From Desulfosarcinaceae bacterium (GTDB taxonomy: Bacteria; Desulfobacterota; Desulfobacteria; Desulfobacterales; Desulfosarcinaceae), in NCBI GenBank assembly GCA_030066015.1, contig JASJCL010000015.1:1-64000 (forward strand): a stretch of DNA of 64,000 nucleotides, written 5' to 3'. Positions 1 through 64,000 of the stretch are shown here, in pieces. The translations under genes and the position numbers were made by a program. The notes under the pieces were generated by a model. That model saw nothing but the letters and a program-made list of their open reading frames with translations, searched no databases and was not told the origin of the DNA. The stretch's first letter is position 1; each line of letters starts with the position of its first letter.

Positions 1-7
1 GGAGAAG

Positions 8-74
8 GGGACGGTCTTGAAATTATGCGTTTCTTTCGAATTTAGGAAGAAACGCATAATTTCAAGACCGTCCC
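8..74. repeat. Long perfect palindrome, REP-like
   Basis: Two 28-nt arms (8-35 and 47-74) are exact reverse complements around an 11-nt centre. Each arm carries the core GGGACGGTCTTG / CAAGACCGTCCC. It lies 3' of the methyltransferase gene that ends at 124. No T-run follows the stem on either strand, so a classical intrinsic terminator is unlikely. The form (long GC-capped hairpin, intergenic) suits a REP/RAYT-type mobile palindrome. That assignment is an inference, since no transposase is in view. Confidence 0.75.
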
Positions 75-112
75 TACGTCTGCAAGACCGTCCCTACGTC
101 TGACTACGTCTG
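63..112. repeat. Tandem 20-bp repeat continuing from the palindrome arm
   Basis: The 20-nt unit CAAGACCGTCCCTACGTCTG occurs at 63-82 and again, identically, at 83-102. A partial third copy (CTACGTCTG) is at 104-112. The first unit includes the last 12 nt of the right palindrome arm. The array therefore looks like slippage or repeated partial insertion at the edge of the palindrome. Confidence 0.8.
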
Positions 113-123
113 AATCAACAAAC

Positions 124-1035
124 TCAGGCGTGTTCCGCCAGGTAGGCGATGTGGGCCGGGGTCGTGCCGCAGCAGCCCCCCAGGATGGTCAGCCCCAGGC
201 GCCGCCTTAGGGCCAGCATCGCCTCGCCCCAGGCGGTGAGGTCGTCTTCGTGGTGGCCGGGGGTCGCCTCCAGCTGATCGTGGTCCATGGCCGAGGCGTT
301 CCCCTGAAGACCGATCAAGCGGTGCCACAGGGCTGGCGGCAGGGCGGAGGGGCCCAGGAAATCGGGGTGGGCGCAGTTGATCATGTAGCCGACGGGGACG
401 GGGGTGCAGGCTTGATCCACCTGATCGATGGCGGTTCCCAGTGGGGTGCCGTCCAAAACCCGGCCGCGGCGGTTGATGACGAAGCTCACGATATAGGGCT
501 GGCCTGTCTGGGCCATGGCACGGGCCATACCGGTGGCCTCGCCCACGGCGGGGAGGGTGGCGGCCTGGAGCAGGTCCACGCCGGCCTCGGCCAGCCAATC
601 GGCCTGCCGGCTGTGGTATTCGGCCGCTGTGGCGGCGTCCAAGGCGTCGCCGGGTTGGTAGGCGTCGTTTTTGACCCCCATGAGCCCGGCCAGGAGGATG
701 TTGGATCCCCATTCGCCGTAGCTTTCGCGCACCTTCCGGACGAAGTCGACCGCGTCGGCATTGAGGTTGCGGTCGAGACCGGCCGCTGCGATGCGATCAG
801 GGTCGGCCCGCCAGGTGGGGCTGCCCAAGAGAATGGGGCGGTCGGCGCTCTGGGCGATGTCGATGTAACGGCGCCAGAGAGCCTCCAGGGCCTGGCGGCC
901 GTCTTCGGTATAGATCAGGGGCGCGTTGAGGAGGGTGTCGTGCAGCGCGACCGTATCGTCGTTTTCCAGCGCCTCGACGATGGCCCCTTCGGCCAGCATC
1001 AGGTCATGCCCCCGCAGCAAGCTCGCCACTGTCAT
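124..1035 (-). CDS. Homocysteine S-methyltransferase family protein (divergent)
   Basis: A 303-residue TIM-barrel enzyme of the Zn-dependent homocysteine methyltransferase family, which moves a methyl group from a donor to the thiol of homocysteine. The zinc ligands are visible as Cys221 in an NCAHP motif and Cys288-Cys289 in GGCCGT near the C-terminus. The N-terminal family signature (DGGLET in the paralogue at 62928-63875) is altered here to AEGAIVE, so donor or acceptor use may differ. The ATG at 1035 has GGGAGG 7 nt upstream. It reads in the same direction as ubiB but is separated from it by 132 nt. The methyl donor cannot be told from the sequence. Confidence 0.85.
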   Translation of the reverse strand: MTVASLLRGHDLMLAEGAIVEALENDDTVALHDTLLNAPLIYTEDGRQALEALWRRYIDIAQSADRPILLGSPTWRADPDRIAAAGLDRNLNADAVDFVRKVRESYGEWGSNILLAGLMGVKNDAYQPGDALDAATAAEYHSRQADWLAEAGVDLLQAATLPAVGEATGMARAMAQTGQPYIVSFVINRRGRVLDGTPLGTAIDQVDQACTPVPVGYMINCAHPDFLGPSALPPALWHRLIGLQGNASAMDHDQLEATPGHHEDDLTAWGEAMLALRRRLGLTILGGCCGTTPAHIAYLAEHA

Positions 1036-1167
1036 CTGACTGCCTCCCGTTGATGTCTCCAGATCGATAGTCGGCTCTCTTGAACGCTTGGCCCCATGCG
1101 GGGCACCCTGGCTGAAAAGATAAGAATGGGCGCCCGCGAATCAAGGCGGCCCATGGCTGGCGCTGCC

Positions 1168-2874
1168 TTACAATTTGCCCTTTTTCAGGATCGCCACCAG
1201 GAGCCAGATCCCCATGATGGCGGCGGCCAGAAATCCGATGATGCCGATGAGGGAGATGCCATAGAAGATGGGGGGGGTGCGCGAGATAACGATGAGGGCC
1301 GATCCGATGATGAGGGCCGCGATGATGATGGAGAAGGAGATGCGGTTGCTGATCTGATCGTGGGTGGCCAGCATCTTCTCCAGTCCCTTGAGCTCGAGCT
1401 GCACGGTGAGCTTTTTCTGACGGATGGAACGGGTGATCTCCAGGAGATCTTTGGGGAAGTCGTTGGCGAATTCGAACACCTGGGAAACGATGTCCGCCAA
1501 GTCGCTGCTCAATCGCTGCGGGCTGAAGCGGGCGAGTTTGACATTCTGAACAAAGGGCTCCGCCTTGGCGATCATATCGAACTCGGGGTTGAGATGGCGG
1601 GCCACCCCCTCAACGATGGTCAGGGCTTTGAGCATGAGAAAGATCTCCGGCGGCAGGCGCAGCTGATGGCGCCCCACCAGATCCAGCAACTGATGGAGCA
1701 GGCGGCCCAGTTCGATATCCTCCAGCGGCTTGTACAGATGCTGCCCCATGAATTCGGCCACGTCCTGTCCCAGACGACGATGGTCGGGATCCTCCTCCCA
1801 AAGGGTCAACTTGAGGAGCACCCGCGTGGCGCGCTGTTCGTCGCGGTGCACGACGGCATCCACCAGTTCGACAAAATCCTCCCGGGTGGTGCGGTCCACC
1901 GAGCCCATGATGCCGAAGTCGATGAGGCAGATGACGTTGCCAGGCAGGACAAAAATATTGCCGGGATGCGGGTCGGCGTGGAAAAACCCGTGCTCGAAGA
2001 TCTGGGAGAGGAGGATGTCGGCCCCCCGGTCACAGACGACGGCGGGATCGAGCCCGGCGGATGCCAGACGGTCCAGATGGGAGACCTTGATCCCCTCCAC
2101 AAACTCGGTCACCAGGATCCGTTCTGAGGAGAGGCGCCGGTACACCTTGGGAATATAGACCCGCGAATTGACCAGAAACTGGGCACTCACCCTTTCCATG
2201 CTGGCGGCTTCGATGGCGTAGTCCAGCTCGCGGCTCATCAGCCGGGCGAACTCCTCCACGATCTTGATCGGCCGATGCAGGGCGATCTCCTCGATGTGCC
2301 GCTCCATGAGGGTGGCCAGATGGAGCATGATCTCCAGGTCCACCTCAACGGTGCGGTGGATGCCCGGACGCTGGATCTTGATGGCCACCTCGTCGCCGCC
2401 GACCGACTTGCCGCGGTGAACCTGGCCGATGGAGGCCGAGGCGAGAGGCGTCTCGTCGACTTGGGTAAAGGTGGATTCGGTGGGTCCGCCCAGGTGATCC
2501 TCGAGGATCCGGATGAACTCGGAGAAGGGATAGGCCGGCACCTTGTCCTGCAGCTTGGCCAGCTCCTTCACGAAATCGGCGGGTACCAGGTCGGGACGGG
2601 TGGAGAGGATCTGACCCAGCTTGATATAGGTTGGGCCCAACTCCTCCAGGGCCATGCGCACCCGCTCGGCGCGCGAGTACCGCTCCACCCGTTCGCGCCG
2701 ATTTTTGGACACCATCTGCAGACCGATCTCGATGTATTGTTCGATCTTGAGATGCTCTACCAGATCGCCGAACCCGTACTTGAAAAAGACGGTCAGAATC
2801 TGACGGTACCGATTGAGATTGCGGTAGGTGCGGCCGATGACGCCGATTTTGCGAATGCTGATCACGGCGGCCAC
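1168..2874 (-). CDS. ubiB: UbiB/ABC1 (AarF) atypical protein kinase-like protein
   Basis: A 568-residue member of the UbiB/ABC1 family of atypical kinases/ATPases tied to quinone biosynthesis or lipid homeostasis. Visible landmarks are the KxGQ motif (KLGQ, residues 85-88), the Ala-rich loop ASASIGQVH (about 145-153), Lys166 in VAIKIQRP, a catalytic-loop HADPHPGN and an IDFG metal motif. Two hydrophobic helices at the C-terminus (about 510-560) should anchor it in the inner membrane, as in other UbiB proteins. The start is a GTG without an obvious ribosome site, and another in-frame GTG lies 9 nt downstream. The phasin-like gene is 127 nt upstream on the same strand. Confidence 0.9.
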   Translation of the reverse strand: MAAVISIRKIGVIGRTYRNLNRYRQILTVFFKYGFGDLVEHLKIEQYIEIGLQMVSKNRRERVERYSRAERVRMALEELGPTYIKLGQILSTRPDLVPADFVKELAKLQDKVPAYPFSEFIRILEDHLGGPTESTFTQVDETPLASASIGQVHRGKSVGGDEVAIKIQRPGIHRTVEVDLEIMLHLATLMERHIEEIALHRPIKIVEEFARLMSRELDYAIEAASMERVSAQFLVNSRVYIPKVYRRLSSERILVTEFVEGIKVSHLDRLASAGLDPAVVCDRGADILLSQIFEHGFFHADPHPGNIFVLPGNVICLIDFGIMGSVDRTTREDFVELVDAVVHRDEQRATRVLLKLTLWEEDPDHRRLGQDVAEFMGQHLYKPLEDIELGRLLHQLLDLVGRHQLRLPPEIFLMLKALTIVEGVARHLNPEFDMIAKAEPFVQNVKLARFSPQRLSSDLADIVSQVFEFANDFPKDLLEITRSIRQKKLTVQLELKGLEKMLATHDQISNRISFSIIIAALIIGSALIVISRTPPIFYGISLIGIIGFLAAAIMGIWLLVAILKKGKL

Positions 2875-3001
2875 CCGTGGTCACTAACGGGGCGGGCGGC
2901 CGCGACGGCGCCACCGTCGACAGCGGGCGGCAGACCGTGAGCTGACAGGTGGTGGCAAACCGCCTGGTAGGGGGCTGCGGGAAGAGGGGTCATGGGAGCG
3001 A

Positions 3002-3325
3002 TCAATCGTCCTCGCTGCTGAGGTCGCTGACGATCTGCTTGAGTTCGCGGATCTCCCGTTTAATCCCTTTGAGCTCCTCACTGGTGACGATGTCGGCCTT
3101 CTTGAGCAGGTTCTTTACGCTCTCCTCCACCCGCTCTTCCAGCTTGGTTTGGGCATCCTCGTATTTGGCCTGGAGCTCGTCGAGAAATTTGCGTCCCTCC
3201 GTTTCGGTCATCTTGCCGCGTTTCTCCAACTCCTTGGCCAGATCTTCGACCTCGTCCCAGGTCTTGAGCGCCAGACCGATTCCGGCCAACATCGTTTTTT
3301 TGATCAGGCTGGTGGGATCAGGCAT
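3002..3325 (-). CDS. Phasin-superfamily (COG3937-like) protein
   Basis: A 107-residue, highly charged and almost entirely helical protein starting MPDPTSLIKK. A short amphipathic N-terminal helix (about 6-20) is followed by Glu/Lys-rich coiled coil to the end. This is the pattern of the small polyhydroxyalkanoate-granule-associated phasin family, often found beside ubiB-type genes. The ATG at 3325 has GAGGAG about 8 nt upstream, so I reject a longer start at 3427. No PHA synthase is in the window, so granule binding is not shown here. A membrane or UbiB-linked role is equally possible. Confidence 0.7.
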   Translation of the reverse strand: MPDPTSLIKKTMLAGIGLALKTWDEVEDLAKELEKRGKMTETEGRKFLDELQAKYEDAQTKLEERVEESVKNLLKKADIVTSEELKGIKREIRELKQIVSDLSSEDD

Positions 3326-3642
3326 CGTTTTCTCCTCGTTATCTATGGATTTGGGTGCGCAACGGGTTGTGACAAGAGGTGCGGTAAGGCTATTTGCCGG
3401 ATGGGTGGTTTTCCGAAAACGTATCACAGGCCTCGTTTCGTTTGCAAGCCGGCCGCAGCGATGCCTGGACCGCGTTTGAAAAACCGGCCGCGGGTGCTTA
3501 TCCTTCCGGGAGAAGGGATGGGGCCGGTCAATTTGCTTGACGCTGGCGGGCCAAGTGGCCTACAACGCGACTGCGTTTTCAGTCCCTTTCGCGCCGTTCG
3601 GAGAACGACGGCCGAGGGTATCGAGAAAGGATATGGACGGAT
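3326..3642. other. Divergent intergenic region, phasin / cooC
   Basis: 317 nt between divergent genes with no convincing reading frame. It should hold the promoters for both directions. On the plus strand the best candidate is TTGACG (3537-3542), 18 nt, TACAAC (3561-3566), about 75 nt before the cooC ATG. I see no strong operator palindrome. Confidence 0.4.
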
Positions 3643-4395
3643 ATGGCCTACTCTATCGCACTGGCCGGCAAAGGCGGCACGGGGAAAACCACTATCGCGG
3701 GAATGCTGATCCGCTATCTCGTCGCCAATGATCGCAAACCGGTGCTGGCCGTGGATGCGGACAGCAATGCCAACCTCAACGAAGTGTTGGGCCTGGATGT
3801 GGCATCTACCCTGGGAACGGCGCGCGAGGATATGAAGAAGGGCAATGTCCCCAGCGGCATGACCAAGGACATCTTCATGGAGATGAAATTGGAGGAGGCC
3901 GTCATCGAAACGGCCGACTACGACCTGGTCGTGATGGGCCAGCCCGAAGGCGCCGGCTGCTATTGTGCCGCCAATACCCTGTTGACCAATTTTCTGGAAC
4001 GTCTGGTGGGCAACTATAACCACGTGGTGATGGACAACGAGGCCGGCATGGAGCACATCAGCCGCCTGACCACCAGCGACGTCGATCTGCTGCTCATCGT
4101 GGCCGACACCTCCCGACGCGGCCTGCAGGCCGGGCTGCGCATTCAGCAGTTGGTCAAGGATCTCAACATCGGCGTCGACAGGACCTGCCTGGTGATCAAC
4201 CAGAGCAAGAGCGAGCCCCATCCCGAGGTGCTGCGGCTTGTCGATGAAGCCGGTCTGGAGCTGGCCGGCACCATACCGGCCGATGACGACGTGTATCGCC
4301 TCGACCTTGAGGGCAAACCCACCATCGCGCTGAGTGATGACAACCCCGCCATCGCGGCGGCCAACCGAATTTTCGACAAGATCCTGGCGGCCTGA
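3643..4395 (+). CDS. cooC: CooC-type nickel-insertion ATPase (CODH/ACS maturation)
   Basis: A 250-residue MinD/ParA-like P-loop ATPase. The deviant Walker A GKGGTGKTT starts at residue 9. A DAD segment (38-40) follows, and a CYC motif (Cys106, Cys108) is in the position of the metal-binding CxC of CooC proteins. CooC dimers bind Ni and help load it into carbon monoxide dehydrogenase or acetyl-CoA synthase. No CODH or ACS gene is in the window, so the partner is inferred from the family. AAAGGA lies 11 nt upstream of the ATG. The RACo-like gene at 9264 on the same strand supports a link to Wood-Ljungdahl C1 metabolism. Confidence 0.88.
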   Translation: MAYSIALAGKGGTGKTTIAGMLIRYLVANDRKPVLAVDADSNANLNEVLGLDVASTLGTAREDMKKGNVPSGMTKDIFMEMKLEEAVIETADYDLVVMGQPEGAGCYCAANTLLTNFLERLVGNYNHVVMDNEAGMEHISRLTTSDVDLLLIVADTSRRGLQAGLRIQQLVKDLNIGVDRTCLVINQSKSEPHPEVLRLVDEAGLELAGTIPADDDVYRLDLEGKPTIALSDDNPAIAAANRIFDKILAA

Positions 4396-4623
4396 TCGGT
4401 TCCTCTAAAGTTCGGCAATTCCGGCCGGCCGCTCTTAAGCGGCGGTGGGCGCACCCTGCCACCGCTCAAGCATATTGATGGTTGTGATCAGGAACGGGGC
4501 TCTCCGGTCGCCAAACCGGCGCCCTTTCACCCATGGCTGGCCGGTTCTCAACGGCCGCGGGTGTTTCGACGCGCTACCGGTGTCGCATCGGTGTCGCCGG
4601 AAGACCCCCGCCCGATGAGAACT

Positions 4624-4639
4624 TGGCACTTGACCCGCT
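4624..4639 (+). promoter_or_regulatory. Possible sigma-54 -24/-12 element before acuC
   Basis: A perfect TGGCAC (4624-4629) is followed by GC at 4637-4638, giving the required GG-N10-GC spacing. The -12 half (CCGCT) departs from TTGCW. Transcription would begin near 4650, just before the GGAGG at 4656-4660. The overlapping sigma-70-like pair TTGACC/TATAGT has only 14 nt of spacer. Suggestive only. Confidence 0.3.
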
Positions 4640-4664
4640 ACCGACACGCTATAGTGGAGGTCCC

Positions 4665-5615
4665 ATGAAACGAACCGGTTTCCTGCACGATATCCGTTAC
4701 CTGCTCCATGACACCGGTCCCTATCACCCCGAAATGGCCGAACGGCTTCAGGCGATCCAGAAAGGCGTCGAGGCCGCCGGCCTGCTGCCCCAGCTGACCG
4801 AGATCAAGGCCGTCCCCGCCGATATGGCGTGGATTGAAGCGGTGCATGCAACCGTCTACATCCGCCGTTTCGAGGAGGTCTGCCGCTCCGGCGTTCGCCA
4901 GTTCGACTACAGCGACAACCAAATGTGCACGGAAACCTACGACACCGCCATCCTGGCCGTGGGCGGGGTGCTGGAGGCCGTCCGAATGGTCATGGCCGGC
5001 GAGATCGACAACGCCTTCTGCGCCGTACGGCCCCCGGGCCACCACGCCGAGGTGGCCGAAGCGATGGGCTTTTGCTATTTCAACAACGTGGCCATCGCCG
5101 CCCGCTATCTCCAGAAGGAGTGGGGCATAGAACGGGTCGGTATCGTGGATTTCGACGTGCACCACGGGAACGGCACCGAGCACATCTTCGAAGAAGACCC
5201 CACTGTTTTCTACTACTCCATCCACGAGCACCCCTCCTTCGCCTTTCCCGGCACCGGCAGAGACTTTGACACCGGTAAAGGGGCGGGCAAGGGCTTCACC
5301 AAGAACTCCCCCATGTTGCCCGGGCAGGGCGACGAAGAGTTCAAGGCGCTGATCCAACAGGATCTGCTGCCTGCCTTCGAGGGCTTCCGGCCGGAGGTGA
5401 TCCTTGTTTCGGTGGGCTTCGACGCCCTGGATGCCGATGAGATGGCCGATATGCGCCTGTCGAGAGCCTGCTTCACCTGGATCGCCGAACAGCTCAAGGT
5501 TCTGGCCGACCAATATGCCGAGGGCCGCCTCATATCCGTGCTGGAGGGCGGCTATAGTATCGATCACCTGGGAGAACTGGCCGAAGATCATCTGAAGGTA
5601 CTGATGCGCGATTGA
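4665..5615 (+). CDS. acuC: Histone-deacetylase-family Zn amidohydrolase (class II-like / AcuC-like)
   Basis: A 316-residue arginase/deacetylase-fold enzyme expected to remove acetyl groups from lysines or small amines. The active-site signatures are clear: PPGHHA, the metal-binding DFDVHHGNG, SVGFDA and the C-terminal LEGGY tyrosine motif. I chose the ATG at 4665 because GGAGG lies 4 nt upstream; a start at 4533 would add an unlikely 44-residue extension. A CBS-ACT protein of AcuB type follows 74 nt downstream, which recalls the acuB-acuC pairing of Bacillus, where AcuC regulates acetyl-CoA synthetase. A second deacetylase of this superfamily is at 46770-47960. Confidence 0.88.
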   Translation: MKRTGFLHDIRYLLHDTGPYHPEMAERLQAIQKGVEAAGLLPQLTEIKAVPADMAWIEAVHATVYIRRFEEVCRSGVRQFDYSDNQMCTETYDTAILAVGGVLEAVRMVMAGEIDNAFCAVRPPGHHAEVAEAMGFCYFNNVAIAARYLQKEWGIERVGIVDFDVHHGNGTEHIFEEDPTVFYYSIHEHPSFAFPGTGRDFDTGKGAGKGFTKNSPMLPGQGDEEFKALIQQDLLPAFEGFRPEVILVSVGFDALDADEMADMRLSRACFTWIAEQLKVLADQYAEGRLISVLEGGYSIDHLGELAEDHLKVLMRD

Positions 5616-5689
5616 TGCCTGCGGCGATCGAAACCGGCATCGGATGCAGTGCCAAGTGAGATGCGACCCCATAGCGAAGGAGAGGGACC

Positions 5690-6373
5690 ATGTTTGTCAG
5701 TAAATCGATGACCCGCAAAGTGCTTACCGCAGCCAAAGACGAATCGATCTTCTCCGCCCAAGAGCGGATGAAGCAGGCCGCCATCCGACATCTGCCAGTG
5801 GTGGACGCCGACGGCCGTCTGATCGGTATCGTCACCGATCGCGACCTGCGCAGTGCCATGCCCTATAGCCTGATTAAAAATACCTGCGATGACGCTGAAC
5901 GGGCCAAGTTGGCGGAGATGCGGGTCGGGGAGATCATGTCGCCCGATCCCATCACCCTGAATCCGGCCCACACCATCCAGGACGCACTGCTCCTGGTGCA
6001 GGAGCACAAGGTGGGCGCCTTTCCCGTGGTGGACGATGCGGGCAACCTCAAGGGCATTCTCAGCGTACGAGACCTCCTGCGCGCCTTCGTCAACGTCCTG
6101 GGAATCGGCCAGCGGGGCACTCTGATGGGGATTCTGGTGGAAGAGAAAGTGGGGCAGCTCAAGCAGATCGTCGACGCCATCACCGAGGAGGGGATCTCCT
6201 TCGGCAGCGTCCTCGTGGCTCGCTACTGGGAGGATGACAAACGCGCCGTCTTTCCCTATCTGCTCACCAACCATGTCGCCCGCGTCAAGAAGAAGTTGAC
6301 CGGCATGGGCTTTACCCTCATCGACCCCATGGATTGGTACCTGGATCAGCTGCCATCGAAAGAGTCGGAATAG
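5690..6373 (+). CDS. acuB: CBS-pair / ACT-like regulatory protein (AcuB type)
   Basis: A 227-residue protein with two CBS domains (about 1-60 and 75-135; HLPVVDADGRLIGIVTDRDL and FPVVDDAGNLKGILSVRDL are textbook CBS strands). A C-terminal ACT-like region (about 140-215) follows. CBS pairs bind adenine nucleotides and ACT domains bind small effectors, so this is a sensor subunit rather than an enzyme. AAGGAGAGGG precedes the ATG. Its place after the deacetylase gene supports the AcuB assignment. The partner enzyme it controls is unknown. Confidence 0.8.
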   Translation: MFVSKSMTRKVLTAAKDESIFSAQERMKQAAIRHLPVVDADGRLIGIVTDRDLRSAMPYSLIKNTCDDAERAKLAEMRVGEIMSPDPITLNPAHTIQDALLLVQEHKVGAFPVVDDAGNLKGILSVRDLLRAFVNVLGIGQRGTLMGILVEEKVGQLKQIVDAITEEGISFGSVLVARYWEDDKRAVFPYLLTNHVARVKKKLTGMGFTLIDPMDWYLDQLPSKESE

Positions 6374-6505
6374 GCCTGAAGGAGGATGACGAGCTTCGTG
6401 CTTCCGAGATACCGCCAACCCCATCCGAATCGGTGTGCCGGTACGCCCATGCGCCCGTAACGATATGCCATCGTTCGGCTGGCTTACCGGCGCACTACGC
6501 CCGCC

Positions 6506-7393
6506 ATGCCCAATCCATACGACCTCCTGTACATCTACTATCTCGAGGGTAGACTGCCTCCCGCCGCCACCTGCGGACTCACCGATTTCTACGGCAACTG
6601 GGAAGAGGACGATACCACCTTCCTCTTCTTCGCACGGCCGGCATTGGCCGAGGTGGAGGCCCTCGTGGCATCCTGCGATTCGGTAACGCTGCTGGATCAT
6701 TACCGGATGCGGTACGACGAGTGGCAAGGGGAGAAGATCGTCGCCCGCCGCATCGGCGGCTTCCTCATCCTGCCGCCCTGGGAGACGGGTCACGCCCGGG
6801 ACGAGGTCCATCCTACAGGTGAGGTCCAGCCTTCGGATGGCGGGTCACATAGTGGTACATCCGCCGAGGACGGTCACCCTCAACGGCTGATATTGGATCC
6901 GGGCGTTGTCTTCGGCAGCGGCACCCATCCCACGACCCGCGACTGCCTGGCGGCCATCGATCTGGCCCTTGCCGACGGCCGTATGCAGACCGCCCTCGAC
7001 CTGGGCACGGGCACCGGCTTGCTGGCCCTGGCCCTGGCGGCCAGAGGCTGCCGCAGGGTGTTGGCCGTCGACCGCAATCTCCTCGCCGCTCAGACCGCTC
7101 AGCGGAATGTCGTCGCCAACCGGCTGAAGATGCAAGTGTTGGTAACCCAGGGAGATGCTGATAAATTTATAGACGCTCGCGCGGATCTTGTGGTATCCAA
7201 TATCCACTACGATGTGATGCGGCGACTGCTCTCAGCCCGCGGCTTCCGTGCGAAAAAACGCTTTGTTCTGTCCGGTTTATTGCGCAGCGAAGCCCGCGTT
7301 GTCCGGCAGACGCTTGAACGCATGGGTGCCAGACTGCTGGAAACCTGGGAGCAGGATGGGGTGTGGAGCACTTTCTACGGCGCCACCGACTGA
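6506..7393 (+). CDS. prmA: Ribosomal protein L11 methyltransferase-like (PrmA family)
   Basis: A 295-residue SAM-dependent methyltransferase. After a divergent N-terminal domain (about 1-92, ending in LPPWE) comes the PrmA hallmark LDPGVVFGSGTHPTT. The SAM loop ALDLGTGTGLLALALA and an NIHYDV catalytic-site motif follow. PrmA trimethylates ribosomal protein L11. An approximately 35-residue Gly/His/Glu-rich stretch (about 93-127) separates the two domains and looks like a late insertion. There is no clear ribosome-binding site at the ATG. A PrmA-like protein with another substrate is possible given the divergent N-terminus. Confidence 0.78.
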   Translation: MPNPYDLLYIYYLEGRLPPAATCGLTDFYGNWEEDDTTFLFFARPALAEVEALVASCDSVTLLDHYRMRYDEWQGEKIVARRIGGFLILPPWETGHARDEVHPTGEVQPSDGGSHSGTSAEDGHPQRLILDPGVVFGSGTHPTTRDCLAAIDLALADGRMQTALDLGTGTGLLALALAARGCRRVLAVDRNLLAAQTAQRNVVANRLKMQVLVTQGDADKFIDARADLVVSNIHYDVMRRLLSARGFRAKKRFVLSGLLRSEARVVRQTLERMGARLLETWEQDGVWSTFYGATD

Positions 7394-7458
7394 TGCCGCC
7401 GCGACATCCGATACGCTTCGATCCGGCCGGACAGCCGTAGGAGCCAAGGGAAGGACGC

Positions 7459-8298
7459 ATGCAGATCACATGCTGGGGGGCGCGGGGATCGATTCCCGTC
7501 TCCGGTAAAGAGTATATCCGCTACGGGGGCGACACGACCTGCTTGGAGATTCGGGCCCGCAGCGGCGACATCATCATCGTCGACGCCGGCACCGGCATTC
7601 GCCGCCTGGGGAACCATCTCCTGCGCGAGGGGCAGTACAAGTACAATTTCCTGCTGACCCATGCCCATTGGGATCACCTCATGGGCTTCCCCTTCTTCAA
7701 GCCGCTCTTTCTCCATTATCCCCAGATCCACATGCACCGGGGCCCTTTTCACGAAAAATATATGGAGAGCATGTTCTCCAAAGTGATGGCGCCGCCCAAT
7801 TTCCCGGTGCGCTACTCCGATCTGAAGGCGCAGATTATCTACGAGAAGGGCAATGCCGGCCCTTTCTCCATCGGATCGGTCACCGTGCACCCCGTCGCCA
7901 TCAGCCACCCCAATACCGGCAAGGGGTATAAGTTCGTCGAAGATGGCAAAAGCTTCATCTTCCTGACCGACAACGAGCTGGGCTTCGTTCATCCCGGTGG
8001 TCTCACCTTTGAGGACTACCGGCAATTCTGCGAGGGCGCGGATCTGATGCTCCACGATTCGGAGTACACGCCCGAAGAGTACAACCTGCTGCTCGAGTGG
8101 GGTCACTCCTCCTACGTTGACGCCCTTGAACTGGCCCTGGGGGCCGGCGTGGCCCGCTTCGGACTCTTTCACCACAATCAGGAGCGCACCGACGAACAGG
8201 TGGACGAGTTGGTGGGCAAATGCCAACGCATCATCGATGATCGCGGCAGCCAGATGGCGTGTTTTGCCGTGGGCAGCGACATGACCTTCGAATTGTAA
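7459..8298 (+). CDS. MBL-fold metallo-hydrolase
   Basis: A 279-residue metallo-beta-lactamase-fold protein. The binuclear metal motif HAHWDH covers residues 68-73 (His68, His70, Asp72, His73). A later SHP histidine (about 152), an FLTDNE aspartate (about 173-175) and an FHHN segment near 238 complete the site. It resembles the PhnP / cyclic-phosphodiesterase-like MBL group; the substrate is unknown. AAGGGAAGGA precedes the ATG. Intergenic gaps of 65 and 93 nt suggest cotranscription with prmA and the sirtuin gene. Confidence 0.8.
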   Translation: MQITCWGARGSIPVSGKEYIRYGGDTTCLEIRARSGDIIIVDAGTGIRRLGNHLLREGQYKYNFLLTHAHWDHLMGFPFFKPLFLHYPQIHMHRGPFHEKYMESMFSKVMAPPNFPVRYSDLKAQIIYEKGNAGPFSIGSVTVHPVAISHPNTGKGYKFVEDGKSFIFLTDNELGFVHPGGLTFEDYRQFCEGADLMLHDSEYTPEEYNLLLEWGHSSYVDALELALGAGVARFGLFHHNQERTDEQVDELVGKCQRIIDDRGSQMACFAVGSDMTFEL

Positions 8299-8391
8299 CG
8301 CCCTTCACCGCCGCCATATCGATCCCGCTGTTCGACTGCTTCGCCCGCTCGTTCACCCCTTTCACTCCCAATGCCATTCAAGGAACCCGGC

Positions 8392-9135
8392 ATGCAAACA
8401 TCCATCGACGCAGCGGCGCGCGTCCTGGCCCGCGCCAACATGGCGGTGGCCCTCACCGGCGCCGGCATCTCTGTTGAGAGCGGTATCCCCCCCTTTCGGG
8501 GCAAAGGCGGGTTGTGGGAGCGGTTCGATCCCATGACCTACGCCCATATCGACGCCTTTCGGCGACATCCCGAAAAGGTGTGGACGGTGCTGCTCAAAGT
8601 CCTCAGCGACACCCTCGGCAAGGCCCGGCCCAACGCGGCGCACAGGGGCCTGGCCGAAATGGAGCGGCGCGGCTGTCTGCAGGCCGTTATCACCCAGAAT
8701 GTGGACGGACTGCACCAGGACGCCGGCAGTCGCGAGGTGATCGAGTTCCACGGCAGCATGGCGAGCCACCATTGCATGGACTGCCATCAGGCGGCCCCCT
8801 CGGCAACCATCGATCTGGCCGATCTGCCGCCGCGCTGTGACTGCGGCGGCGTCTTGCGACCCGACATCGTCTTTTTCGGCGAGGCCATCCCCACAGCGGC
8901 GCTCCAGCGCAGCGCGCAGTTCGCCCGCATGTGTGACGCCATCCTGGTCGTGGGGACGTCGGCGACGGTGGAACCGGCCGCCACGCTGCCCCGCATCGCC
9001 AAGCAGCATGGGGCCAGCGTCATCGAGGTCAATCCCGAACCCACGTATCTCACCACCCTTAGCGACTTCAGCCTCATGGGCGCGGCCGGCGCCATTGTGT
9101 CCCGGCTGGTGACCGCCCTCGACGCCCACCTCTGA
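8392..9135 (+). CDS. cobB: NAD-dependent protein deacylase (sirtuin, CobB/SIR2)
   Basis: A 247-residue sirtuin. It shows the NAD-binding GAGIS (23-27), the TQNVDGLH loop (101-108), catalytic His120 in EFHGS, and a structural zinc site built from Cys128, Cys131, Cys149 and Cys151. Sirtuins remove acyl groups from lysine using NAD and release nicotinamide. I use the ATG at 8392, which has AAGGAA about 8 nt upstream, rather than the one 21 nt earlier. Together with acuC and acuB it makes a local cluster around protein acylation state. Acyl specificity cannot be read from the sequence. Confidence 0.92.
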   Translation: MQTSIDAAARVLARANMAVALTGAGISVESGIPPFRGKGGLWERFDPMTYAHIDAFRRHPEKVWTVLLKVLSDTLGKARPNAAHRGLAEMERRGCLQAVITQNVDGLHQDAGSREVIEFHGSMASHHCMDCHQAAPSATIDLADLPPRCDCGGVLRPDIVFFGEAIPTAALQRSAQFARMCDAILVVGTSATVEPAATLPRIAKQHGASVIEVNPEPTYLTTLSDFSLMGAAGAIVSRLVTALDAHL

Positions 9136-9263
9136 ACGCGGGCGCCGCCATATGCCGCCGCTGAAGATGGCCTTGCAATCCGAACGCAGCTTGAGTAAGG
9201 GGGGACAGCCCTCCGCCGCCGCCATGACCTGTGGGCTGCGCTGGATCGGCTTGTCGATAACGG

Positions 9264-10862
9264 ATGGTGGACACTTTGACCGCAACGACTGACGTGACGA
9301 CACCCCCCTGCAACGACGCGACGCGCTGGGTGCGGCGGGTTCGCCTGGTCCCTCCCTCCCTGGCGGACAACACGGCCGATGCCGACCGCCTCATCCGTGC
9401 GCTCCAACCGCAAACCGGTGGGCATTTTATCGAGATCCCGCTGAGCCTGCTGCAGGACCTGCCCGGCCGGCTGCGCCAGGCGGACTATCGGGTGGACTGC
9501 CTCCTCATCGAGGATCGCGGCCACCATCTCCTCACCCATGTTGCGGCGGCGGCGGCCGATGCGCCGCTTGCCGGATTGGCGGTCGACCTGGGCACCACCC
9601 GCATCGCCGCCCAGTTGGTGGACCTCCGAAACGGTCAAAGCTTGGCCGAAGCAGCCGTGGACAATCCCCAGCTGACCGTCGGTCCCGATGTCCTGGTGCG
9701 CATTCACCACAGCCAATCGCCGCAGGGCCGGGCGGCGCTTCAGCGTCAGGCGGCCGAAGGCATCAACCGGGCGGTCACCGACCTGTGCGCGCAAACCGCA
9801 CTGACGCCCGATGCGATCGCTCTCATGGTCGTGGCCGGCAACACGGCCATGACCCACCTCCTGCTGGGACTCGACGCCCGCTGGCTGATCCGGGAGCCCT
9901 ACATACCGGCCGCCAACCAACCCGGCATGATCCGCGCCCGCGATCTCGGGATCGCGATTCACAATCGGGCCCGCATCCTGGTGTTTCCCAATGTGGGCAG
10001 CTACTTCGGCGGCGACCTCATCGCCGGCATCCTTTACGCCGGTCTCCATCGGCGGTCCGATACCGCCATTCTCGTGGATGTGGGCACCAATGCGGAGGTG
10101 GTCCTGGGGAACCGCGACTGGATGATCGCCTGCGCCGGCGCCGCCGGGCCGGCACTGGAAGGGGGGATGAGCCGCATGGGCATGTTGGCCGGGCCGGGCG
10201 TGATCGACCGGGTGCGGATCGGGCCGGCGGGCGATCTACGGCTGGGCACCATCGGAAACGAAGCGCCCCGCGGCATTTGCGGCTCAGGGGTGATTGATCT
10301 GGCCGCCCAGTTGTTCCGCAACGGCTGGGTCGACATCCGCGGACGCCTCCTGCCAGAGCGCTGTCACGGCCGCTGCCGCGAGGTCGACGGCCAGCTGCAC
10401 CTCGATCTGGTGGCGGCTGCCGACGCCGCCAACGGGGAGACCCTCTCCATCGGCCAGGCCGATCTGGACAGCCTGATGCGCTCCAAAGCGGCCATGTACA
10501 CCATCCTGGAAACCCTCACCGGCCAGGTGGGCCTCACGCCCGAGCAGCTGACGACCTTCTATGTGGCCGGCACCTTCGGCTGCTTTATCGATCCAGAATC
10601 GGCGGTGACCATTGGAATGCTTCCCGATCTACCCCGGGAGCGCTATCACGCCCTGGGCAACAGCGCCCTGGGCGGCGCCGTGCGTCTCCTGAGCGATACC
10701 GGCGCACAGGCGGAGATCCGCCAGATCCAGGCCAATATCACCTATCTTGAGCTCAATGTGAACCAGGACTTCATGAACCGCTTTTCCGCCGCCAAGTTCC
10801 TGCCCCACACCGATCGGCAGCGGTTTCCGTCGATCCCATCGACAGCGGGGAACGACGCCTAG
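9264..10862 (+). CDS. RACo-like ASKHA corrinoid-protein reactivator lacking the ferredoxin domain
   Basis: A 532-residue DUF4445/RACo-type protein of the ASKHA fold. RACo uses ATP to restore inactive Co(II) corrinoid proteins to Co(I). A linker-type region (about 20-100) leads into the actin-like core starting AVDLGTTRIAAQL. VVAGNTAMTHLLLG, GGDLIAG, ILVDVGTNAEVVLG and CGSGVIDLAAQLF follow. The N-terminal [2Fe-2S] domain usual in RACo (a CxxxxxCxxC-type cluster) is absent: only Cys16 is found there. Electrons would have to come from a separate protein. No corrinoid protein is encoded nearby. The start lacks a strong ribosome site and could shift slightly. Confidence 0.82.
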   Translation: MVDTLTATTDVTTPPCNDATRWVRRVRLVPPSLADNTADADRLIRALQPQTGGHFIEIPLSLLQDLPGRLRQADYRVDCLLIEDRGHHLLTHVAAAAADAPLAGLAVDLGTTRIAAQLVDLRNGQSLAEAAVDNPQLTVGPDVLVRIHHSQSPQGRAALQRQAAEGINRAVTDLCAQTALTPDAIALMVVAGNTAMTHLLLGLDARWLIREPYIPAANQPGMIRARDLGIAIHNRARILVFPNVGSYFGGDLIAGILYAGLHRRSDTAILVDVGTNAEVVLGNRDWMIACAGAAGPALEGGMSRMGMLAGPGVIDRVRIGPAGDLRLGTIGNEAPRGICGSGVIDLAAQLFRNGWVDIRGRLLPERCHGRCREVDGQLHLDLVAAADAANGETLSIGQADLDSLMRSKAAMYTILETLTGQVGLTPEQLTTFYVAGTFGCFIDPESAVTIGMLPDLPRERYHALGNSALGGAVRLLSDTGAQAEIRQIQANITYLELNVNQDFMNRFSAAKFLPHTDRQRFPSIPSTAGNDA

Positions 10863-10947
10863 CGGACGGGTAGCATTTCAGTAGTGATTGTGATATTCGT
10901 GAAAAATTCAGCCAGTAGAACCATCCCACCACCATCCCGAGGTATGC

Positions 10948-11613
10948 ATGGATCCCAACCGCACGTTGGTCATCGCCACCACGAACACCGGCAAGACTGC
11001 AGAGATCCGAGATCTGTTGAAAGGCTATCCCATCACCATCAAGAATCTCTCCGATTTCGGTCCCATCCCGCCGGTGGTGGAGGATGGTGACACCTTTGAC
11101 GACAATGCATACAAAAAGGCGAGCGTCACCGCCCGCGTGTTGGGACTGCCGGCGCTGGCGGACGATTCTGGATTGGTCGTGGAGGCCTTGGACGGCGCAC
11201 CGGGTGTTCATTCCGCTCGCTACGGCGGCGAAGGCGCCAGCGATGCCGACCGCTGTCAAAAGCTGCTCGCTGCGCTCCGGGGCGAGGCGAACCGCCGGGC
11301 GGCCTTCGAGTGCGTCATCTCCATCGCGGTGCCCACTGGGCCGGCCCTCACCTACGACGGTCGCTGCGAAGGGGAGATTCTGGAAGCCCCGGTGGGGGAG
11401 AACGGTTTCGGCTACGACCCCGTATTCTTCTTCCCACCTTTGAAGAAGAGTTTCGCGCAGCTCAGCCGGCAGGAGAAGGGAACGGTCAGCCACCGCGGCA
11501 AAGCCTTGCGCGAGGTCTGTGCCGAGTTTGACAAGATATTGACCTGGTTGGACATTCATTTGCCCCCGCCGGAGCGCGTAAACTGCGCTTCTGGATCGGC
11601 CGCCGGAGAGTGA
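10948..11613 (+). CDS. rdgB: XTP/dITP diphosphatase (RdgB/HAM1)
   Basis: A 221-residue house-cleaning pyrophosphatase that hydrolyses non-canonical purine triphosphates (XTP, ITP, dITP) to monophosphates. All family signatures are present: TTNTGKTAEI at the N-terminus, the acidic EDGDTFDDNA, ADDSGL, NGFGYDPVFF and SHRGKAL. It is about 20 residues longer than most RdgB proteins because of a C-terminal tail. GAGG lies 5 nt upstream of the ATG. It sits between the RACo-like gene and pckG with gaps of about 80 nt. Confidence 0.95.
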   Translation: MDPNRTLVIATTNTGKTAEIRDLLKGYPITIKNLSDFGPIPPVVEDGDTFDDNAYKKASVTARVLGLPALADDSGLVVEALDGAPGVHSARYGGEGASDADRCQKLLAALRGEANRRAAFECVISIAVPTGPALTYDGRCEGEILEAPVGENGFGYDPVFFFPPLKKSFAQLSRQEKGTVSHRGKALREVCAEFDKILTWLDIHLPPPERVNCASGSAAGE

Positions 11614-11694
11614 CCCGGCCGCCGGCCGATGGCCGGTGCAGTTGCAGTGGGGACCGCCTTCGCGGTTCCCGACACCAATGAGGAGAAAAGCCAG

Positions 11695-13668
11695 ATGTTG
11701 AAACGGAATCACGGGATCGATATCGCTTTGGAGCTGGGCGGCATCGCGTCGCACGATGACGCCCAGCGCATTTTTGCGGAGCGCCTGACGCCGGAACAGC
11801 TCGCCCGAATTCGCCAGATCACCTGTGCCGATGCGCTCATCAAGATTGCCAATGCCATCGTCATGTGTGCCCCCGAGACGGTTTTCATCAACACCGGCAG
11901 CGACGCGGACATCCAATTGATCCGCAAAATGGCCCTCGCGAAGGGGGAAGAGGCGCCCTTGGCCATGGCGGGCCACACCCTGCACTTCGATCTCAAGGAG
12001 GAGCAGGGCCGCATCATCGATCGCACCTTCTACATCGCCAACGAGGAGGAGCAGATCAGCAGTCTGGCCCAGCGCATCAGCCGCGGCGACGCCCTGGAGA
12101 CGATCAAATCCCACCTGGCGGGCCTCATGCAGGGCATGACCATGATCGTCGGCTTCTACTCCCGTGGACCAGTGGGCTCGGCAGCGGCCGATCCGGCCAT
12201 TGAGATCACTAGCTCGGCGTACGTCTCCCATAGTGCCGAGATTCTCTACCGCAACTGCTACGCCAGCTTTGACAATCAGGTGTCGGCGCGCGGGTATTTC
12301 TACACCAATATCCACAGCGAGGGCGCCAACCGGGCCGAAGATCTTCCCAACGCACGGGTCTTCATGGACCGCAGCTATCAGACCACCTACTCCTTCAACT
12401 GCACCTACGCCGGCAACACGCTGCTGCTCAAGAAAGGCAACCACCGCTTCAGCGTGGACCGCGCCTGCCACGAACTCTTCGGCCAGCAGCTGGCCGAGCA
12501 CATGTTTATCACCGGCATCGAAGGCCCCGGGGGGCGCATCACCTGGATGACGGGTGCTGCCCCCAGCGGATGCGGTAAAACCACCACCGCCATGGCCGGC
12601 GACCACTTCGTCGGCGACGATCTGGCGCAAATGTGGCTGGCCGAGGACGGCGGGATCCGATCGATCAATCCCGAGTGCGGCATCTTCGGCATCGTGGAGG
12701 ATGTCAACCGGGAAGGGGATCCCATGTTGATGCAGTGCCTGCGGGAACCCGGTACCGAGGTGATCTGGTCCAACGTGCTGGTGGACGACGAGGGGGTGCC
12801 GCACTGGGTGGGCAATGGCGAAGAACACCCCGCCGAGGGCCGCAACTTTCAGGGTGCCTGGAAGGCGGGACTGGAAGATAAGGAGGGCAAACCAGTGCCC
12901 CTCTCCCATCCCAACGCGCGCTGTACCGTATCTGCCAGCGCCCTGGGGAATTACTCCGATCGCACCGAGGACCCTGCCGGGGTGGAGACCCGTATCTTCA
13001 CGTACAGCGGCCGCGACAGCAACACCATGCCGCCTGTTTGGGTGGCCAAAACCCCCTCCGAAGGCGTGGTCATCGGGGCCTGCATCGTTTCCGCCGCCAC
13101 GGCCACCGAGGTGGGCGCATCGGGCGTCAAGCGTGCTCCCTGGGCCAACGCCCCGTTCATCCCGGGCTCGCTGGGAGATTATATGCGCGCCCAGTTCGCC
13201 TTCTTCAACAGCCCCAAACTGGCCGACGCCAAAAGACCCATCATGGCCGGTCTGAACTACTTCCTCACCGACGAGGCTCGTGGCGGGGAGCGCAAAACAC
13301 TCCTCGGGGAGAAGCGTGACGTCAAAGTCTGGATGGCCTGGCTGGAGCGATTGGTCCATGGCGAAGTAGAAACCATCGAGAGCCCCATCGGTCTGCTGCC
13401 GCGCTACGAGGATCTGGTGCGCCTTTTTCAGGAGAAGATCGCCAAAACCTATCCCCGCGAACTTTACGAAAAGCAGTTCTCGCTTTACGTGGACAACATC
13501 CTGGCGCGCGTGGACCTGCAGCTCGCCGCCTATGGCAAGGATGCGGAGATTCCCGAGACCCTCTTCGAAATCCTCGAGAACCAGAAAGCGGACCTCATGG
13601 CCCTGAAGGGGACCTTCGGCGCCGTCGTGGCGCCGGACCAATTGCAGGGATCACCAGAGAAGGGATAA
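11695..13668 (+). CDS. pckG: Phosphoenolpyruvate carboxykinase, GTP-type (divergent)
   Basis: A 657-residue PEPCK that interconverts oxaloacetate and PEP, linking the C4 pool to gluconeogenesis. The P-loop reads APSGCGKTTT, keeping the reactive Cys of GTP-PEPCKs. FVGDDLAQM, INPECGIFG, EHMFITGI and the SHPNARCTVSA substrate loop are aligned with the family. The guanine pocket is changed: where vertebrate enzymes have the FLWPGFGEN segment (Phe525, Phe530, Asn533), this protein has ERKTLLGEK. Nucleotide preference is therefore uncertain. GAGGAG precedes the ATG at 11695. The stop is only 3 nt before the transporter-lipoprotein start. Confidence 0.85.
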   Translation: MLKRNHGIDIALELGGIASHDDAQRIFAERLTPEQLARIRQITCADALIKIANAIVMCAPETVFINTGSDADIQLIRKMALAKGEEAPLAMAGHTLHFDLKEEQGRIIDRTFYIANEEEQISSLAQRISRGDALETIKSHLAGLMQGMTMIVGFYSRGPVGSAAADPAIEITSSAYVSHSAEILYRNCYASFDNQVSARGYFYTNIHSEGANRAEDLPNARVFMDRSYQTTYSFNCTYAGNTLLLKKGNHRFSVDRACHELFGQQLAEHMFITGIEGPGGRITWMTGAAPSGCGKTTTAMAGDHFVGDDLAQMWLAEDGGIRSINPECGIFGIVEDVNREGDPMLMQCLREPGTEVIWSNVLVDDEGVPHWVGNGEEHPAEGRNFQGAWKAGLEDKEGKPVPLSHPNARCTVSASALGNYSDRTEDPAGVETRIFTYSGRDSNTMPPVWVAKTPSEGVVIGACIVSAATATEVGASGVKRAPWANAPFIPGSLGDYMRAQFAFFNSPKLADAKRPIMAGLNYFLTDEARGGERKTLLGEKRDVKVWMAWLERLVHGEVETIESPIGLLPRYEDLVRLFQEKIAKTYPRELYEKQFSLYVDNILARVDLQLAAYGKDAEIPETLFEILENQKADLMALKGTFGAVVAPDQLQGSPEKG

Positions 13669-13671
13669 CGT

Positions 13672-15240
13672 GTGGATCAGACAGTGACAAGCCGTTGGAC
13701 CCGCCGACTCCTGCTGGGGGGATGTCTGCTTCTTCTCCTGGCCTGCGGGGGCGGTGAACCCGCAGCGCCGCCCACACTCCAGGTGGGCCTGGAGAACGCT
13801 CCCAAAACCCTGGATCCGCGCTTCGCCACCGACGCCGCCGGCATGCGCATTACCCAGCACCTGCTCTTCGAGACCTTGGTCCAACTGGGGCCGGACCTCA
13901 CTATCGCTCCGGCCCTGGCCGAACGCTGGGAGGTCAACGACCCCACGACCTATACCTTCCACCTGATGCCCAAAGCACGGTTTCACGACGATCGGCCGTT
14001 GACGGCGGCGGACGTCGTCTTCACTTTCGAGCACCTCATGGCGGAGGAGACCAAATCACCCTTCGGCCCCGGCTATCGGAACAAGATCAAGGCTATCGAG
14101 GCCGTGGACGACCATACCGTCCGCTTCACCCTTCACCAGCCCACGGCCTCCTTCCTCACCTCGGTCATCATCCCCATCCTGCCCAAACACGTTCTGACCG
14201 CCGAGGGGGATTTCGGCGCCCAACCGGTGGGGTCAGGGCCATTTGCCTTCGTTTCCCAATCCCCCACCGAAATCGTGGTGGCCGCCTACAAAGCATACGC
14301 GGCGGGGGCACCCAAGGTGGACCGGGTGGTCTTCAAGGTCATCAAGGATGACAATACCCGCTTTCTCAAACTGCAGAAGGGGGAGCTGGACCTACTGATC
14401 AACGCCCTGCCGCCGAATCGCGTGGCCGCCCTCCGGGAGGCGCCCCTCAAGGAGACCTACGCGGTGATCGAAAGCCCGGGAATCGCTTACTCCTACCTGG
14501 GCTTCAATCTGGCCGCGCCCGAGGTCCAGGACCTGCGCGTGCGCCAGGCCATCGCCCACGCCATCGATGTGAACGAGATCATCCGCTTTCGGCTGGAGAA
14601 TCACGCGGTGCCGGCGACGGGGCTGCTCTCTCCCGTCAACTGGTACCACAGCGTCCCCGGCCAAACCTATTCCCATGATCCGACCAAGGCGATCGCCCTG
14701 CTGGAGGCGGCCAACTACAGGGATCCGGACGGCGAGGGACCCAAGGCGCGCATTCACCTGGAACTCAAAACCAGCAACAACGCCCAGGTGACGGGGATTG
14801 CCCGCATCCTCCAGGCCCAGCTGGCCAAGGTGGGCATCGACCTCAAGCTCAAATCCTACGAATGGGGCACCTTCTACGGCGATATCAAGAGCGGTAATTT
14901 CCAGCTCACCAGCATGCGGTGGGTGGGCGTCACCGAACCGGACTTCTTCTACGATCTCTTCCACTCCAGCCAGATACCGCCTGCCGGCCGCAACCGCGGC
15001 CGCTACACGAACCCGGAAATGGACCGTCTGGTGACCGAGGGTCGACTGACCACCGACCCCGACGCGCGCAAGCGGATCTACGCCGAGGTGCAGGATCTGG
15101 TGGCCAGGGAGCTGCCCTACATCAGCCTCTGGCATCCCAACAATATCTCGGTAGTCCACCGGCGGGTCCAGGGCTATGAGCAGCACCCCATGGCCGGATA
15201 CAGTTCATTCAGGATGGTTTCCCTGGCCCCCGCCGAGTAG
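13672..15240 (+). CDS. ABC transporter substrate-binding lipoprotein, peptide/nickel family (SBP_bac_5)
   Basis: A 522-residue extracytoplasmic solute-binding protein. A Lys/Arg-poor leader with a leucine-rich core ends in LLACG, giving a lipobox with lipidated Cys25. The mature protein has the family hallmarks TLDPRFATDAAG, FHDDRPLTAADVVFTFE and a C-terminal LPYISLWH. It starts with GTG, 3 nt after the pckG stop, with AGAAGGG about 9 nt upstream. Permease and ATPase genes of the same system follow. The ligand (dipeptide, oligopeptide, glutathione or metal chelate) cannot be assigned. Confidence 0.92.
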   Translation: MDQTVTSRWTRRLLLGGCLLLLLACGGGEPAAPPTLQVGLENAPKTLDPRFATDAAGMRITQHLLFETLVQLGPDLTIAPALAERWEVNDPTTYTFHLMPKARFHDDRPLTAADVVFTFEHLMAEETKSPFGPGYRNKIKAIEAVDDHTVRFTLHQPTASFLTSVIIPILPKHVLTAEGDFGAQPVGSGPFAFVSQSPTEIVVAAYKAYAAGAPKVDRVVFKVIKDDNTRFLKLQKGELDLLINALPPNRVAALREAPLKETYAVIESPGIAYSYLGFNLAAPEVQDLRVRQAIAHAIDVNEIIRFRLENHAVPATGLLSPVNWYHSVPGQTYSHDPTKAIALLEAANYRDPDGEGPKARIHLELKTSNNAQVTGIARILQAQLAKVGIDLKLKSYEWGTFYGDIKSGNFQLTSMRWVGVTEPDFFYDLFHSSQIPPAGRNRGRYTNPEMDRLVTEGRLTTDPDARKRIYAEVQDLVARELPYISLWHPNNISVVHRRVQGYEQHPMAGYSSFRMVSLAPAE

Positions 15241-15353
15241 GGCTGTGGCGCGAGGTGCGGCGGTGACATTCGCCAGCCCGGTGGCGTCAGGGCCCCACCC
15301 GCATTGCGGCCGTTCGCTGCGGCCGCAGAATTGACCCCTTGGAGGTCGCCGGC

Positions 15354-16271
15354 ATGTTCGCCTACCTCGTCCGACGATTATTGCTGCTGCTGTTGGTCCT
15401 CTTCGGCGTCGTCACCTTGGTCTTCTTCCTCATCCACCTGATACCCGGCGATCCAGTGGATATCATGCTGGGGGATCAAGCCCTCGCCGCCGACAAAGAC
15501 GCCTTGCGTCACGCCTTGGGACTCCACCGTCCCCTGGGGAATCAGTATCTTTCCTATCTGGGAGATCTTTGCCGGGGGGATCTGGGCCTCTCGATTCACA
15601 GCCGCAGGCCGGTCCTGACGGAGATCGGGGAGCGATTTCCGGCCACCGTCGAGCTCATGCTGGGGGCCATGCTGGTGGCCCTCCTGATGGCCTTGCCGCT
15701 GGGCATCATTTCGGCCCTCAAGCCTTACGGTTGGCTGGATGGTGCCAGCATGCTGATCTCTTTCCTGGGGATCTCCATCCCCAATTTCTGGCTGGGCCCC
15801 ATGCTCATCATCCTCTTTTCCATCCAGCTCGGCTGGCTGCCGGTCAACGAGCGCGGTGGGCTTGAGCACCTCATCCTGCCGGCCATCACCCTGGGGACCG
15901 CCATGGCCGCCATGCTGTCGCGGATGATCCGTGCCTCCCTGCTGGAGGTGCTGGACGAGGAGTACATCACCAATGCTCGCGCAAAGGGGCTGCCCGAGCG
16001 CCTGGTGATCTTCAAACACGCCTTGCGCAACGCCCTCATCCCGGTGATCACCATCATTGGCCTCCAGGTGGGGGTGCTGCTGTCGGGGGCCATCATCACG
16101 GAGGCGATTTTCGATTGGCCCGGTCTGGGATCCTTGCTTCTGGAGGGGATCTATAGTCGCAACTACCCCCTGGTCCAGGGCTGTATCCTCGTCATCGCCA
16201 CGGTCTACGTGCTGGTCAACCTCCTCACCGACATCGCTTACGCCTGGGCGGATCCGCGGGTGCGGCTGTGA
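15354..16271 (+). CDS. dppB: ABC transporter permease, DppB type
   Basis: A 305-residue inner-membrane permease with six predicted membrane spans. It opens with MFAYLVRRLLLLLLVLFGV and carries the family LIPGDPVD motif after the first helix. An EAA loop follows (EYITNARAKGLPERLVIFKHALRNALIPV). I prefer the ATG at 15354, with GGAGG 8 nt upstream, to the TTG at 15339. It pairs with the DppC-type subunit at 17121. The two permease genes are unusually separated by a LysE-type gene. Confidence 0.93.
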   Translation: MFAYLVRRLLLLLLVLFGVVTLVFFLIHLIPGDPVDIMLGDQALAADKDALRHALGLHRPLGNQYLSYLGDLCRGDLGLSIHSRRPVLTEIGERFPATVELMLGAMLVALLMALPLGIISALKPYGWLDGASMLISFLGISIPNFWLGPMLIILFSIQLGWLPVNERGGLEHLILPAITLGTAMAAMLSRMIRASLLEVLDEEYITNARAKGLPERLVIFKHALRNALIPVITIIGLQVGVLLSGAIITEAIFDWPGLGSLLLEGIYSRNYPLVQGCILVIATVYVLVNLLTDIAYAWADPRVRL

Positions 16272-16422
16272 GCCGGCGGCTTCCCTGGGCGCTGACGCCT
16301 ATAACGGTTTCATCACCGGGCCCGCGAAGGGGGGGACCAGTGGCCGCAGCGACGACGTTCAGGGCCTCGAGATCGGCAAAGCGCGGCATCTGGTATCACT
16401 TGAATAGGAGCACGGAACACCC

Positions 16423-17046
16423 ATGAACGTCGAAATTTGGCTGGCCTTTCTCCTCGCTGCCGAGATCATTTTGGTGATCCCCGGCCCCACCATCCTTCTG
16501 GTGATCGGTCAAGCGGCCACCCACGGGCGGACCTCGGTGGCGCCGCTGGTGGCGGGGGTCCTCTGCGGCGATGCGTTGGCGATGACCCTCAGCATGGCGG
16601 GGCTGGGCGCCCTGATGGCCACGTCGGCGCTGCTATTTAACATCCTCAAGTGGATCGGCGCCCTCTACCTGATCTACCTGGGGGTCCAGCAGTGGCGGCG
16701 CCAGGGATCGGTTCCCGCGGTCGGCGGCGAGATCTCCGCGGCACCGGCGGGGACCCTCTGGCGGCGGGCCTTTGTCGTCACCGCCCTCAACCCAAAGAGC
16801 ATCGCCTTTTTCGTGGCCTTTTTGCCTCAGTTCATTGTTCCTGGTGAACCGGTGCTGGCCCAATTGATCGTTCTGGGGATCACCTTCCTGGTGCTGGCCA
16901 CGGTCAACGCCGCGCTCTACGCCCTGTTTGCCGGTCAGCTGCGCGAGACCCTCCAGCAGAGCGGGGTCCACCGCTGGTTTCACCGCTGCGGAGCGGGGGC
17001 GCTGATCGGCGCCGGCGTGATTACGGCCGGCATGCAGAACAAGTAA
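16423..17046 (+). CDS. LysE/RhtB-family amino-acid exporter
   Basis: A 207-residue membrane protein with about six hydrophobic helices. It carries the LysE/RhtB signature PGPTILLVIGQAATHGRTSVAPLVAGVLCGD near the N-terminus (described by its PGPT start and G-rich helix) and NPKSIAFFVAFLPQF in the middle. The family exports amino acids such as lysine, threonine or homoserine lactone. AGGAG lies about 12 nt before the ATG. It sits on the same strand between dppB and dppC, so peptide import and amino-acid efflux may be coexpressed. The substrate is unknown. Confidence 0.9.
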   Translation: MNVEIWLAFLLAAEIILVIPGPTILLVIGQAATHGRTSVAPLVAGVLCGDALAMTLSMAGLGALMATSALLFNILKWIGALYLIYLGVQQWRRQGSVPAVGGEISAAPAGTLWRRAFVVTALNPKSIAFFVAFLPQFIVPGEPVLAQLIVLGITFLVLATVNAALYALFAGQLRETLQQSGVHRWFHRCGAGALIGAGVITAGMQNK

Positions 17047-17120
17047 GCCAGTGAGCCGGCAAAGGAGTTCTGTCGCGCCGGTCCCTTCACTGACGCTCAG
17101 GCACACGGGCAGATTGATTT

Positions 17121-17942
17121 ATGTTTAGAAGCATCTGGCCATACATCGGGGCGGGCATCATCCTGCTCTTTGCCATCGGGGCCATCCTGGCACCCTGGCT
17201 GAGCCCCTACGATCCCTATGAGATCCACCTCAGCGAGCAGCTGGCCGGCCCCAGCCGGGCCCATCCCCTCGGCCAGGACGCCAACGGCAGTGACATCCTC
17301 AGCCGTCTGCTCTATGGGGCGCGCATCTCATTGGCGGTGGGACTCAGCGTGGTGGCGTTGACGGCCGTGGTGGGGGTACTGCTGGGGTTGGTGTCGGGCT
17401 ATTACGGGGGCTGGATCGACACCCTTCTCATGCGCTTGGTGGACATCCTGCTGGCCTTTCCCGGGCTGCTGCTGGCCATCGCCCTGGTGGCCGTCCTAGG
17501 CCCCAGCATGCGCAACGTGGTCATCGCCCTGGCGGTGCTGGGCTGGGTTTCCTTCGCCCGCCTGGTGCGCGGTCAGGTGCTCTCGGTGCGGGAGCGTGAA
17601 TTCGTCCTGGCGGCCCGCACCTCGGGTCAGAGCGATCTGCGCATCATGGTGGTGCACATTCTGCCCAATGTTCTCTCACCCGTCATCGTACAGGCCACCT
17701 TCGGTATCGCCGGCGTGATCATCTCAGAGTCGTCCCTGAGCTTTCTCGGTCTGGGCGCACCGCCGGGCACGCCCAGTTGGGGCGCCATGCTCAGCCAGGG
17801 CAAGCAGGTTCTCCTGGATGCCCCCCATGTCTCCATCTTCCCCGGTCTGGCCATCATGCTGGTGGTGCTGGCCTTCAACTTCGTGGGGGATGGGCTGCGC
17901 GACCGCTTGGACCCCCGCGGCGGGTCAGGGAGGCGGGGATGA
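17121..17942 (+). CDS. dppC: ABC transporter permease, DppC type
   Basis: A 273-residue permease with an N-terminal membrane helix, the HPLGQDANGSDILSRLLYGARISL motif region that typifies DppC/OppC after the first loop, and five further spans. An EAA-type loop (about 155-190) contacts the ATPases. The C-terminus ends LGPPRG-like just inside the cytoplasm. Its TGA overlaps the next ATG (ATGA at 17939-17942), which signals translational coupling to dppD. The ATG at 17121 has a weak ribosome site. Confidence 0.93.
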   Translation: MFRSIWPYIGAGIILLFAIGAILAPWLSPYDPYEIHLSEQLAGPSRAHPLGQDANGSDILSRLLYGARISLAVGLSVVALTAVVGVLLGLVSGYYGGWIDTLLMRLVDILLAFPGLLLAIALVAVLGPSMRNVVIALAVLGWVSFARLVRGQVLSVREREFVLAARTSGQSDLRIMVVHILPNVLSPVIVQATFGIAGVIISESSLSFLGLGAPPGTPSWGAMLSQGKQVLLDAPHVSIFPGLAIMLVVLAFNFVGDGLRDRLDPRGGSGRRG

Positions 17943-18757
17943 CGGCCTCCGAACCTCTGCTGGAGATCCGTGATCTCAAAATTCGCTTCCAGGGGGAGGC
18001 GGGGCCGCTGAATATTCTGCAGGGCGTTGACCTGAAGCTCCTGGCCGGTGAGACCGTGGGGCTGGTGGGGGCCTCGGGGAGTGGCAAGAGTGTCACCGCC
18101 CAGGCCATCCTGGGCCTCCTCAAGCGTCCGCCGCTGCTGGAGATATCGGGGCAAATCCTCTACGAAGGATCCGATCTGGTGACCATGTCGGCCGGACAAC
18201 TGCGCCAAGTGCGCGGTCGTCGGATCGCCTACATCTTTCAGGAGCCCATGAGTGCCCTCAACCCCGTCTTCACCGTGGGCGAGCAGATCGCCGAAATGGT
18301 GGTCCTCCATGAAGGGCTGGGCCGCCGGAGCGCCCTGAACCGCGCAGCGGACCTGTTCGCCGAGGTGGGGCTGCCCGATCCCCGACGACGCCTGAACAAC
18401 TACCCCCACGAGCTCAGCGGCGGTCAGCGCCAGCGGGTGATGATCGCCATGGCGCTCTCCTGCAGCCCTCAGATCCTCATCGCCGACGAACCCACCACCG
18501 CCCTGGACGTCACCATCCAGGCCCAGATCCTGCGACTCCTGAAGCGCCTGCAGGTGGAACGCCGCATGGCCCTCCTCTTCATCACCCACGATCTGCGGGT
18601 GATGGCGGAGATCGCCGACCGCCTCGCGGTCATGCAGGCCGGCCGCATCGTCGAAGAGGCCGGAATAGAGGCGCTGTTTCACGCACCCCAGCACGCCTAC
18701 ACCCGGCAGCTCCTGACCCTGATCCCCGGTCGGGGGGGCGGGAGGGTGGTCCCATGA
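17939..18757 (+). CDS. dppD: ABC transporter ATP-binding protein, DppD type
   Basis: A 272-residue ATPase of the peptide-uptake group. Walker A is GASGSGKS, the Q-loop is [12 protein letters not shown], the ABC signature is LSGGQRQR, and Walker B is [12 protein letters not shown] followed by an ITHD switch. It starts at 17939 with a 4-nt overlap with dppC. Its own stop overlaps dppF by 4 nt (ATGA at 18754-18757). It should form the heterodimeric motor with DppF. The oligopeptide-family C-terminal extension with a conserved Cys cluster is short or absent. Confidence 0.94.
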
Positions 18758-19728
18758 GAGAATCGATTCTCCAGCTGCGTGGGGTGGGAAAATCCTTTGC
18801 CGAGCGGGGGGGGGTGCTGCGCCGGGAGCAGCGCCGGCTGCAAGTCCTCGACGGTGTCGACCTGGCCATTCACTCGGGGGAGGTGTTTGGTTTGGCCGGC
18901 GAAAGCGGCTGCGGCAAGACCACCCTGGCGCGGGTGGTCATGCGCCTGCTGGCGCCCACGGCCGGCGACCTGCGCCTGGCGGGCATCGACTATGGTGAGT
19001 GGGCCCGCCGCCCGCGACGCGCTTTTTACCGCCAGGTGCAGATGGTGTTTCAGGATCCATACGCTTCCCTCAACCCGCGTCTCAGGGTTCATCGTATCTT
19101 GGGGGAGATGCTGACCATCCACGGCTTGGCCAATGGTGACCGCCGCCGGCGCTGCACACGGATGCTGGAGCAGGTGGGGCTCACGGCCGACGACCTGGAC
19201 AAGTTTCCCCATGAGTTCAGCGGCGGCCAGCGGCAGCGCATCGCCATCGCACGGGCCCTCATCATCCGCCCCCGCCTGCTGGTGGCCGACGAACCGGTCT
19301 CGGCCCTGGACCTTGCCGTCCAGCAGCGCATCGTCGACCTCCTCGGTACCATGCAGCGCAAGCTGGCCCTGACACTGCTCTTCATCTCCCACGATCTTCA
19401 TCTGATGACCGAATTCTGCGACCGCATCGGTGTCATGTACGCCGGGCGCCTGGTGGAGATTCTGCCGGGAAGGCGGCTCATCGAAGGGGGCCGGCATCCC
19501 TATGTCCAGGGCCTGCTCAACAGCATCCCCATCGCCGATCCGCGTCAGCGCGCCGCCAAGCGTCCCCTGCTGGAAGGCGAAGTGCCCGCGCCCGGCGCCC
19601 ACATTCCCGGTTGCGCTTTTCATCCCCGTTGCCCCCAACGCTTTGCGCCCTGTGATCACCTGAGACCCGAGCTGATCGAAGCCGCTCCCGGGCATTGGAT
19701 CGCCTGCCATCTGTTTTCGGCGACCTGA
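18754..19728 (+). CDS. dppF: ABC transporter ATP-binding protein, DppF type
   Basis: A 324-residue ATPase. Walker A is GESGCGKTTL, the Q-loop is MVFQDPYASLNPR, the signature is FSGGQRQR, and Walker B is LLVADEPVSALD with an ISHD switch. Unlike its DppD partner it carries the oligopeptide-transporter C-terminal domain, with the Cys-rich segment GCAFHPRCPQRFAPC (about 285-300) that in this family can hold an Fe-S cluster. It is translationally coupled to dppD. It is the last gene of the transporter operon. Confidence 0.94.
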   Translation: MRESILQLRGVGKSFAERGGVLRREQRRLQVLDGVDLAIHSGEVFGLAGESGCGKTTLARVVMRLLAPTAGDLRLAGIDYGEWARRPRRAFYRQVQMVFQDPYASLNPRLRVHRILGEMLTIHGLANGDRRRRCTRMLEQVGLTADDLDKFPHEFSGGQRQRIAIARALIIRPRLLVADEPVSALDLAVQQRIVDLLGTMQRKLALTLLFISHDLHLMTEFCDRIGVMYAGRLVEILPGRRLIEGGRHPYVQGLLNSIPIADPRQRAAKRPLLEGEVPAPGAHIPGCAFHPRCPQRFAPCDHLRPELIEAAPGHWIACHLFSAT

Positions 19729-19857
19729 CCCATGTCGCCCACCCGGCGGCGGCGCGTCCGCATCCCGCGGTTGCCAATCGGTTGAAATGGGGGTAGATCT
19801 ATCCGGCGACCGAAGCCATCCACAGATCGCAATCGCAATGAAGGATAGCGGCCCAAG

Positions 19858-21609
19858 ATGCAGATCGAGAAAAAGCGAGATTCCCTTACCGAAACGCGTT
19901 TGGCCCTCAAACAGCGTCGTGCAGCGATACTGCGCCTCGAACCCCAGGCGGCACTGACGGCGATTTTGGAGACGCCCCAGCCGGCGCCCCTGGTGCACAG
20001 TTTTCCGGCCGAGGACCTCCATCTCCTCATTCGGGAGATCGGCCCGGAGGATGCGCTCCCGCTGCTGGCCCTGGCCTCCGATCACCAATGGGAGTACATG
20101 GTGGACGCGGTCGGCTGGCGACGCGACCGCCTTCACCTGGCCGAGCTGACCCGCTGGATGCACCTCCTTCTCAAGGCCGATCCCAAGCGGCTGGCACGCT
20201 GGTGTCTTTGGGAGAAGCACGACCTGACCGAGCTCTATCTGAATCGCAACATCGAGGTGGTGATCCGCGAATATGATCAACCGCCCTCGGAGCTGGGCAA
20301 GGGCTTCCTCAGCCATGACGATACCTATTACTGGCGTCTGCGGCCCCTACCCGAGGCGGTCCGCAAAGCGTCCCCCGATCTGCCGGCTCGGCGCGAGATG
20401 CTGGTCGAAGCGTTGCTCAAAGGACTCTCCAGCGAAGATCATCCGCGCTACCAGCAGTTGCTGCTGGAGAGTGCCGGCCTGATCCCGGCCGAAACCGAAG
20501 AGGAGCTCTACCGCCTGCGCACGGTACGCTTGGCGGAGAGGGGCTTTGTGCCCTTCGACGAGGCGGTTGGGGCCTATCAGCCCCTCACCCCCGAGGATTT
20601 GCTGCGGCGGGAACCGAAGTCCCTCCATCCGGACGATGCCTTCGCCACCAGCCTCCCGGTGCCCAGCGCAACGGCGCCGCCACAAGATGGCGGCCTCTTT
20701 GCGCAGGCCCTTGCCGGGGTGCAGGCGACCGTCACGCTTCTGCAGCTTCAGGCCGAATTCGCCCATCTCTGCAACCAGGTGATCGTGGCCGATCAGGTAT
20801 CGGTATCCGATCGCGGCGTCTTGGCCGCCGTTGTCGCCAAGGTCAGCGGGTATCTGGACATCGCTGTGGAACTGGTGCTGGAGGAGTCGCCAGCTGGTGA
20901 CCGCGGAGCGCGGGCCGTGGACCTGATCCAACGGTACCGGCTGGCCGACCTGTTCCGGGTGGGTATCGGTGCCGCCCTGGCCCTCAAAGGGCGTTGCGAG
21001 CGCTGGCACCGGGAAAGCTGGTACCGGGACAACGGACTGGCCCTGAGCTTCTGGGAGGAGGCCGGTTTGGGCGTTCTGGGGGGGCTTCTGATCAAGCGGC
21101 CGCTCTTCTTCGACAACTACCGCAGCGGCGTGCTCTACCGGGAGTTCCAGACCTTGCAGGAGATTCGCACCACCGAAGCGGCCCTCAACGCCCTCATCGC
21201 CATTGACAATCTGCTCTCGCTGCTGGCCATCGAAATCGGCGAGCGTCTGGCCGAACAGACGCTCACCTATCGCAATCTGTTGCTCACCGCCTGGGCCTTG
21301 GGGACCCTGGACGCCGACGATGCGGATGCCCGCCCCCGCTACGCCCCCGTCGAGATCGATCGCTTCCGTCCATTTTTCGACAACCTCTGGTCATCACAAG
21401 ATCCCACCCGGCGGATCGATGCGGCGACGCGAAGACAATTCATCGCCTGGCTGGTCGTCCACAGCCATCTGACCGATGACGAGCTGAATACGGTTCTGGG
21501 GCCGGAGTTTGATCGCCTCTTTGATGATCTTGCCGAGGAACTGGCATCCGTGGCAGGCGCCGATCTGGATCCCCGCTTCGTCACCTTCTTTTCACTGCGG
21601 CACGGCTAA
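19858..21609 (+). CDS. Probable DUF6178-family protein, function unknown
   Basis: A 583-residue soluble, largely helical protein with no signal peptide or membrane span. The N-terminal block (ILETPQPAPLVHSFPAEDL, then IGPEDALPLLALASDHQWEY, residues about 40-82) matches what I remember of DUF6178, a family seen mainly in Desulfobacterota. No catalytic motif is visible. An AAGGA lies about 12 nt before the ATG. It is convergent with the phosphoesterase gene, only 12 nt away. The family name is from memory and should be confirmed by profile search. Confidence 0.65.
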   Translation: MQIEKKRDSLTETRLALKQRRAAILRLEPQAALTAILETPQPAPLVHSFPAEDLHLLIREIGPEDALPLLALASDHQWEYMVDAVGWRRDRLHLAELTRWMHLLLKADPKRLARWCLWEKHDLTELYLNRNIEVVIREYDQPPSELGKGFLSHDDTYYWRLRPLPEAVRKASPDLPARREMLVEALLKGLSSEDHPRYQQLLLESAGLIPAETEEELYRLRTVRLAERGFVPFDEAVGAYQPLTPEDLLRREPKSLHPDDAFATSLPVPSATAPPQDGGLFAQALAGVQATVTLLQLQAEFAHLCNQVIVADQVSVSDRGVLAAVVAKVSGYLDIAVELVLEESPAGDRGARAVDLIQRYRLADLFRVGIGAALALKGRCERWHRESWYRDNGLALSFWEEAGLGVLGGLLIKRPLFFDNYRSGVLYREFQTLQEIRTTEAALNALIAIDNLLSLLAIEIGERLAEQTLTYRNLLLTAWALGTLDADDADARPRYAPVEIDRFRPFFDNLWSSQDPTRRIDAATRRQFIAWLVVHSHLTDDELNTVLGPEFDRLFDDLAEELASVAGADLDPRFVTFFSLRHG

Positions 21610-21621
21610 CGGAGCCCACCA

Positions 21622-22260
21622 TCATAACGGCGGCAGCATCCTGACCCGGTGGGCGCCATTGGCGATGGTGATCGCGGCACCGCCGCCGCGCCGACCCACG
21701 CTACAATTGACAACGGTGGTGGCGCCGCACAATGCCACTCCAGGTCGCTCGTGGACGTGACCGCACACCAGCAGATCCGGCTGGTGTGCGGCCACCCACC
21801 GGGCCAATCCACGACTGCCGGTGTGAAGCCCCAGCACCCTATCCAGGACGCCGTGCGGCGGCGGATGCACGACGAGGATAAAGGGACGCGGGGCCGGTGC
21901 AAGGCGCGCTAGTCGGGCGGATTCCCGCCAGCAGAGACGGCTGGCGAAGGGCAAGGGCAGGGTTCCCCCCAGGCCCGTTAGGTGCGCCTCGCCGCAGCGC
22001 AGCGGTGCATCGGACAGTCGCGTAAGGTTAGCAAACGGGGCCATCCGTTCGGCCAATCGCCTGCCGTCGCTGTTGCCCGCGATCAGGTAGACTGGCAGGG
22101 CCAAGGTGTTGAGCCGCGCCAGGGCTGGGACCAGGTCACGGGGCGCGGCCAGATCTCCGGCCACGATCACCGCGTCGGGGGTCCATTCCGCCGTCCAATG
22201 GGCCAGCGTGTCCAGCCGCTCCGCCTTGCCATGCAGGTCCGCCACCGCCAAGATGCGCAT
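21622..22260 (-). CDS. Calcineurin-like metallophosphoesterase
   Basis: A 212-residue phosphoesterase. Metal-binding motifs appear in order: DLHG near residue 10, GDLAAP (about 41), GNSDG (about 67), HPPPHG (about 137) and GHVHERPG (about 174). These match the Asp/His/Asn set of the family. I take the ATG at 22260 rather than a TTG at 22275, because the GGGGGAGA just upstream then serves as ribosome site. It is divergent from the GGDEF gene and convergent with the DUF6178 gene. The substrate is unknown. Confidence 0.88.
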   Translation of the reverse strand: MRILAVADLHGKAERLDTLAHWTAEWTPDAVIVAGDLAAPRDLVPALARLNTLALPVYLIAGNSDGRRLAERMAPFANLTRLSDAPLRCGEAHLTGLGGTLPLPFASRLCWRESARLARLAPAPRPFILVVHPPPHGVLDRVLGLHTGSRGLARWVAAHQPDLLVCGHVHERPGVALCGATTVVNCSVGRRGGGAAITIANGAHRVRMLPPL

Positions 22261-22390
22261 CGAATCTCCCCCCAAACGCCGCTAACTATCGGGCATGCCT
22301 AAACTTCCTGATCTCTGCGCCGATATTGGATCAGAAGGTTCATCAAAAGACAATCATTAATGTAACGGCAAATTAAAGCGGCAAATCTCG

Positions 22391-24817
22391 ATGCTGTCAG
22401 CCTTTAGCATCACCATCATTCCCCCGATCCTCATTCTGGTCGTGGCCCTGGGCCTGGCCGGCTTGGCCGTGCTGCGGGGGGGGATGCAACGCGAGAATCT
22501 GCTCTTCGCTCTGGTGTGTACCTGGTACGCGCTGTTGGCGCCGCTTTTCATCAGTCATCACCTGATCTCCGATCTCGACCGCATCCTCTCCCTTGAGCGC
22601 AAAATCCACTTTCTCTATGTATTCCTGCCCCTTCTGCAGGTTCTCTTTTTTCACCAAATTCTGGGCATCCGGCGCCCTTATCTGATCCTGGCCCTGGCCC
22701 TCTTTGGCGCCGTGATGGCCCCCCTGACCCAAACAGACCTTTACTATACCGGCCTGCATCGCTACAGCTGGGGCTACATCGGCAAAGGCGGTCCCGCATT
22801 TCTCGTTTTCGGGGCGGCCGGCTTTGTCACCCTGGGCTATTGCCTGTGGTGTTTTTGGCAGGCGCTCAAGCAGACCGTCAACCCGGTCTTGCGCCTGAAA
22901 TACCAGTACATGTTTCTGGCCTTCTGCATCACCGGAGTGCTGACCCTCATGAACATACCGGCCATCAACGGCATCGATCTCTATCCGGCCGGGAACTTCA
23001 GCTTCATACCGATGGGCATCCTGGGCTACGGCCTGCTCAAGCATCGTCTGCTGGACTGGCGCAGCATGTTCCACAAGACCATCCTCTGGGCATTGACCTC
23101 CTCCCTGGTCGTCGTCCCCAACCTGCTCCTATGGATCGGCTGTGAACGCTGGGTGCGTGCGCTGCCCTTCGGCGGGCAATTTGCCCTCTTCATGCTCTGG
23201 ATCGTCCTCAACCATCTCTATTTTATCCACATTCAGCCCTGGATCGACCAGCGCTTCAATCGGGCCCACTATCACCTGCGGAAAGCCGAGGGTCGCCTTT
23301 TTGAACAATTTCAAATTTTGAAAACGTCTGAGGCGGTGGTGGCAGAGGTGGTCCAGCAGGTGCGGGCCCATCTGCACCTGGTCGGCGTGCAGCTGGTGCC
23401 CTATCAGGGGGATCCACCGTCGGAATCGGCAACGCACGGGGACAACTTCGGCCATATGGCCCGCTACCTCCAAACCCATACCGGCATGCTGGATCGCCCC
23501 TTGGTGCAGACCCATCCGATGTACGCCGAATCCCGGGGCCTCATCCTGAGTCTCATGGATCGCCTGGAAGCCGAGTTCCTGCAGCCGTTGGTCAGCCATG
23601 GCGAGCTGGTGGCGGTGCTGGTCGTCCCGCGACAGTCCGACGGTCGGCGGCTCGGTCCCAACGAGATCCATTTCATCGAGCAGGTGGCTCGCACGGCGAG
23701 CGTCGCGCTTTCCAACTCGGTCATGTACGAGCGCATCACCCATCTCAAGGATGACCTCGAACAGGCCCAGGTGGCCATGGAAAAAGCCGTCATCCAGGCC
23801 AATGAGATGGCCTCCAAGTCAGAGGTGGCCAACTACGTCCTCGCCAAGGAGGTGGAGGAGCGGAAAAAGGCCGAAGCCGCCTTGCGGGCGAGTGAGGAGC
23901 AGTATCGCCTCATCGCCGAGAACACGAGCGATATCATCTGGACCATGGATCTGGACACCAATTTTACCTATATCAGCCCGTCGGTGGCCCAGATGCGGGG
24001 CATCAGTGCGGTGGAGGCCATGCAGGGCCATTTCTCGGAGGTTCTCACCCCGGAGTCTCTGGAAAAGGGAATGGAACTGCTCAGTCGAGTGCTGGCCAAT
24101 GAGGCTGCCGGAGAGCATCCCCGCAACGCCTCCGAAATTCTCGAAGTGGAGATGTACCGGCATGACGGCACCACCTTCTGGGCCGAGATCACCATGAGTT
24201 TCATTCGGGACGATGACGGGGTGGCCACCGGCATCATGGGGATCACCCGGGATATCACCAAGCGCAAAGCTGCCGAACAAAACCTGGTGTACCTGGCCTA
24301 TCACGACGCCCTCACCGGTCTGGCCAATCGAAAAGCCTTCGTCGAAAAGCTCGATCAGGAGACCACCTACGCCAAGCGATATAAAACCGCTTTGGTGGTA
24401 ATGCTGCTGGATTTGGACGGCTTCAAGAGCGTCAACGATACCCACGGCCACGAGCTGGGCGACCATCTGCTGGTGTCCGTGAGCCAGCGGCTCACAGACA
24501 CTTTGCGCGAGACCGATTTCATCGCCCGTCTGGGCGGCGATGAGTTCACCATCATCCTGGCCAACCCGGAGAACAACGACGCCACCCAGGTGGCCCTGCG
24601 CATCCAACAGATGTTGGGCAAGCCTTACAAGATCAACGACATCACCATCGACAAGGTGGGGGCGAGCATTGGTATCGCCCAATATCCGACGGACGGCGAG
24701 GACACAACAAGCCTGATCCGCAGTGCCGACACCGCCATGTATCAGGCTAAGAAAGCGAAGTGCGGATACGCCTATCACACCGCCCTCATCCCCCCACCGG
24801 TGGTCGCCATCGGTTAA
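22391..24817 (+). CDS. Membrane GAF-PAS-GGDEF diguanylate cyclase
   Basis: An 808-residue signalling protein. About eight hydrophobic helices (residues 5-280) form a 7TM-type sensor. A GAF-like region (about 295-450), a coiled coil (about 450-505), a PAS/PAC domain (about 505-630; ITRDITKRK at its end) and a GGDEF domain (about 640-795) follow. The active site LGGDEF is intact. The product-inhibition site RETD sits exactly five residues before it, so the enzyme should make cyclic-di-GMP and be feedback inhibited. No EAL domain is present. The ribosome site is weak. Confidence 0.9.
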   Translation: MLSAFSITIIPPILILVVALGLAGLAVLRGGMQRENLLFALVCTWYALLAPLFISHHLISDLDRILSLERKIHFLYVFLPLLQVLFFHQILGIRRPYLILALALFGAVMAPLTQTDLYYTGLHRYSWGYIGKGGPAFLVFGAAGFVTLGYCLWCFWQALKQTVNPVLRLKYQYMFLAFCITGVLTLMNIPAINGIDLYPAGNFSFIPMGILGYGLLKHRLLDWRSMFHKTILWALTSSLVVVPNLLLWIGCERWVRALPFGGQFALFMLWIVLNHLYFIHIQPWIDQRFNRAHYHLRKAEGRLFEQFQILKTSEAVVAEVVQQVRAHLHLVGVQLVPYQGDPPSESATHGDNFGHMARYLQTHTGMLDRPLVQTHPMYAESRGLILSLMDRLEAEFLQPLVSHGELVAVLVVPRQSDGRRLGPNEIHFIEQVARTASVALSNSVMYERITHLKDDLEQAQVAMEKAVIQANEMASKSEVANYVLAKEVEERKKAEAALRASEEQYRLIAENTSDIIWTMDLDTNFTYISPSVAQMRGISAVEAMQGHFSEVLTPESLEKGMELLSRVLANEAAGEHPRNASEILEVEMYRHDGTTFWAEITMSFIRDDDGVATGIMGITRDITKRKAAEQNLVYLAYHDALTGLANRKAFVEKLDQETTYAKRYKTALVVMLLDLDGFKSVNDTHGHELGDHLLVSVSQRLTDTLRETDFIARLGGDEFTIILANPENNDATQVALRIQQMLGKPYKINDITIDKVGASIGIAQYPTDGEDTTSLIRSADTAMYQAKKAKCGYAYHTALIPPPVVAIG

Positions 24818-24990
24818 TGACGCCCCACGCCTCGTCCCCCAGGTAGCACTTCATTGCTGGCAGCGGCGCTGCATTGCTGGTATAGTCCCGTCGTTCCGCT
24901 AAGTTCTCCTGCGATGTGTGCCATCTCCCCCATCCGCCGCTGGTTTGCGGCGAGCCGACCCCAGAGATCCGCGCGCCAACGAGGAAGGCT

Positions 24991-25245
24991 ATGACACGCC
25001 GGCATGGACTGGAAGCGAAGAACGTCCTGGTGACGGGCGGCAGCCATGACCGGCTGGTCACCGTACCGGCCCACATCGGAGAAGTGGATCAGGTGGATGC
25101 CCTTTTCGATGCGGTTGCAGATCGCTTCGGCCGCTAGGCTATGCCCGTCAACAATGTGGGCATGAACCTGGTCAGCGGGGCGCTGGCCGCCGACGTCATC
25201 ACCGGTCAGACCCTCAAGGCGGACGGTGGTGCCAGCGTTGTCTGA
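24991..25245 (+). pseudogene. Decayed short-chain dehydrogenase/reductase gene
   Basis: A good ribosome site (GAGGAAGG) precedes an ATG whose frame reads LEAKNVLVTGGS (SDR Rossmann start), then VDQVDALFDAVADRFGR, a TAG stop at 25135-25137, and, still in frame, PVNNVGMNLV (the NNAG-type motif). It ends ITGQTLKADGGASVV, the typical SDR C-terminus, before TGA. Only about 85 codons remain of a normal 250. It therefore carries at least two internal deletions and a nonsense codon. It sits upstream of the crotonase, suggesting a former acyl-CoA gene pair. Confidence 0.8.
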
Positions 25246-25377
25246 TCGGTCCTCAACAGATGCGCCACCTCTGTTGGGCAGCCACCCTCGCACCCGACGG
25301 CATCATCCGCCGCCACAACATTCGGGGGCATAAACGTCAACAGCTTGAATAGACCCAGCATCCCATCAGGAGACCGC

Positions 25378-26184
25378 ATGACCACCGACACCCATTTTCG
25401 CCTGGAGAGAGAGGGGCCGGTCGCCCGGCTCGTCCTGAACCGTCCCGATCAGCGCAACGCCATGGACATGGTTTTTTTTGAGCGACTCGCCGCCCATTTC
25501 AACGCCTTGGACGCGGATCCCGAGATTCGCGCGGTGGTGTTGAATGCCGCGGGCAAGAGTTTTACCACCGGTATGGATCTGGCGGCCGCCGGCGGCCTCC
25601 TCAGCAATACGGGCGCCGACGGCCGGGAAGCCCTGCGTCGCAAAATCGTGCAGTTTCAGTCCGCCGTGGACACCATCGAGAAGTGCCGAAAACCGGTGAT
25701 TGCCGCTGTCCACAGCCACTGCATTGGTGGTGGGGTGGACCTTCTCTGCGCCTGCGATATACGCCTGGCCTCGGCGGATGCCCTGTTCAGCATCCGCGAG
25801 ACGCGGATGGCCATCATCGCCGATTTGGGGACCCTGCAGCGCCTGCCCCTCATCATCGGCCAGGGCTGGTTTCGTGAGCTGGCCTTCACCGGGCGTGATT
25901 TCGGCGCCGCCGAAGCCCTGCAGATGGGCTTTGTCACGCGGATCTTGTCCGACCGGGAGCGCCTTCAGAGTGCCGCCATGGACCTCGCCAGGGAGATCGC
26001 CGCCCTGCCGCCCCTCACCGTTCAGGGGGTCAAGGAGGTGGCCAATTTTTCACGCGACCACGGTACCTTAGCGGGGCGACGCTACGTGGCCCAGAAGAAC
26101 GCCGCTGCCCTCATCTCCGAAGATCTCATGGAAGCGGTGGGCGCATTCATGGAGAAGCGTTCGCCGGATTTCAAAGGCAAGTAG
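25378..26184 (+). CDS. Enoyl-CoA hydratase/isomerase family (dienoyl-CoA isomerase-like)
   Basis: A 268-residue crotonase-fold protein. The oxyanion-hole stretch HSHCIGGGVDLLCACDIRLA and the following ETRMAIIADLGTLQRLP are closer to delta3,5-delta2,4-dienoyl-CoA isomerase (ECH1) than to classical enoyl-CoA hydratases. The acidic positions of the isomerase (Asp in GGVDL, Glu in ETRM and Asp in IADLG) are kept. The ATG at 25378 has AGGAG about 6 nt upstream. It could act in unsaturated fatty-acid or aromatic-acid beta-oxidation; the exact substrate is unknown. Confidence 0.85.
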   Translation: MTTDTHFRLEREGPVARLVLNRPDQRNAMDMVFFERLAAHFNALDADPEIRAVVLNAAGKSFTTGMDLAAAGGLLSNTGADGREALRRKIVQFQSAVDTIEKCRKPVIAAVHSHCIGGGVDLLCACDIRLASADALFSIRETRMAIIADLGTLQRLPLIIGQGWFRELAFTGRDFGAAEALQMGFVTRILSDRERLQSAAMDLAREIAALPPLTVQGVKEVANFSRDHGTLAGRRYVAQKNAAALISEDLMEAVGAFMEKRSPDFKGK

Positions 26185-26258
26185 GTTTGGATGGGGGCGC
26201 CGGAGAAAGCGGGGTGCCGCGGCCGACCGCACCGCTGCGCCAATTGGCCTGTTCGGCC

Positions 26259-28937
<2,679 letters not shown>

Positions 28938-28938
28938 A

Positions 28939-31900
28939 TCAGGGTGATTTCAAGGTTTTGAGTTGTGCCAGGAAGCAACGCGCGCCGCAATGCTGAAAAT
29001 GCTCTTCGGCCGCAACGAAGGCTGCCTGGGCCCGATCACCGTCGCCGCTGATCCCGTAGAGGATGCCCAGGGCGAGATGGGCTTGGCCCAGAATGCTGCG
29101 GGAGCCCATCTCGCCGGCCAGCGTGATGGTTTCCCTGAGGTGTCGCAGGCAGCTTTTGCCCAGGGCGTCGGCGCTGATGGCGGCCCTCGCCATGGGCAGA
29201 TCGTCCCGTTGGCGAAATAGCTCCAGATAGGCCTTGGCCGTATAGAGTCCGAAGGTCGAGCGGCGCAGACGGCTGCCGCGGTTTTCCCAATAGGTGAGCT
29301 GACCCTCCAGGGCGGCGACCCCCTCGGCGATCTCTCCCTTGGCCAATTGCAGGAGTCCGCTGAGGAAGCGCGCGCTGTCGCCGGAGAACTCGGCCCCTTT
29401 CTTGTCGCTGAAGCGCTGCATTTCGCCGATGGCGGCGGCCACGTCGGCGACCTCCCCCATGACCCCTTTGATGTAACAATAGTTCATGGTGGGAAACTGG
29501 GTGTACCAAGGATCGACGGAGATTTTCCGGGCTTTGAGGGAGCGCTCCAAGGCCGCAGCGTAATCGCCCTCGATCATGTGGCTCCAGCCGATGGCACAGT
29601 GGCCCAACACCATGCTGCGCACGTTGGAGTGCTTGCGTCCGAACTGAAGTAGTTTGCGCCCGTCACTCTCCGTGGCCGCGCGGTGGCCGGCGTGGAGATG
29701 GGTCCACGCGGAGCCGCCCAGGGAGTTGAAATAGATGTAGTGTTCTTCCACACGCCCCGAATCGTAGAGGGCCATCCCCTCCTCGGCATGGCGCATGGCC
29801 GCCTCGAACTTGCCCAGTTCAGATTGGACCCATGAGAGCCAGGCACAGGCGTAACCGATGGCCAGCGGGTCGTCGTTGGTGTGCCCCCAATGGTGGGCCT
29901 TGAGGAGGTAGGTCTCCGCTTTGCGGAACCGGGCGCGGTGCCACAGAGCGCAGCCCATGACCGCGTAAAAACGCCCGCGCAGCGCCTTGGCCCCCTTCGA
30001 TTCGGCCACCTGACGGTGACTCTCCAGGAGGGCCAACAGGTTTTTGAAATCGCCCAGATAGTAGAAGACGAAGGACCAGTGGAAGAGCACCTCCACCAGG
30101 GCGGACTGGACCGCCGGGTCCTCCGGATCCATCTCCTTGAGCAGGGTGAAGGCGTCCTCGAAATAGGCTTGGGACTCCACCAAGGCGCAGCGCTTAAGAC
30201 TCTTGACGCCGGACCGGACCAGGTAGTGGACGGCCTTGAAGGGGGAGCGGCCGCGCTGGAAGTGGAACGCCAGGGTCTCATAGAATTCAGCGATGCGCTC
30301 CTCGAAGAGGACCTCCATCACGCTGGCGATGCGTTCATGGATCTCCATGCGCTCGCTGCGCAGAAGACTCTTGTAGCTGACCTCCTGGGTGAGGGCGTGC
30401 TTGAAGGCGAATTCCAGTTCGGGCACGATGGTGCGAGCGTGGACCAGGTCGATGCGCTCGAGATCGTTGAAGCGCCGTTCCAGCTCCGCTTCAAAGCCGG
30501 TGATGCGCTCCAGAATGGCAAAGAGAAAGGCCCGTCCGATGACGGAGGCTTCCTGGAGGATCCGCTTGCTGCGCTTCTCCAGCCGATCCAGGCGGGCGCT
30601 GATGACGCCGTGCACCGAGGCGGGAATATCGGTGATCCGGAAGTCCTCGGCCAGTTGCCAGTGATTATCTTGGCGGGTGAGGATGCCCGCGTCCAGGAGG
30701 GAGTTGATCACCTCCTCCAGAAAGAAGGGATTGCCGCCGGCGCGCTGGTGCACCATTTCGTGGAGCTGGGGCGGGAGGTGGTCACTCTCCAGCATGGAGG
30801 CCAGCATTTGGCGGGTCTCGCTGGGGGAGAGTTCCCGCAGGGGCAGGTCGTGGTGGAGACTGCCGAGGGTGCGCAATTGGTGATGACTGAACAGGTTGAA
30901 GGGCGTCCGATAGGTGCAGATCAGAACGGTGGCCGCCCGGAAGTGGTCCGACAATTTCTTGAGCAGGCTCAGGGTGCCGCTGTCGGCCCAGTGCAGATCC
31001 TCCACGCAGAAGACCGTTGGCGCCTGACGCGCCAGGGCCAGCATGATCTCGTAGGTGGCCTCGTAGAGACGCTCGTGCCACACCTCCGGACTGGTCCCTT
31101 CGATTTCGGGATAGACCCCGCCATAGAGGCTTCCCAGATAGGGCAGAATGTCTTCACGCGGCCCCATGAGTCCTTGGACACCATCCGCGATCTTGTCACG
31201 CAGGCGGTCGGCAGGGTCGCTCTCCTCGATCCCCCAGAGGCGGTTGATCATATCGATGAGGGGGTAATAGGGCGTGCTCTGGGTGTAGGCGTATGCGCGC
31301 CCCTCCACCCATTGGACGCCCTGGGCGTCCACGGCGGACTTGAACTCCCGCAGCAATCGGCTTTTACCGGTGCCGGCATCTCCCCTCAAGGTGATTATGC
31401 ACCCCTGGCCCCCCAGCATCTTCTGGTAGGCGCTCTGCATGGCGAGCAGCTCGGCCTGGCGGCCGACCAGGGCGGCGCGCACACCCGATGGGGCGTGCAG
31501 GACATCCGGACGCAGCTTGGGCCCGCGAACCTTGTAGATTTGCACCCGTCTGGATTTGCCCTTGATGCGCATACTGGGACCGGCTTCGAAGTCGATGTGC
31601 CCCATGGCCAGACGGTAGGTGCCGGGACCGACGACAATCTCGTCCGCACCGGCCAGATCGGCCAGCCGCGAGGCGGTGTTGATGGTGTCACCGGCGATGC
31701 CGTGGCGACCGTGTTCCAGGTCCACCCGCCCGGTGACCACCAGGCCCGAGTTGATGCCCGTATGCATGCTCAGGCGGTGGCCGTCCAGACGGTGGCTGAA
31801 CTCGCGCCCCTTCTCGCGAACCATCTTATGGATGGCGAGGGTGGCCCGGATGGCCCGCACGGCATCGTCTTCATGGGCGATGGGGGTTCCGAAAAGGGCC

Positions 31901-32334
31901 AGGATGCCGTCACCGAGGATGCGCTCGATGGTACCTTCGTAGCGATCGACCACCTTCACGACGCCGGCGAAGACCTGGGTCATCACCTCCTTGACATCCT
32001 CGGGATCGACCTTTTCGAGAAGGGCCGTGTAGCCTGTCAGATCGGAGAATACGGCAGTGATCTGTTTGCGTTCACTCACCCCGACGGGCATTTCGGCGCG
32101 CGCACCCTCACCAGCTGAGGCCTCAGCCGGTGAGCCCTCAGCTGCGGCAGCCCCCTGGGCTGGGGTGACGGTTTCCGCGGTCCCGGTCAGCGGGGCGCCG
32201 CATTCGCTGCAGTAGTTGTTGGTGGGAACGTTGGGCGTTCGGCAGCTGGGACAGGGCATCCCCAGGCGCTGGCCGCACTGTCCGCAGAATTTGGCATGGC
32301 GGAGGTTTTCGTGTTGGCACTGGGCGCAGATCAT
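28939..32334 (-). CDS. Class III nucleotide cyclase with zinc ribbons, AAA ATPase and TPR region
   Basis: A 1131-residue modular protein. Two zinc ribbons (residues 1-50; CAQC/CGQC and CPSC/CSEC) and an Ala/Glu-rich linker lead into a class III cyclase domain (about 90-260). The cyclase metal aspartates are in FSDLTGYTAL and ILGDGILALFG, with GDTINTASRL near the base-recognition end. An AAA/STAND-type ATPase (about 290-500) has Walker A GDAGTGKS and Walker B VFCVEDLHWAD. TPR-like helices fill about 700-1131. It is the first gene of a two-gene unit with the hybrid kinase. Whether it makes cAMP or another product is unknown. Confidence 0.9.
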   Translation of the reverse strand: MICAQCQHENLRHAKFCGQCGQRLGMPCPSCRTPNVPTNNYCSECGAPLTGTAETVTPAQGAAAAEGSPAEASAGEGARAEMPVGVSERKQITAVFSDLTGYTALLEKVDPEDVKEVMTQVFAGVVKVVDRYEGTIERILGDGILALFGTPIAHEDDAVRAIRATLAIHKMVREKGREFSHRLDGHRLSMHTGINSGLVVTGRVDLEHGRHGIAGDTINTASRLADLAGADEIVVGPGTYRLAMGHIDFEAGPSMRIKGKSRRVQIYKVRGPKLRPDVLHAPSGVRAALVGRQAELLAMQSAYQKMLGGQGCIITLRGDAGTGKSRLLREFKSAVDAQGVQWVEGRAYAYTQSTPYYPLIDMINRLWGIEESDPADRLRDKIADGVQGLMGPREDILPYLGSLYGGVYPEIEGTSPEVWHERLYEATYEIMLALARQAPTVFCVEDLHWADSGTLSLLKKLSDHFRAATVLICTYRTPFNLFSHHQLRTLGSLHHDLPLRELSPSETRQMLASMLESDHLPPQLHEMVHQRAGGNPFFLEEVINSLLDAGILTRQDNHWQLAEDFRITDIPASVHGVISARLDRLEKRSKRILQEASVIGRAFLFAILERITGFEAELERRFNDLERIDLVHARTIVPELEFAFKHALTQEVSYKSLLRSERMEIHERIASVMEVLFEERIAEFYETLAFHFQRGRSPFKAVHYLVRSGVKSLKRCALVESQAYFEDAFTLLKEMDPEDPAVQSALVEVLFHWSFVFYYLGDFKNLLALLESHRQVAESKGAKALRGRFYAVMGCALWHRARFRKAETYLLKAHHWGHTNDDPLAIGYACAWLSWVQSELGKFEAAMRHAEEGMALYDSGRVEEHYIYFNSLGGSAWTHLHAGHRAATESDGRKLLQFGRKHSNVRSMVLGHCAIGWSHMIEGDYAAALERSLKARKISVDPWYTQFPTMNYCYIKGVMGEVADVAAAIGEMQRFSDKKGAEFSGDSARFLSGLLQLAKGEIAEGVAALEGQLTYWENRGSRLRRSTFGLYTAKAYLELFRQRDDLPMARAAISADALGKSCLRHLRETITLAGEMGSRSILGQAHLALGILYGISGDGDRAQAAFVAAEEHFQHCGARCFLAQLKTLKSP

Positions 32335-32427
32335 GGGCGTGATGACCCTTTCCTTGACGCCGTCGCCTCGGCAGCATCCGAATGTCGCTTGTCGAATCCT
32401 TGAGGCGGGCGCTGGCGTGGGTTAGAC

Positions 32428-32457
32428 TTGCCAACTGAGAAGAGAGTCCCCTATACT
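32428..32457 (+). promoter_or_regulatory. Sigma-70-type promoter candidate upstream of coaE
   Basis: TTGCCA (32428-32433) and TATACT (32452-32457) are separated by 18 nt; each hexamer matches consensus at five of six positions. Predicted transcription would start near 32464, leaving a leader of about 125 nt before the coaE ATG. It also lies upstream of the oppositely oriented cyclase gene. Confidence 0.5.
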
Positions 32458-32590
32458 ATCGGCCCCGATGGGTTTGTGTCAAGCGGCGATATGAGGTTTA
32501 AGTGATCAATAATTCACATATTTCCTGTTGTTGGCGGTGTCCCCTGGACGACCGCTGCGAACGGTTCCGGCAAGGGCGGCGCAGCCCGTG

Positions 32591-33196
32591 ATGGTGGTCG
32601 GACTCACCGGCGGGATCGCCAGCGGCAAGTCTACCGTTGCGCAGCAGCTTCGCGATCTGGGGGCCGATATTATCGACGCCGACCAGTTGGCCCGTGAAGC
32701 GGTGGCGCCGGGAGGCGTGGCCTACGACGAAGTGGTGGAAATGTTCGGCACCCAGATCGTGGCCCCGGACGGTTGCCTGGATCGCCAAAAATTGGGCACG
32801 CTGGTGTTTGCCGATGCGCAGCGCCGCCGTCAACTCGAGGCCGTGATCCACCCCTATGTTCGCCAGGTGTCGCAGCGCCGCTGGACGGCGATCGCCCGCC
32901 GGCGGCCGGAGGCGCTCATCATTTGGGATGTGCCCCTCCTGTTCGAATCCGGTATGGACCGGGGCCTGCGTGAGATCGTCGTCGTCTATGCGCCCCGGGC
33001 GATTCAACTCGAGCGCCTCATCGCACGCGATGGCCTCAGTGAGGCCGCCGCCAACGCCCGCATCGCGGCCCAGATGGACCTGGATGCCAAATGCCGGCGC
33101 GCCACGCGGGTGATCGACAACAGCGGCAGCCGGCGGGATACCACCCGTCAGGTGGAGCAACTCTTCCATGATCTGACGGGCGCGCTTAGCGGTTGA
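32591..33196 (+). CDS. coaE: Dephospho-CoA kinase
   Basis: A 201-residue kinase for the last step of coenzyme A synthesis (dephospho-CoA + ATP). The P-loop GLTGGIASGKST is at residues 4-15. DADQLAREAV and the CoA-site DVPLLFE are also present, and the length fits the family. The ATG at 32591 is chosen over a distant TTG. A GTG one codon upstream is possible, and the nearest AAGGG is 14 nt away, so the exact start is soft. A terminator at 33232-33257 closes the transcription unit. Confidence 0.93.
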   Translation: MVVGLTGGIASGKSTVAQQLRDLGADIIDADQLAREAVAPGGVAYDEVVEMFGTQIVAPDGCLDRQKLGTLVFADAQRRRQLEAVIHPYVRQVSQRRWTAIARRRPEALIIWDVPLLFESGMDRGLREIVVVYAPRAIQLERLIARDGLSEAAANARIAAQMDLDAKCRRATRVIDNSGSRRDTTRQVEQLFHDLTGALSG

Positions 33197-33219
33197 CACC
33201 GTGTCTGCGGCATTATATT
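33193..33219 (+). promoter_or_regulatory. Promoter-like element overlapping the coaE stop
   Basis: A perfect TTGACA (33193-33198) overlaps the coaE TGA and is followed 15 nt later by TATATT (33214-33219). The 15-nt spacer is short. The predicted start (about 33226) lies just before the terminator hairpin at 33232, so most transcripts would stop within about 30 nt. Confidence 0.35.
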
Positions 33220-33231
33220 TGCTTTATCCTG

Positions 33232-33257
33232 CGGGCTGAGTTCGGGCCCGTTTTTTT
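33232..33257 (+). terminator. Intrinsic terminator between coaE and prfC
   Basis: The arms CGGGCT (33232-33237) and GGCCCG (33245-33250) make a 6-bp stem with one G-U pair and a 7-nt loop. Seven T residues follow (33251-33257). It is well placed to end coaE transcription 71 nt before prfC. Confidence 0.72.
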
Positions 33258-33327
33258 ATGGCAGCGAGAGCCGATGCGGTAGGCCGGGCGGCTTGCCTGG
33301 GTGAGGCATGGCAAGGACGAAGGATCG

Positions 33328-34914
33328 ATGAACAAACAGCACCACAGGGAGATCGCGCGTCGGCGGACCTTCGGCATCATCAGCCACCCGGACGCCGGCA
33401 AGACCACATTGACGGAGAAGCTCCTGCTTTTCGGCGGCGCCATCCAGATGGCGGGGGCCGTCAAAGCCCGCCGGGCGACGCGCCACGCCACCAGCGACTG
33501 GATGCGCATCGAGCAGGAGCGCGGCATTTCGGTCACCACCTCCGTCATGAAATTCCACTACGACGGCTACGAGGTCAACCTCCTCGACACCCCAGGCCAC
33601 CAGGACTTCTCGGAGGACACCTACCGGGTGCTCACCGCCGTGGACAGTGCCCTCATGGTCATTGACAGCGCCAAAGGGGTGGAGCCCCAGACCGAAAAAC
33701 TCATGGGGGTTTGTCGCATGCGCAACACCCCCATCATCACCTTCATCAACAAGCTGGATCGCGAGGGACTGGATCCCCTGGATGTGCTCGGCGATATCGA
33801 GGAGAAGCTCCAGATCGAGTGCTCACCCCTCTCCTGGCCCATCGGCATGGGCAAACGGTTCCGCGGCGTTTACAATCTCCATCGCAAGCGGCTCAATCTC
33901 TTCACCGCCGGCGGCAAGACCCGCCATACGGACAGCATTGTGATCGAAGACCTGGCGGATCACCGCCTGGACGAGATCCTGGACAGCCAGGCCGATCAGC
34001 TGCGCGAAGAGATCGCGCTTCTGGAGGGAGCCGCCAACCCCTTCAGCTATGAAGACTATCTCCGGGGCAGTCAGACCCCCGTCTTTTTCGGTAGTGCCAT
34101 CAACAATTTCGGTGTCCAGGAACTGCTGGACGCTTTCGTGGAGATGGCCCCCGGTCCCCAGCCGCGACCCACGCTCACCCGCCAGGTGCTCCCCGAGGAG
34201 GCGCGCTTCAGCGGTTTCGCATTTAAGATCCAGGCCAACATGGACCCCGCCCACCGGGACCGCATCGCCTTCGTGCGGGTCTGTTCGGGCAAATTTCAGC
34301 GCGGTATGAAGGTGGTCCACCATCGCATCGGCAAAGAGGTGACCCTCAGCAAGGCCACCATCTTCATGGCCCAGGACCGATCCCATGTCGAGGAGGCCTA
34401 TCCCGGCGATATCATCGGTATCCACAATCACGGCACCATCAAGATTGGCGACACCTTCACTACCAAGGAGAAGCTCCAGTTCACGGGCATCCCCAATTTC
34501 GCACCGGACCACTTCCGCCGGGTGCATCTGCGCGACCCTCTGAAGAGCAAACAGCTCCAAAAAGGGTTGACGCAGCTGGCTGAAGAGGGCGCCGTGCAGT
34601 TTTTTCGGCCCCTATTGGACAACAGCTATATTTTGGGTGCGGTGGGCGTGCTGCAGTTCGACGTCACCATGGCGCGGCTCAAGGCCGAATACGGTGTCAC
34701 CGCAGAAACCGAAGCGGTGGATTACGCCCTGGCGCGCTGGGTGACCTGCGAGGACCGAAATCGCCTCAAGGCATTTGAAAGGGCCAAACAAAGTGAATTG
34801 GGGCGCGACGCCCAAGGTCACCTGACCTTCCTGGGACGCACCCACTGGCGCTTGGAGCATGCCATGGAGGAGTGGCCGGAGATCGAGTTCCATAAGACGC
34901 GGGAGCATGCCTGA
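33328..34914 (+). CDS. prfC: Peptide chain release factor 3
   Basis: A 528-residue translational GTPase that recycles class-I release factors, nearly the same length as the E. coli protein. G-domain motifs are [11 protein letters not shown] (G1), the [10 protein letters not shown] switch (G2), LDTPGHQDF (G3) and [10 protein letters not shown] (G4). The following domains continue to a C-terminus typical of RF3 ([10 protein letters not shown]). Two AAGGA sequences lie 3 and 10 nt before the ATG at 33328; the second is the better ribosome site. It is convergent with the glutaredoxin gene. Confidence 0.95.
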
Positions 34915-35056
34915 CCGAGATTCGCCAAATCCTCAAGGCGTGCACGCGTTCTCTCGACGTATCGGCGGGCAGTTCGGACCCACTCGGTGGCACAGCCCGG
35001 CCACCACCGACGCTCACGAATCAGCGAATCGACGCATCCACCGGTCCGCAGGTCGT

Positions 35057-35458
35057 TTACCGCAGGATACCCTGCTCCTTGAGAACGCGTTGCAGCAACC
35101 CCGGGTCAAACCCCACCAGACGCTGCTGCCCCACAATGATGAGGGGCACCCCCCGTCCGTTCAACATGCCAAAAACCTGACGCGCTTTCACCGATTGATC
35201 CAGGTTGAACTCGGTGAAGGGTACCCGCTTCTCGGCCAGAAACTGCTTGGCGGCAGCGCAATAGGTGCAGGTGTCGGTGGTGAAGATGGCGACGCCCTGA
35301 TGCCCATCCTCTCCGATGACGGCGACGCCGGAGGCGGTGGCGTCTGCCTGTGACCAGTGGCGCACCAGGCTGATCAGGGCGATGGCCGCGACGACAATGG
35401 CGATGATCAGGAGGCCCTTGCGGGTGGAGATATCTCGGTTGGAGGATTCGGCGTTCAT
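35057..35458 (-). CDS. Membrane-anchored glutaredoxin-like protein
   Basis: A 133-residue protein with one N-terminal membrane helix (about 14-33) and a glutaredoxin fold behind it. The redox site is CTYC (Cys64, Cys67), followed by the GVPLIIVGQQRLVGF cis-Pro and glutathione-site region. It probably catalyses thiol-disulfide exchange at the membrane, facing the periplasm if the single helix is N-in. The ATG at 35458 has AAGGA 5 nt upstream; a longer start at 35605 is unlikely. The DHH phosphoesterase gene is 148 nt upstream on the same strand. Confidence 0.85.
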   Translation of the reverse strand: MNAESSNRDISTRKGLLIIAIVVAAIALISLVRHWSQADATASGVAVIGEDGHQGVAIFTTDTCTYCAAAKQFLAEKRVPFTEFNLDQSVKARQVFGMLNGRGVPLIIVGQQRLVGFDPGLLQRVLKEQGILR

Positions 35459-35606
35459 GACGTTCCTTGGCGCGCGTTCACGGCAACTGGTCTCTCTGGG
35501 GTCCGGCGAGAGATTCTGAAGTGTTGCAGCAAAAACCGTGCAAGCCAGGGCGGCGCCGGCGATTTGGCGGGAGAACGAAGCGACCGGCGGCCGCATCGTC
35601 GACAAT

Positions 35607-36488
35607 TCAACTGGATTCGTTGGCCAGAAGGGCGGCCATTATTTGGGGCAGGTGGCGGTCGGTCTGATCGATGGGAAAACGGCAGGCGCCGGCGCCGCGG
35701 TGACCGCCGCCGTTGAAGCGGGCGAGCAGTTTGCCCACGTTGACGCGACAATTGCGATTGAGAATGCTGTGGCCCACCTTGACCACCAGTTGCTCTTCGG
35801 TATGGTAGAGTTTGACATTGACGACGGCATCGGGAAAGAGGGCGTAGACCAGAAATCGATTGCCATCGGGCGGCTCGTCGATGCCGCGGAAATCGGTGAT
35901 GGAGACCTCGGCCTCCATGCGGGTGTGATCTTTCAGGTAGTCCGCATAGGCCCGGTTCTGGGAGATCACCGCGCGGCTCCGCTGTCCAACCTCCTGGTCG
36001 GCCATCACCGCTTCCAGGCGCTGCTGTTGGAGCAGATCCACCAGGCGGTCGGCATAGATGAGGTCTTCGGTGGTGCGCCCGGCCAAGGTCATTGAGAGTA
36101 GAATGTAGGGATAGCGTTCGGGCGATTTGATCTCTTCCAGGTTGAGGTCGGCCGAGTCGATCTTGTCGGTGGCGGCGACCAGCTCATCGTAATTGCGGCT
36201 GAAGCGCCCCAGGTAGTATTGATGAACGACGCCGGCGGCGGAGGGGGCGATGGCAAAGGCACCGTCAAACTTGCGGTCGGTCTGATTTGAGACGTGGTGG
36301 TCGAACCACAGACCGCAGCGTTCATCAAAGGGGAGGTTGGCCAGAATATCCTCCGACCGTATCGCCACCATTCCCTGCTGAATGTCGTTGGGCTGGGTCC
36401 ATACCACCGGAGCCGTCGCATCGAGGGCGTCCCGCAGGAGAACGGCGCAGACCACCCCATCAAAATCGGGACGGGTAATGATACGCAT
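35607..36488 (-). CDS. DHH-family phosphoesterase (exopolyphosphatase/nanoRNase-like)
   Basis: A 293-residue protein of the DHH/DHHA1 group. Motif I is ITRPDFDGVVCAVLL, the DHH motif is LWFDHHVSNQ and the C-terminal GGGHRGAGA loop binds substrate. Members cleave short RNAs, pAp, cyclic dinucleotides or polyphosphate; which applies here is unknown. The ATG at 36488 has AGAGG about 6 nt upstream. It is divergent from the LMW phosphatase gene, with about 160 nt between the starts. Confidence 0.85.
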   Translation of the reverse strand: MRIITRPDFDGVVCAVLLRDALDATAPVVWTQPNDIQQGMVAIRSEDILANLPFDERCGLWFDHHVSNQTDRKFDGAFAIAPSAAGVVHQYYLGRFSRNYDELVAATDKIDSADLNLEEIKSPERYPYILLSMTLAGRTTEDLIYADRLVDLLQQQRLEAVMADQEVGQRSRAVISQNRAYADYLKDHTRMEAEVSITDFRGIDEPPDGNRFLVYALFPDAVVNVKLYHTEEQLVVKVGHSILNRNCRVNVGKLLARFNGGGHRGAGACRFPIDQTDRHLPQIMAALLANESS

Positions 36489-36649
36489 GGCTGCCTCTGG
36501 AGCGATTGCTTTGGGTCTTAGGGTAATGATAAGATGGAGAAAAGGCAGATTAACAGGTCTGTCTGGCGAATGCAATCCATTATGCGTTGGGCCGCCAGCC
36601 GCGCACCATGTGCATCGGCGGGGAGAAGCGGTCACTAGAAAGCGAACCC

Positions 36650-37114
36650 ATGTATTCAGTGCTCGTCGTCTGCACCGGCAACATCTGCCGCAGCCCCATG
36701 GCGGAAGGTCTTCTCAGGGAGGCCCTGGCTGCCGATCTTCGATCCCAGGTACAGATTCGATCGGCAGGCACCTACGCCCTGCACGGTAACGCGGCCACCC
36801 CCGAAGCGGTGGCCGCAGCGGGTCATTTCGGCGCGGACATTACGTCCCACCGGGCCCGCCTCCTCACCAAAGAGATGGCCCTGTCGGCCGACCTCATCCT
36901 GGCCATGGAGCGCCACCATGTGAAAACCGTCCGGGGCGCCTTCCTCTTCAAACGCGCCCCCGTGCGTCTGCTGGGCAGTTACGATCCGCTCGGCGGTCCC
37001 GAAGAGATCGACGACCCTTACGGGCAGCCACTCGAGACCTATCTGGAGACGGCCAAGCGCATCCGCACCTGCCTGCCTGGCGTTGTCCGGGAGATCGCCA
37101 GGCGGGCTGTCTAA
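36650..37114 (+). CDS. Low-molecular-weight protein tyrosine phosphatase
   Basis: A 154-residue cysteine phosphatase. The P-loop CTGNICRSP places the nucleophile at Cys8 and the phosphate-binding Arg at residue 14. The general-acid aspartate is in the IDDPYG segment near residue 124. Bacterial members act on tyrosine kinases, protein arginine phosphate or polysaccharide export. No BY-kinase is nearby. The ribosome site before 36650 is weak but the motif position fixes the start. Confidence 0.9.
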
Positions 37115-37161
37115 TCAGCGCGGGCTGTTTGGTCTGCGTCGCTAGGCCAGGAGGGCGAACC

Positions 37162-37707
37162 GTGCACTTCCGCTTTTGTCCCCATTGTGGCCGGCCGCTG
37201 CAGCCCCAACCCACGGACCATCCGTTCCGACCCCATTGCCACTTCTGCCGGCGCACCTTCTATCGGAATCCCACGGTGGGCGTCGCCGTGGTGGTGGTGG
37301 AGGCGGGCCGACTGCTTCTGGTGCGCCGTACCGGCAGCTACGCCGGTCATTGGTGCATCCCTTGCGGTCACGTGGAATGGGAGGAGGCGGTGCGAGATGC
37401 CGCCCGCCGCGAACTGCTCGAGGAGACGGGGCTCAGGGTGGAGCTGGGCGCCGTCGCGGCCGTGCACTCCAACTTCCACGATCCAGGCCAGCATACGGTC
37501 GGGATCTGGTTCTGGGGGCGTCGTCTGGGGGGGCGGTTGCGCGCGGGCAGCGATGCCGCTGCGGCGGCTTTCTTCCCCTTTGATGCGCTGCCGGCGCCCA
37601 TGGCCTTTCCCTCCGATCGCCAAGTGATCGCCTCCCTCAGGCCGCTGGCGGCGGCCGCCGGCGAGGGGGATCTGTTCGTGGCTCAGCTGCCGCCCGAGGA
37701 TGGCTGA
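37162..37707 (+). CDS. Zinc-ribbon Nudix hydrolase
   Basis: A 181-residue protein. An N-terminal zinc ribbon (Cys6, Cys9, Cys26, Cys29) is followed by a Nudix domain. Its box [20 protein letters not shown] (from residue 69) has the G-x5-E-x7-RE-x2-EE pattern. This architecture resembles NADH pyrophosphatase (NudC)-like and related enzymes, but the NudC-specific motif is not evident. It starts with GTG; AGGAGGG 7 nt upstream makes this start secure. The next gene overlaps its stop by 1 nt. Confidence 0.87.
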
Positions 37708-38000
37708 TGGGGACCCTGCGCCAACACCTGATTCGTCTATTGGGCAAGGCTCCCATGGATCTTTGCGATCTGGCCGCCGCGCTGGGGATCCGGGAGGCGG
37801 AGGCCGCCGAACACCTGCAGCATGTGACCCGCACCTTGAGATCCCAGGGACGCACGCTCAAGGTCGTCCCCGCCCACTGCCGTCAGTGCGGCCATGCCTT
37901 CACCAAGCGAACACGTTTCACCCGCCCGGGACGCTGCCCGCGCTGCCGATCCAATCGCATCGAAGGGGCAAAATACTTCATCGCAACGCAACGCCGGTAG
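37707..38000 (+). CDS. Small zinc-ribbon putative transcriptional regulator (COG3357-like)
   Basis: A 97-residue protein. The N-terminal half (about 5-50) looks like a winged helix (LCDLAAALGIREAEAAEHL), and the C-terminal half is a zinc ribbon with Cys58, Cys61, Cys77 and Cys80. This matches small predicted Zn-ribbon regulators. Its ATG shares one base with the Nudix stop (TGATG), so translation is coupled and the two may act together. Targets are unknown. Confidence 0.78.
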   Translation: MGTLRQHLIRLLGKAPMDLCDLAAALGIREAEAAEHLQHVTRTLRSQGRTLKVVPAHCRQCGHAFTKRTRFTRPGRCPRCRSNRIEGAKYFIATQRR

Positions 38001-38023
38001 CCCCGCTACCCAAGGAAACGCAT

Positions 38024-38482
38024 ATGGCCAAAAAGGCGATTCAAGACTACTTTCGTGGAGACCACGCGCACTGCATGGGTTGCGGTCCCCAGAATCCCGA
38101 TGGTTATCGGATCAAGACCTTTTGGGATGGGCGTCAGGGAAGCTATCGATTCACACCGCGCTCCCATCAGCTCGCCTTCCCAGGTGTCTTCTACGGCGGC
38201 ATGATCGCTGCCATCATCGATTGTCACTGCATCGGGACAGCCATTGCCGCGGCCTACGACAAGGAGGGCCGTCTACCCGGCACGCTGCCGGCGATAATGT
38301 TTGTGACCGCCAACCTGAACATCGATTATCTGAAACCGACACCGATGGACAGGGAGTTGCTGATGCTGTCCGAGATAAAGCGCCAGAGTGGCCGCAAGAG
38401 CGTGGTGACCTGCCGGTTGAGCACTGTCGCGGCGGACCAACCCTTCGTACAAGGACAGCTCGTCGCCGTGCGGGTGGCCTGA
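38024..38482 (+). CDS. PaaI-like hotdog thioesterase
   Basis: A 152-residue single-hotdog protein. HCMGCGPQNPDGY near the N-terminus and FPGVFYGGMIAAIIDCHCIGTA in the central helix match the PaaI/YbgC acyl-CoA thioesterase group, where the Asp of the helix is catalytic. NLNIDYLKPTP is the usual following strand. AAGGA lies 7 nt before the ATG. It closes a compact run with the LMW phosphatase, Nudix and zinc-ribbon genes. Confidence 0.83.
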   Translation: MAKKAIQDYFRGDHAHCMGCGPQNPDGYRIKTFWDGRQGSYRFTPRSHQLAFPGVFYGGMIAAIIDCHCIGTAIAAAYDKEGRLPGTLPAIMFVTANLNIDYLKPTPMDRELLMLSEIKRQSGRKSVVTCRLSTVAADQPFVQGQLVAVRVA

Positions 38483-38760
38483 AGCGCGCGCTGGCGACAT
38501 TGCCGCATCGCTCGCCGACGGATTGACTGATTTGATCCGTGCCTTAGATTCAAGCATAGAGCGGCTCTTGCCGATAGGTAAGGTAAGCGTCTTCAGGGGA
38601 TGCCGCGGTGACCTTGCACTCCCAGTGGCCCCTCCCCCCGCGCGATCCTAACGACAAATGTATCGGCCAGCTACGCCTTACGCAACCGGCCGCCGCCGCT
38701 GCGCATTGTTGAACAGGTCCGCGATCATGGTGCGGACACAACCGGAGGTACCCGTTCGAA

Positions 38761-39090
38761 ATGTTCCCCTTCTTCCCCGTGAATATCGCTCAAATCACCC
38801 TGCTCATCGGTGTGTTCGTCATGGTTCACATGATTCACCGCTTCAGCTACAATTATCTCTATCGTCGACCCGCCCGACCCGAGGACTATCTCTTCAAAAC
38901 GGCCCGGTTGTTCGGCCGCAGTGAATACGAAGTGTTCCAGAAAGCGGCCGAGGCCTGGCCAGTTTCCGATGCCGAGATCGAGGCCGACTTCAAGCGCTAC
39001 CTGACGGAGCAGCACATCCCCTGTTATGTGAACGCCTTCGTGCGCCAGCACAAAGATCAGCTTGACCGCCTGCATCTGCCGCCTTGGTAG
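38761..39090 (+). CDS. Small single-span membrane protein, unrecognised
   Basis: A 109-residue protein that I do not recognise. Residues about 7-25 form one membrane helix with a short extracytoplasmic start. The remainder is charged and helical, with a Tyr/Arg-rich stretch (SYNYLYRRPARPEDYLF) just after the membrane. GGAGG lies 12 nt upstream of the ATG. It is flanked by non-coding stretches of 278 and 327 nt, so it is probably monocistronic. Confidence 0.6.
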   Translation: MFPFFPVNIAQITLLIGVFVMVHMIHRFSYNYLYRRPARPEDYLFKTARLFGRSEYEVFQKAAEAWPVSDAEIEADFKRYLTEQHIPCYVNAFVRQHKDQLDRLHLPPW

Positions 39091-39417
39091 ATGATTGGCC
39101 GCTAATGTCGGCCGTCACTGAGCGCTGCGCGAAAGCACCGATCCGACCACAGCTCTCACGCCATCTTCAAGATGGCCCCCTGGCGTTCGCACGCGGCATC
39201 ACCATCGGTGGGATCTTGTTGGAACTGGAACGATTCCCAACCCATGTTCGTAGAACTTGCCTTCCGCAACCGGACGTCGCCCCCCAGATGTGAGACCGGC
39301 GATGCCCCCCTAGTGCTTTTAGCGCTGCAAACCTTGATCTACTGAACCGTAAGTAATAAGATCCAGTCCAAAATTGTTGACCTCACCCATGCGCTTCCGG
39401 GTTGCATATCGAGACGG
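39091..39417. other. Intergenic region before the dehydrogenase
   Basis: 327 nt with no gene I can support. A frame through 39084-39293 gives peptides such as ITIGGILLELERFP but has no ribosome site or family match. The last 80 nt are AT-richer and hold TTGACC (39377-39382), without a convincing -10 partner. Confidence 0.35.
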
Positions 39418-42348
<2,931 letters not shown>

Positions 42349-42377
42349 GGGACGCCAGTGCAGAGCGGCGGCCGGTA

Positions 42378-43739
42378 TCAACCGCTAGGCCCGCTTTGCC
42401 ACCGGCAAGCTTCGATCTGCTTGGCCTTGTTCAGGTTGCGGGCCATCATTTCATATTTCGCCATCACCATGCCGAAAAGCGCTTTCTGGGTCAGTTCTCT
42501 CAGGTAGAGGTTCGACAGATACCACTCGCGCGTGTACGTCCCCACGGATCTGAAGATCTCGCAATTGGTCGCCACCATCAGGTCGAAGGCCTTGGGCTTC
42601 ATTCCCAGTGCGCTGGAGGCGCGCTCGAAGCGGGTAAAGCCGTGGATATGATCACGGTATTCGGCGCTGGCGCGAGACGGCGCCAGGATTCGTTTCTCAA
42701 CCCCCAGCCCCTCCTTGCGGCTCAGCAACTGTGCCGCCCGGGCCACCAGCAACCCCTCGAGCGGCGTCAACTGTTGGCGGCGATGACGGGGCGGCAGGTC
42801 GCCGATCCGCAGATGGGTGGCACGCTTCACGAAGTCGTCGCAGTCGTTCCGAATCCAATCGGCCCGCCAGGTGGCGATCCGCTTAAGGTCGCCCTTGAGG
42901 TAGGGACGGATACCGCGTTGCAGGTAGCGCTTCACCCCTCGCTTGGCCTGGCGCCGCAGAAACTGCAGTTCCGGCAAAATCTCCAGGAAGATGGTGTGAC
43001 GCGGGCTGGGGCCTACTACTCGCTCTCGCATCCGCAGCAGGGTCAGGCGGTCTCCGGAGCGCAGCGCGCTTTTCGCCTCTCGGTGCAGCGCCTGGGCGCG
43101 CTCATACACCGACCGCGCCACCGTCATGAGTTCACCCCGTTCGTAGCGTTCAAACGACTGGTTCAACAACGGAGTGGGCCGGATCCCAACCGCGTGTTTG
43201 AGAAAAAGCAGCAGCGGCCGAATCTTCGCATAGGGAACCCGATCTGCTGCCACCTCCTTTCCGTCCAGCTCATCGACCCACTCTGCCACTGTCGCGTCAT
43301 CAATCCCGGCTGCGTGGAACTTGCTGCGCATGATCGCTTCGAAGCGGGGGGCGACCGTTGCCACCTGACCGTTGAAAAGGCGATAATCCACCTTCTTATA
43401 AGCCCGGTGGCCCTGAAGTTCCCGGAAGAGGTCGGCTTTCGAAACCTCTGGGTTGAGGAAGCGCCACAAGCGCACCAGACGACGGAACACCGTGGCGTCA
43501 ATTCTCACCGGTTTTTGCCGGGGTGGTGTGTCGCGCATCAGGAGGCGATAATGCCGTTCCGAAACCGAAGCGACGCGATTTTTCATGATGTTGTAAACGC
43601 GGATGTAAGGAATCCCCGTTTCTCGGGCCAGTGCGCTGATGGTGGTCGCCGAGAGCCTCTCCTGAAAGGCCGCGCGAATACGCGGGGTAAGCTTGACGCG
43701 CGGCTTGCGCTTGCGCATGCGGGATAGTGGGTCATTCAT
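42378..43739 (-). CDS. Orphan 453-residue HTH-containing protein, unrecognised
   Basis: I do not recognise this family. Residues about 30-66 read as a helix-turn-helix (TISALARETGIPYIRVYNI is a good recognition-helix pattern). Basic tracts precede it (MRKRKPRVKLTPR) and lie mid-protein (about 270-320, RRQAKRGVKRYLQRGIRPYLKGDLKR). The rest is helical with a Tyr/Leu-rich C-terminus. No nuclease or recombinase triad is visible. The ATG at 43739 lacks a ribosome site and a second ATG is 7 codons in. It lies downstream of the IDS-like gene on the same strand and is convergent with the dehydrogenase. It is probably a DNA- or RNA-binding protein. Confidence 0.7.
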   Translation of the reverse strand: MNDPLSRMRKRKPRVKLTPRIRAAFQERLSATTISALARETGIPYIRVYNIMKNRVASVSERHYRLLMRDTPPRQKPVRIDATVFRRLVRLWRFLNPEVSKADLFRELQGHRAYKKVDYRLFNGQVATVAPRFEAIMRSKFHAAGIDDATVAEWVDELDGKEVAADRVPYAKIRPLLLFLKHAVGIRPTPLLNQSFERYERGELMTVARSVYERAQALHREAKSALRSGDRLTLLRMRERVVGPSPRHTIFLEILPELQFLRRQAKRGVKRYLQRGIRPYLKGDLKRIATWRADWIRNDCDDFVKRATHLRIGDLPPRHRRQQLTPLEGLLVARAAQLLSRKEGLGVEKRILAPSRASAEYRDHIHGFTRFERASSALGMKPKAFDLMVATNCEIFRSVGTYTREWYLSNLYLRELTQKALFGMVMAKYEMMARNLNKAKQIEACRWQSGPSG

Positions 43740-44002
43740 CTTGGGTGCCCTATATCTAAACGGTTGCCGCCTGTTGCTCTATTTCGCGTGTGGCGGTGAC
43801 CGGTTTTGTAAGCAGTTATATCGGGGCGTGTTGCCCATACCTCCGGTCGCCCGAGTGGACGAAAGCAGTTTCTTTTTTCGCAGCGGCGTGTGCCGGTGCT
43901 GGAATCGACCCTGGCGTCCGGAGCGCAACATCCGTTCGATGTTGAACCGCCCAGGCCACTCTCGTCTATGCCGTCGATCCGATCTTGGACGCGGGCTTGG
44001 TG

Positions 44003-45103
44003 TCAGAAACGTTCGTGTGACTCAGATCCAAGAGGTGCGTCTTCGTCTGGATCGTCAGCGGCATCCAGCAGCACACGCTTTCCGTATGCCAAAGTTTTCT
44101 GAAGTACGGGTGGCATCGCCCGTATGTAGTGGGCGGCTTCGTGGTCCGCCTGCACGATCGCGTCCCGGCATCGTTGAATTGCCCCGGAAGCGCGCAGTCG
44201 CCGCAGCCAGTGACCGGTCTCCCCATCGCGCTTCTCTCCATGGTGCATAAAGTTCTCGAAGGCAATCCGCTCCTCCCGTTGCGTTTGCGCCAGGAAGTAG
44301 ATGAGGGGCAGGTTCATCCCGCCGGCACGCAAATTCACAGCCGCGCCGCCCCTTTCCGGGATCCCCAAGGTGTTCACCAGATCATCTTGAATTTGCAGGG
44401 CAACTCCCTGCCACACCATGGCCTGAACCCCATTTTCGATGAGCATGTCGTCGGCCCGCACCATGAGGAGGGCCCCTACCACCGGCAACGCCATTAGAAC
44501 GCCCCGATGTTGCATAGCGGTGTTGCGATAGGTTTCCGTGTCGGCGTCGAATCGTCGAAATGCTTCCATTCTTGCCGATTGGCCGGCGATCACCCAACGG
44601 GTGCTCTCCGCCAAGTGCGAAATGAGGCGGGCAACAATTCTCTTGTCGATCTGCAGGCGGGTCAGCTCCGAATAGGCAGCCGAGATGAGGAAGTCTCCGA
44701 GGTTGACGGCCGTCTCCGGACCGAATCGTTTCCACACGGACATGCGATCCTGCCGCACCTCCACTTTCTCTTGCAGGTCATCGTGGAGGTAGAATGCGTG
44801 GTGTACCAACGCCACGGCAGCCGCCAGATGCTGCACGTCGTTGACCGCGAGATTCAGCGCTTCGCCGGTGGCCAGACAAAGCAGGCTCGTAATGGGCTCA
44901 CCGCCGGCGTCAAGCTGATAGGCGGCGGCAGCGCCCAGGTTCCCGGGCGCTTTCGCGTAAAACCGGACGAGCTTTCCCACCCGCTCCGCATAGCTGTTCG
45001 CTCGCCGCCATGTCGCCGGTGCGTCGGAGATGTCCAAGCTGCTGACGCCTCGGGCGCTTGATCCGACGGCGAAGTTGTATATGGCTTCCGACGGTTCCCT
45101 CAT
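44003..45103 (-). CDS. Isoprenyl-diphosphate-synthase-fold protein with degenerate IPP site
   Basis: A 366-residue all-helical protein clearly related to trans-polyprenyl synthetases. It has a first Asp-rich motif HDDLQE (107-112) followed by VWKRFGPETAVNLGDFL, and a second motif LQIQDDLVN (236-244). The residues that bind isopentenyl diphosphate in chain-elongating enzymes are replaced: GGKR becomes GGEP (67-70), the KT motif becomes QHR (198-200), the late GK becomes GG (261-262), and the second DDxxD ends in Asn. It may use an allylic diphosphate alone, like a terpene synthase, or be inactive. The ATG at 45103 has GAGG about 8 nt upstream. Confidence 0.75.
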   Translation of the reverse strand: MREPSEAIYNFAVGSSARGVSSLDISDAPATWRRANSYAERVGKLVRFYAKAPGNLGAAAAYQLDAGGEPITSLLCLATGEALNLAVNDVQHLAAAVALVHHAFYLHDDLQEKVEVRQDRMSVWKRFGPETAVNLGDFLISAAYSELTRLQIDKRIVARLISHLAESTRWVIAGQSARMEAFRRFDADTETYRNTAMQHRGVLMALPVVGALLMVRADDMLIENGVQAMVWQGVALQIQDDLVNTLGIPERGGAAVNLRAGGMNLPLIYFLAQTQREERIAFENFMHHGEKRDGETGHWLRRLRASGAIQRCRDAIVQADHEAAHYIRAMPPVLQKTLAYGKRVLLDAADDPDEDAPLGSESHERF

Positions 45104-45828
45104 ATCTGAGCCTCTAGCCCCAGACTCGCACCGGTCAAGTGGCTGCACCCGCCGACGCCCTGGGATGGATGCGGAATTGCGCTACCGCAGAACCGCTGGT
45201 GGTAAGTGTCCTGGCGGTGGCGTGGCGCATCGACCGGGAATGGATCCGCTGGATGAAGCCGAACGAGAATGCTGCCGCCGCTCACACTGGCGAAAATGGT
45301 CGGGCGTTCCGTCAGACAGGAGCGCCGCTTTCTCACCGCCGGAGAATAGATTGACGTGTCGGCGAAGCGTGGCGGGCCGCTTTGCGGTCGGGCCACTGCT
45401 GACTGTGGTTGCGGTGGACATGTAAGCCGCTGTAACTGCTCAGGTTTTTCCGTGTCAGTACGCTTCATACCGATTTTCTGTTTTAGGTCTTGTTTATGTT
45501 TTGTTTAATATATCGGCAAACATATTCTAATTTAATGGTTGAGAGCGGCAATTCAAGGGGCGTGTTTAAGCTTTGGCTAATTTTTGTTCTCCATCGTGAC
45601 TGCCCATTTTCCATCCCCATCCCATCCTCATCCCATTATCATCCCAACGCTTCCGTCGTCTGCCCAGCTGCAACGAATCGAACCGATACGAACCACTACT
45701 AAACACCTACCAACTTAACCCTAGCGCTGATTCATTGACGACGTCGAAATCTTGGCTAAATTCGGTTTGTGTAAGCTTTTTACCGAAAGTAATATTTGGG
45801 ACCCTTGACTGAAAAAAGGAGTGATACG
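45104..45828. other. AT-rich 725-bp intergenic region
   Basis: A divergent gap between the IDS-like gene (minus) and a small ORF (plus). The first 300 nt have normal GC but no supported gene. From about 45420 to 45820 the DNA becomes markedly AT-rich, unlike the rest of the window. A short imperfect CATCCC array lies at about 45608-45648. No tRNA, integrase or repeat border was found. It may hold regulatory sites or be the scar of a transfer. Confidence 0.5.
45608..45648. repeat. Imperfect CATCCC microrepeat
   Basis: CATCCC recurs about five times within about 40 nt, separated by 0-4 nt (CCATCCCCATCCCATCCTC and then two more). It sits in the AT-rich intergenic region. This is consistent with slippage; its function is unknown. 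Confidence 0.5.
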
Positions 45829-46035
45829 ATGCCGGAATCCATTGAAGCGACAACCAACTGGCCCGATCTGGCGATTGGATTGTACGATCGTCTGACAGGT
45901 AGAAATGCCGAGATTACGTATGAGTTTGAAAACATGGAGGTGGCCATTCCGAGCCATACTGCCAAGGACGCACCCTACGCGCACTGGCGGTTAAACGGCA
46001 CCCTGAAGATCAGGGCCAGTGAGTCGGTGAATTAA
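45829..46035 (+). CDS. Small 68-residue protein, unrecognised
   Basis: It has a strong ribosome site (AGGAG, 7 nt before ATG 45829), supporting translation. The product is 68 residues, acidic, soluble and without Cys. The middle part (RLTGRNAEITYEFENMEVAIP) looks like a compact beta domain and ends in WRLNGTLKIRASE. I do not recognise the family. It is the first gene after the AT-rich gap and is followed 126 nt later by another small orphan. Confidence 0.65.
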   Translation: MPESIEATTNWPDLAIGLYDRLTGRNAEITYEFENMEVAIPSHTAKDAPYAHWRLNGTLKIRASESVN

Positions 46036-46161
46036 CCTCCCCAGCGATGCAGTCCCCGCCTGGCCGTGGGACTGCATCACGGCCGGCTTGCCCTACATCC
46101 AGCTGACACCTATGAAGTATACTTGGTGCGAACAGGTTGGTGGTACGCCACCAAAAGAACA

Positions 46162-46509
46162 ATGAAGACGCTAGCTTCATCCCCACCTGCAATACCCACC
46201 CTATCCGCCGATCTTCGAATTGATCGGGTGAATGGCGGCGCGCCAATGCGGCTCCGCTCTCATGGCCACCGTCTGGTGCTGTCGACCGGTTCGCTGGATC
46301 TCCTGCACGATGTGGCGTTTCGCCTACTGGATCTCACAAAAGTTCGCGAGACGATGGGTGCCCTTGACAGGACCGCCGTCCGATTGGGCCTGACCATTTG
46401 TCTGTTCAGCCGCCACCTCGCAGTGTTGGGTGTGCACAAGCGGCTGCTGCTCTACGCAGTGGTTGTCATCTGGCTGGCCATCGCCCGTGCACTGCGTCCC
46501 GCCACTTAA
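46162..46509 (+). CDS. Small 115-residue protein with C-terminal membrane helix, unrecognised
   Basis: A candidate gene whose second half shows the high third-position GC of its neighbours. The N-terminal half is more mixed. Residues about 92-108 (LLLYAVVVIWLAIARAL) form a tail membrane helix, and the preceding part has an amphipathic HDVAFRLLDLTKV segment. There is no strong ribosome site before ATG 46162. No family is recognised. It may be coexpressed with the 68-residue ORF. Confidence 0.45.
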   Translation: MKTLASSPPAIPTLSADLRIDRVNGGAPMRLRSHGHRLVLSTGSLDLLHDVAFRLLDLTKVRETMGALDRTAVRLGLTICLFSRHLAVLGVHKRLLLYAVVVIWLAIARALRPAT

Positions 46510-46769
46510 GCTCCCGCCTTCACCGGCGCATCGGGTACCACAATCGCATTCCCCGCTATGCTTCGGACGGAATACGCCTCGATCACGAAATGGATACACA
46601 TGGCCGTCGACAATCAGGGCCGTTCCCATCGCTCACGCCCCAGCCGGTGGCGGCGTCTTTAGGGGTGTCGCTAGAGGTCGCGACCGAGCGCCTCCGGCGC
46701 TGATGCCAGGCGCAGTTTTTGCGGCAAACTGATTCGGTCTTCTGTCTGGGTCGCCGTGACAGACCGCTC

Positions 46770-47960
46770 TTAGTTGCGCAGGAGGGGATGGGTGCTGAGC
46801 AGCAGATCGAGGCGCTCGCGGACATCATCACGAATGGGCGCCGGTGGCAGGCTTTCGCTGCGTGCTGCAAGAAGACCGCCATCTTCCGCCCGCTGCGCCT
46901 CGCTCTCGTCAAGAACGCCGGTGAGCAGTTGGCGGGCCATGGGGGGGATGGAGCGGGGCAGTTTCTGGTGCGACAGGAGGGCCCACACGCCGGTCCATGC
47001 CCGGGCGAGGCTGAGTGGATGGTAGCCGCCGCCACCGAGCACAAGCAGACGACGACCGGCGGGCCGGCCCGCCTCGGTCTGATCGATATGGCGGGGGGCG
47101 CTGTGAAAAACGCCGGCCACCACTTCCAGGAAAAGGTCGGTGGAGATCTTGAACTTGCCCAGGGGATCGGCCGCCAGCGTGTCGGCACCAGCTTGCATCA
47201 CCAAGGCGTCGGGTTTGAAGGCCTCCAGGAGGCGCGGCCAGAGGGTGGCGAAGCACAGGCGGTATTCGGCGTCGTGGGTCCCTTTGGGCAGCGGCAGGTT
47301 GACGGCGTGACCGGCAGCACCCGTATCGGTGATGCGACCGCCCCGGCGGGGGTAGGCGTAGCTGGTGTCCATATGCAGCGAGACGGTGAGCACTTGATCG
47401 CTGTCCGTGAAGGCGGCCTCCACGCCGTCGCCGTGGTGGGCGTCCAAATCCAGGTAGAGCACCCGCCAACCGGCCTCGCACAGGCGGTGCAGCGCCATGA
47501 CGGCGTCGTTCAGGTAGCAGAAGCCGCGCGCCCGGGCCGGCATGGCGTGGTGCATGCCGCCGGCGGGGTTGAAGGCCACCTCGCCGTCCAGGACTGCCTC
47601 GGCTGCCTGAATGCTGGCACCGGCGGCAGTGGCAGGTATGGTGAAGATCTTGGGAAAGAAGGGATTCTCAAAATTGCCCAGGTTGAAGCGCTTGCCGTCT
47701 CCCCAGGTGATGCTGCCCCGTGCTTCGGAACGCTGCAGGGCTTCGATGTATTCAGGGGTGTGGGCCAGGGTCAGCTCATCGAAAGTGGCCACGCGGGATT
47801 CACAGTGCTGGTCGGGCGTGAGAGCGTCGTAGAGCCGGATCAAATCTTCGGTCAGCGAGACGCGCGGGATGCCCAGGGGATGTCTGCCGCCAAAGTGATG
47901 GCCGCGATAGAGCGGTGAGGTGAAGAGGCGGGCATGGTGGCGGTTGCGGGGGGGTTGCAT
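46770..47960 (-). CDS. acuC: AcuC-type Zn-dependent deacetylase (second copy)
   Basis: A 396-residue histone-deacetylase-superfamily enzyme of the bacterial AcuC type. Catalytic and metal motifs are GGMHHAMPARARGFCYLND, DLDAHHGDG, MQAGADTLAADPLG and LGGGGYHP with the transition-state Tyr. It is longer than the class II-like paralogue at 4665-5615 and belongs to the class I-like branch. It follows tesB by 12 nt on the same strand, giving an operon methyltransferase-tesB-acuC. The likely substrate is an acetylated metabolic enzyme; this is not shown here. Confidence 0.88.
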   Translation of the reverse strand: MQPPRNRHHARLFTSPLYRGHHFGGRHPLGIPRVSLTEDLIRLYDALTPDQHCESRVATFDELTLAHTPEYIEALQRSEARGSITWGDGKRFNLGNFENPFFPKIFTIPATAAGASIQAAEAVLDGEVAFNPAGGMHHAMPARARGFCYLNDAVMALHRLCEAGWRVLYLDLDAHHGDGVEAAFTDSDQVLTVSLHMDTSYAYPRRGGRITDTGAAGHAVNLPLPKGTHDAEYRLCFATLWPRLLEAFKPDALVMQAGADTLAADPLGKFKISTDLFLEVVAGVFHSAPRHIDQTEAGRPAGRRLLVLGGGGYHPLSLARAWTGVWALLSHQKLPRSIPPMARQLLTGVLDESEAQRAEDGGLLAARSESLPPAPIRDDVRERLDLLLSTHPLLRN

Positions 47961-47972
47961 CGCTCGGGGACC

Positions 47973-48890
47973 CTATTCCTTGGCGGCCACTGGCGGGCAG
48001 GTGGCGGTTTCATATTGGCCGTGAAAACGGATCAGGCCTTCCTGGGCGGTAGAGGCCACCAAGCGGCCATCACGGGTGAAGACGCGTCCGTTGATCAGCC
48101 CTCGGGCACCGCAGGCGTTGGGACTGCGCATTTCGTAAAGCAGCCACTCGTCAAAGCGAAAGTCGCGATGAAACCACATGGCGTGGTCCAGACTGGCGAC
48201 CTGCATTTCGGGCTCCCAGAAGGTGTGGCCATGGGGATAGAGGGCCGTCGAGACGAGACCGAAGTCTGAGGCGTAGGCCAACAAATACCGATGGGTGCTG
48301 ACCTCCGCGGGGAGTTCGCCATCGGCCTTGATCCAGGCGTAGCGGTGGGGCGGCTTCTTCACCGGATCAAAGGGGTTGATGGGATCGATGGGGCGAATCT
48401 CGATGGGTTTGGTGCAGAGAATTTTCTCCCGCAGGGTTACGGGAATTTTCTCCTTGAGGCGCTGGGCCATGGCCAGCTCCGATTCGATCGATTCCGGATC
48501 CGGCACCGCGGGCATCTCATCCTGATGGCTGAAACCGGTTTCATGCTTTTGAAAGGAGACAGACATGAAGAAGATCGGCCGCCCTTTTTGGATGGCCACC
48601 GTCCGGCGCGTGCTGAAGCTCTTGCCGTCGCGCATCACATCCACCTGATAGACAATGGGCTGGGTGGCGTCTCCCCCCCGCATGAAGTAGGCGTGCAGAC
48701 TGTGGGCGCTGCGTTCCGGGGGGACCGTCTGCGAGGCGGCCGACAGCGCTTGACCGAGCACCTGTCCGCCGAAGACGTTGCCAAAGCCCAGGTCCTGGCT
48801 CTGGCCGCGGAATATGTTCTCTTCGATCTTCTCGAGCTTGAGCAGGGTCAACAGCTCTCTGAGGACGTCGCCGGGAACACAGGCGTTCAT
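47973..48890 (-). CDS. tesB: Acyl-CoA thioesterase II
   Basis: A 305-residue double-hotdog thioesterase that hydrolyses medium and long acyl-CoAs to free acid and CoA. The N-terminal GNVFGGQVLGQALSAASQTV is the TesB signature. The catalytic set is kept: Asp in YASDFGL, Thr-region ASLDHAMWFH and Gln in STAQEGLIR. The ATG overlaps the methyltransferase stop by 4 nt. The partner deacetylase gene follows by 12 nt, so acyl-CoA turnover and protein deacetylation are linked in one operon. Confidence 0.93.
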   Translation of the reverse strand: MNACVPGDVLRELLTLLKLEKIEENIFRGQSQDLGFGNVFGGQVLGQALSAASQTVPPERSAHSLHAYFMRGGDATQPIVYQVDVMRDGKSFSTRRTVAIQKGRPIFFMSVSFQKHETGFSHQDEMPAVPDPESIESELAMAQRLKEKIPVTLREKILCTKPIEIRPIDPINPFDPVKKPPHRYAWIKADGELPAEVSTHRYLLAYASDFGLVSTALYPHGHTFWEPEMQVASLDHAMWFHRDFRFDEWLLYEMRSPNACGARGLINGRVFTRDGRLVASTAQEGLIRFHGQYETATCPPVAAKE

Positions 48891-49483
48891 GGTGCGCTCC
48901 TTTCCACGGTATCCGCTTTCAGATCGAACAGGGCCAGGTAGAGGTGGGGACTCAAGCCCGTTTGGCCTGCAGGCGTGAAGCCATGTGCGGCGAGAAGTTC
49001 CGCGACCTCGGCAGGGGCCAAGCGGATATGGCGTGGCGGTCCTGGGGGACCGCCCTCTTTTTCGAATTCCACAACCGCCAAGCGGCCACCGGGTTTCAGG
49101 ACCCGTGCGACCTCACCGAGTGCTCCCTTGTGGGTCCCATCGGTCACCAGGTCGTGCAGGACGGTGGCCATGAGGCAGACGTCGACCACATCGTCGTTCA
49201 GCGGCAGGGCCTTGCTGGCATCGACGGCGTGGGTCTGGATTTGGTGGAGACCCTCTCTGCGGGCACGGGTCTGCAGGGCCGCTACACCTTCGGCCCACAG
49301 GTCTACGGCATGAATGGCGCCTGCGGCCTGAATGTGATCGGCTGCCGCGAAGGTGTAATTTCCCGCACCGCAGCCCAGATCCAGTAAGACGTGGTCGGGA
49401 CGCAGCGCCAGGCAGCGGAAGAGCGTGGCCCCATCGATGTATCCGAAACTGCTTTTACCGGCACCGGCGGGCTGCGTCGGCAT
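48887..49483 (-). CDS. Class I SAM-dependent methyltransferase
   Basis: A 198-residue methyltransferase of the Methyltransf_11/UbiE-like type. Motif I is VLLDLGCGAGNYTF, an acidic loop HAVDLWAEG follows, and motif post-I is VCLMATVLHDL. RVLKPGGRLAVVEFEKEG is the usual following strand. AAAGGAG lies 7-8 nt before the ATG. It heads the operon with tesB and acuC, with a 4-nt overlap. The acceptor (small molecule or quinone-like) is unknown. Confidence 0.88.
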   Translation of the reverse strand: MPTQPAGAGKSSFGYIDGATLFRCLALRPDHVLLDLGCGAGNYTFAAADHIQAAGAIHAVDLWAEGVAALQTRARREGLHQIQTHAVDASKALPLNDDVVDVCLMATVLHDLVTDGTHKGALGEVARVLKPGGRLAVVEFEKEGGPPGPPRHIRLAPAEVAELLAAHGFTPAGQTGLSPHLYLALFDLKADTVERSAP

Positions 49484-49603
49484 GCAGCGTCTCCTTTCAT
49501 TGCCGGGTAATCTCCGACAGGTCTATCCCGCCGCTGCGGGAGGTCATCGCCGCTTCGTCGCTGCGACGCTGCCATTCAGGGCAGCAGAGGATCTCGCGGC
49601 CAA

Positions 49604-50140
49604 TCAATGGGGATCTGACGCCTTCGTCGTCGTCCAAGCGGCGGTTGCGATCGCTTCGGGACCGAATACGGCAATACCGTTGGCGCGGAGCAGCGCGGTG
49701 GTGACCCCTACGCCCGGGATCAGGACGCTTTCAAAGCGGCCATTATAGATCCGACGACTGCCGCATGAGGGGCTGCGCTGGCAGAAAATGGCCACCCGAA
49801 TCGCGTGGCGCCGGGCCAGCGCCAGGGCGGCCGCGGCGCCATCGGTGAAGGCTTTGGTGAGATGTTGACCGTCCGCGCTTCTGACGCTGGCGGTGCCGCG
49901 CCACACCGCATCCCCATCTCCGCCGCAAATCTCCGCCGGTGGTCGGGGGGTGGGCAGCCCGCCCATGACCTCGGGGCAGCAGGGGATGAGACGGCCGGCG
50001 GATTCCCAGATGCGTATTTGCGGGTCGTCCAGCCGCTGGTGGCCACCGTTGTAGCGGACCGGCTGTCCCACCAGGCAGGCGCTGATGAGGATCTTCCCCG
50101 CCAAGTTGGCGGTCGGTATTCCTTCCGACTCAGCGGCCAT
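49604..50140 (-). CDS. DUF523-family protein
   Basis: A 178-residue DUF523 protein. The conserved stretch ISACLVGQPVRYNGG opens the domain. Then come IPCCPEVMGGLPTPRPPAEI, and CQRSPSCGSRRIYNG with its SPSCG cysteine. The Cys-rich conserved motifs suggest a metal or redox role, but no function is established. The ATG at 50140 overlaps the LOG gene by 11 nt, supporting coupled translation. An earlier start at 50191 would overlap much further. Confidence 0.85.
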   Translation of the reverse strand: MAAESEGIPTANLAGKILISACLVGQPVRYNGGHQRLDDPQIRIWESAGRLIPCCPEVMGGLPTPRPPAEICGGDGDAVWRGTASVRSADGQHLTKAFTDGAAAALALARRHAIRVAIFCQRSPSCGSRRIYNGRFESVLIPGVGVTTALLRANGIAVFGPEAIATAAWTTTKASDPH

Positions 50141-50732
50141 TGAGATGCTTGGCCCAAGTGGCCTTGTCAAAAACGGGCGGGGTGAAGGCACGCATGGCCG
50201 CCAGAAGGGCCGCCGGCTCTCTCTCCGTCAGCACTAAATGGCGATGCTCCGCGGCCATGAATCGGGCCGCGGCGATCTCGTCCAGGAATTTCAACAGGGT
50301 TTCAAAATAGCCTGCCGTGTTGAGCAGCGCGCAGGGTTTTTCGTGGAGACCCAGCTGCGCCCAGGTGAGAACTTCGATAATCTCCTCCAGCGTGCCGATG
50401 CCGCCGGGCAGGGCGATGAAACCGTCCGATAGATCGGCCATCAGCGCCTTGCGGCTGTGCATGGAGTCCACCACTCGCAGGTCTTCCAAGTTGGTGAGGG
50501 CCACTTCGCGCTCCATGAGCGCTTTGGGGATCACGCCGGTCACCCTGCCACCCGCGGCCACTGCGGCGTTGGCAACTTCGCCCATCATTCCCACGTTGCC
50601 GCCCCCATATACCAGGCCGATCCCCTCCCTCGCGAGGGTTCGCCCCAGTTGGCGGGCCGCCGCGACATAGGCCGGATCACGACCCGGGCTGGAACCGCAG
50701 AAGACGCAGATACGGTCCAATCGATGTGCCAT
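50130..50732 (-). CDS. LOG-family (cytokinin riboside 5'-monophosphate phosphoribohydrolase-like)
   Basis: A 200-residue Rossmann-fold protein with the two LOG signatures: SMHSRKA and LPGGIGTLEE. ICVFCGSSPG and YGGGNVGMMG precede them. LOG enzymes split nucleoside monophosphates into base and ribose-5-phosphate. In bacteria most probably act in nucleotide salvage rather than hormone synthesis. The ATG at 50732 has GGGAG 9 nt upstream; the alternative three codons earlier has poorer spacing. It is coupled to the DUF523 gene. Confidence 0.9.
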   Translation of the reverse strand: MAHRLDRICVFCGSSPGRDPAYVAAARQLGRTLAREGIGLVYGGGNVGMMGEVANAAVAAGGRVTGVIPKALMEREVALTNLEDLRVVDSMHSRKALMADLSDGFIALPGGIGTLEEIIEVLTWAQLGLHEKPCALLNTAGYFETLLKFLDEIAAARFMAAEHRHLVLTEREPAALLAAMRAFTPPVFDKATWAKHLNGR

Positions 50733-50838
50733 CGTCTCCATCTCCCGTCATCGCGATATTGGAAGAACGCAACTTACCATGTCTGTAAAGGGATGCCAAT
50801 GGGTCGGGCTGGCGGAAGGGGCTTGACCGTTCACGGCG

Positions 50839-51198
50839 TTAGGCCCCCTCATCGGGGGATCCCAGATTGATAGCGGTGTAGGAGAGATCCAACCCGCTGA
50901 GCAGCTCGCGCGCCGTCTCGGCTTGATCGGCTCGCACCATCAGGCGGGCCGGGTCGGCCATGGGACGCATGTAGATAAAGTGCTCGCCGTGGAAGTAGTA
51001 GGTCAGTCCCTCGGCTTCCAGCAGACTTTTGATAAGGGCGATGTCCGCGGGATTGTGGGTCCCCAGAATCTGTTCGTACGCCACGTAGGTCGGCGTCGGC
51101 TCGGCAGACGCGGGGAGTGCGTCCACCAGGTCCACCGCACAGGTGGCGCAACGGGTGTACTGGGGCCGATATTCGGCCTGGCACTGGGGGCAGTACAT
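50839..51198 (-). CDS. Zinc-ribbon / DUF2007-type small protein
   Basis: A 119-residue protein. A single zinc ribbon opens it (Cys3, Cys6, Cys17, Cys20). A DUF2007-like alpha/beta domain follows (about 50-110): DIALIKSLLEAEGLTYYFHGE, then RLMVRADQAETARELLSGL. Such domains are thought to bind partners or signal-protein fragments; no enzymatic role is known. AAGGAGG lies 4 nt before the ATG. It is divergent from the SRAP gene, 238 nt apart. Confidence 0.8.
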   Translation of the reverse strand: MYCPQCQAEYRPQYTRCATCAVDLVDALPASAEPTPTYVAYEQILGTHNPADIALIKSLLEAEGLTYYFHGEHFIYMRPMADPARLMVRADQAETARELLSGLDLSYTAINLGSPDEGA

Positions 51199-51436
51199 GG
51201 GGCCTCCTTGGGCGTCAGATCACGGCTTGGGTGCGATCGCCTGCTATTCAGCATAGGCGCTCACCCGATGGGACGCAAGGGGCAGATCCGATTCCGGTCG
51301 CATCTGCACTGTGGGGGCGTTGACAGGGGGATGGCTCTTTTCATCGCCAGCCAGGGTGGTTATTGTAGAGCATCGGTATCAAATTGGAATCAGCGGCGGC
51401 CGAATCGATGCGGGGTGACCTCTCAGGGAGGGCAGT

Positions 51437-52138
51437 ATGTGTGGTAGATTCGTCGGGTTTCGAAGCGTTGCGGAATTGGCGTCCCATTTTCCCATCGACA
51501 ATGCCACCTGCGAGGCGACGGCGAACTACAACGTGGCGCCCTTGCAGGAGGTGCTGGCCATTGTTCGTCGCGAAGGGGCCAACCTTCTCGAAAAACTTCA
51601 CTGGGGACTGGTCCCCTTTTGGGCCAAGGATGTTTCGATCGGCAATCGACTGATCAATGCCCGCAGCGAGACCGCCGCCGAGAAACCCAGCTTCCGCAGT
51701 GCTTTCAGACGCCGGCGCTGCCTGATTCTGGCCGACGGATTCTACGAGTGGACGGGACCCAAGGGGGAGCGGCAGCCGGTCTATCTGACCTTGCCGGACG
51801 AAGCCCCCTTCGCTTTTGCCGGTCTCTGGGAAACCTGGGACGACAAGGGGCCATCCCCATCGCGCTATCGCTCCTGCACCATCCTTACGCGTGCCGCCAG
51901 TCCATCGGTGCGCCCCATTCATCACCGCATGCCGGTGATCTTGGCGCCAACTGCCTATGCCCCCTGGCTGGATCCCATGTGCCAGGACACGGATCGGCTC
52001 GGCGAACTGCTCCAGTCCCAGATTCTCACCGACCTCATCCACCGTCCGGTCAACCGGCGGGTGAATGCCGCCCGCCACAACGACGCCGCCAATATCGCAC
52101 CCCTGCAGCAGGCCCGCCTGGACCTGGGCGATCCGTGA
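51437..52138 (+). CDS. SRAP / YedK (HMCES) abasic-site protein
   Basis: A 233-residue SOS-response-associated peptidase-fold protein. Cys2, exposed after Met removal, forms a thiazolidine link with abasic sites in single-stranded DNA. Asn in NARSET, Glu in GFYEW and His in HHRMPVIL complete the active site. All are present here. A short ribosome site (GGGAGG about 5 nt upstream) supports the start. It is monocistronic; no LexA box was identified in its 5' region. Confidence 0.93.
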   Translation: MCGRFVGFRSVAELASHFPIDNATCEATANYNVAPLQEVLAIVRREGANLLEKLHWGLVPFWAKDVSIGNRLINARSETAAEKPSFRSAFRRRRCLILADGFYEWTGPKGERQPVYLTLPDEAPFAFAGLWETWDDKGPSPSRYRSCTILTRAASPSVRPIHHRMPVILAPTAYAPWLDPMCQDTDRLGELLQSQILTDLIHRPVNRRVNAARHNDAANIAPLQQARLDLGDP

Positions 52139-52222
52139 GGGACCTCATCGGCTCCGCCAAAAATCGATTGCCATGTTGCCGCGCCTGACGCATACTTTCA
52201 TCAGTCCATCCTTGGGCCATCG

Positions 52223-52261
52223 CCGTTGGCGTCGGTGCTGCAGCGTCGCCAACGCCAACGG
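52223..52261. repeat. Hairpin downstream of the SRAP gene
   Basis: CCGTTGGCGT (52223-52232) and ACGCCAACGG (52252-52261) form a perfect 10-bp inverted repeat with a 19-nt loop, followed by TTT. It lies between the SRAP gene and the hybrid kinase and could end the first transcript. The T-run is too short for a firm call. Confidence 0.5.
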
Positions 52262-52387
52262 TTTGGCCGGTGCCGCCGGGCGATGTTTCACCTGACCATG
52301 GCGCCGGCCGGTCCAAAATTGCAATGGAACTGCGCTCAGATTTTCGCTGATATCCCTCTGGGTCGCTTTTATGATGATGGACAGGCC

Positions 52388-54610
52388 ATGACACCTATTG
52401 GAAAGCTCAACAACCTCTGTGTCAGCATCTTCTGCAATGAGGACGCCACACTGGAGGAGCGCCGCCGCGTGTCACTGCTGGTGGGGCTTTCCTTTATCGG
52501 GATTGTCTTTCTGCTGCTCTTCGGCCTCATCGCCTTTATCCAAAACAACAGGCCCCTGTTCTGGCTGGATCTCATCACCGCCGCCATCCTGTCGTTCAAT
52601 CTGGTCCACATCCATTGGTACAAAAACTACCGACTCAACATCGGTGTCGGGCTCCTGTTTGTTTCCATCCTCTACATCTACCTCTATACGACTGGCGGCA
52701 CGAAAGGCACCGCTTTCCCCTGGTATTACACCTATCCCCTGATTGCGGCCTATCTCCTGGGCTCCAAGCGGGGCGTCGTCGCTTCGACCATGATGTTGAT
52801 CCCCGTCTTCCTGGTGATGGCCCGGCAGGGCGACGACGGTCCCTTCATGAACTACGATCTCAATTTTGAATTTCGCTTTATCGCCGCCTATGTCGTCGTT
52901 GCTTGCTTCGCCTATATGTTTGAGGCCGCAGGTGAGAAGAACCGCCGGGAGCTGCGAACGATCAACCGCTCCCTGGAAACCATTATCGATGCGCGCACCC
53001 GGGAGCTGACGGTGAAAAACCGCCAGTTGACGCGCGAGAATGAGGAGCGCCGTAAAGCGCAAAAGGCCTTGCGTCTCTCCGAAGACAGTCTGACCACCAT
53101 CATGGACAGCATCGATGCGACCATCTATGTGGCCGATATCGAAACCTGCGAGATTCTCTTCATGAACAAGCTCCTCAAAGATCTCCACGGTGCCGATCTG
53201 ACCGGGCAGCTCTGCTGGAAGACCCTGCGCAAGGAGGCGGGGCCCTGCGCCAATTGCAAAAACCACCGCTTGAAGGCCGACCTCGACCAACAGGCCGGCC
53301 CAATTATATCGGAAGGTCGCCATCCCATGAGTGGCAAATGGTGTGTCACCTACGACCGTGCCATTCACTGGATCGACGGCCGCATTGCCCACCTGCAGAT
53401 TGCCACCGATATCAGCCAGCTCAAAGCGCTGGAGATGCAGCGTCAGGAGATGGAACAGCGGCTTCATCGCGCCCAGAAGATGGAGGCCATCGGTACCCTG
53501 GCCGGGGGCGTGGCCCACGATCTCAACAATGTCTTGTCCGGGATTGTCAGTTACCCCGAACTGCTGCTCATGGAACTCGGTGATGACAGCCCCCTGCGGG
53601 GTCCGATCCACACCATTCAGAAGTCCGGGGAGAAGGCGTCCGAGATTGTTCAGGATCTGCTCACCTTGGCCAGACGCGGTGTGGCGACCACCCAGATCGT
53701 CAACCTCAACACGGTGATCTGTGAATATTTGGCGGCACCCGAGCACATCCGGCTGGCCTCCGAGAACACCGCCATCACGATTCGGACCGACCTGAATGAG
53801 AACCTGCTGAACTTGGAGGGTTCTCCGATCCACCTGCGCAAAACCCTCATGAACCTGGTGACCAACGCCGTAGAGGCCCAACCGGATGGCGGCGACATTC
53901 TCATATCGACCGACAATCGCCATCTGGAGTCCCCCGTCGCAGACACCAAATCCTTCACTCCCGGCGACTATGTTGAACTGCGCGTTGTCGATCGGGGCAT
54001 GGGGATCGATCCCGAAGATATCCACCGCATCTTCGAGCCGTTTTACACGAAGAAGCGAATGGGGCGAAGCGGTACCGGCCTCGGCATGGCCGTTGTCTGG
54101 GGGGCCGTCGAGGATCACAACGGCTATATCCGCGTGGAGAGCACGCCGGGCGAGGGCACCACCTTCTATCTCTACTTCCCCGCAACGGCCGAGGCCGTTA
54201 TGACGCCGGAAGCCGGTCGACCGATCGAGGCCTACCTCGGGGAGGGCCAGTCGCTCCTGGTGGTGGATGATGTCAAGGAGCAGCGGGAGATCGCCACTAA
54301 GGTCCTGCAGCGGCTCAACTACACGGTGACGGCGGTGGAGAGCGGAGAGGCGGCGGTCGACTACTTGCGATCCAACACAGCCGACCTGGTGGTGCTGGAC
54401 ATGATCATGGCGCCGGGAATGGACGGCCTGGACACCTATCGCAAAATTATTGAGATCCACCCCCGCCAAAAGGTCGTTCTGGCCAGCGGATTCTCCGAAT
54501 CGGAGCGCGTGAGGGCAGCCCAGGAGCTGGGGGCCAGCGCCTACATTCGCAAACCGTACAGCATCGAAAACATCGGTAGGGCGATTAAACGTGGCCTCGC
54601 CAACGTCTGA
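52388..54610 (+). CDS. Membrane hybrid histidine kinase (PAS-HisKA-HATPase-REC)
   Basis: A 740-residue sensor kinase. Five to six membrane helices (about 30-180) precede a coiled coil (about 185-230) and a PAS domain (about 230-345) with a CysxxCys pair (Cys287, Cys290). HisKA has phospho-acceptor His377 in AHDLNN. The HATPase domain has VDRGMGI, and a C-terminal receiver (about 620-735) has its phospho-accepting Asp in VVLDMIMAP. The ATG at 52388 is preferred over longer starts because hydrophobic sequence begins soon after. No response regulator is adjacent. Confidence 0.88.
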   Translation: MTPIGKLNNLCVSIFCNEDATLEERRRVSLLVGLSFIGIVFLLLFGLIAFIQNNRPLFWLDLITAAILSFNLVHIHWYKNYRLNIGVGLLFVSILYIYLYTTGGTKGTAFPWYYTYPLIAAYLLGSKRGVVASTMMLIPVFLVMARQGDDGPFMNYDLNFEFRFIAAYVVVACFAYMFEAAGEKNRRELRTINRSLETIIDARTRELTVKNRQLTRENEERRKAQKALRLSEDSLTTIMDSIDATIYVADIETCEILFMNKLLKDLHGADLTGQLCWKTLRKEAGPCANCKNHRLKADLDQQAGPIISEGRHPMSGKWCVTYDRAIHWIDGRIAHLQIATDISQLKALEMQRQEMEQRLHRAQKMEAIGTLAGGVAHDLNNVLSGIVSYPELLLMELGDDSPLRGPIHTIQKSGEKASEIVQDLLTLARRGVATTQIVNLNTVICEYLAAPEHIRLASENTAITIRTDLNENLLNLEGSPIHLRKTLMNLVTNAVEAQPDGGDILISTDNRHLESPVADTKSFTPGDYVELRVVDRGMGIDPEDIHRIFEPFYTKKRMGRSGTGLGMAVVWGAVEDHNGYIRVESTPGEGTTFYLYFPATAEAVMTPEAGRPIEAYLGEGQSLLVVDDVKEQREIATKVLQRLNYTVTAVESGEAAVDYLRSNTADLVVLDMIMAPGMDGLDTYRKIIEIHPRQKVVLASGFSESERVRAAQELGASAYIRKPYSIENIGRAIKRGLANV

Positions 54611-55195
54611 GCACTCCAGATTTGGCAATCCCCTGTTCCGCCGCTTCCCCAGTTGAAATCGTGCCACTGCGTAGAGGAGATCGCCTGCTCCCATCCCCCC
54701 CATCTGCCGTTCTATCCCTTTGTGGGCCTGTACGGACAGATCTCTCCGCGCGTCGTTGAGGCGGGGCCGCAACAGGACCAGCTAACACTTGTCTGCAGTG
54801 CCGTAGCGGTTGCTATTGCTGCGGCAATTCCTTGCCGCAGATCCCCTGGAGCGGTGGAAGGGCTGGGAACGGCAGCGGAGGTAAAGGTGGGGTAGCGTGT
54901 CCGGGAATCGTCTAAACGGCTTTCACCGCTGTCGGTCTCTTTGGCGCCCACAAGGAGAAGAGATGGGGTGGGGGGCGTGGAGATGGAGGGTGGTGGTAAA
55001 GGTGCTCAGGAGATGACCTGCCGCCCATCCGCTGTGTCGATCCTCGGTGCAGGGATCGATTCAGGGCTCCAGCCGCTCACGCTGTGACGCGGAGCGCCTC
55101 TGACTGCGCCGGCCGGATTTGCCGTCGAGGTCACCATGCAGGCGCGACGGCAAATATCTTCTTCAGGTCACGAATCGGCGCCCGACTGGCTGCAC
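54611..55195. other. Convergent intergenic region before ftsH end
   Basis: 585 nt between convergent genes with no supported ORF. It includes a G-rich purine tract at about 54950-55010 and an 11-bp inverted repeat at 55117-55155 near the 3' end of ftsH. I find no gene or tRNA. Confidence 0.4.
55117..55155. terminator. Possible bidirectional terminator hairpin
   Basis: ATTTGCCGTCG (55117-55127) and CGACGGCAAAT (55145-55155) are perfect 11-bp arms with a 17-nt loop, placed between the converging kinase and ftsH genes. ATCTTCTTC follows on the plus side. There is no run of T, so the terminator role is tentative. Confidence 0.4.
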
Positions 55196-57058
55196 TTACG
55201 CCGCCATCTCTGCCGCCGCTTCGGCAGTGGCCGATGTCGGGCTCTGGGCCGATTGCGAGCGCACAGCAACGGCAATCGATTCAAGGGCTTTGCCCTCGAT
55301 TACCTCATCCTGCAGGAGCTGCCGCGCCGTCCGTTGCAGAAGATCTTTGTTCTCCTCCAGGATCCGGCAAGCCACGGCGTACTGCGTATCGATGATACGG
55401 CGTACCTCCTCATCGATGGTGCGGGCGGTTTCCTCGCTGTACTCACCGACGGCACCTGCCTCTTGACCCAGGAAGCGGGCCTGCCGCTTGGGGGCAAAGT
55501 ACACTTGACCCAGGCGATCACTCATGCCGTATTCACATACCATGCTGCGGGCCATGTCGGTGGCGCGCGACAGGTCGTTGTGCGCTCCGGTGGAGATGTC
55601 CTTGAAGATCAGCGCCTCCGCCGCCCGTCCGCCAAGGAGGGTGGCGATTCGGTGGTTCAGCTCGGTACGGCGCATGAGGAAGCGGTCTTCGGTGGGAACC
55701 TGCATGGTGTATCCCAACGCGGCGATACCCCGCGGGATGATAGAGATCTTCTGCACCGGATCCGCACCGGGAAGCGCCATGGCGACGATGGCGTGGCCCA
55801 ATTCGTGGTGGGCGACAATCTTCTTCTCCATGGGGTTGATGAGGCGGTTGCGCTTTTCCAGTCCGGCGACCACGCGCTCCACTGCCTCGGTGATTTCGGC
55901 CATACCGGTGCGGGCCTTCTTACGGCGCACTGCCAGTAAGGCGGCCTCGTTGACGATGTTGGCCAGATCGGCACCCACCATGCCCGCCGTCATGCCGGCG
56001 ATCCTCTCTGGATCGACATCCGATTCGGCTTCGATTTTATCCAGGTAGATCTTGAGAATGTCCGCCCGTCCAACCTTATCGGGACGGTCCACCAGTACTT
56101 GTCGATCGAACCGCCCTGGCCGCAGCAATGCCGGGTCGAGAATTTCCGGCCGGTTGGTGGCGGCCATGAGGATAACGCCCACGTTGGGGTCGAATCCGTC
56201 CAACTCCACCAGGAGCTGGTTGAGGGTCTGCTCGCGTTCGTCGTGTCCGCCGCCGATGGCGACGCCGCGGGCTTTACCGAGGGCGTCCAACTCATCAATG
56301 AAGATGATGCAGGGCGCCTTCTCCTTGGCTTGCTTGAAAAGATCGCGGACACGCGCCGCGCCCAGACCGACAAACATCTCCACAAACTCGGAACCGCTCA
56401 AGCTGAAGAAGGGCACCTCGCTCTCACCGGCTACCGCCTTGGCCAAGAGGGTTTTACCGGTACCGGGAGGCCCGACCAAGAGGATGCCCCTGGGAATCTG
56501 ACCGCCCATCCGGGTATAGCGTTGCGGTTCCTTGAGAAAGGCGATCACCTCCTCCAGCTCCTGTTTGGCTTCATCCACACCAGCGGCGTCGCCGAAGCGG
56601 ACGCCAACCTCTTCGTCCATGTAGATCTTTGCTTTGTTCTTCCCGAGGGTCATGAAGCCGGACTGCTGCTGAAATCGCCGCATGAGAAAGAGCCAGACGC
56701 CGACGAACAACGCCACGGGAATAATCCAGGAGAGGAGCGTGCCCAAAAAATTGGACTCAATGCGGCCGGAATAGGTAATGTCGTGCGCCGCCAGCAAATT
56801 GGAGATTTCCGGATCCACGCGAACCGTCCGGAATAGTTCGCCCGGTTTACCGTCGTCATCCGGCGACGCCATGCGGCCTTGAATCACATTTTCGGAAACG
56901 GCAATCTCCACCACTTGGCCCGCTTCGACCTGTTTGACGAACTCGCTATAGGGGATGCTCTTGATGGCCATCGCCGATGCGATCATATTGTGCAGCAAGA
57001 ATACCATCCAGATGCCGAGCAGGGCGTACCAAATGGAAAAGCGATGCTGTTTCTTCAT
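55196..57058 (-). CDS. ftsH: ATP-dependent zinc metalloprotease FtsH
   Basis: A 620-residue membrane AAA protease that degrades short-lived and misfolded membrane and cytosolic proteins. Two membrane helices (about 10-30 and 105-125) flank a periplasmic domain. The AAA module has Walker A GPPGTGKT (about 200) and Walker [12 protein letters not shown]. The zinc motif HELGH (about 420) has its third ligand Asp further on. The ATG at 57058 has AAAGGA about 6 nt upstream. It lies 134 nt downstream of lon on the same strand, so both proteases may share a transcript. Confidence 0.96.
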
Positions 57059-57119
57059 GGGAGTTCCTTTCACTGGCGCCAAAGCGGTCAACCAATCGAC
57101 GGTGCGCCTGTTATTCCTC

Positions 57120-57158
57120 GCTGGGGGCCACACCCGTGTGGTGCAGGCAGCCCCCAGC
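57120..57158. repeat. Stem-loop between lon and ftsH
   Basis: GCTGGGGGC (57120-57128) pairs perfectly with GCCCCCAGC (57150-57158), and an inner CACA/TGTG pair sits in the loop. There is no T-run on the minus strand, so it is more likely an RNA processing or stability element than a terminator. It could uncouple lon and ftsH levels. Confidence 0.45.
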
Positions 57159-57192
57159 GCCCATCGATCTTCGTTCCAACCATGTGCTTGCG

Positions 57193-59706
57193 TTACCCAC
57201 ACACTGCCGTGGCCGGTTGTTGGATACAGGGTTCAAGGCTATCCGGTGGTGGGGCGAACAGTTCACCGGCGCCGCCGCCCGCCTTCCCCTGTGATGCTTC
57301 CGGGTCGTCGGGAAGAAGCTGTTTCAATACGGCATCGATATGATCGACCGGCACAAAGGTCATTGCATCCACCACCTCCGGCGGCAGCTCATCGAGATCG
57401 GCGCTGTTTTTGGACGGCAGAAAGACGGTCTTCAGACCCGCACGGTGTGCGGCGAGCGCCTTCATCTTCACCCCCCCCACCGGCAAGACCCGACCTCTCA
57501 AGGTGATCTCTCCCGTGATGCCCACATCGGCAGGCAGCGGGCGGTTGCCAAAGAGACTGATCAACGCCATCACCATTGCCACACCGGCAGAGGGACCATC
57601 TTTGGGCAGTGCCCCGGCCGGCACGTGCAGATGGACGTCGGACGTGTCGAAAGCGGCCGGATCGATGCCCAATCGGAGCGTTTGGGAGCGCACATAGCTC
57701 AGGGCGATCTCGGCGCTCTCCTTCATCACATCGCCGAGTTGACCGGTCAGCGTCAGACGGCCCTTGCCCGCCATTCGTGTCGCTTCGATGTGAAGTATAT
57801 CGCCGCCCACCGACGTTACGGCCAGGCCCGTGGCGATGCCAGGGATCCGCCGGACCTCCGGCAGTTCCGCGTCATAGGGCTCTTTTTTCAGGTATACGCG
57901 GACCAGCTTTGCGGTAACCACGACATGGGTCCACGCTTTTTCACTCAGCTGTACGATTCCCTTGCGACATACTGCCGCGATGTGACGCTCCAGGTTGCGG
58001 ACACCGGCCTCACGGGTATACCCTTGGATAAGCTTCAGGATCGCTTCATCCAAGAAGGTGATCTCTTTTTCCGTGAGCCCGTGGGCCTGCAGTTGACGGG
58101 GGATGAGATGCTGCCGGGCGATCTCCAGCTTTTCCAACTCCGTGTATCCATCGAGCGGTATAGTTTCCATACGGTCGCGCAGTGGCCCCGGTATGGTCTC
58201 CAACTGGTTGGCCGTCGCGATGAAGATCACCTCGCTGAGGTCAAAGTCTACATCCAGGTAATGGTCGCGAAACGTTCCATTCTGGGCCGGGTCCAGCACC
58301 TCCAGCAAGGCGCTGCTGGGATCGCCGCGCCAATCTTGGCCGATCTTGTCAATCTCATCCAACATGAAGACCGGATTGCGCGTACCGGCGCGCTTGATGG
58401 CCTGGATGATACGGCCGGGCATAGCACCCACGTAGGTGCGGCGGTGACCGCGGATTTCGGACTCGTCGCGCACCCCGCCCAAACTCATGCGCGTGAATTC
58501 CCGTCCCAAGGCGCGGGCGACACTCCGACCGAGGCTGGTTTTACCCACGCCAGGAGGGCCGGCCAGGCACAGGATAACCCCCAGGGGACTGCTTTCTGCT
58601 GGTGGGGCATCCGAACCCCGGCGTTGAATCAGGGAGCGCACGGCGATGAACTCGGTCAACCGCTCTTTGACTTCTTCAAGTCCGAAGTGGTCGGCGTCGA
58701 GGATCGCTCGGGCGGCCACCACATCGCCGGTCTCTTCGCTCATGGTTTCCCAGGGCAGGTCTATCAGCCAGTCCAAATAGGTTTTGATGATGGGGTGTTC
58801 GGCAGATTGCGGCGACATTTGACGGAAGCGTTCCAGCTCGCGCAGCGCTTCTTGGCGCGCCTCGGCAGGCATCTCTGACGCGGCGATCTTCTCGGCATAC
58901 GCCGCTGCCTCGTCGTGATCCTCATCCTCCTCACCCAGTTCTTTTTTGATGGCCGCCAGCTGCTGCCGCAGATAATAGTCCCGTTGGGACTTGTTCATCT
59001 TTTCCTTGATATCGGACTGAATCTTCTTCCCAATGGCGAGCTTCTCCTTCTCCCGGGAGAGATGGGCCAAAAGATCTCTGATCTTCTGTGAGGTGCTGTC
59101 CGTCTCCAGTAGCGCCTGGCGTGCTTCCAGCGGCATACTGCTATTGAAGGCGGTCACGTAGGCGAGCTGGAGTGGATCCTTTATCTGCGCAATGGCGTTC
59201 ACCAGCCCCTCACCGCCGTCCGAACGCATCTTCATGATCTCCGTCACCATGCCGACCAGATGCCGCTGTAGCACTTCCAGCTCCAGGCCCTCCTCCACGA
59301 CTTCGGGGGCCTGGATCACCTTTGCCGTCAGGTATCGGTCGTGGGAGGCCCATTCGGTTACCCGAAAACGATGACGTCCTTCGAGCAGGATGACCAGGAA
59401 TCCCTCTTCATTCTTCTTGACCTGCAGAATTTTCGCGATGGTGCCGACGGTGTGCATATCCTCGGGCTGCGGGTCGTCTCGATCCTCCGACCTAACCGTC
59501 AGCAGACCGACGATCTGATCCGTCCGCATGGCGTCATCGACAACCGAATCCGCTTTCAGGGACACGACGAAGGGTACCCGCATCTGTGGATATGCGACGA
59601 GGCCACGGACGGGTAGTATGGGCAGAACATCTTCATCGACCCTGTCAAAGGTTTCCACGTTGGCGTCGGTTTTATCGGTATCCGGATGTGCCGTATCTGT
59701 CTTCAT
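57193..59706 (-). CDS. lon: Lon ATP-dependent protease
   Basis: An 837-residue cytosolic protease. The N-terminal substrate domain (about 25-225; LPILPVRGLVAYPQ) is followed by a coiled coil. The AAA module has Walker A GPPGVGKTSLG (about 380), and the protease domain ends with the Ser-Lys dyad (Ser in KDGPSAGVAM, Lys further on). The length is typical. GAGGTG lies about 6 nt before the ATG. It is the first gene of lon-ftsH and is divergent from the CarH-like regulator, whose operator lies 70-100 nt upstream of the lon ATG. Confidence 0.96.
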   Translation of the reverse strand: MKTDTAHPDTDKTDANVETFDRVDEDVLPILPVRGLVAYPQMRVPFVVSLKADSVVDDAMRTDQIVGLLTVRSEDRDDPQPEDMHTVGTIAKILQVKKNEEGFLVILLEGRHRFRVTEWASHDRYLTAKVIQAPEVVEEGLELEVLQRHLVGMVTEIMKMRSDGGEGLVNAIAQIKDPLQLAYVTAFNSSMPLEARQALLETDSTSQKIRDLLAHLSREKEKLAIGKKIQSDIKEKMNKSQRDYYLRQQLAAIKKELGEEDEDHDEAAAYAEKIAASEMPAEARQEALRELERFRQMSPQSAEHPIIKTYLDWLIDLPWETMSEETGDVVAARAILDADHFGLEEVKERLTEFIAVRSLIQRRGSDAPPAESSPLGVILCLAGPPGVGKTSLGRSVARALGREFTRMSLGGVRDESEIRGHRRTYVGAMPGRIIQAIKRAGTRNPVFMLDEIDKIGQDWRGDPSSALLEVLDPAQNGTFRDHYLDVDFDLSEVIFIATANQLETIPGPLRDRMETIPLDGYTELEKLEIARQHLIPRQLQAHGLTEKEITFLDEAILKLIQGYTREAGVRNLERHIAAVCRKGIVQLSEKAWTHVVVTAKLVRVYLKKEPYDAELPEVRRIPGIATGLAVTSVGGDILHIEATRMAGKGRLTLTGQLGDVMKESAEIALSYVRSQTLRLGIDPAAFDTSDVHLHVPAGALPKDGPSAGVAMVMALISLFGNRPLPADVGITGEITLRGRVLPVGGVKMKALAAHRAGLKTVFLPSKNSADLDELPPEVVDAMTFVPVDHIDAVLKQLLPDDPEASQGKAGGGAGELFAPPPDSLEPCIQQPATAVCG

Positions 59707-59773
59707 GGGTCACCTCGTAGGTAGTGGACGCTGGACCTATATAAATTGGTTTGCTAGTCGTTGGCCGAAATAA

Positions 59774-59806
59774 TTTACACAAAATTTAAACATTATCTTG
59801 ACACGT
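59774..59806 (+). promoter_or_regulatory. Three 11-bp direct repeats, CarH-type operator candidate
   Basis: TnnACA recurs with exact 11-bp phasing: T59776/ACA59779-59781, T59787/ACA59790-59792 and T59798/ACA59801-59803. The units begin at 59774, 59785 and 59796. The last coincides with the TTGACA -35 box. No fourth unit fits upstream or downstream. As I recall it, T. thermophilus CarH binds tandem 11-bp TnnACA repeats that overlap the -35 element. Here the CarH-like gene itself starts 30 nt downstream. Confidence 0.65.
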
Positions 59807-59826
59807 TCAATTTTTTTTTTTAGATT
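59798..59826 (+). promoter_or_regulatory. Promoter for the CarH-like gene
   Basis: A perfect TTGACA (59798-59803), a 17-nt spacer including ten T, and TAGATT (59821-59826, four of six). The start point would fall at about the ATG (59833). No ribosome-binding site is present, so the transcript is probably leaderless. The third operator unit covers the -35 box. Confidence 0.5.
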
Positions 59827-59832
59827 TTCATC

Positions 59833-60810
59833 ATGAGTACCCCGCTACGACATCCCATCAAATACGTGGCCCAGGTAACCGGCTTGAAGCCTTACCTCAT
59901 CAGGAGCTGGGAAGAGCGCTATGCTGCCGTGACGCCGCAACGCACCAACACCAACCGGCGCATGTACTCGGATCGCGAGATTCGGCGACTCATTCTCCTC
60001 CGGCGTGCCGTCACGGAGGGACACACCATATCGGCCGTGGCCGGATTGTCGGACGCCGATTTGGAGGCACTTGCGGGGCGATCGACACTCCCCCCGAACG
60101 ACGCCGTGCCGGCCCGTCCGCACGACGCCACTACGGATTCAGCGACGGATCCTCAGGTGATGCGTTGCCATGAGGTGGTCGCCGCTGCGATGGCCCATGT
60201 ATCGCATCTGGATGGACACGCCCTTGAGGACACGCTCGCTTCGGCTTCAGTGGAGCTGCCCCGTCAGGCCCTTCTCCAACAGGTGATCGTTCCATTGTTT
60301 GAGCAGATTGGTAGCCTATGGCGAGACGGCAGGCTCAAAATCGTCAACGAGCACATGGCATCGGCCGTCGTGCGCGCACTGCTCTGGGATCTGCTGCGCT
60401 CGGCGCAGGTGGACAATTCCGCACCACGCGCGCTGGTGGCGACGCCCACAGGTCACTGGCACGAATGCGGCGCGTTGGCGTCCGCCCTGACCGCCGCGGA
60501 GTGCGGTTGGCGAGCGCTGTATTTCGGTCCCAACCTGCCCGCTGAGGAGATCGCCTACGTGGCACGCAAGATGAAAACGCGCGCACTGATTCTGAGCATC
60601 GGCCACTGTCTCACCGACGGTGGCATCGTTTTGGAAATAAAACAGATTCGACATCTGTTGGGCAAAGGTCTGCCCATCCTGGTGGGGGGGGGCGGGCTCG
60701 CAGACGGAGAGGTAAAGAGGCTGGAAGGGCTGCACGTTGAAGAGGTTGCGTCGCTGATGATGTTGCGCCAACGTCTCGAAGAGATGGCGGTGACACAAGC
60801 GATCAGCTAG
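59833..60810 (+). CDS. carH: CarH-like MerR / cobalamin-binding transcriptional regulator
   Basis: A 325-residue protein. A MerR-type DNA-binding domain (1-80; LIRSWEERY, P-R and RRMYSDREIRRL) and a linker lead to a helical cap (about 115-190) with W163-x9-E173-H174, the cap-helix motif that covers adenosylcobalamin. A B12-binding Rossmann domain (about 198-315) has HECG around His210, the lower cobalt ligand, and YFGPNLP. CarH/LitR proteins repress in the dark as AdoCbl tetramers and release DNA on light. The residue after Trp163 is Arg, not the light-state cobalt-ligating His of Thermus CarH. The ATG at 59833 has no ribosome site. Confidence 0.9.
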   Translation: MSTPLRHPIKYVAQVTGLKPYLIRSWEERYAAVTPQRTNTNRRMYSDREIRRLILLRRAVTEGHTISAVAGLSDADLEALAGRSTLPPNDAVPARPHDATTDSATDPQVMRCHEVVAAAMAHVSHLDGHALEDTLASASVELPRQALLQQVIVPLFEQIGSLWRDGRLKIVNEHMASAVVRALLWDLLRSAQVDNSAPRALVATPTGHWHECGALASALTAAECGWRALYFGPNLPAEEIAYVARKMKTRALILSIGHCLTDGGIVLEIKQIRHLLGKGLPILVGGGGLADGEVKRLEGLHVEEVASLMMLRQRLEEMAVTQAIS

Positions 60811-60862
60811 GGTTGCGACAAATACTGTGTGGAAATGATTGGGATGTTCAAAAATTGCAATG

Positions 60863-60891
60863 ACAAACGGCAGCCAAGGGCTGCCGTTTGT
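60863..60891. terminator. Bidirectional terminator between carH-like and EF-hand genes
   Basis: CAAACGGCAGCC (60864-60875) and GGCTGCCGTTTG (60879-60890) form a 12-bp stem (13 with a closing A-T) with a 3-nt loop, then GTTTGTTTG on the plus strand. It lies between convergent genes, so it can serve both. The T-tracts are interrupted but the stem is strong. Confidence 0.65.
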
Positions 60892-60902
60892 TTGCGTGAT
60901 CG

Positions 60903-61193
60903 CTACTCTACACGCTCAACACCATGGGCCTCTCGAATAGCGTCCCACTCTGCTTCATCGATGAGATTGTCACCGTTGGTGTCGATCTTGTCGAAGCCAC
61001 TGCGCATCAGATCCACCTTCTTCTGACTGTACTCCTCGAAGCTCAAGGTTCGATCCTGGTCACTGTCCAATTTGGACATGTCCCAGGTGTATCCCTTTCC
61101 ATAGCATCCGTGGTAGTGGTGGCTGGCGAGGGCGCCAATAGGTGCAAGCAGCATCACGGCGAGAAGCAGGGTTACCATTTTTACGGTCTTCAT
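60903..61193 (-). CDS. Secreted EF-hand calcium-binding protein
   Basis: A 96-residue exported protein. A signal peptide (about 1-23, cleaved near ALAS-H) precedes a His/Tyr-rich start. Two EF-hand loops follow: DSDQDRTLSFEEY (about 43-55) and DTNGDNLIDEAEW (about 71-83), both with the acidic positions needed for Ca2+. AAGGAGG lies 5 nt before the ATG. Its role is unknown; a periplasmic calcium sensor or binding protein is likely. The upstream region is AT-rich and holds an inverted repeat GGTTAT/ATAACC (61232-61248). Confidence 0.85.
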   Translation of the reverse strand: MKTVKMVTLLLAVMLLAPIGALASHHYHGCYGKGYTWDMSKLDSDQDRTLSFEEYSQKKVDLMRSGFDKIDTNGDNLIDEAEWDAIREAHGVERVE

Positions 61194-61525
61194 GTTGACC
61201 TCCTTGAGAAACTAATATCAATTATTGTAAAGGTTATGTTGAATAACCGTTTAGAAGCTAACCGTCCGAAGGGGATTGTCAATACCGATTGGCGCACGTC
61301 TGGCGCAGCGGCCCACGCAGTGACGCGGCGATAGGTCGGCGGAGGTGAATTCGCCATTTCACGCCGCGCATAAAGGAGATGGGGGCGGTGGCGCATCTGG
61401 GGATCGGTCACCGTCGGTTTGGCCATCGGGTAACATAACCCGCCGCGGCCCAACCGATGCAGAACCGTCCTTTGAGGGGCCGACGCAAAGTGCTTTCCCG
61501 GCCACCACGGGATGGCTGATGATCC
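61194..61525. other. Intergenic region upstream of the EF-hand gene
   Basis: 332 nt with no supported ORF. It begins with an AT-rich stretch carrying the inverted repeat GGTTAT (61232-61237) / ATAACC (61243-61248). A minus-strand TTGACA is at 61277-61282 with no good -10 box. The remainder has typical GC and no visible gene. Confidence 0.4.
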
Positions 61526-62374
61526 CTAAGGGATATCAAAGAGCCGTGATGCTCCCCGCAGATAGCCCTGATACATGAGCATCAGGACGCGCATTTCCGC
61601 CTTTGAAAGGTGGCCGGCCGCAACACCATCCGCATGCACGCGATAGCGCAGGCGATCCACGCCGCTGCCGTCCCCCGCCAACATGGCCACCATATCGGCC
61701 AGGTAGAGGATTGTGGTGGATGGGTCCTTGCGGGCTTCCGGTGTCGTCAGATGGTGATTTTCGATCATGAAGATCATGGTGGGACTGAAGTGCCACTGCC
61801 GGGCGATGAGACCGCCCACGGCCGCGTGATCCGCGCCGACGCACGCTCTCTCGGCCTCTAAGAAGCTGAGCCCGTCCTGGATGACCAAGTGCTGAATGTC
61901 GCCGATGGCGCCGGCCACATATTCGTTGAGGATCACCTTGCCGATATCCCGCAGCAAGGCGGCCGTATAGATGGCTGGCTGATGGGACAATTGCCGCTGT
62001 TCGGCCAGTTTCCGGGCCGTCATGGCACTGGCCAGACTCTGTTTCCACAGCGCCCCTTTCGTCAGTCGGTATCCCCCCAACGCCGTCTGGAGATTCTGTG
62101 AGAATCCGTAGGTGAGGGCCAACTCGGCGACCCTTCTGGTTCCCAAAAGGGTGACCGCACGCTGCACCGAGTCCACCTGACCCACCAATCCGAAATGGGC
62201 CGAATTGAGCATCTTCAGGAGATTGGCCGTTATGGCAGGATCTTGTTCGATGAGCGAAATGACGTCGCTCAGCGGGCTGTCCGGATCGCCCAGGGAGGCA
62301 ACGATTTTCTGAATGACGATGGGCAGCGGCTGGAGTTGCTGAATGTCTCGAATAATGCGGGTGATCTCAGACAT
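61526..62374 (-). CDS. HDOD-domain signalling protein
   Basis: A 282-residue protein whose HDOD domain spans about 15-210. LPIVIQKIVASLGDPDSPLSD, DPAITANLLKMLNSAHFG and AALLRDIGKVIL follow the usual order. HDOD domains are catalytically degenerate HD relatives that act in regulation of c-di-GMP, stress or motility networks. A short helical tail follows. The ribosome site (GGATGAG) is weak. The next upstream gene is a STAS protein, 197 nt away on the same strand. Confidence 0.87.
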   Translation of the reverse strand: MSEITRIIRDIQQLQPLPIVIQKIVASLGDPDSPLSDVISLIEQDPAITANLLKMLNSAHFGLVGQVDSVQRAVTLLGTRRVAELALTYGFSQNLQTALGGYRLTKGALWKQSLASAMTARKLAEQRQLSHQPAIYTAALLRDIGKVILNEYVAGAIGDIQHLVIQDGLSFLEAERACVGADHAAVGGLIARQWHFSPTMIFMIENHHLTTPEARKDPSTTILYLADMVAMLAGDGSGVDRLRYRVHADGVAAGHLSKAEMRVLMLMYQGYLRGASRLFDIP

Positions 62375-62571
62375 GCGGATCTCATCCGGAACCCGTGGTC
62401 TTGCGGGCGTTCACGGTCTTTGCGACAGCGTTCGGTTCGTATGCCTGATATCGGTACGGGTTGGGATAACCTTAGTTGTCGAGATGGTTGTCGGTGTTGA
62501 TGGTGGTCTCGCGTCGGTTCATCGATGGCGTCCTTCGGTTGAGGGGGCTGGGAACTCCCCGCACCAGGCCG

Positions 62572-62904
62572 TCAGGGACGGCACACCGGGCCGCGCTCAC
62601 CGTCCTGTCGATCGAGATCGGCATTCAGGCCGCTGGCCGCCAACACCTCACGGGCGAAGCTCTGGAGGTTCTCGAGGCAGAGGCTGCCGCCTGCTGCGTG
62701 GCACGCCCTGCGCAACCGCAGCAGGGATCGAATTCCCTTGCTGGAGATATAGGCCATGGCGCCGGCGTCCAGGGTCAGGCAGCATGCGCCGCTATCGATA
62801 AACTGGCGATAATGGTCATAGACCGCCATTGCTGTGAGGGCGTCCAGTCGCTCGGGAAGTGCCAAGCGGACCGCGGCGGCTGGGGGATGACGGATTGGGT
62901 TCAT
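62572..62904 (-). CDS. STAS-domain anti-sigma-factor-antagonist-like protein
   Basis: A 110-residue STAS protein. The core fits the anti-sigma antagonist fold: LPERLDALTAMAVY at the start, CLTLDAGAMAYISSKGIRSLLRL with the phospho-acceptor-type Ser, and LCLENLQSFAREVL. I take the ATG at 62904 (AGGAG 8 nt upstream) over the TTG at 62910. No partner RsbW-type kinase or sigma factor is in the window. It could feed into the adjacent HDOD protein's pathway. Confidence 0.83.
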   Translation of the reverse strand: MNPIRHPPAAAVRLALPERLDALTAMAVYDHYRQFIDSGACCLTLDAGAMAYISSKGIRSLLRLRRACHAAGGSLCLENLQSFAREVLAASGLNADLDRQDGERGPVCRP

Positions 62905-62927
62905 GGTCAACGCTCCTATGGCATGGA

Positions 62928-63875
62928 TTAAGCTGTTTGAAAGAGGGCTTCGCAGATCGCCTGCACGTGACGATGATCGGTTCCGCAGCAGCCGCCGAAA
63001 ATGTTCAGTAGCGGCAGGCGCGCGCGAAGGGCTTGGTAATGGCTAGCCAACGCCGCCATGTCGCCGCTGTCCAGGGCGGTGGCCTCATCCAGCTCGGCAT
63101 GGCTCTTTTCCGATGCGTTGGCTCTCACGGCCCGGATACGTCGCACCCAATCCGCTCCTTGAGTGAGCGCCGCTGAGAAGTGGGTGGGATGGGCGCAGTT
63201 GATCATATAGTAGGCAGGGCCGGCCTGGGTTTCCCGGTCCACCGCCATGATGGCTGCGGCGAGCGATTCACCCGAGGGTAGGCGTCCGTCGGTCTCAACG
63301 GTGAAGCCGATGGCCGATGGCATTCCCGCCGCCTGGGCGGCGCGGACGATGCCCACTGCCTCTTCGCTGTAGGTGATGGTGAAGGCGCTCACCAGGTCCG
63401 CCTGGGTGCGGCTCAAGGTGTCGATCTGCTCCTGGTGGTATGCCTTGGCCTCGCCTGCGCTCATGGTGCTGTCCACCTGGTAGCCGTCTCCACGCGGACC
63501 GATGCACCCGCTGACGACCACGGGCGTGGATGGACACTGCCATTCCTGTCGAAGCTCGTGGAGCAGGGCGATCGCCTGGCGGTTGATCTCGGCCAGCTCG
63601 GTTGGTGCGTATCCCAACACCCGCCCCCAATCGCGGCTGGCCCGCCAAGTGGGACTCTCGAGGATGAAACCGGTGCCAAAATTTCTGGCCTGCCGGAGGT
63701 AGTCGCGGTAGTAGTCCCGCAGGACGGTGTAGCCTTCCGGCCGCCGGAACAGATCGAAAGCGGCGAAGGCAGGTAGCTCGTAGCCGTGGTCAAAAATCAG
63801 GGTTGTTTCCAGACCGCCATCGGTGATGAAGGGATGGCTGTCGAGTTGGGGCAGATGGTGACGATGCTGGCGCAT
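62928..63875 (-). CDS. Homocysteine S-methyltransferase family protein (canonical N-terminus)
   Basis: A 315-residue zinc methyltransferase. The family signature DGGLET (19-24) is intact. The zinc cysteines are Cys227 (NCAHPTHF) and Cys296-Cys297 (GGCCGT). It is more canonical than the paralogue at 124-1035, which lacks DGGLET. The ATG at 63875 has AAGGAGG 5 nt upstream. It lies downstream (in transcription) of the window edge and 23 nt upstream of the STAS stop-side region. The donor is unknown. Confidence 0.9.
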   Translation of the reverse strand: MRQHRHHLPQLDSHPFITDGGLETTLIFDHGYELPAFAAFDLFRRPEGYTVLRDYYRDYLRQARNFGTGFILESPTWRASRDWGRVLGYAPTELAEINRQAIALLHELRQEWQCPSTPVVVSGCIGPRGDGYQVDSTMSAGEAKAYHQEQIDTLSRTQADLVSAFTITYSEEAVGIVRAAQAAGMPSAIGFTVETDGRLPSGESLAAAIMAVDRETQAGPAYYMINCAHPTHFSAALTQGADWVRRIRAVRANASEKSHAELDEATALDSGDMAALASHYQALRARLPLLNIFGGCCGTDHRHVQAICEALFQTA

Positions 63876-64000
63876 ATTGGCCTCCTTTGGGAAGTGGCGC
63901 GGGGCTGCCGCCCCCTCGGGCCGCGTCGACAATGCGGTGCGGCGATGCCGGGGGTGATTGTCCCGTTGAGGGGCAGCATGGGGCCCCGTGCGGGATGCTT

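Follow-up and report, generated by a model that had tools for sequence, protein, structure and literature searches.

A conserved CarH-type repeat array between a CarH-like regulator gene and a divergent lon gene in a Desulfosarcinaceae bacterium

In the window, here the whole 64,000-nt stretch analysed (positions 1 to 64,000 of contig JASJCL010000015.1 from a Desulfosarcinaceae bacterium), a gene for a CarH-like regulator is divergent from lon, which is followed by ftsH, and convergent with a gene for a small EF-hand protein (Table 1). The lon-carH intergenic region holds an array of direct repeats that overlaps predicted promoters on both strands, and a second, less regular array lies upstream of the EF-hand gene. 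The hairpin between the convergent genes, a probable terminator, was not among the sites listed by the terminator scan. A Homocysteine S-methyltransferase family protein (Pfam S-methyl_trans; 62928-63932, minus strand) is encoded near the CarH locus. The genome carries a corrinoid adenosyltransferase gene and a dsrA match above cut-off, the latter indicating a probable sulfate reducer and fitting the putative anaerobe proposed in the first-pass annotation. No crtI-family match above cut-off was found in any of five genomes (0/5), the many weak matches being to FAD enzymes.

Table 1 Features of the carH locus in window coordinates
Feature	Position	Strand	Basis
ftsH, following lon; homology-based start 57058, longest frame opens 57202	55196..57058	-	Pfam Peptidase_M41, FtsH_ext
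lon, divergent from carH, CarH-linked Lon clade	57193..59706	-	TIGR00763 889.8 bits; tree
Putative operator of the CarH type; direct repeats nnnnTnnACAn (11 bp, three copies) with motifs at 59776, 59787 and 59798	59772..59804	+	read directly, kept in orthologues
Predicted divergent lon promoter, -35 TTGAAC (59810-59805), 16 nt, -10 TAAATT (59788-59783)	59783..59810	-	same layout in 9/9 lon-linked loci
Predicted carH promoter, -35 TTGACA (identical with the third repeat), spacer 17 nt, -10 TAGATT (59821-59826)	59798..59826	+	promoter scan
carH-like; 325-aa regulator of the MerR family with a cobalamin-binding domain	59833..60810	+	Pfam, Foldseek, signature residues
Probable terminator hairpin where carH and the EF-hand gene converge	60862..60892	.	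-27.4 kcal/mol, z -5.4
Small EF-hand protein, signal-like N-terminus, convergent with carH	60903..61193	-	Pfam EF-hand_1
Probable second operator, TAAACG, TCAACA, TTTACA, 11-bp spacing, one mismatch	61226..61253	-	similar in L044, L049

Direct reading of the window gives three TnnACA motifs, TACACA (59776-59781), TAAACA (59787-59792) and TTGACA (59798-59803), spaced exactly 11 bp apart. This bears out the first-pass annotation, which had described the same spacing, with the last motif serving as the carH -35, and had likened the array to the operator of Thermus thermophilus CarH (TtCarH). The likeness is matched in the available sections of PMC9304148, where the TtCarH operator consists of three tandem 11-bp repeats nnnnTnnACAn, one of which includes the -35. 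The same sections describe, for myxobacterial CarH and CarA, arrays of full and pseudo-repeats with a TTGACA -35 in one repeat, some lying between divergent genes, and the window array shares this arrangement. Judged by its sequence, the triple array upstream of carH is an operator of the CarH/LitR type in a dsrA-bearing genome, and binding of the regulator to it is predicted.

The carH promoter scored 10 of 12 in the promoter scan, and its -10 is followed by 6 nt and then the ATG. Promoters of this kind were found by script at 11 homologue loci, with 6 nt between -10 and ATG in six of them (L045, L051, L052, L061, L071 and L121) and 23 nt in L098; at L044, L046, L047 and L048, where the script chose another -10 or start, the distances read by eye are 6, 7, 6 and 6 nt. 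Because the -10 mostly ends 6 nt before the ATG across loci, transcription of carH is predicted to start at or near the ATG, giving a leaderless mRNA. Sites of classic MerR activators sit within a long -35/-10 spacer of ~19-20 nt. Activation across such a spacer was rejected here, as the carH spacer is 17 nt and the array lies at and upstream of the -35; the 17-nt spacer suits a repressor better than a MerR-type activator.

The regulator has an N-terminal MerR-type DNA-binding domain (Pfam MerR_1, 50.7 bits, residues 9-73) and a match to Pfam B12-binding_2 (30.6 bits), while no match to the Pfam Rossmann B12-binding domain was reported. Against the NCBIfam CarH equivalog, a narrow curated model that is no defining feature of the wider family, it scores 109.1 bits, far below the cut-off of 400. 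Its best solved relatives by sequence are TtCarH (PDB 5c8d, 5c8e; ~25% identity) and then CtMerR of Chloracidobacterium thermophilum (PDB 8jbs, 8jbt; 26% identity over the cobalamin domain). The AlphaFold model (pLDDT 92) finds its best Foldseek matches in TtCarH, and the cobalamin domains superpose with TMt of about 0.82-0.86 and rmsd of about 2.6-3.1. The model thus has the four-helix plus Rossmann CarH fold, behind a MerR DNA-binding domain as in TtCarH. Full-length superposition on TtCarH is poor (rmsd 10-17), so the placement of the domains differs.

All motifs of light-responsive cobalamin domains given in the accessible parts of PMC11796333 (GxxW, EH, GxxH and GxxxP) are kept, as G160xxW163, E173H174, G207xxH210 and G232xxxP236, and CtMerR keeps them too. 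Trp163, Glu173 and His174, equivalent to TtCarH Trp131, Glu141 and His142, occur in 37/37 aligned homologues, and His210, equivalent to the cobalt ligand His177, in 36/37. A lon-linked CarH of G031 (L036/L051) has Tyr in place of this ligand and is the sole such row of 37. With its CarH fold and AdoCbl signature residues the gene deserves the label CarH-like that it had been given at first pass, and the protein, which has a full cobalamin domain with the ligand His, is expected to load cobalamin. Class II LitR proteins of Pseudomonas are likewise of the MerR family and are described, in the text available from PMC9758184, as light-dependent repressors with photolyase-type targets that act with a LOV partner and keep the four-helix domain only, with no Rossmann domain for B12 binding. 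Membership of that class was considered and rejected, the window protein having a Rossmann domain with the ligand His.

Three positions differ from TtCarH: the upper-ligand His132 is replaced by Arg (Arg164 of the window protein), Arg176 by Trp and Asp201 by Asn (TtCarH numbering). In TtCarH, Arg176 and Asp201 are in contact. His at the His132 position is found in 0/12 Desulfobacterota-like homologues and in 1/37 aligned rows, and CtMerR, like the window protein, has Arg there.

The array is probably the operator of the adjacent regulator, a CarH-type (class I LitR-like) AdoCbl-dependent repressor that would control both carH and the divergent lon. Of the alternatives, the one that fares best concerns the signal: the protein may sense AdoCbl supply or redox state and not light, switching lon and carH by B12 status or exposure to oxygen in an anaerobe of dark sediment. 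The Arg at the His132 position is in its favour, TtCarH requiring both His132 and O2 for full light-driven dissociation and integrating light and oxygen (PMC10442372, in its available sections), as are the lack of crtI above cut-off and the divergence of one homologue (L037/L071) from cydA. We nevertheless find it rather doubtful, given that every light-responsive motif is kept, that genes for repair of UV or light damage lie near some relatives (UvdE at L172, a photolyase-related gene at L033), and that CtMerR, with the same Arg, loses its adenosyl group on illumination, albeit with no monomerisation under anaerobic conditions (PMC11796333, as far as its available text goes).

The operator also covers the predicted promoter of lon, whose -10 TAAATT falls inside it, and lon is a likely output that the first-pass annotation had overlooked. 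The distance from operator to lon start is 69 bp in the window and 36-85 bp across nine loci examined. A lon-strand TTGnnn-16-TAnnnT layout with its -10 inside the operator was matched by regular expression at 8/9 lon-linked loci, and at the ninth, L049, a scoring scan returned TTGACA-16-TAATTT; the layout was found post hoc, its hexamers are weak and the second repeat supplies part of the -10. The last repeat is followed at a constant offset by the CAA underlying the lon -35 in 7/7 aligned lon loci and in 1/23 other arrays; this count leaves out L049, in which the array is displaced by one repeat, and L172, in which the carH-side array lies ~1 kb from lon. The sole non-lon array with this CAA is that of L071, where cydA diverges close by. 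At L044, two other lon promoter candidates outscore the one overlapping the operator. A heat-shock promoter for lon, judged by eye only, was inconsistent between loci and was rejected. Downstream, ftsH follows lon in 4/7 lon loci, some of the loci being cut by contig ends.

With a convergent gene downstream of carH and no second strict array in the genome, lon would be the natural output of the regulator. Pure autoregulation, in which the operator serves carH only, the lon promoter is independent of CarH and the adjacency is historical, is unlikely. The -35 fit is indeed clear for carH only and the lon hexamers are weak, but the gap to the lon start is short in all nine loci, the lon-strand -35/-10 layout is conserved, one clade of Lon stays with CarH-type genes, and a regulator with no other strict genomic site would control itself alone.

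That Lon clade is distinct. Lon matches were obtained in 97/97 genomes, with two or more in 93/97, a figure that contig-edge pieces may inflate. Among the matches listed, the window Lon is 55-69% identical to one group and about 45-53% identical to the rest, including two further Lons of its own genome (G000; 51% and 46%). A tree of 22 selected Lons groups ten encoded beside CarH-type genes (among them that of L043, beside a type without the B12 signature, and that of L172, whose carH neighbour is a fragment truncated at a contig end) in one clade (support 100/99) together with that of G021, a contig-end case in which linkage is not assessable; the two other G000 Lons sampled lie apart from it. 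The CarH-type genes beside this clade that have no His177 ligand are those of G031/L051 (Tyr) and G025/L043 (Cys). Lon adjoins 7/80 homologue loci, all seven within the 11 loci whose titles name Desulfo- or Deltaproteobacteria. A TnnACA pair was found in ~500 bp upstream of 0/11 assessable unlinked Lons, the linked ones carrying arrays largely by construction, as these arrays are the promoters of carH.

When the intergenic regions of eight lon-carH loci are aligned, the array emerges as their conserved core, kept beside orthologues at ~50% protein identity. Perfect triples lie upstream of orthologues in G013, G028 and G029 and at loci L044, L045 and L049, and TnnACA pairs in G031 (two copies) and G061, with the pair of G057 on the other strand only. 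The array is common to orthologues including those of Desulfosarcina widdelii and D. alkanivorans, and the complete genomes of D. widdelii PP31 and D. alkanivorans PL12 also have the lon-carH arrangement. A wider set of homologue loci comprised the best 80 of 129 relatives from a GTDB genome scan, 75 of them with 300 bp upstream. At least two tandem TnnACA motifs at 11 bp, on either strand, were present in 52/75 loci, several of which are close relatives, so that the counts are not independent. Pairs at other spacings from 7 to 21 occur in 0-10 loci and at the harmonic 22 in 21 loci, while 100 mononucleotide shuffles of the upstream regions gave a mean of 1.18 and a maximum of 4 loci with an 11-bp pair. 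Three tandem motifs were found at 11 bp in 15/75 loci, at 22 bp in one and at the remaining spacings in none. The 11-bp pair is absent from 23/75 loci, a few of which (e.g. L050 and L076) reflect a wrong start picked by the script and do have arrays.

Perfect TnnACA triples at 11 bp number one in the window, against 0.01 expected (100 shuffles), and a whole-genome pattern search returned one in the 5.73 Mb of G000 and none for the reversed control pattern. When the array was combined with a TTGACA -35 and a TAnnnT -10, the operator site was again the sole match in the genome (control 0). That the array arose by chance in AT-rich intergenic DNA, a view for which the short motif and the frequency of one-mismatch triples (10 in G000 vs 7 for the reversed control) could be cited, is very improbable in the face of this rarity, the conservation in orthologues and the sharp 11-bp peak. 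The first-pass annotation had judged a chance match unlikely, which stands, and had named absence of the repeats from close relatives as a refutation, a test that the array passed.

The second array, also overlooked at first pass, comes directly after TTGACA (61282-61277)-16-TAGCTT (61260-61255) on the side of the EF-hand gene. An EF-hand gene lies beside carH in G013, G029, L044 and L049 as well; the counterpart in L044 is TAAACA-TAAACA after TTGACA-16-TAATAT and that in L049 TTAACA-TAAGCA-TAAACA after TTGACA-16-TATTCT, in G013 and G029 the best candidate is a degenerate array with four mismatches. Among 18 loci read in a survey of EF-hand homologues, a TnnACA pair was found in the window only. 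Because one-mismatch triples are frequent in the control too, the EF-hand array is the only one of this kind retained, on the support of L044 and L049; it probably puts the EF-hand gene under the same control as carH.

The search for further strict promoter-type arrays in the same genome returned the carH operator only, and no TnnACA pair was found in 18 kb read around its photolyase-related gene. Arrays elsewhere in relatives, taken from the matches listed, had no common target among 13 loci read. Upstream of a 410-aa protein in G029, which from its sequence looks like a PAS-type sensor, a perfect triple ends in TTGACA (L125, 1501-1528), making this gene a possible distant target. Neighbours across the 80 homologue loci, families being named from sequence with Pfam run only on UvdE and photolyase-related examples, include crtI-like (16), fasciclin-like (15), DUF4397-like (10), photolyase-like (6) and UvdE-like (2) genes. 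A UvdE-type UV endonuclease (L172 in G084, 1249-2172) and a photolyase-related protein (L033 in G013, 3884-5470) are each encoded a few kb from a lon-carH locus, a hint of light damage. At L037 (G061, 7679-10156; the L071 locus), the CarH homologue divergent from cydA (cytochrome bd oxidase) keeps Arg176 and Asp201, and its TnnACA pair ends in the -35 TTGACA.

A second type of regulator, L039-L043 (from G021, G013, G037, G029 and G025), forms its own branch (100/100), all members of which (5/5) have Gly for Glu141 and Cys for His177. TnnACA pairs lie 0.16-1.6 kb upstream, and at L040-L042 the pair and a promoter precede a gene resembling that for the APS reductase beta subunit (Pfam run on L040 only). 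In G025 a regulator of this ligand-less type is encoded divergently from a lon gene belonging to the linked clade; there, a B12-independent regulator may have taken over the lon arrangement. For myxobacteria, where the targets are carotenogenic genes, the sections available from PMC9304148 describe a B12-independent paralogue next to the B12-dependent one; L039-L043 are a separate branch among the rows compared, in a tree without CarA.

In the proposed mechanism, AdoCbl-loaded CarH would bind the array in the dark, blocking both the carH promoter, with the third repeat as its -35, and the overlapping divergent promoter of the dedicated lon, behind which ftsH lies in the window. Light or loss of AdoCbl would free CarH, so that the regulator and a protein-quality-control protease would be produced together; the EF-hand gene would probably respond to the same CarH through the second array. 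On a wider reading, which is tentative and less likely than not, CarH proteins of sulfate-reducing Desulfobacterota without His132 would be oxygen-independent AdoCbl light switches. A single operator spanning two divergent promoters would serve a dedicated lon gene for protein quality control, in many cases accompanied by ftsH, and an EF-hand protein would come under the second array, in an anaerobic, carotenoid-free response to light damage.

The kind of operator was already known; what is new is the kind of host, an operator shared with a distinct lon, and an Arg-type cobalamin pocket in a likely anaerobe. Titles and abstracts in the open-licence PMC literature gave no report linking CarH with Lon, Desulfobacterota or leaderless mRNA, and PMC9614035, PMC5401885 and PMC11417400, in the portions available, use the same word pairs in contexts that are unrelated or only general. 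CarH is known chiefly as a switch for carotenoid synthesis. Unlike that of T. thermophilus CarH, the neighbour here is lon and not carotenoid genes, and a conserved CarH locus in dsrA-bearing genomes stands beside a protease, without the histidine thought to drive dissociation. In this way light or B12 may prompt an anaerobe to activate protein clean-up, and the locus makes two ideas testable: that a cobalamin photoreceptor can work without oxygen, and that anaerobes answer light by degrading damaged protein.
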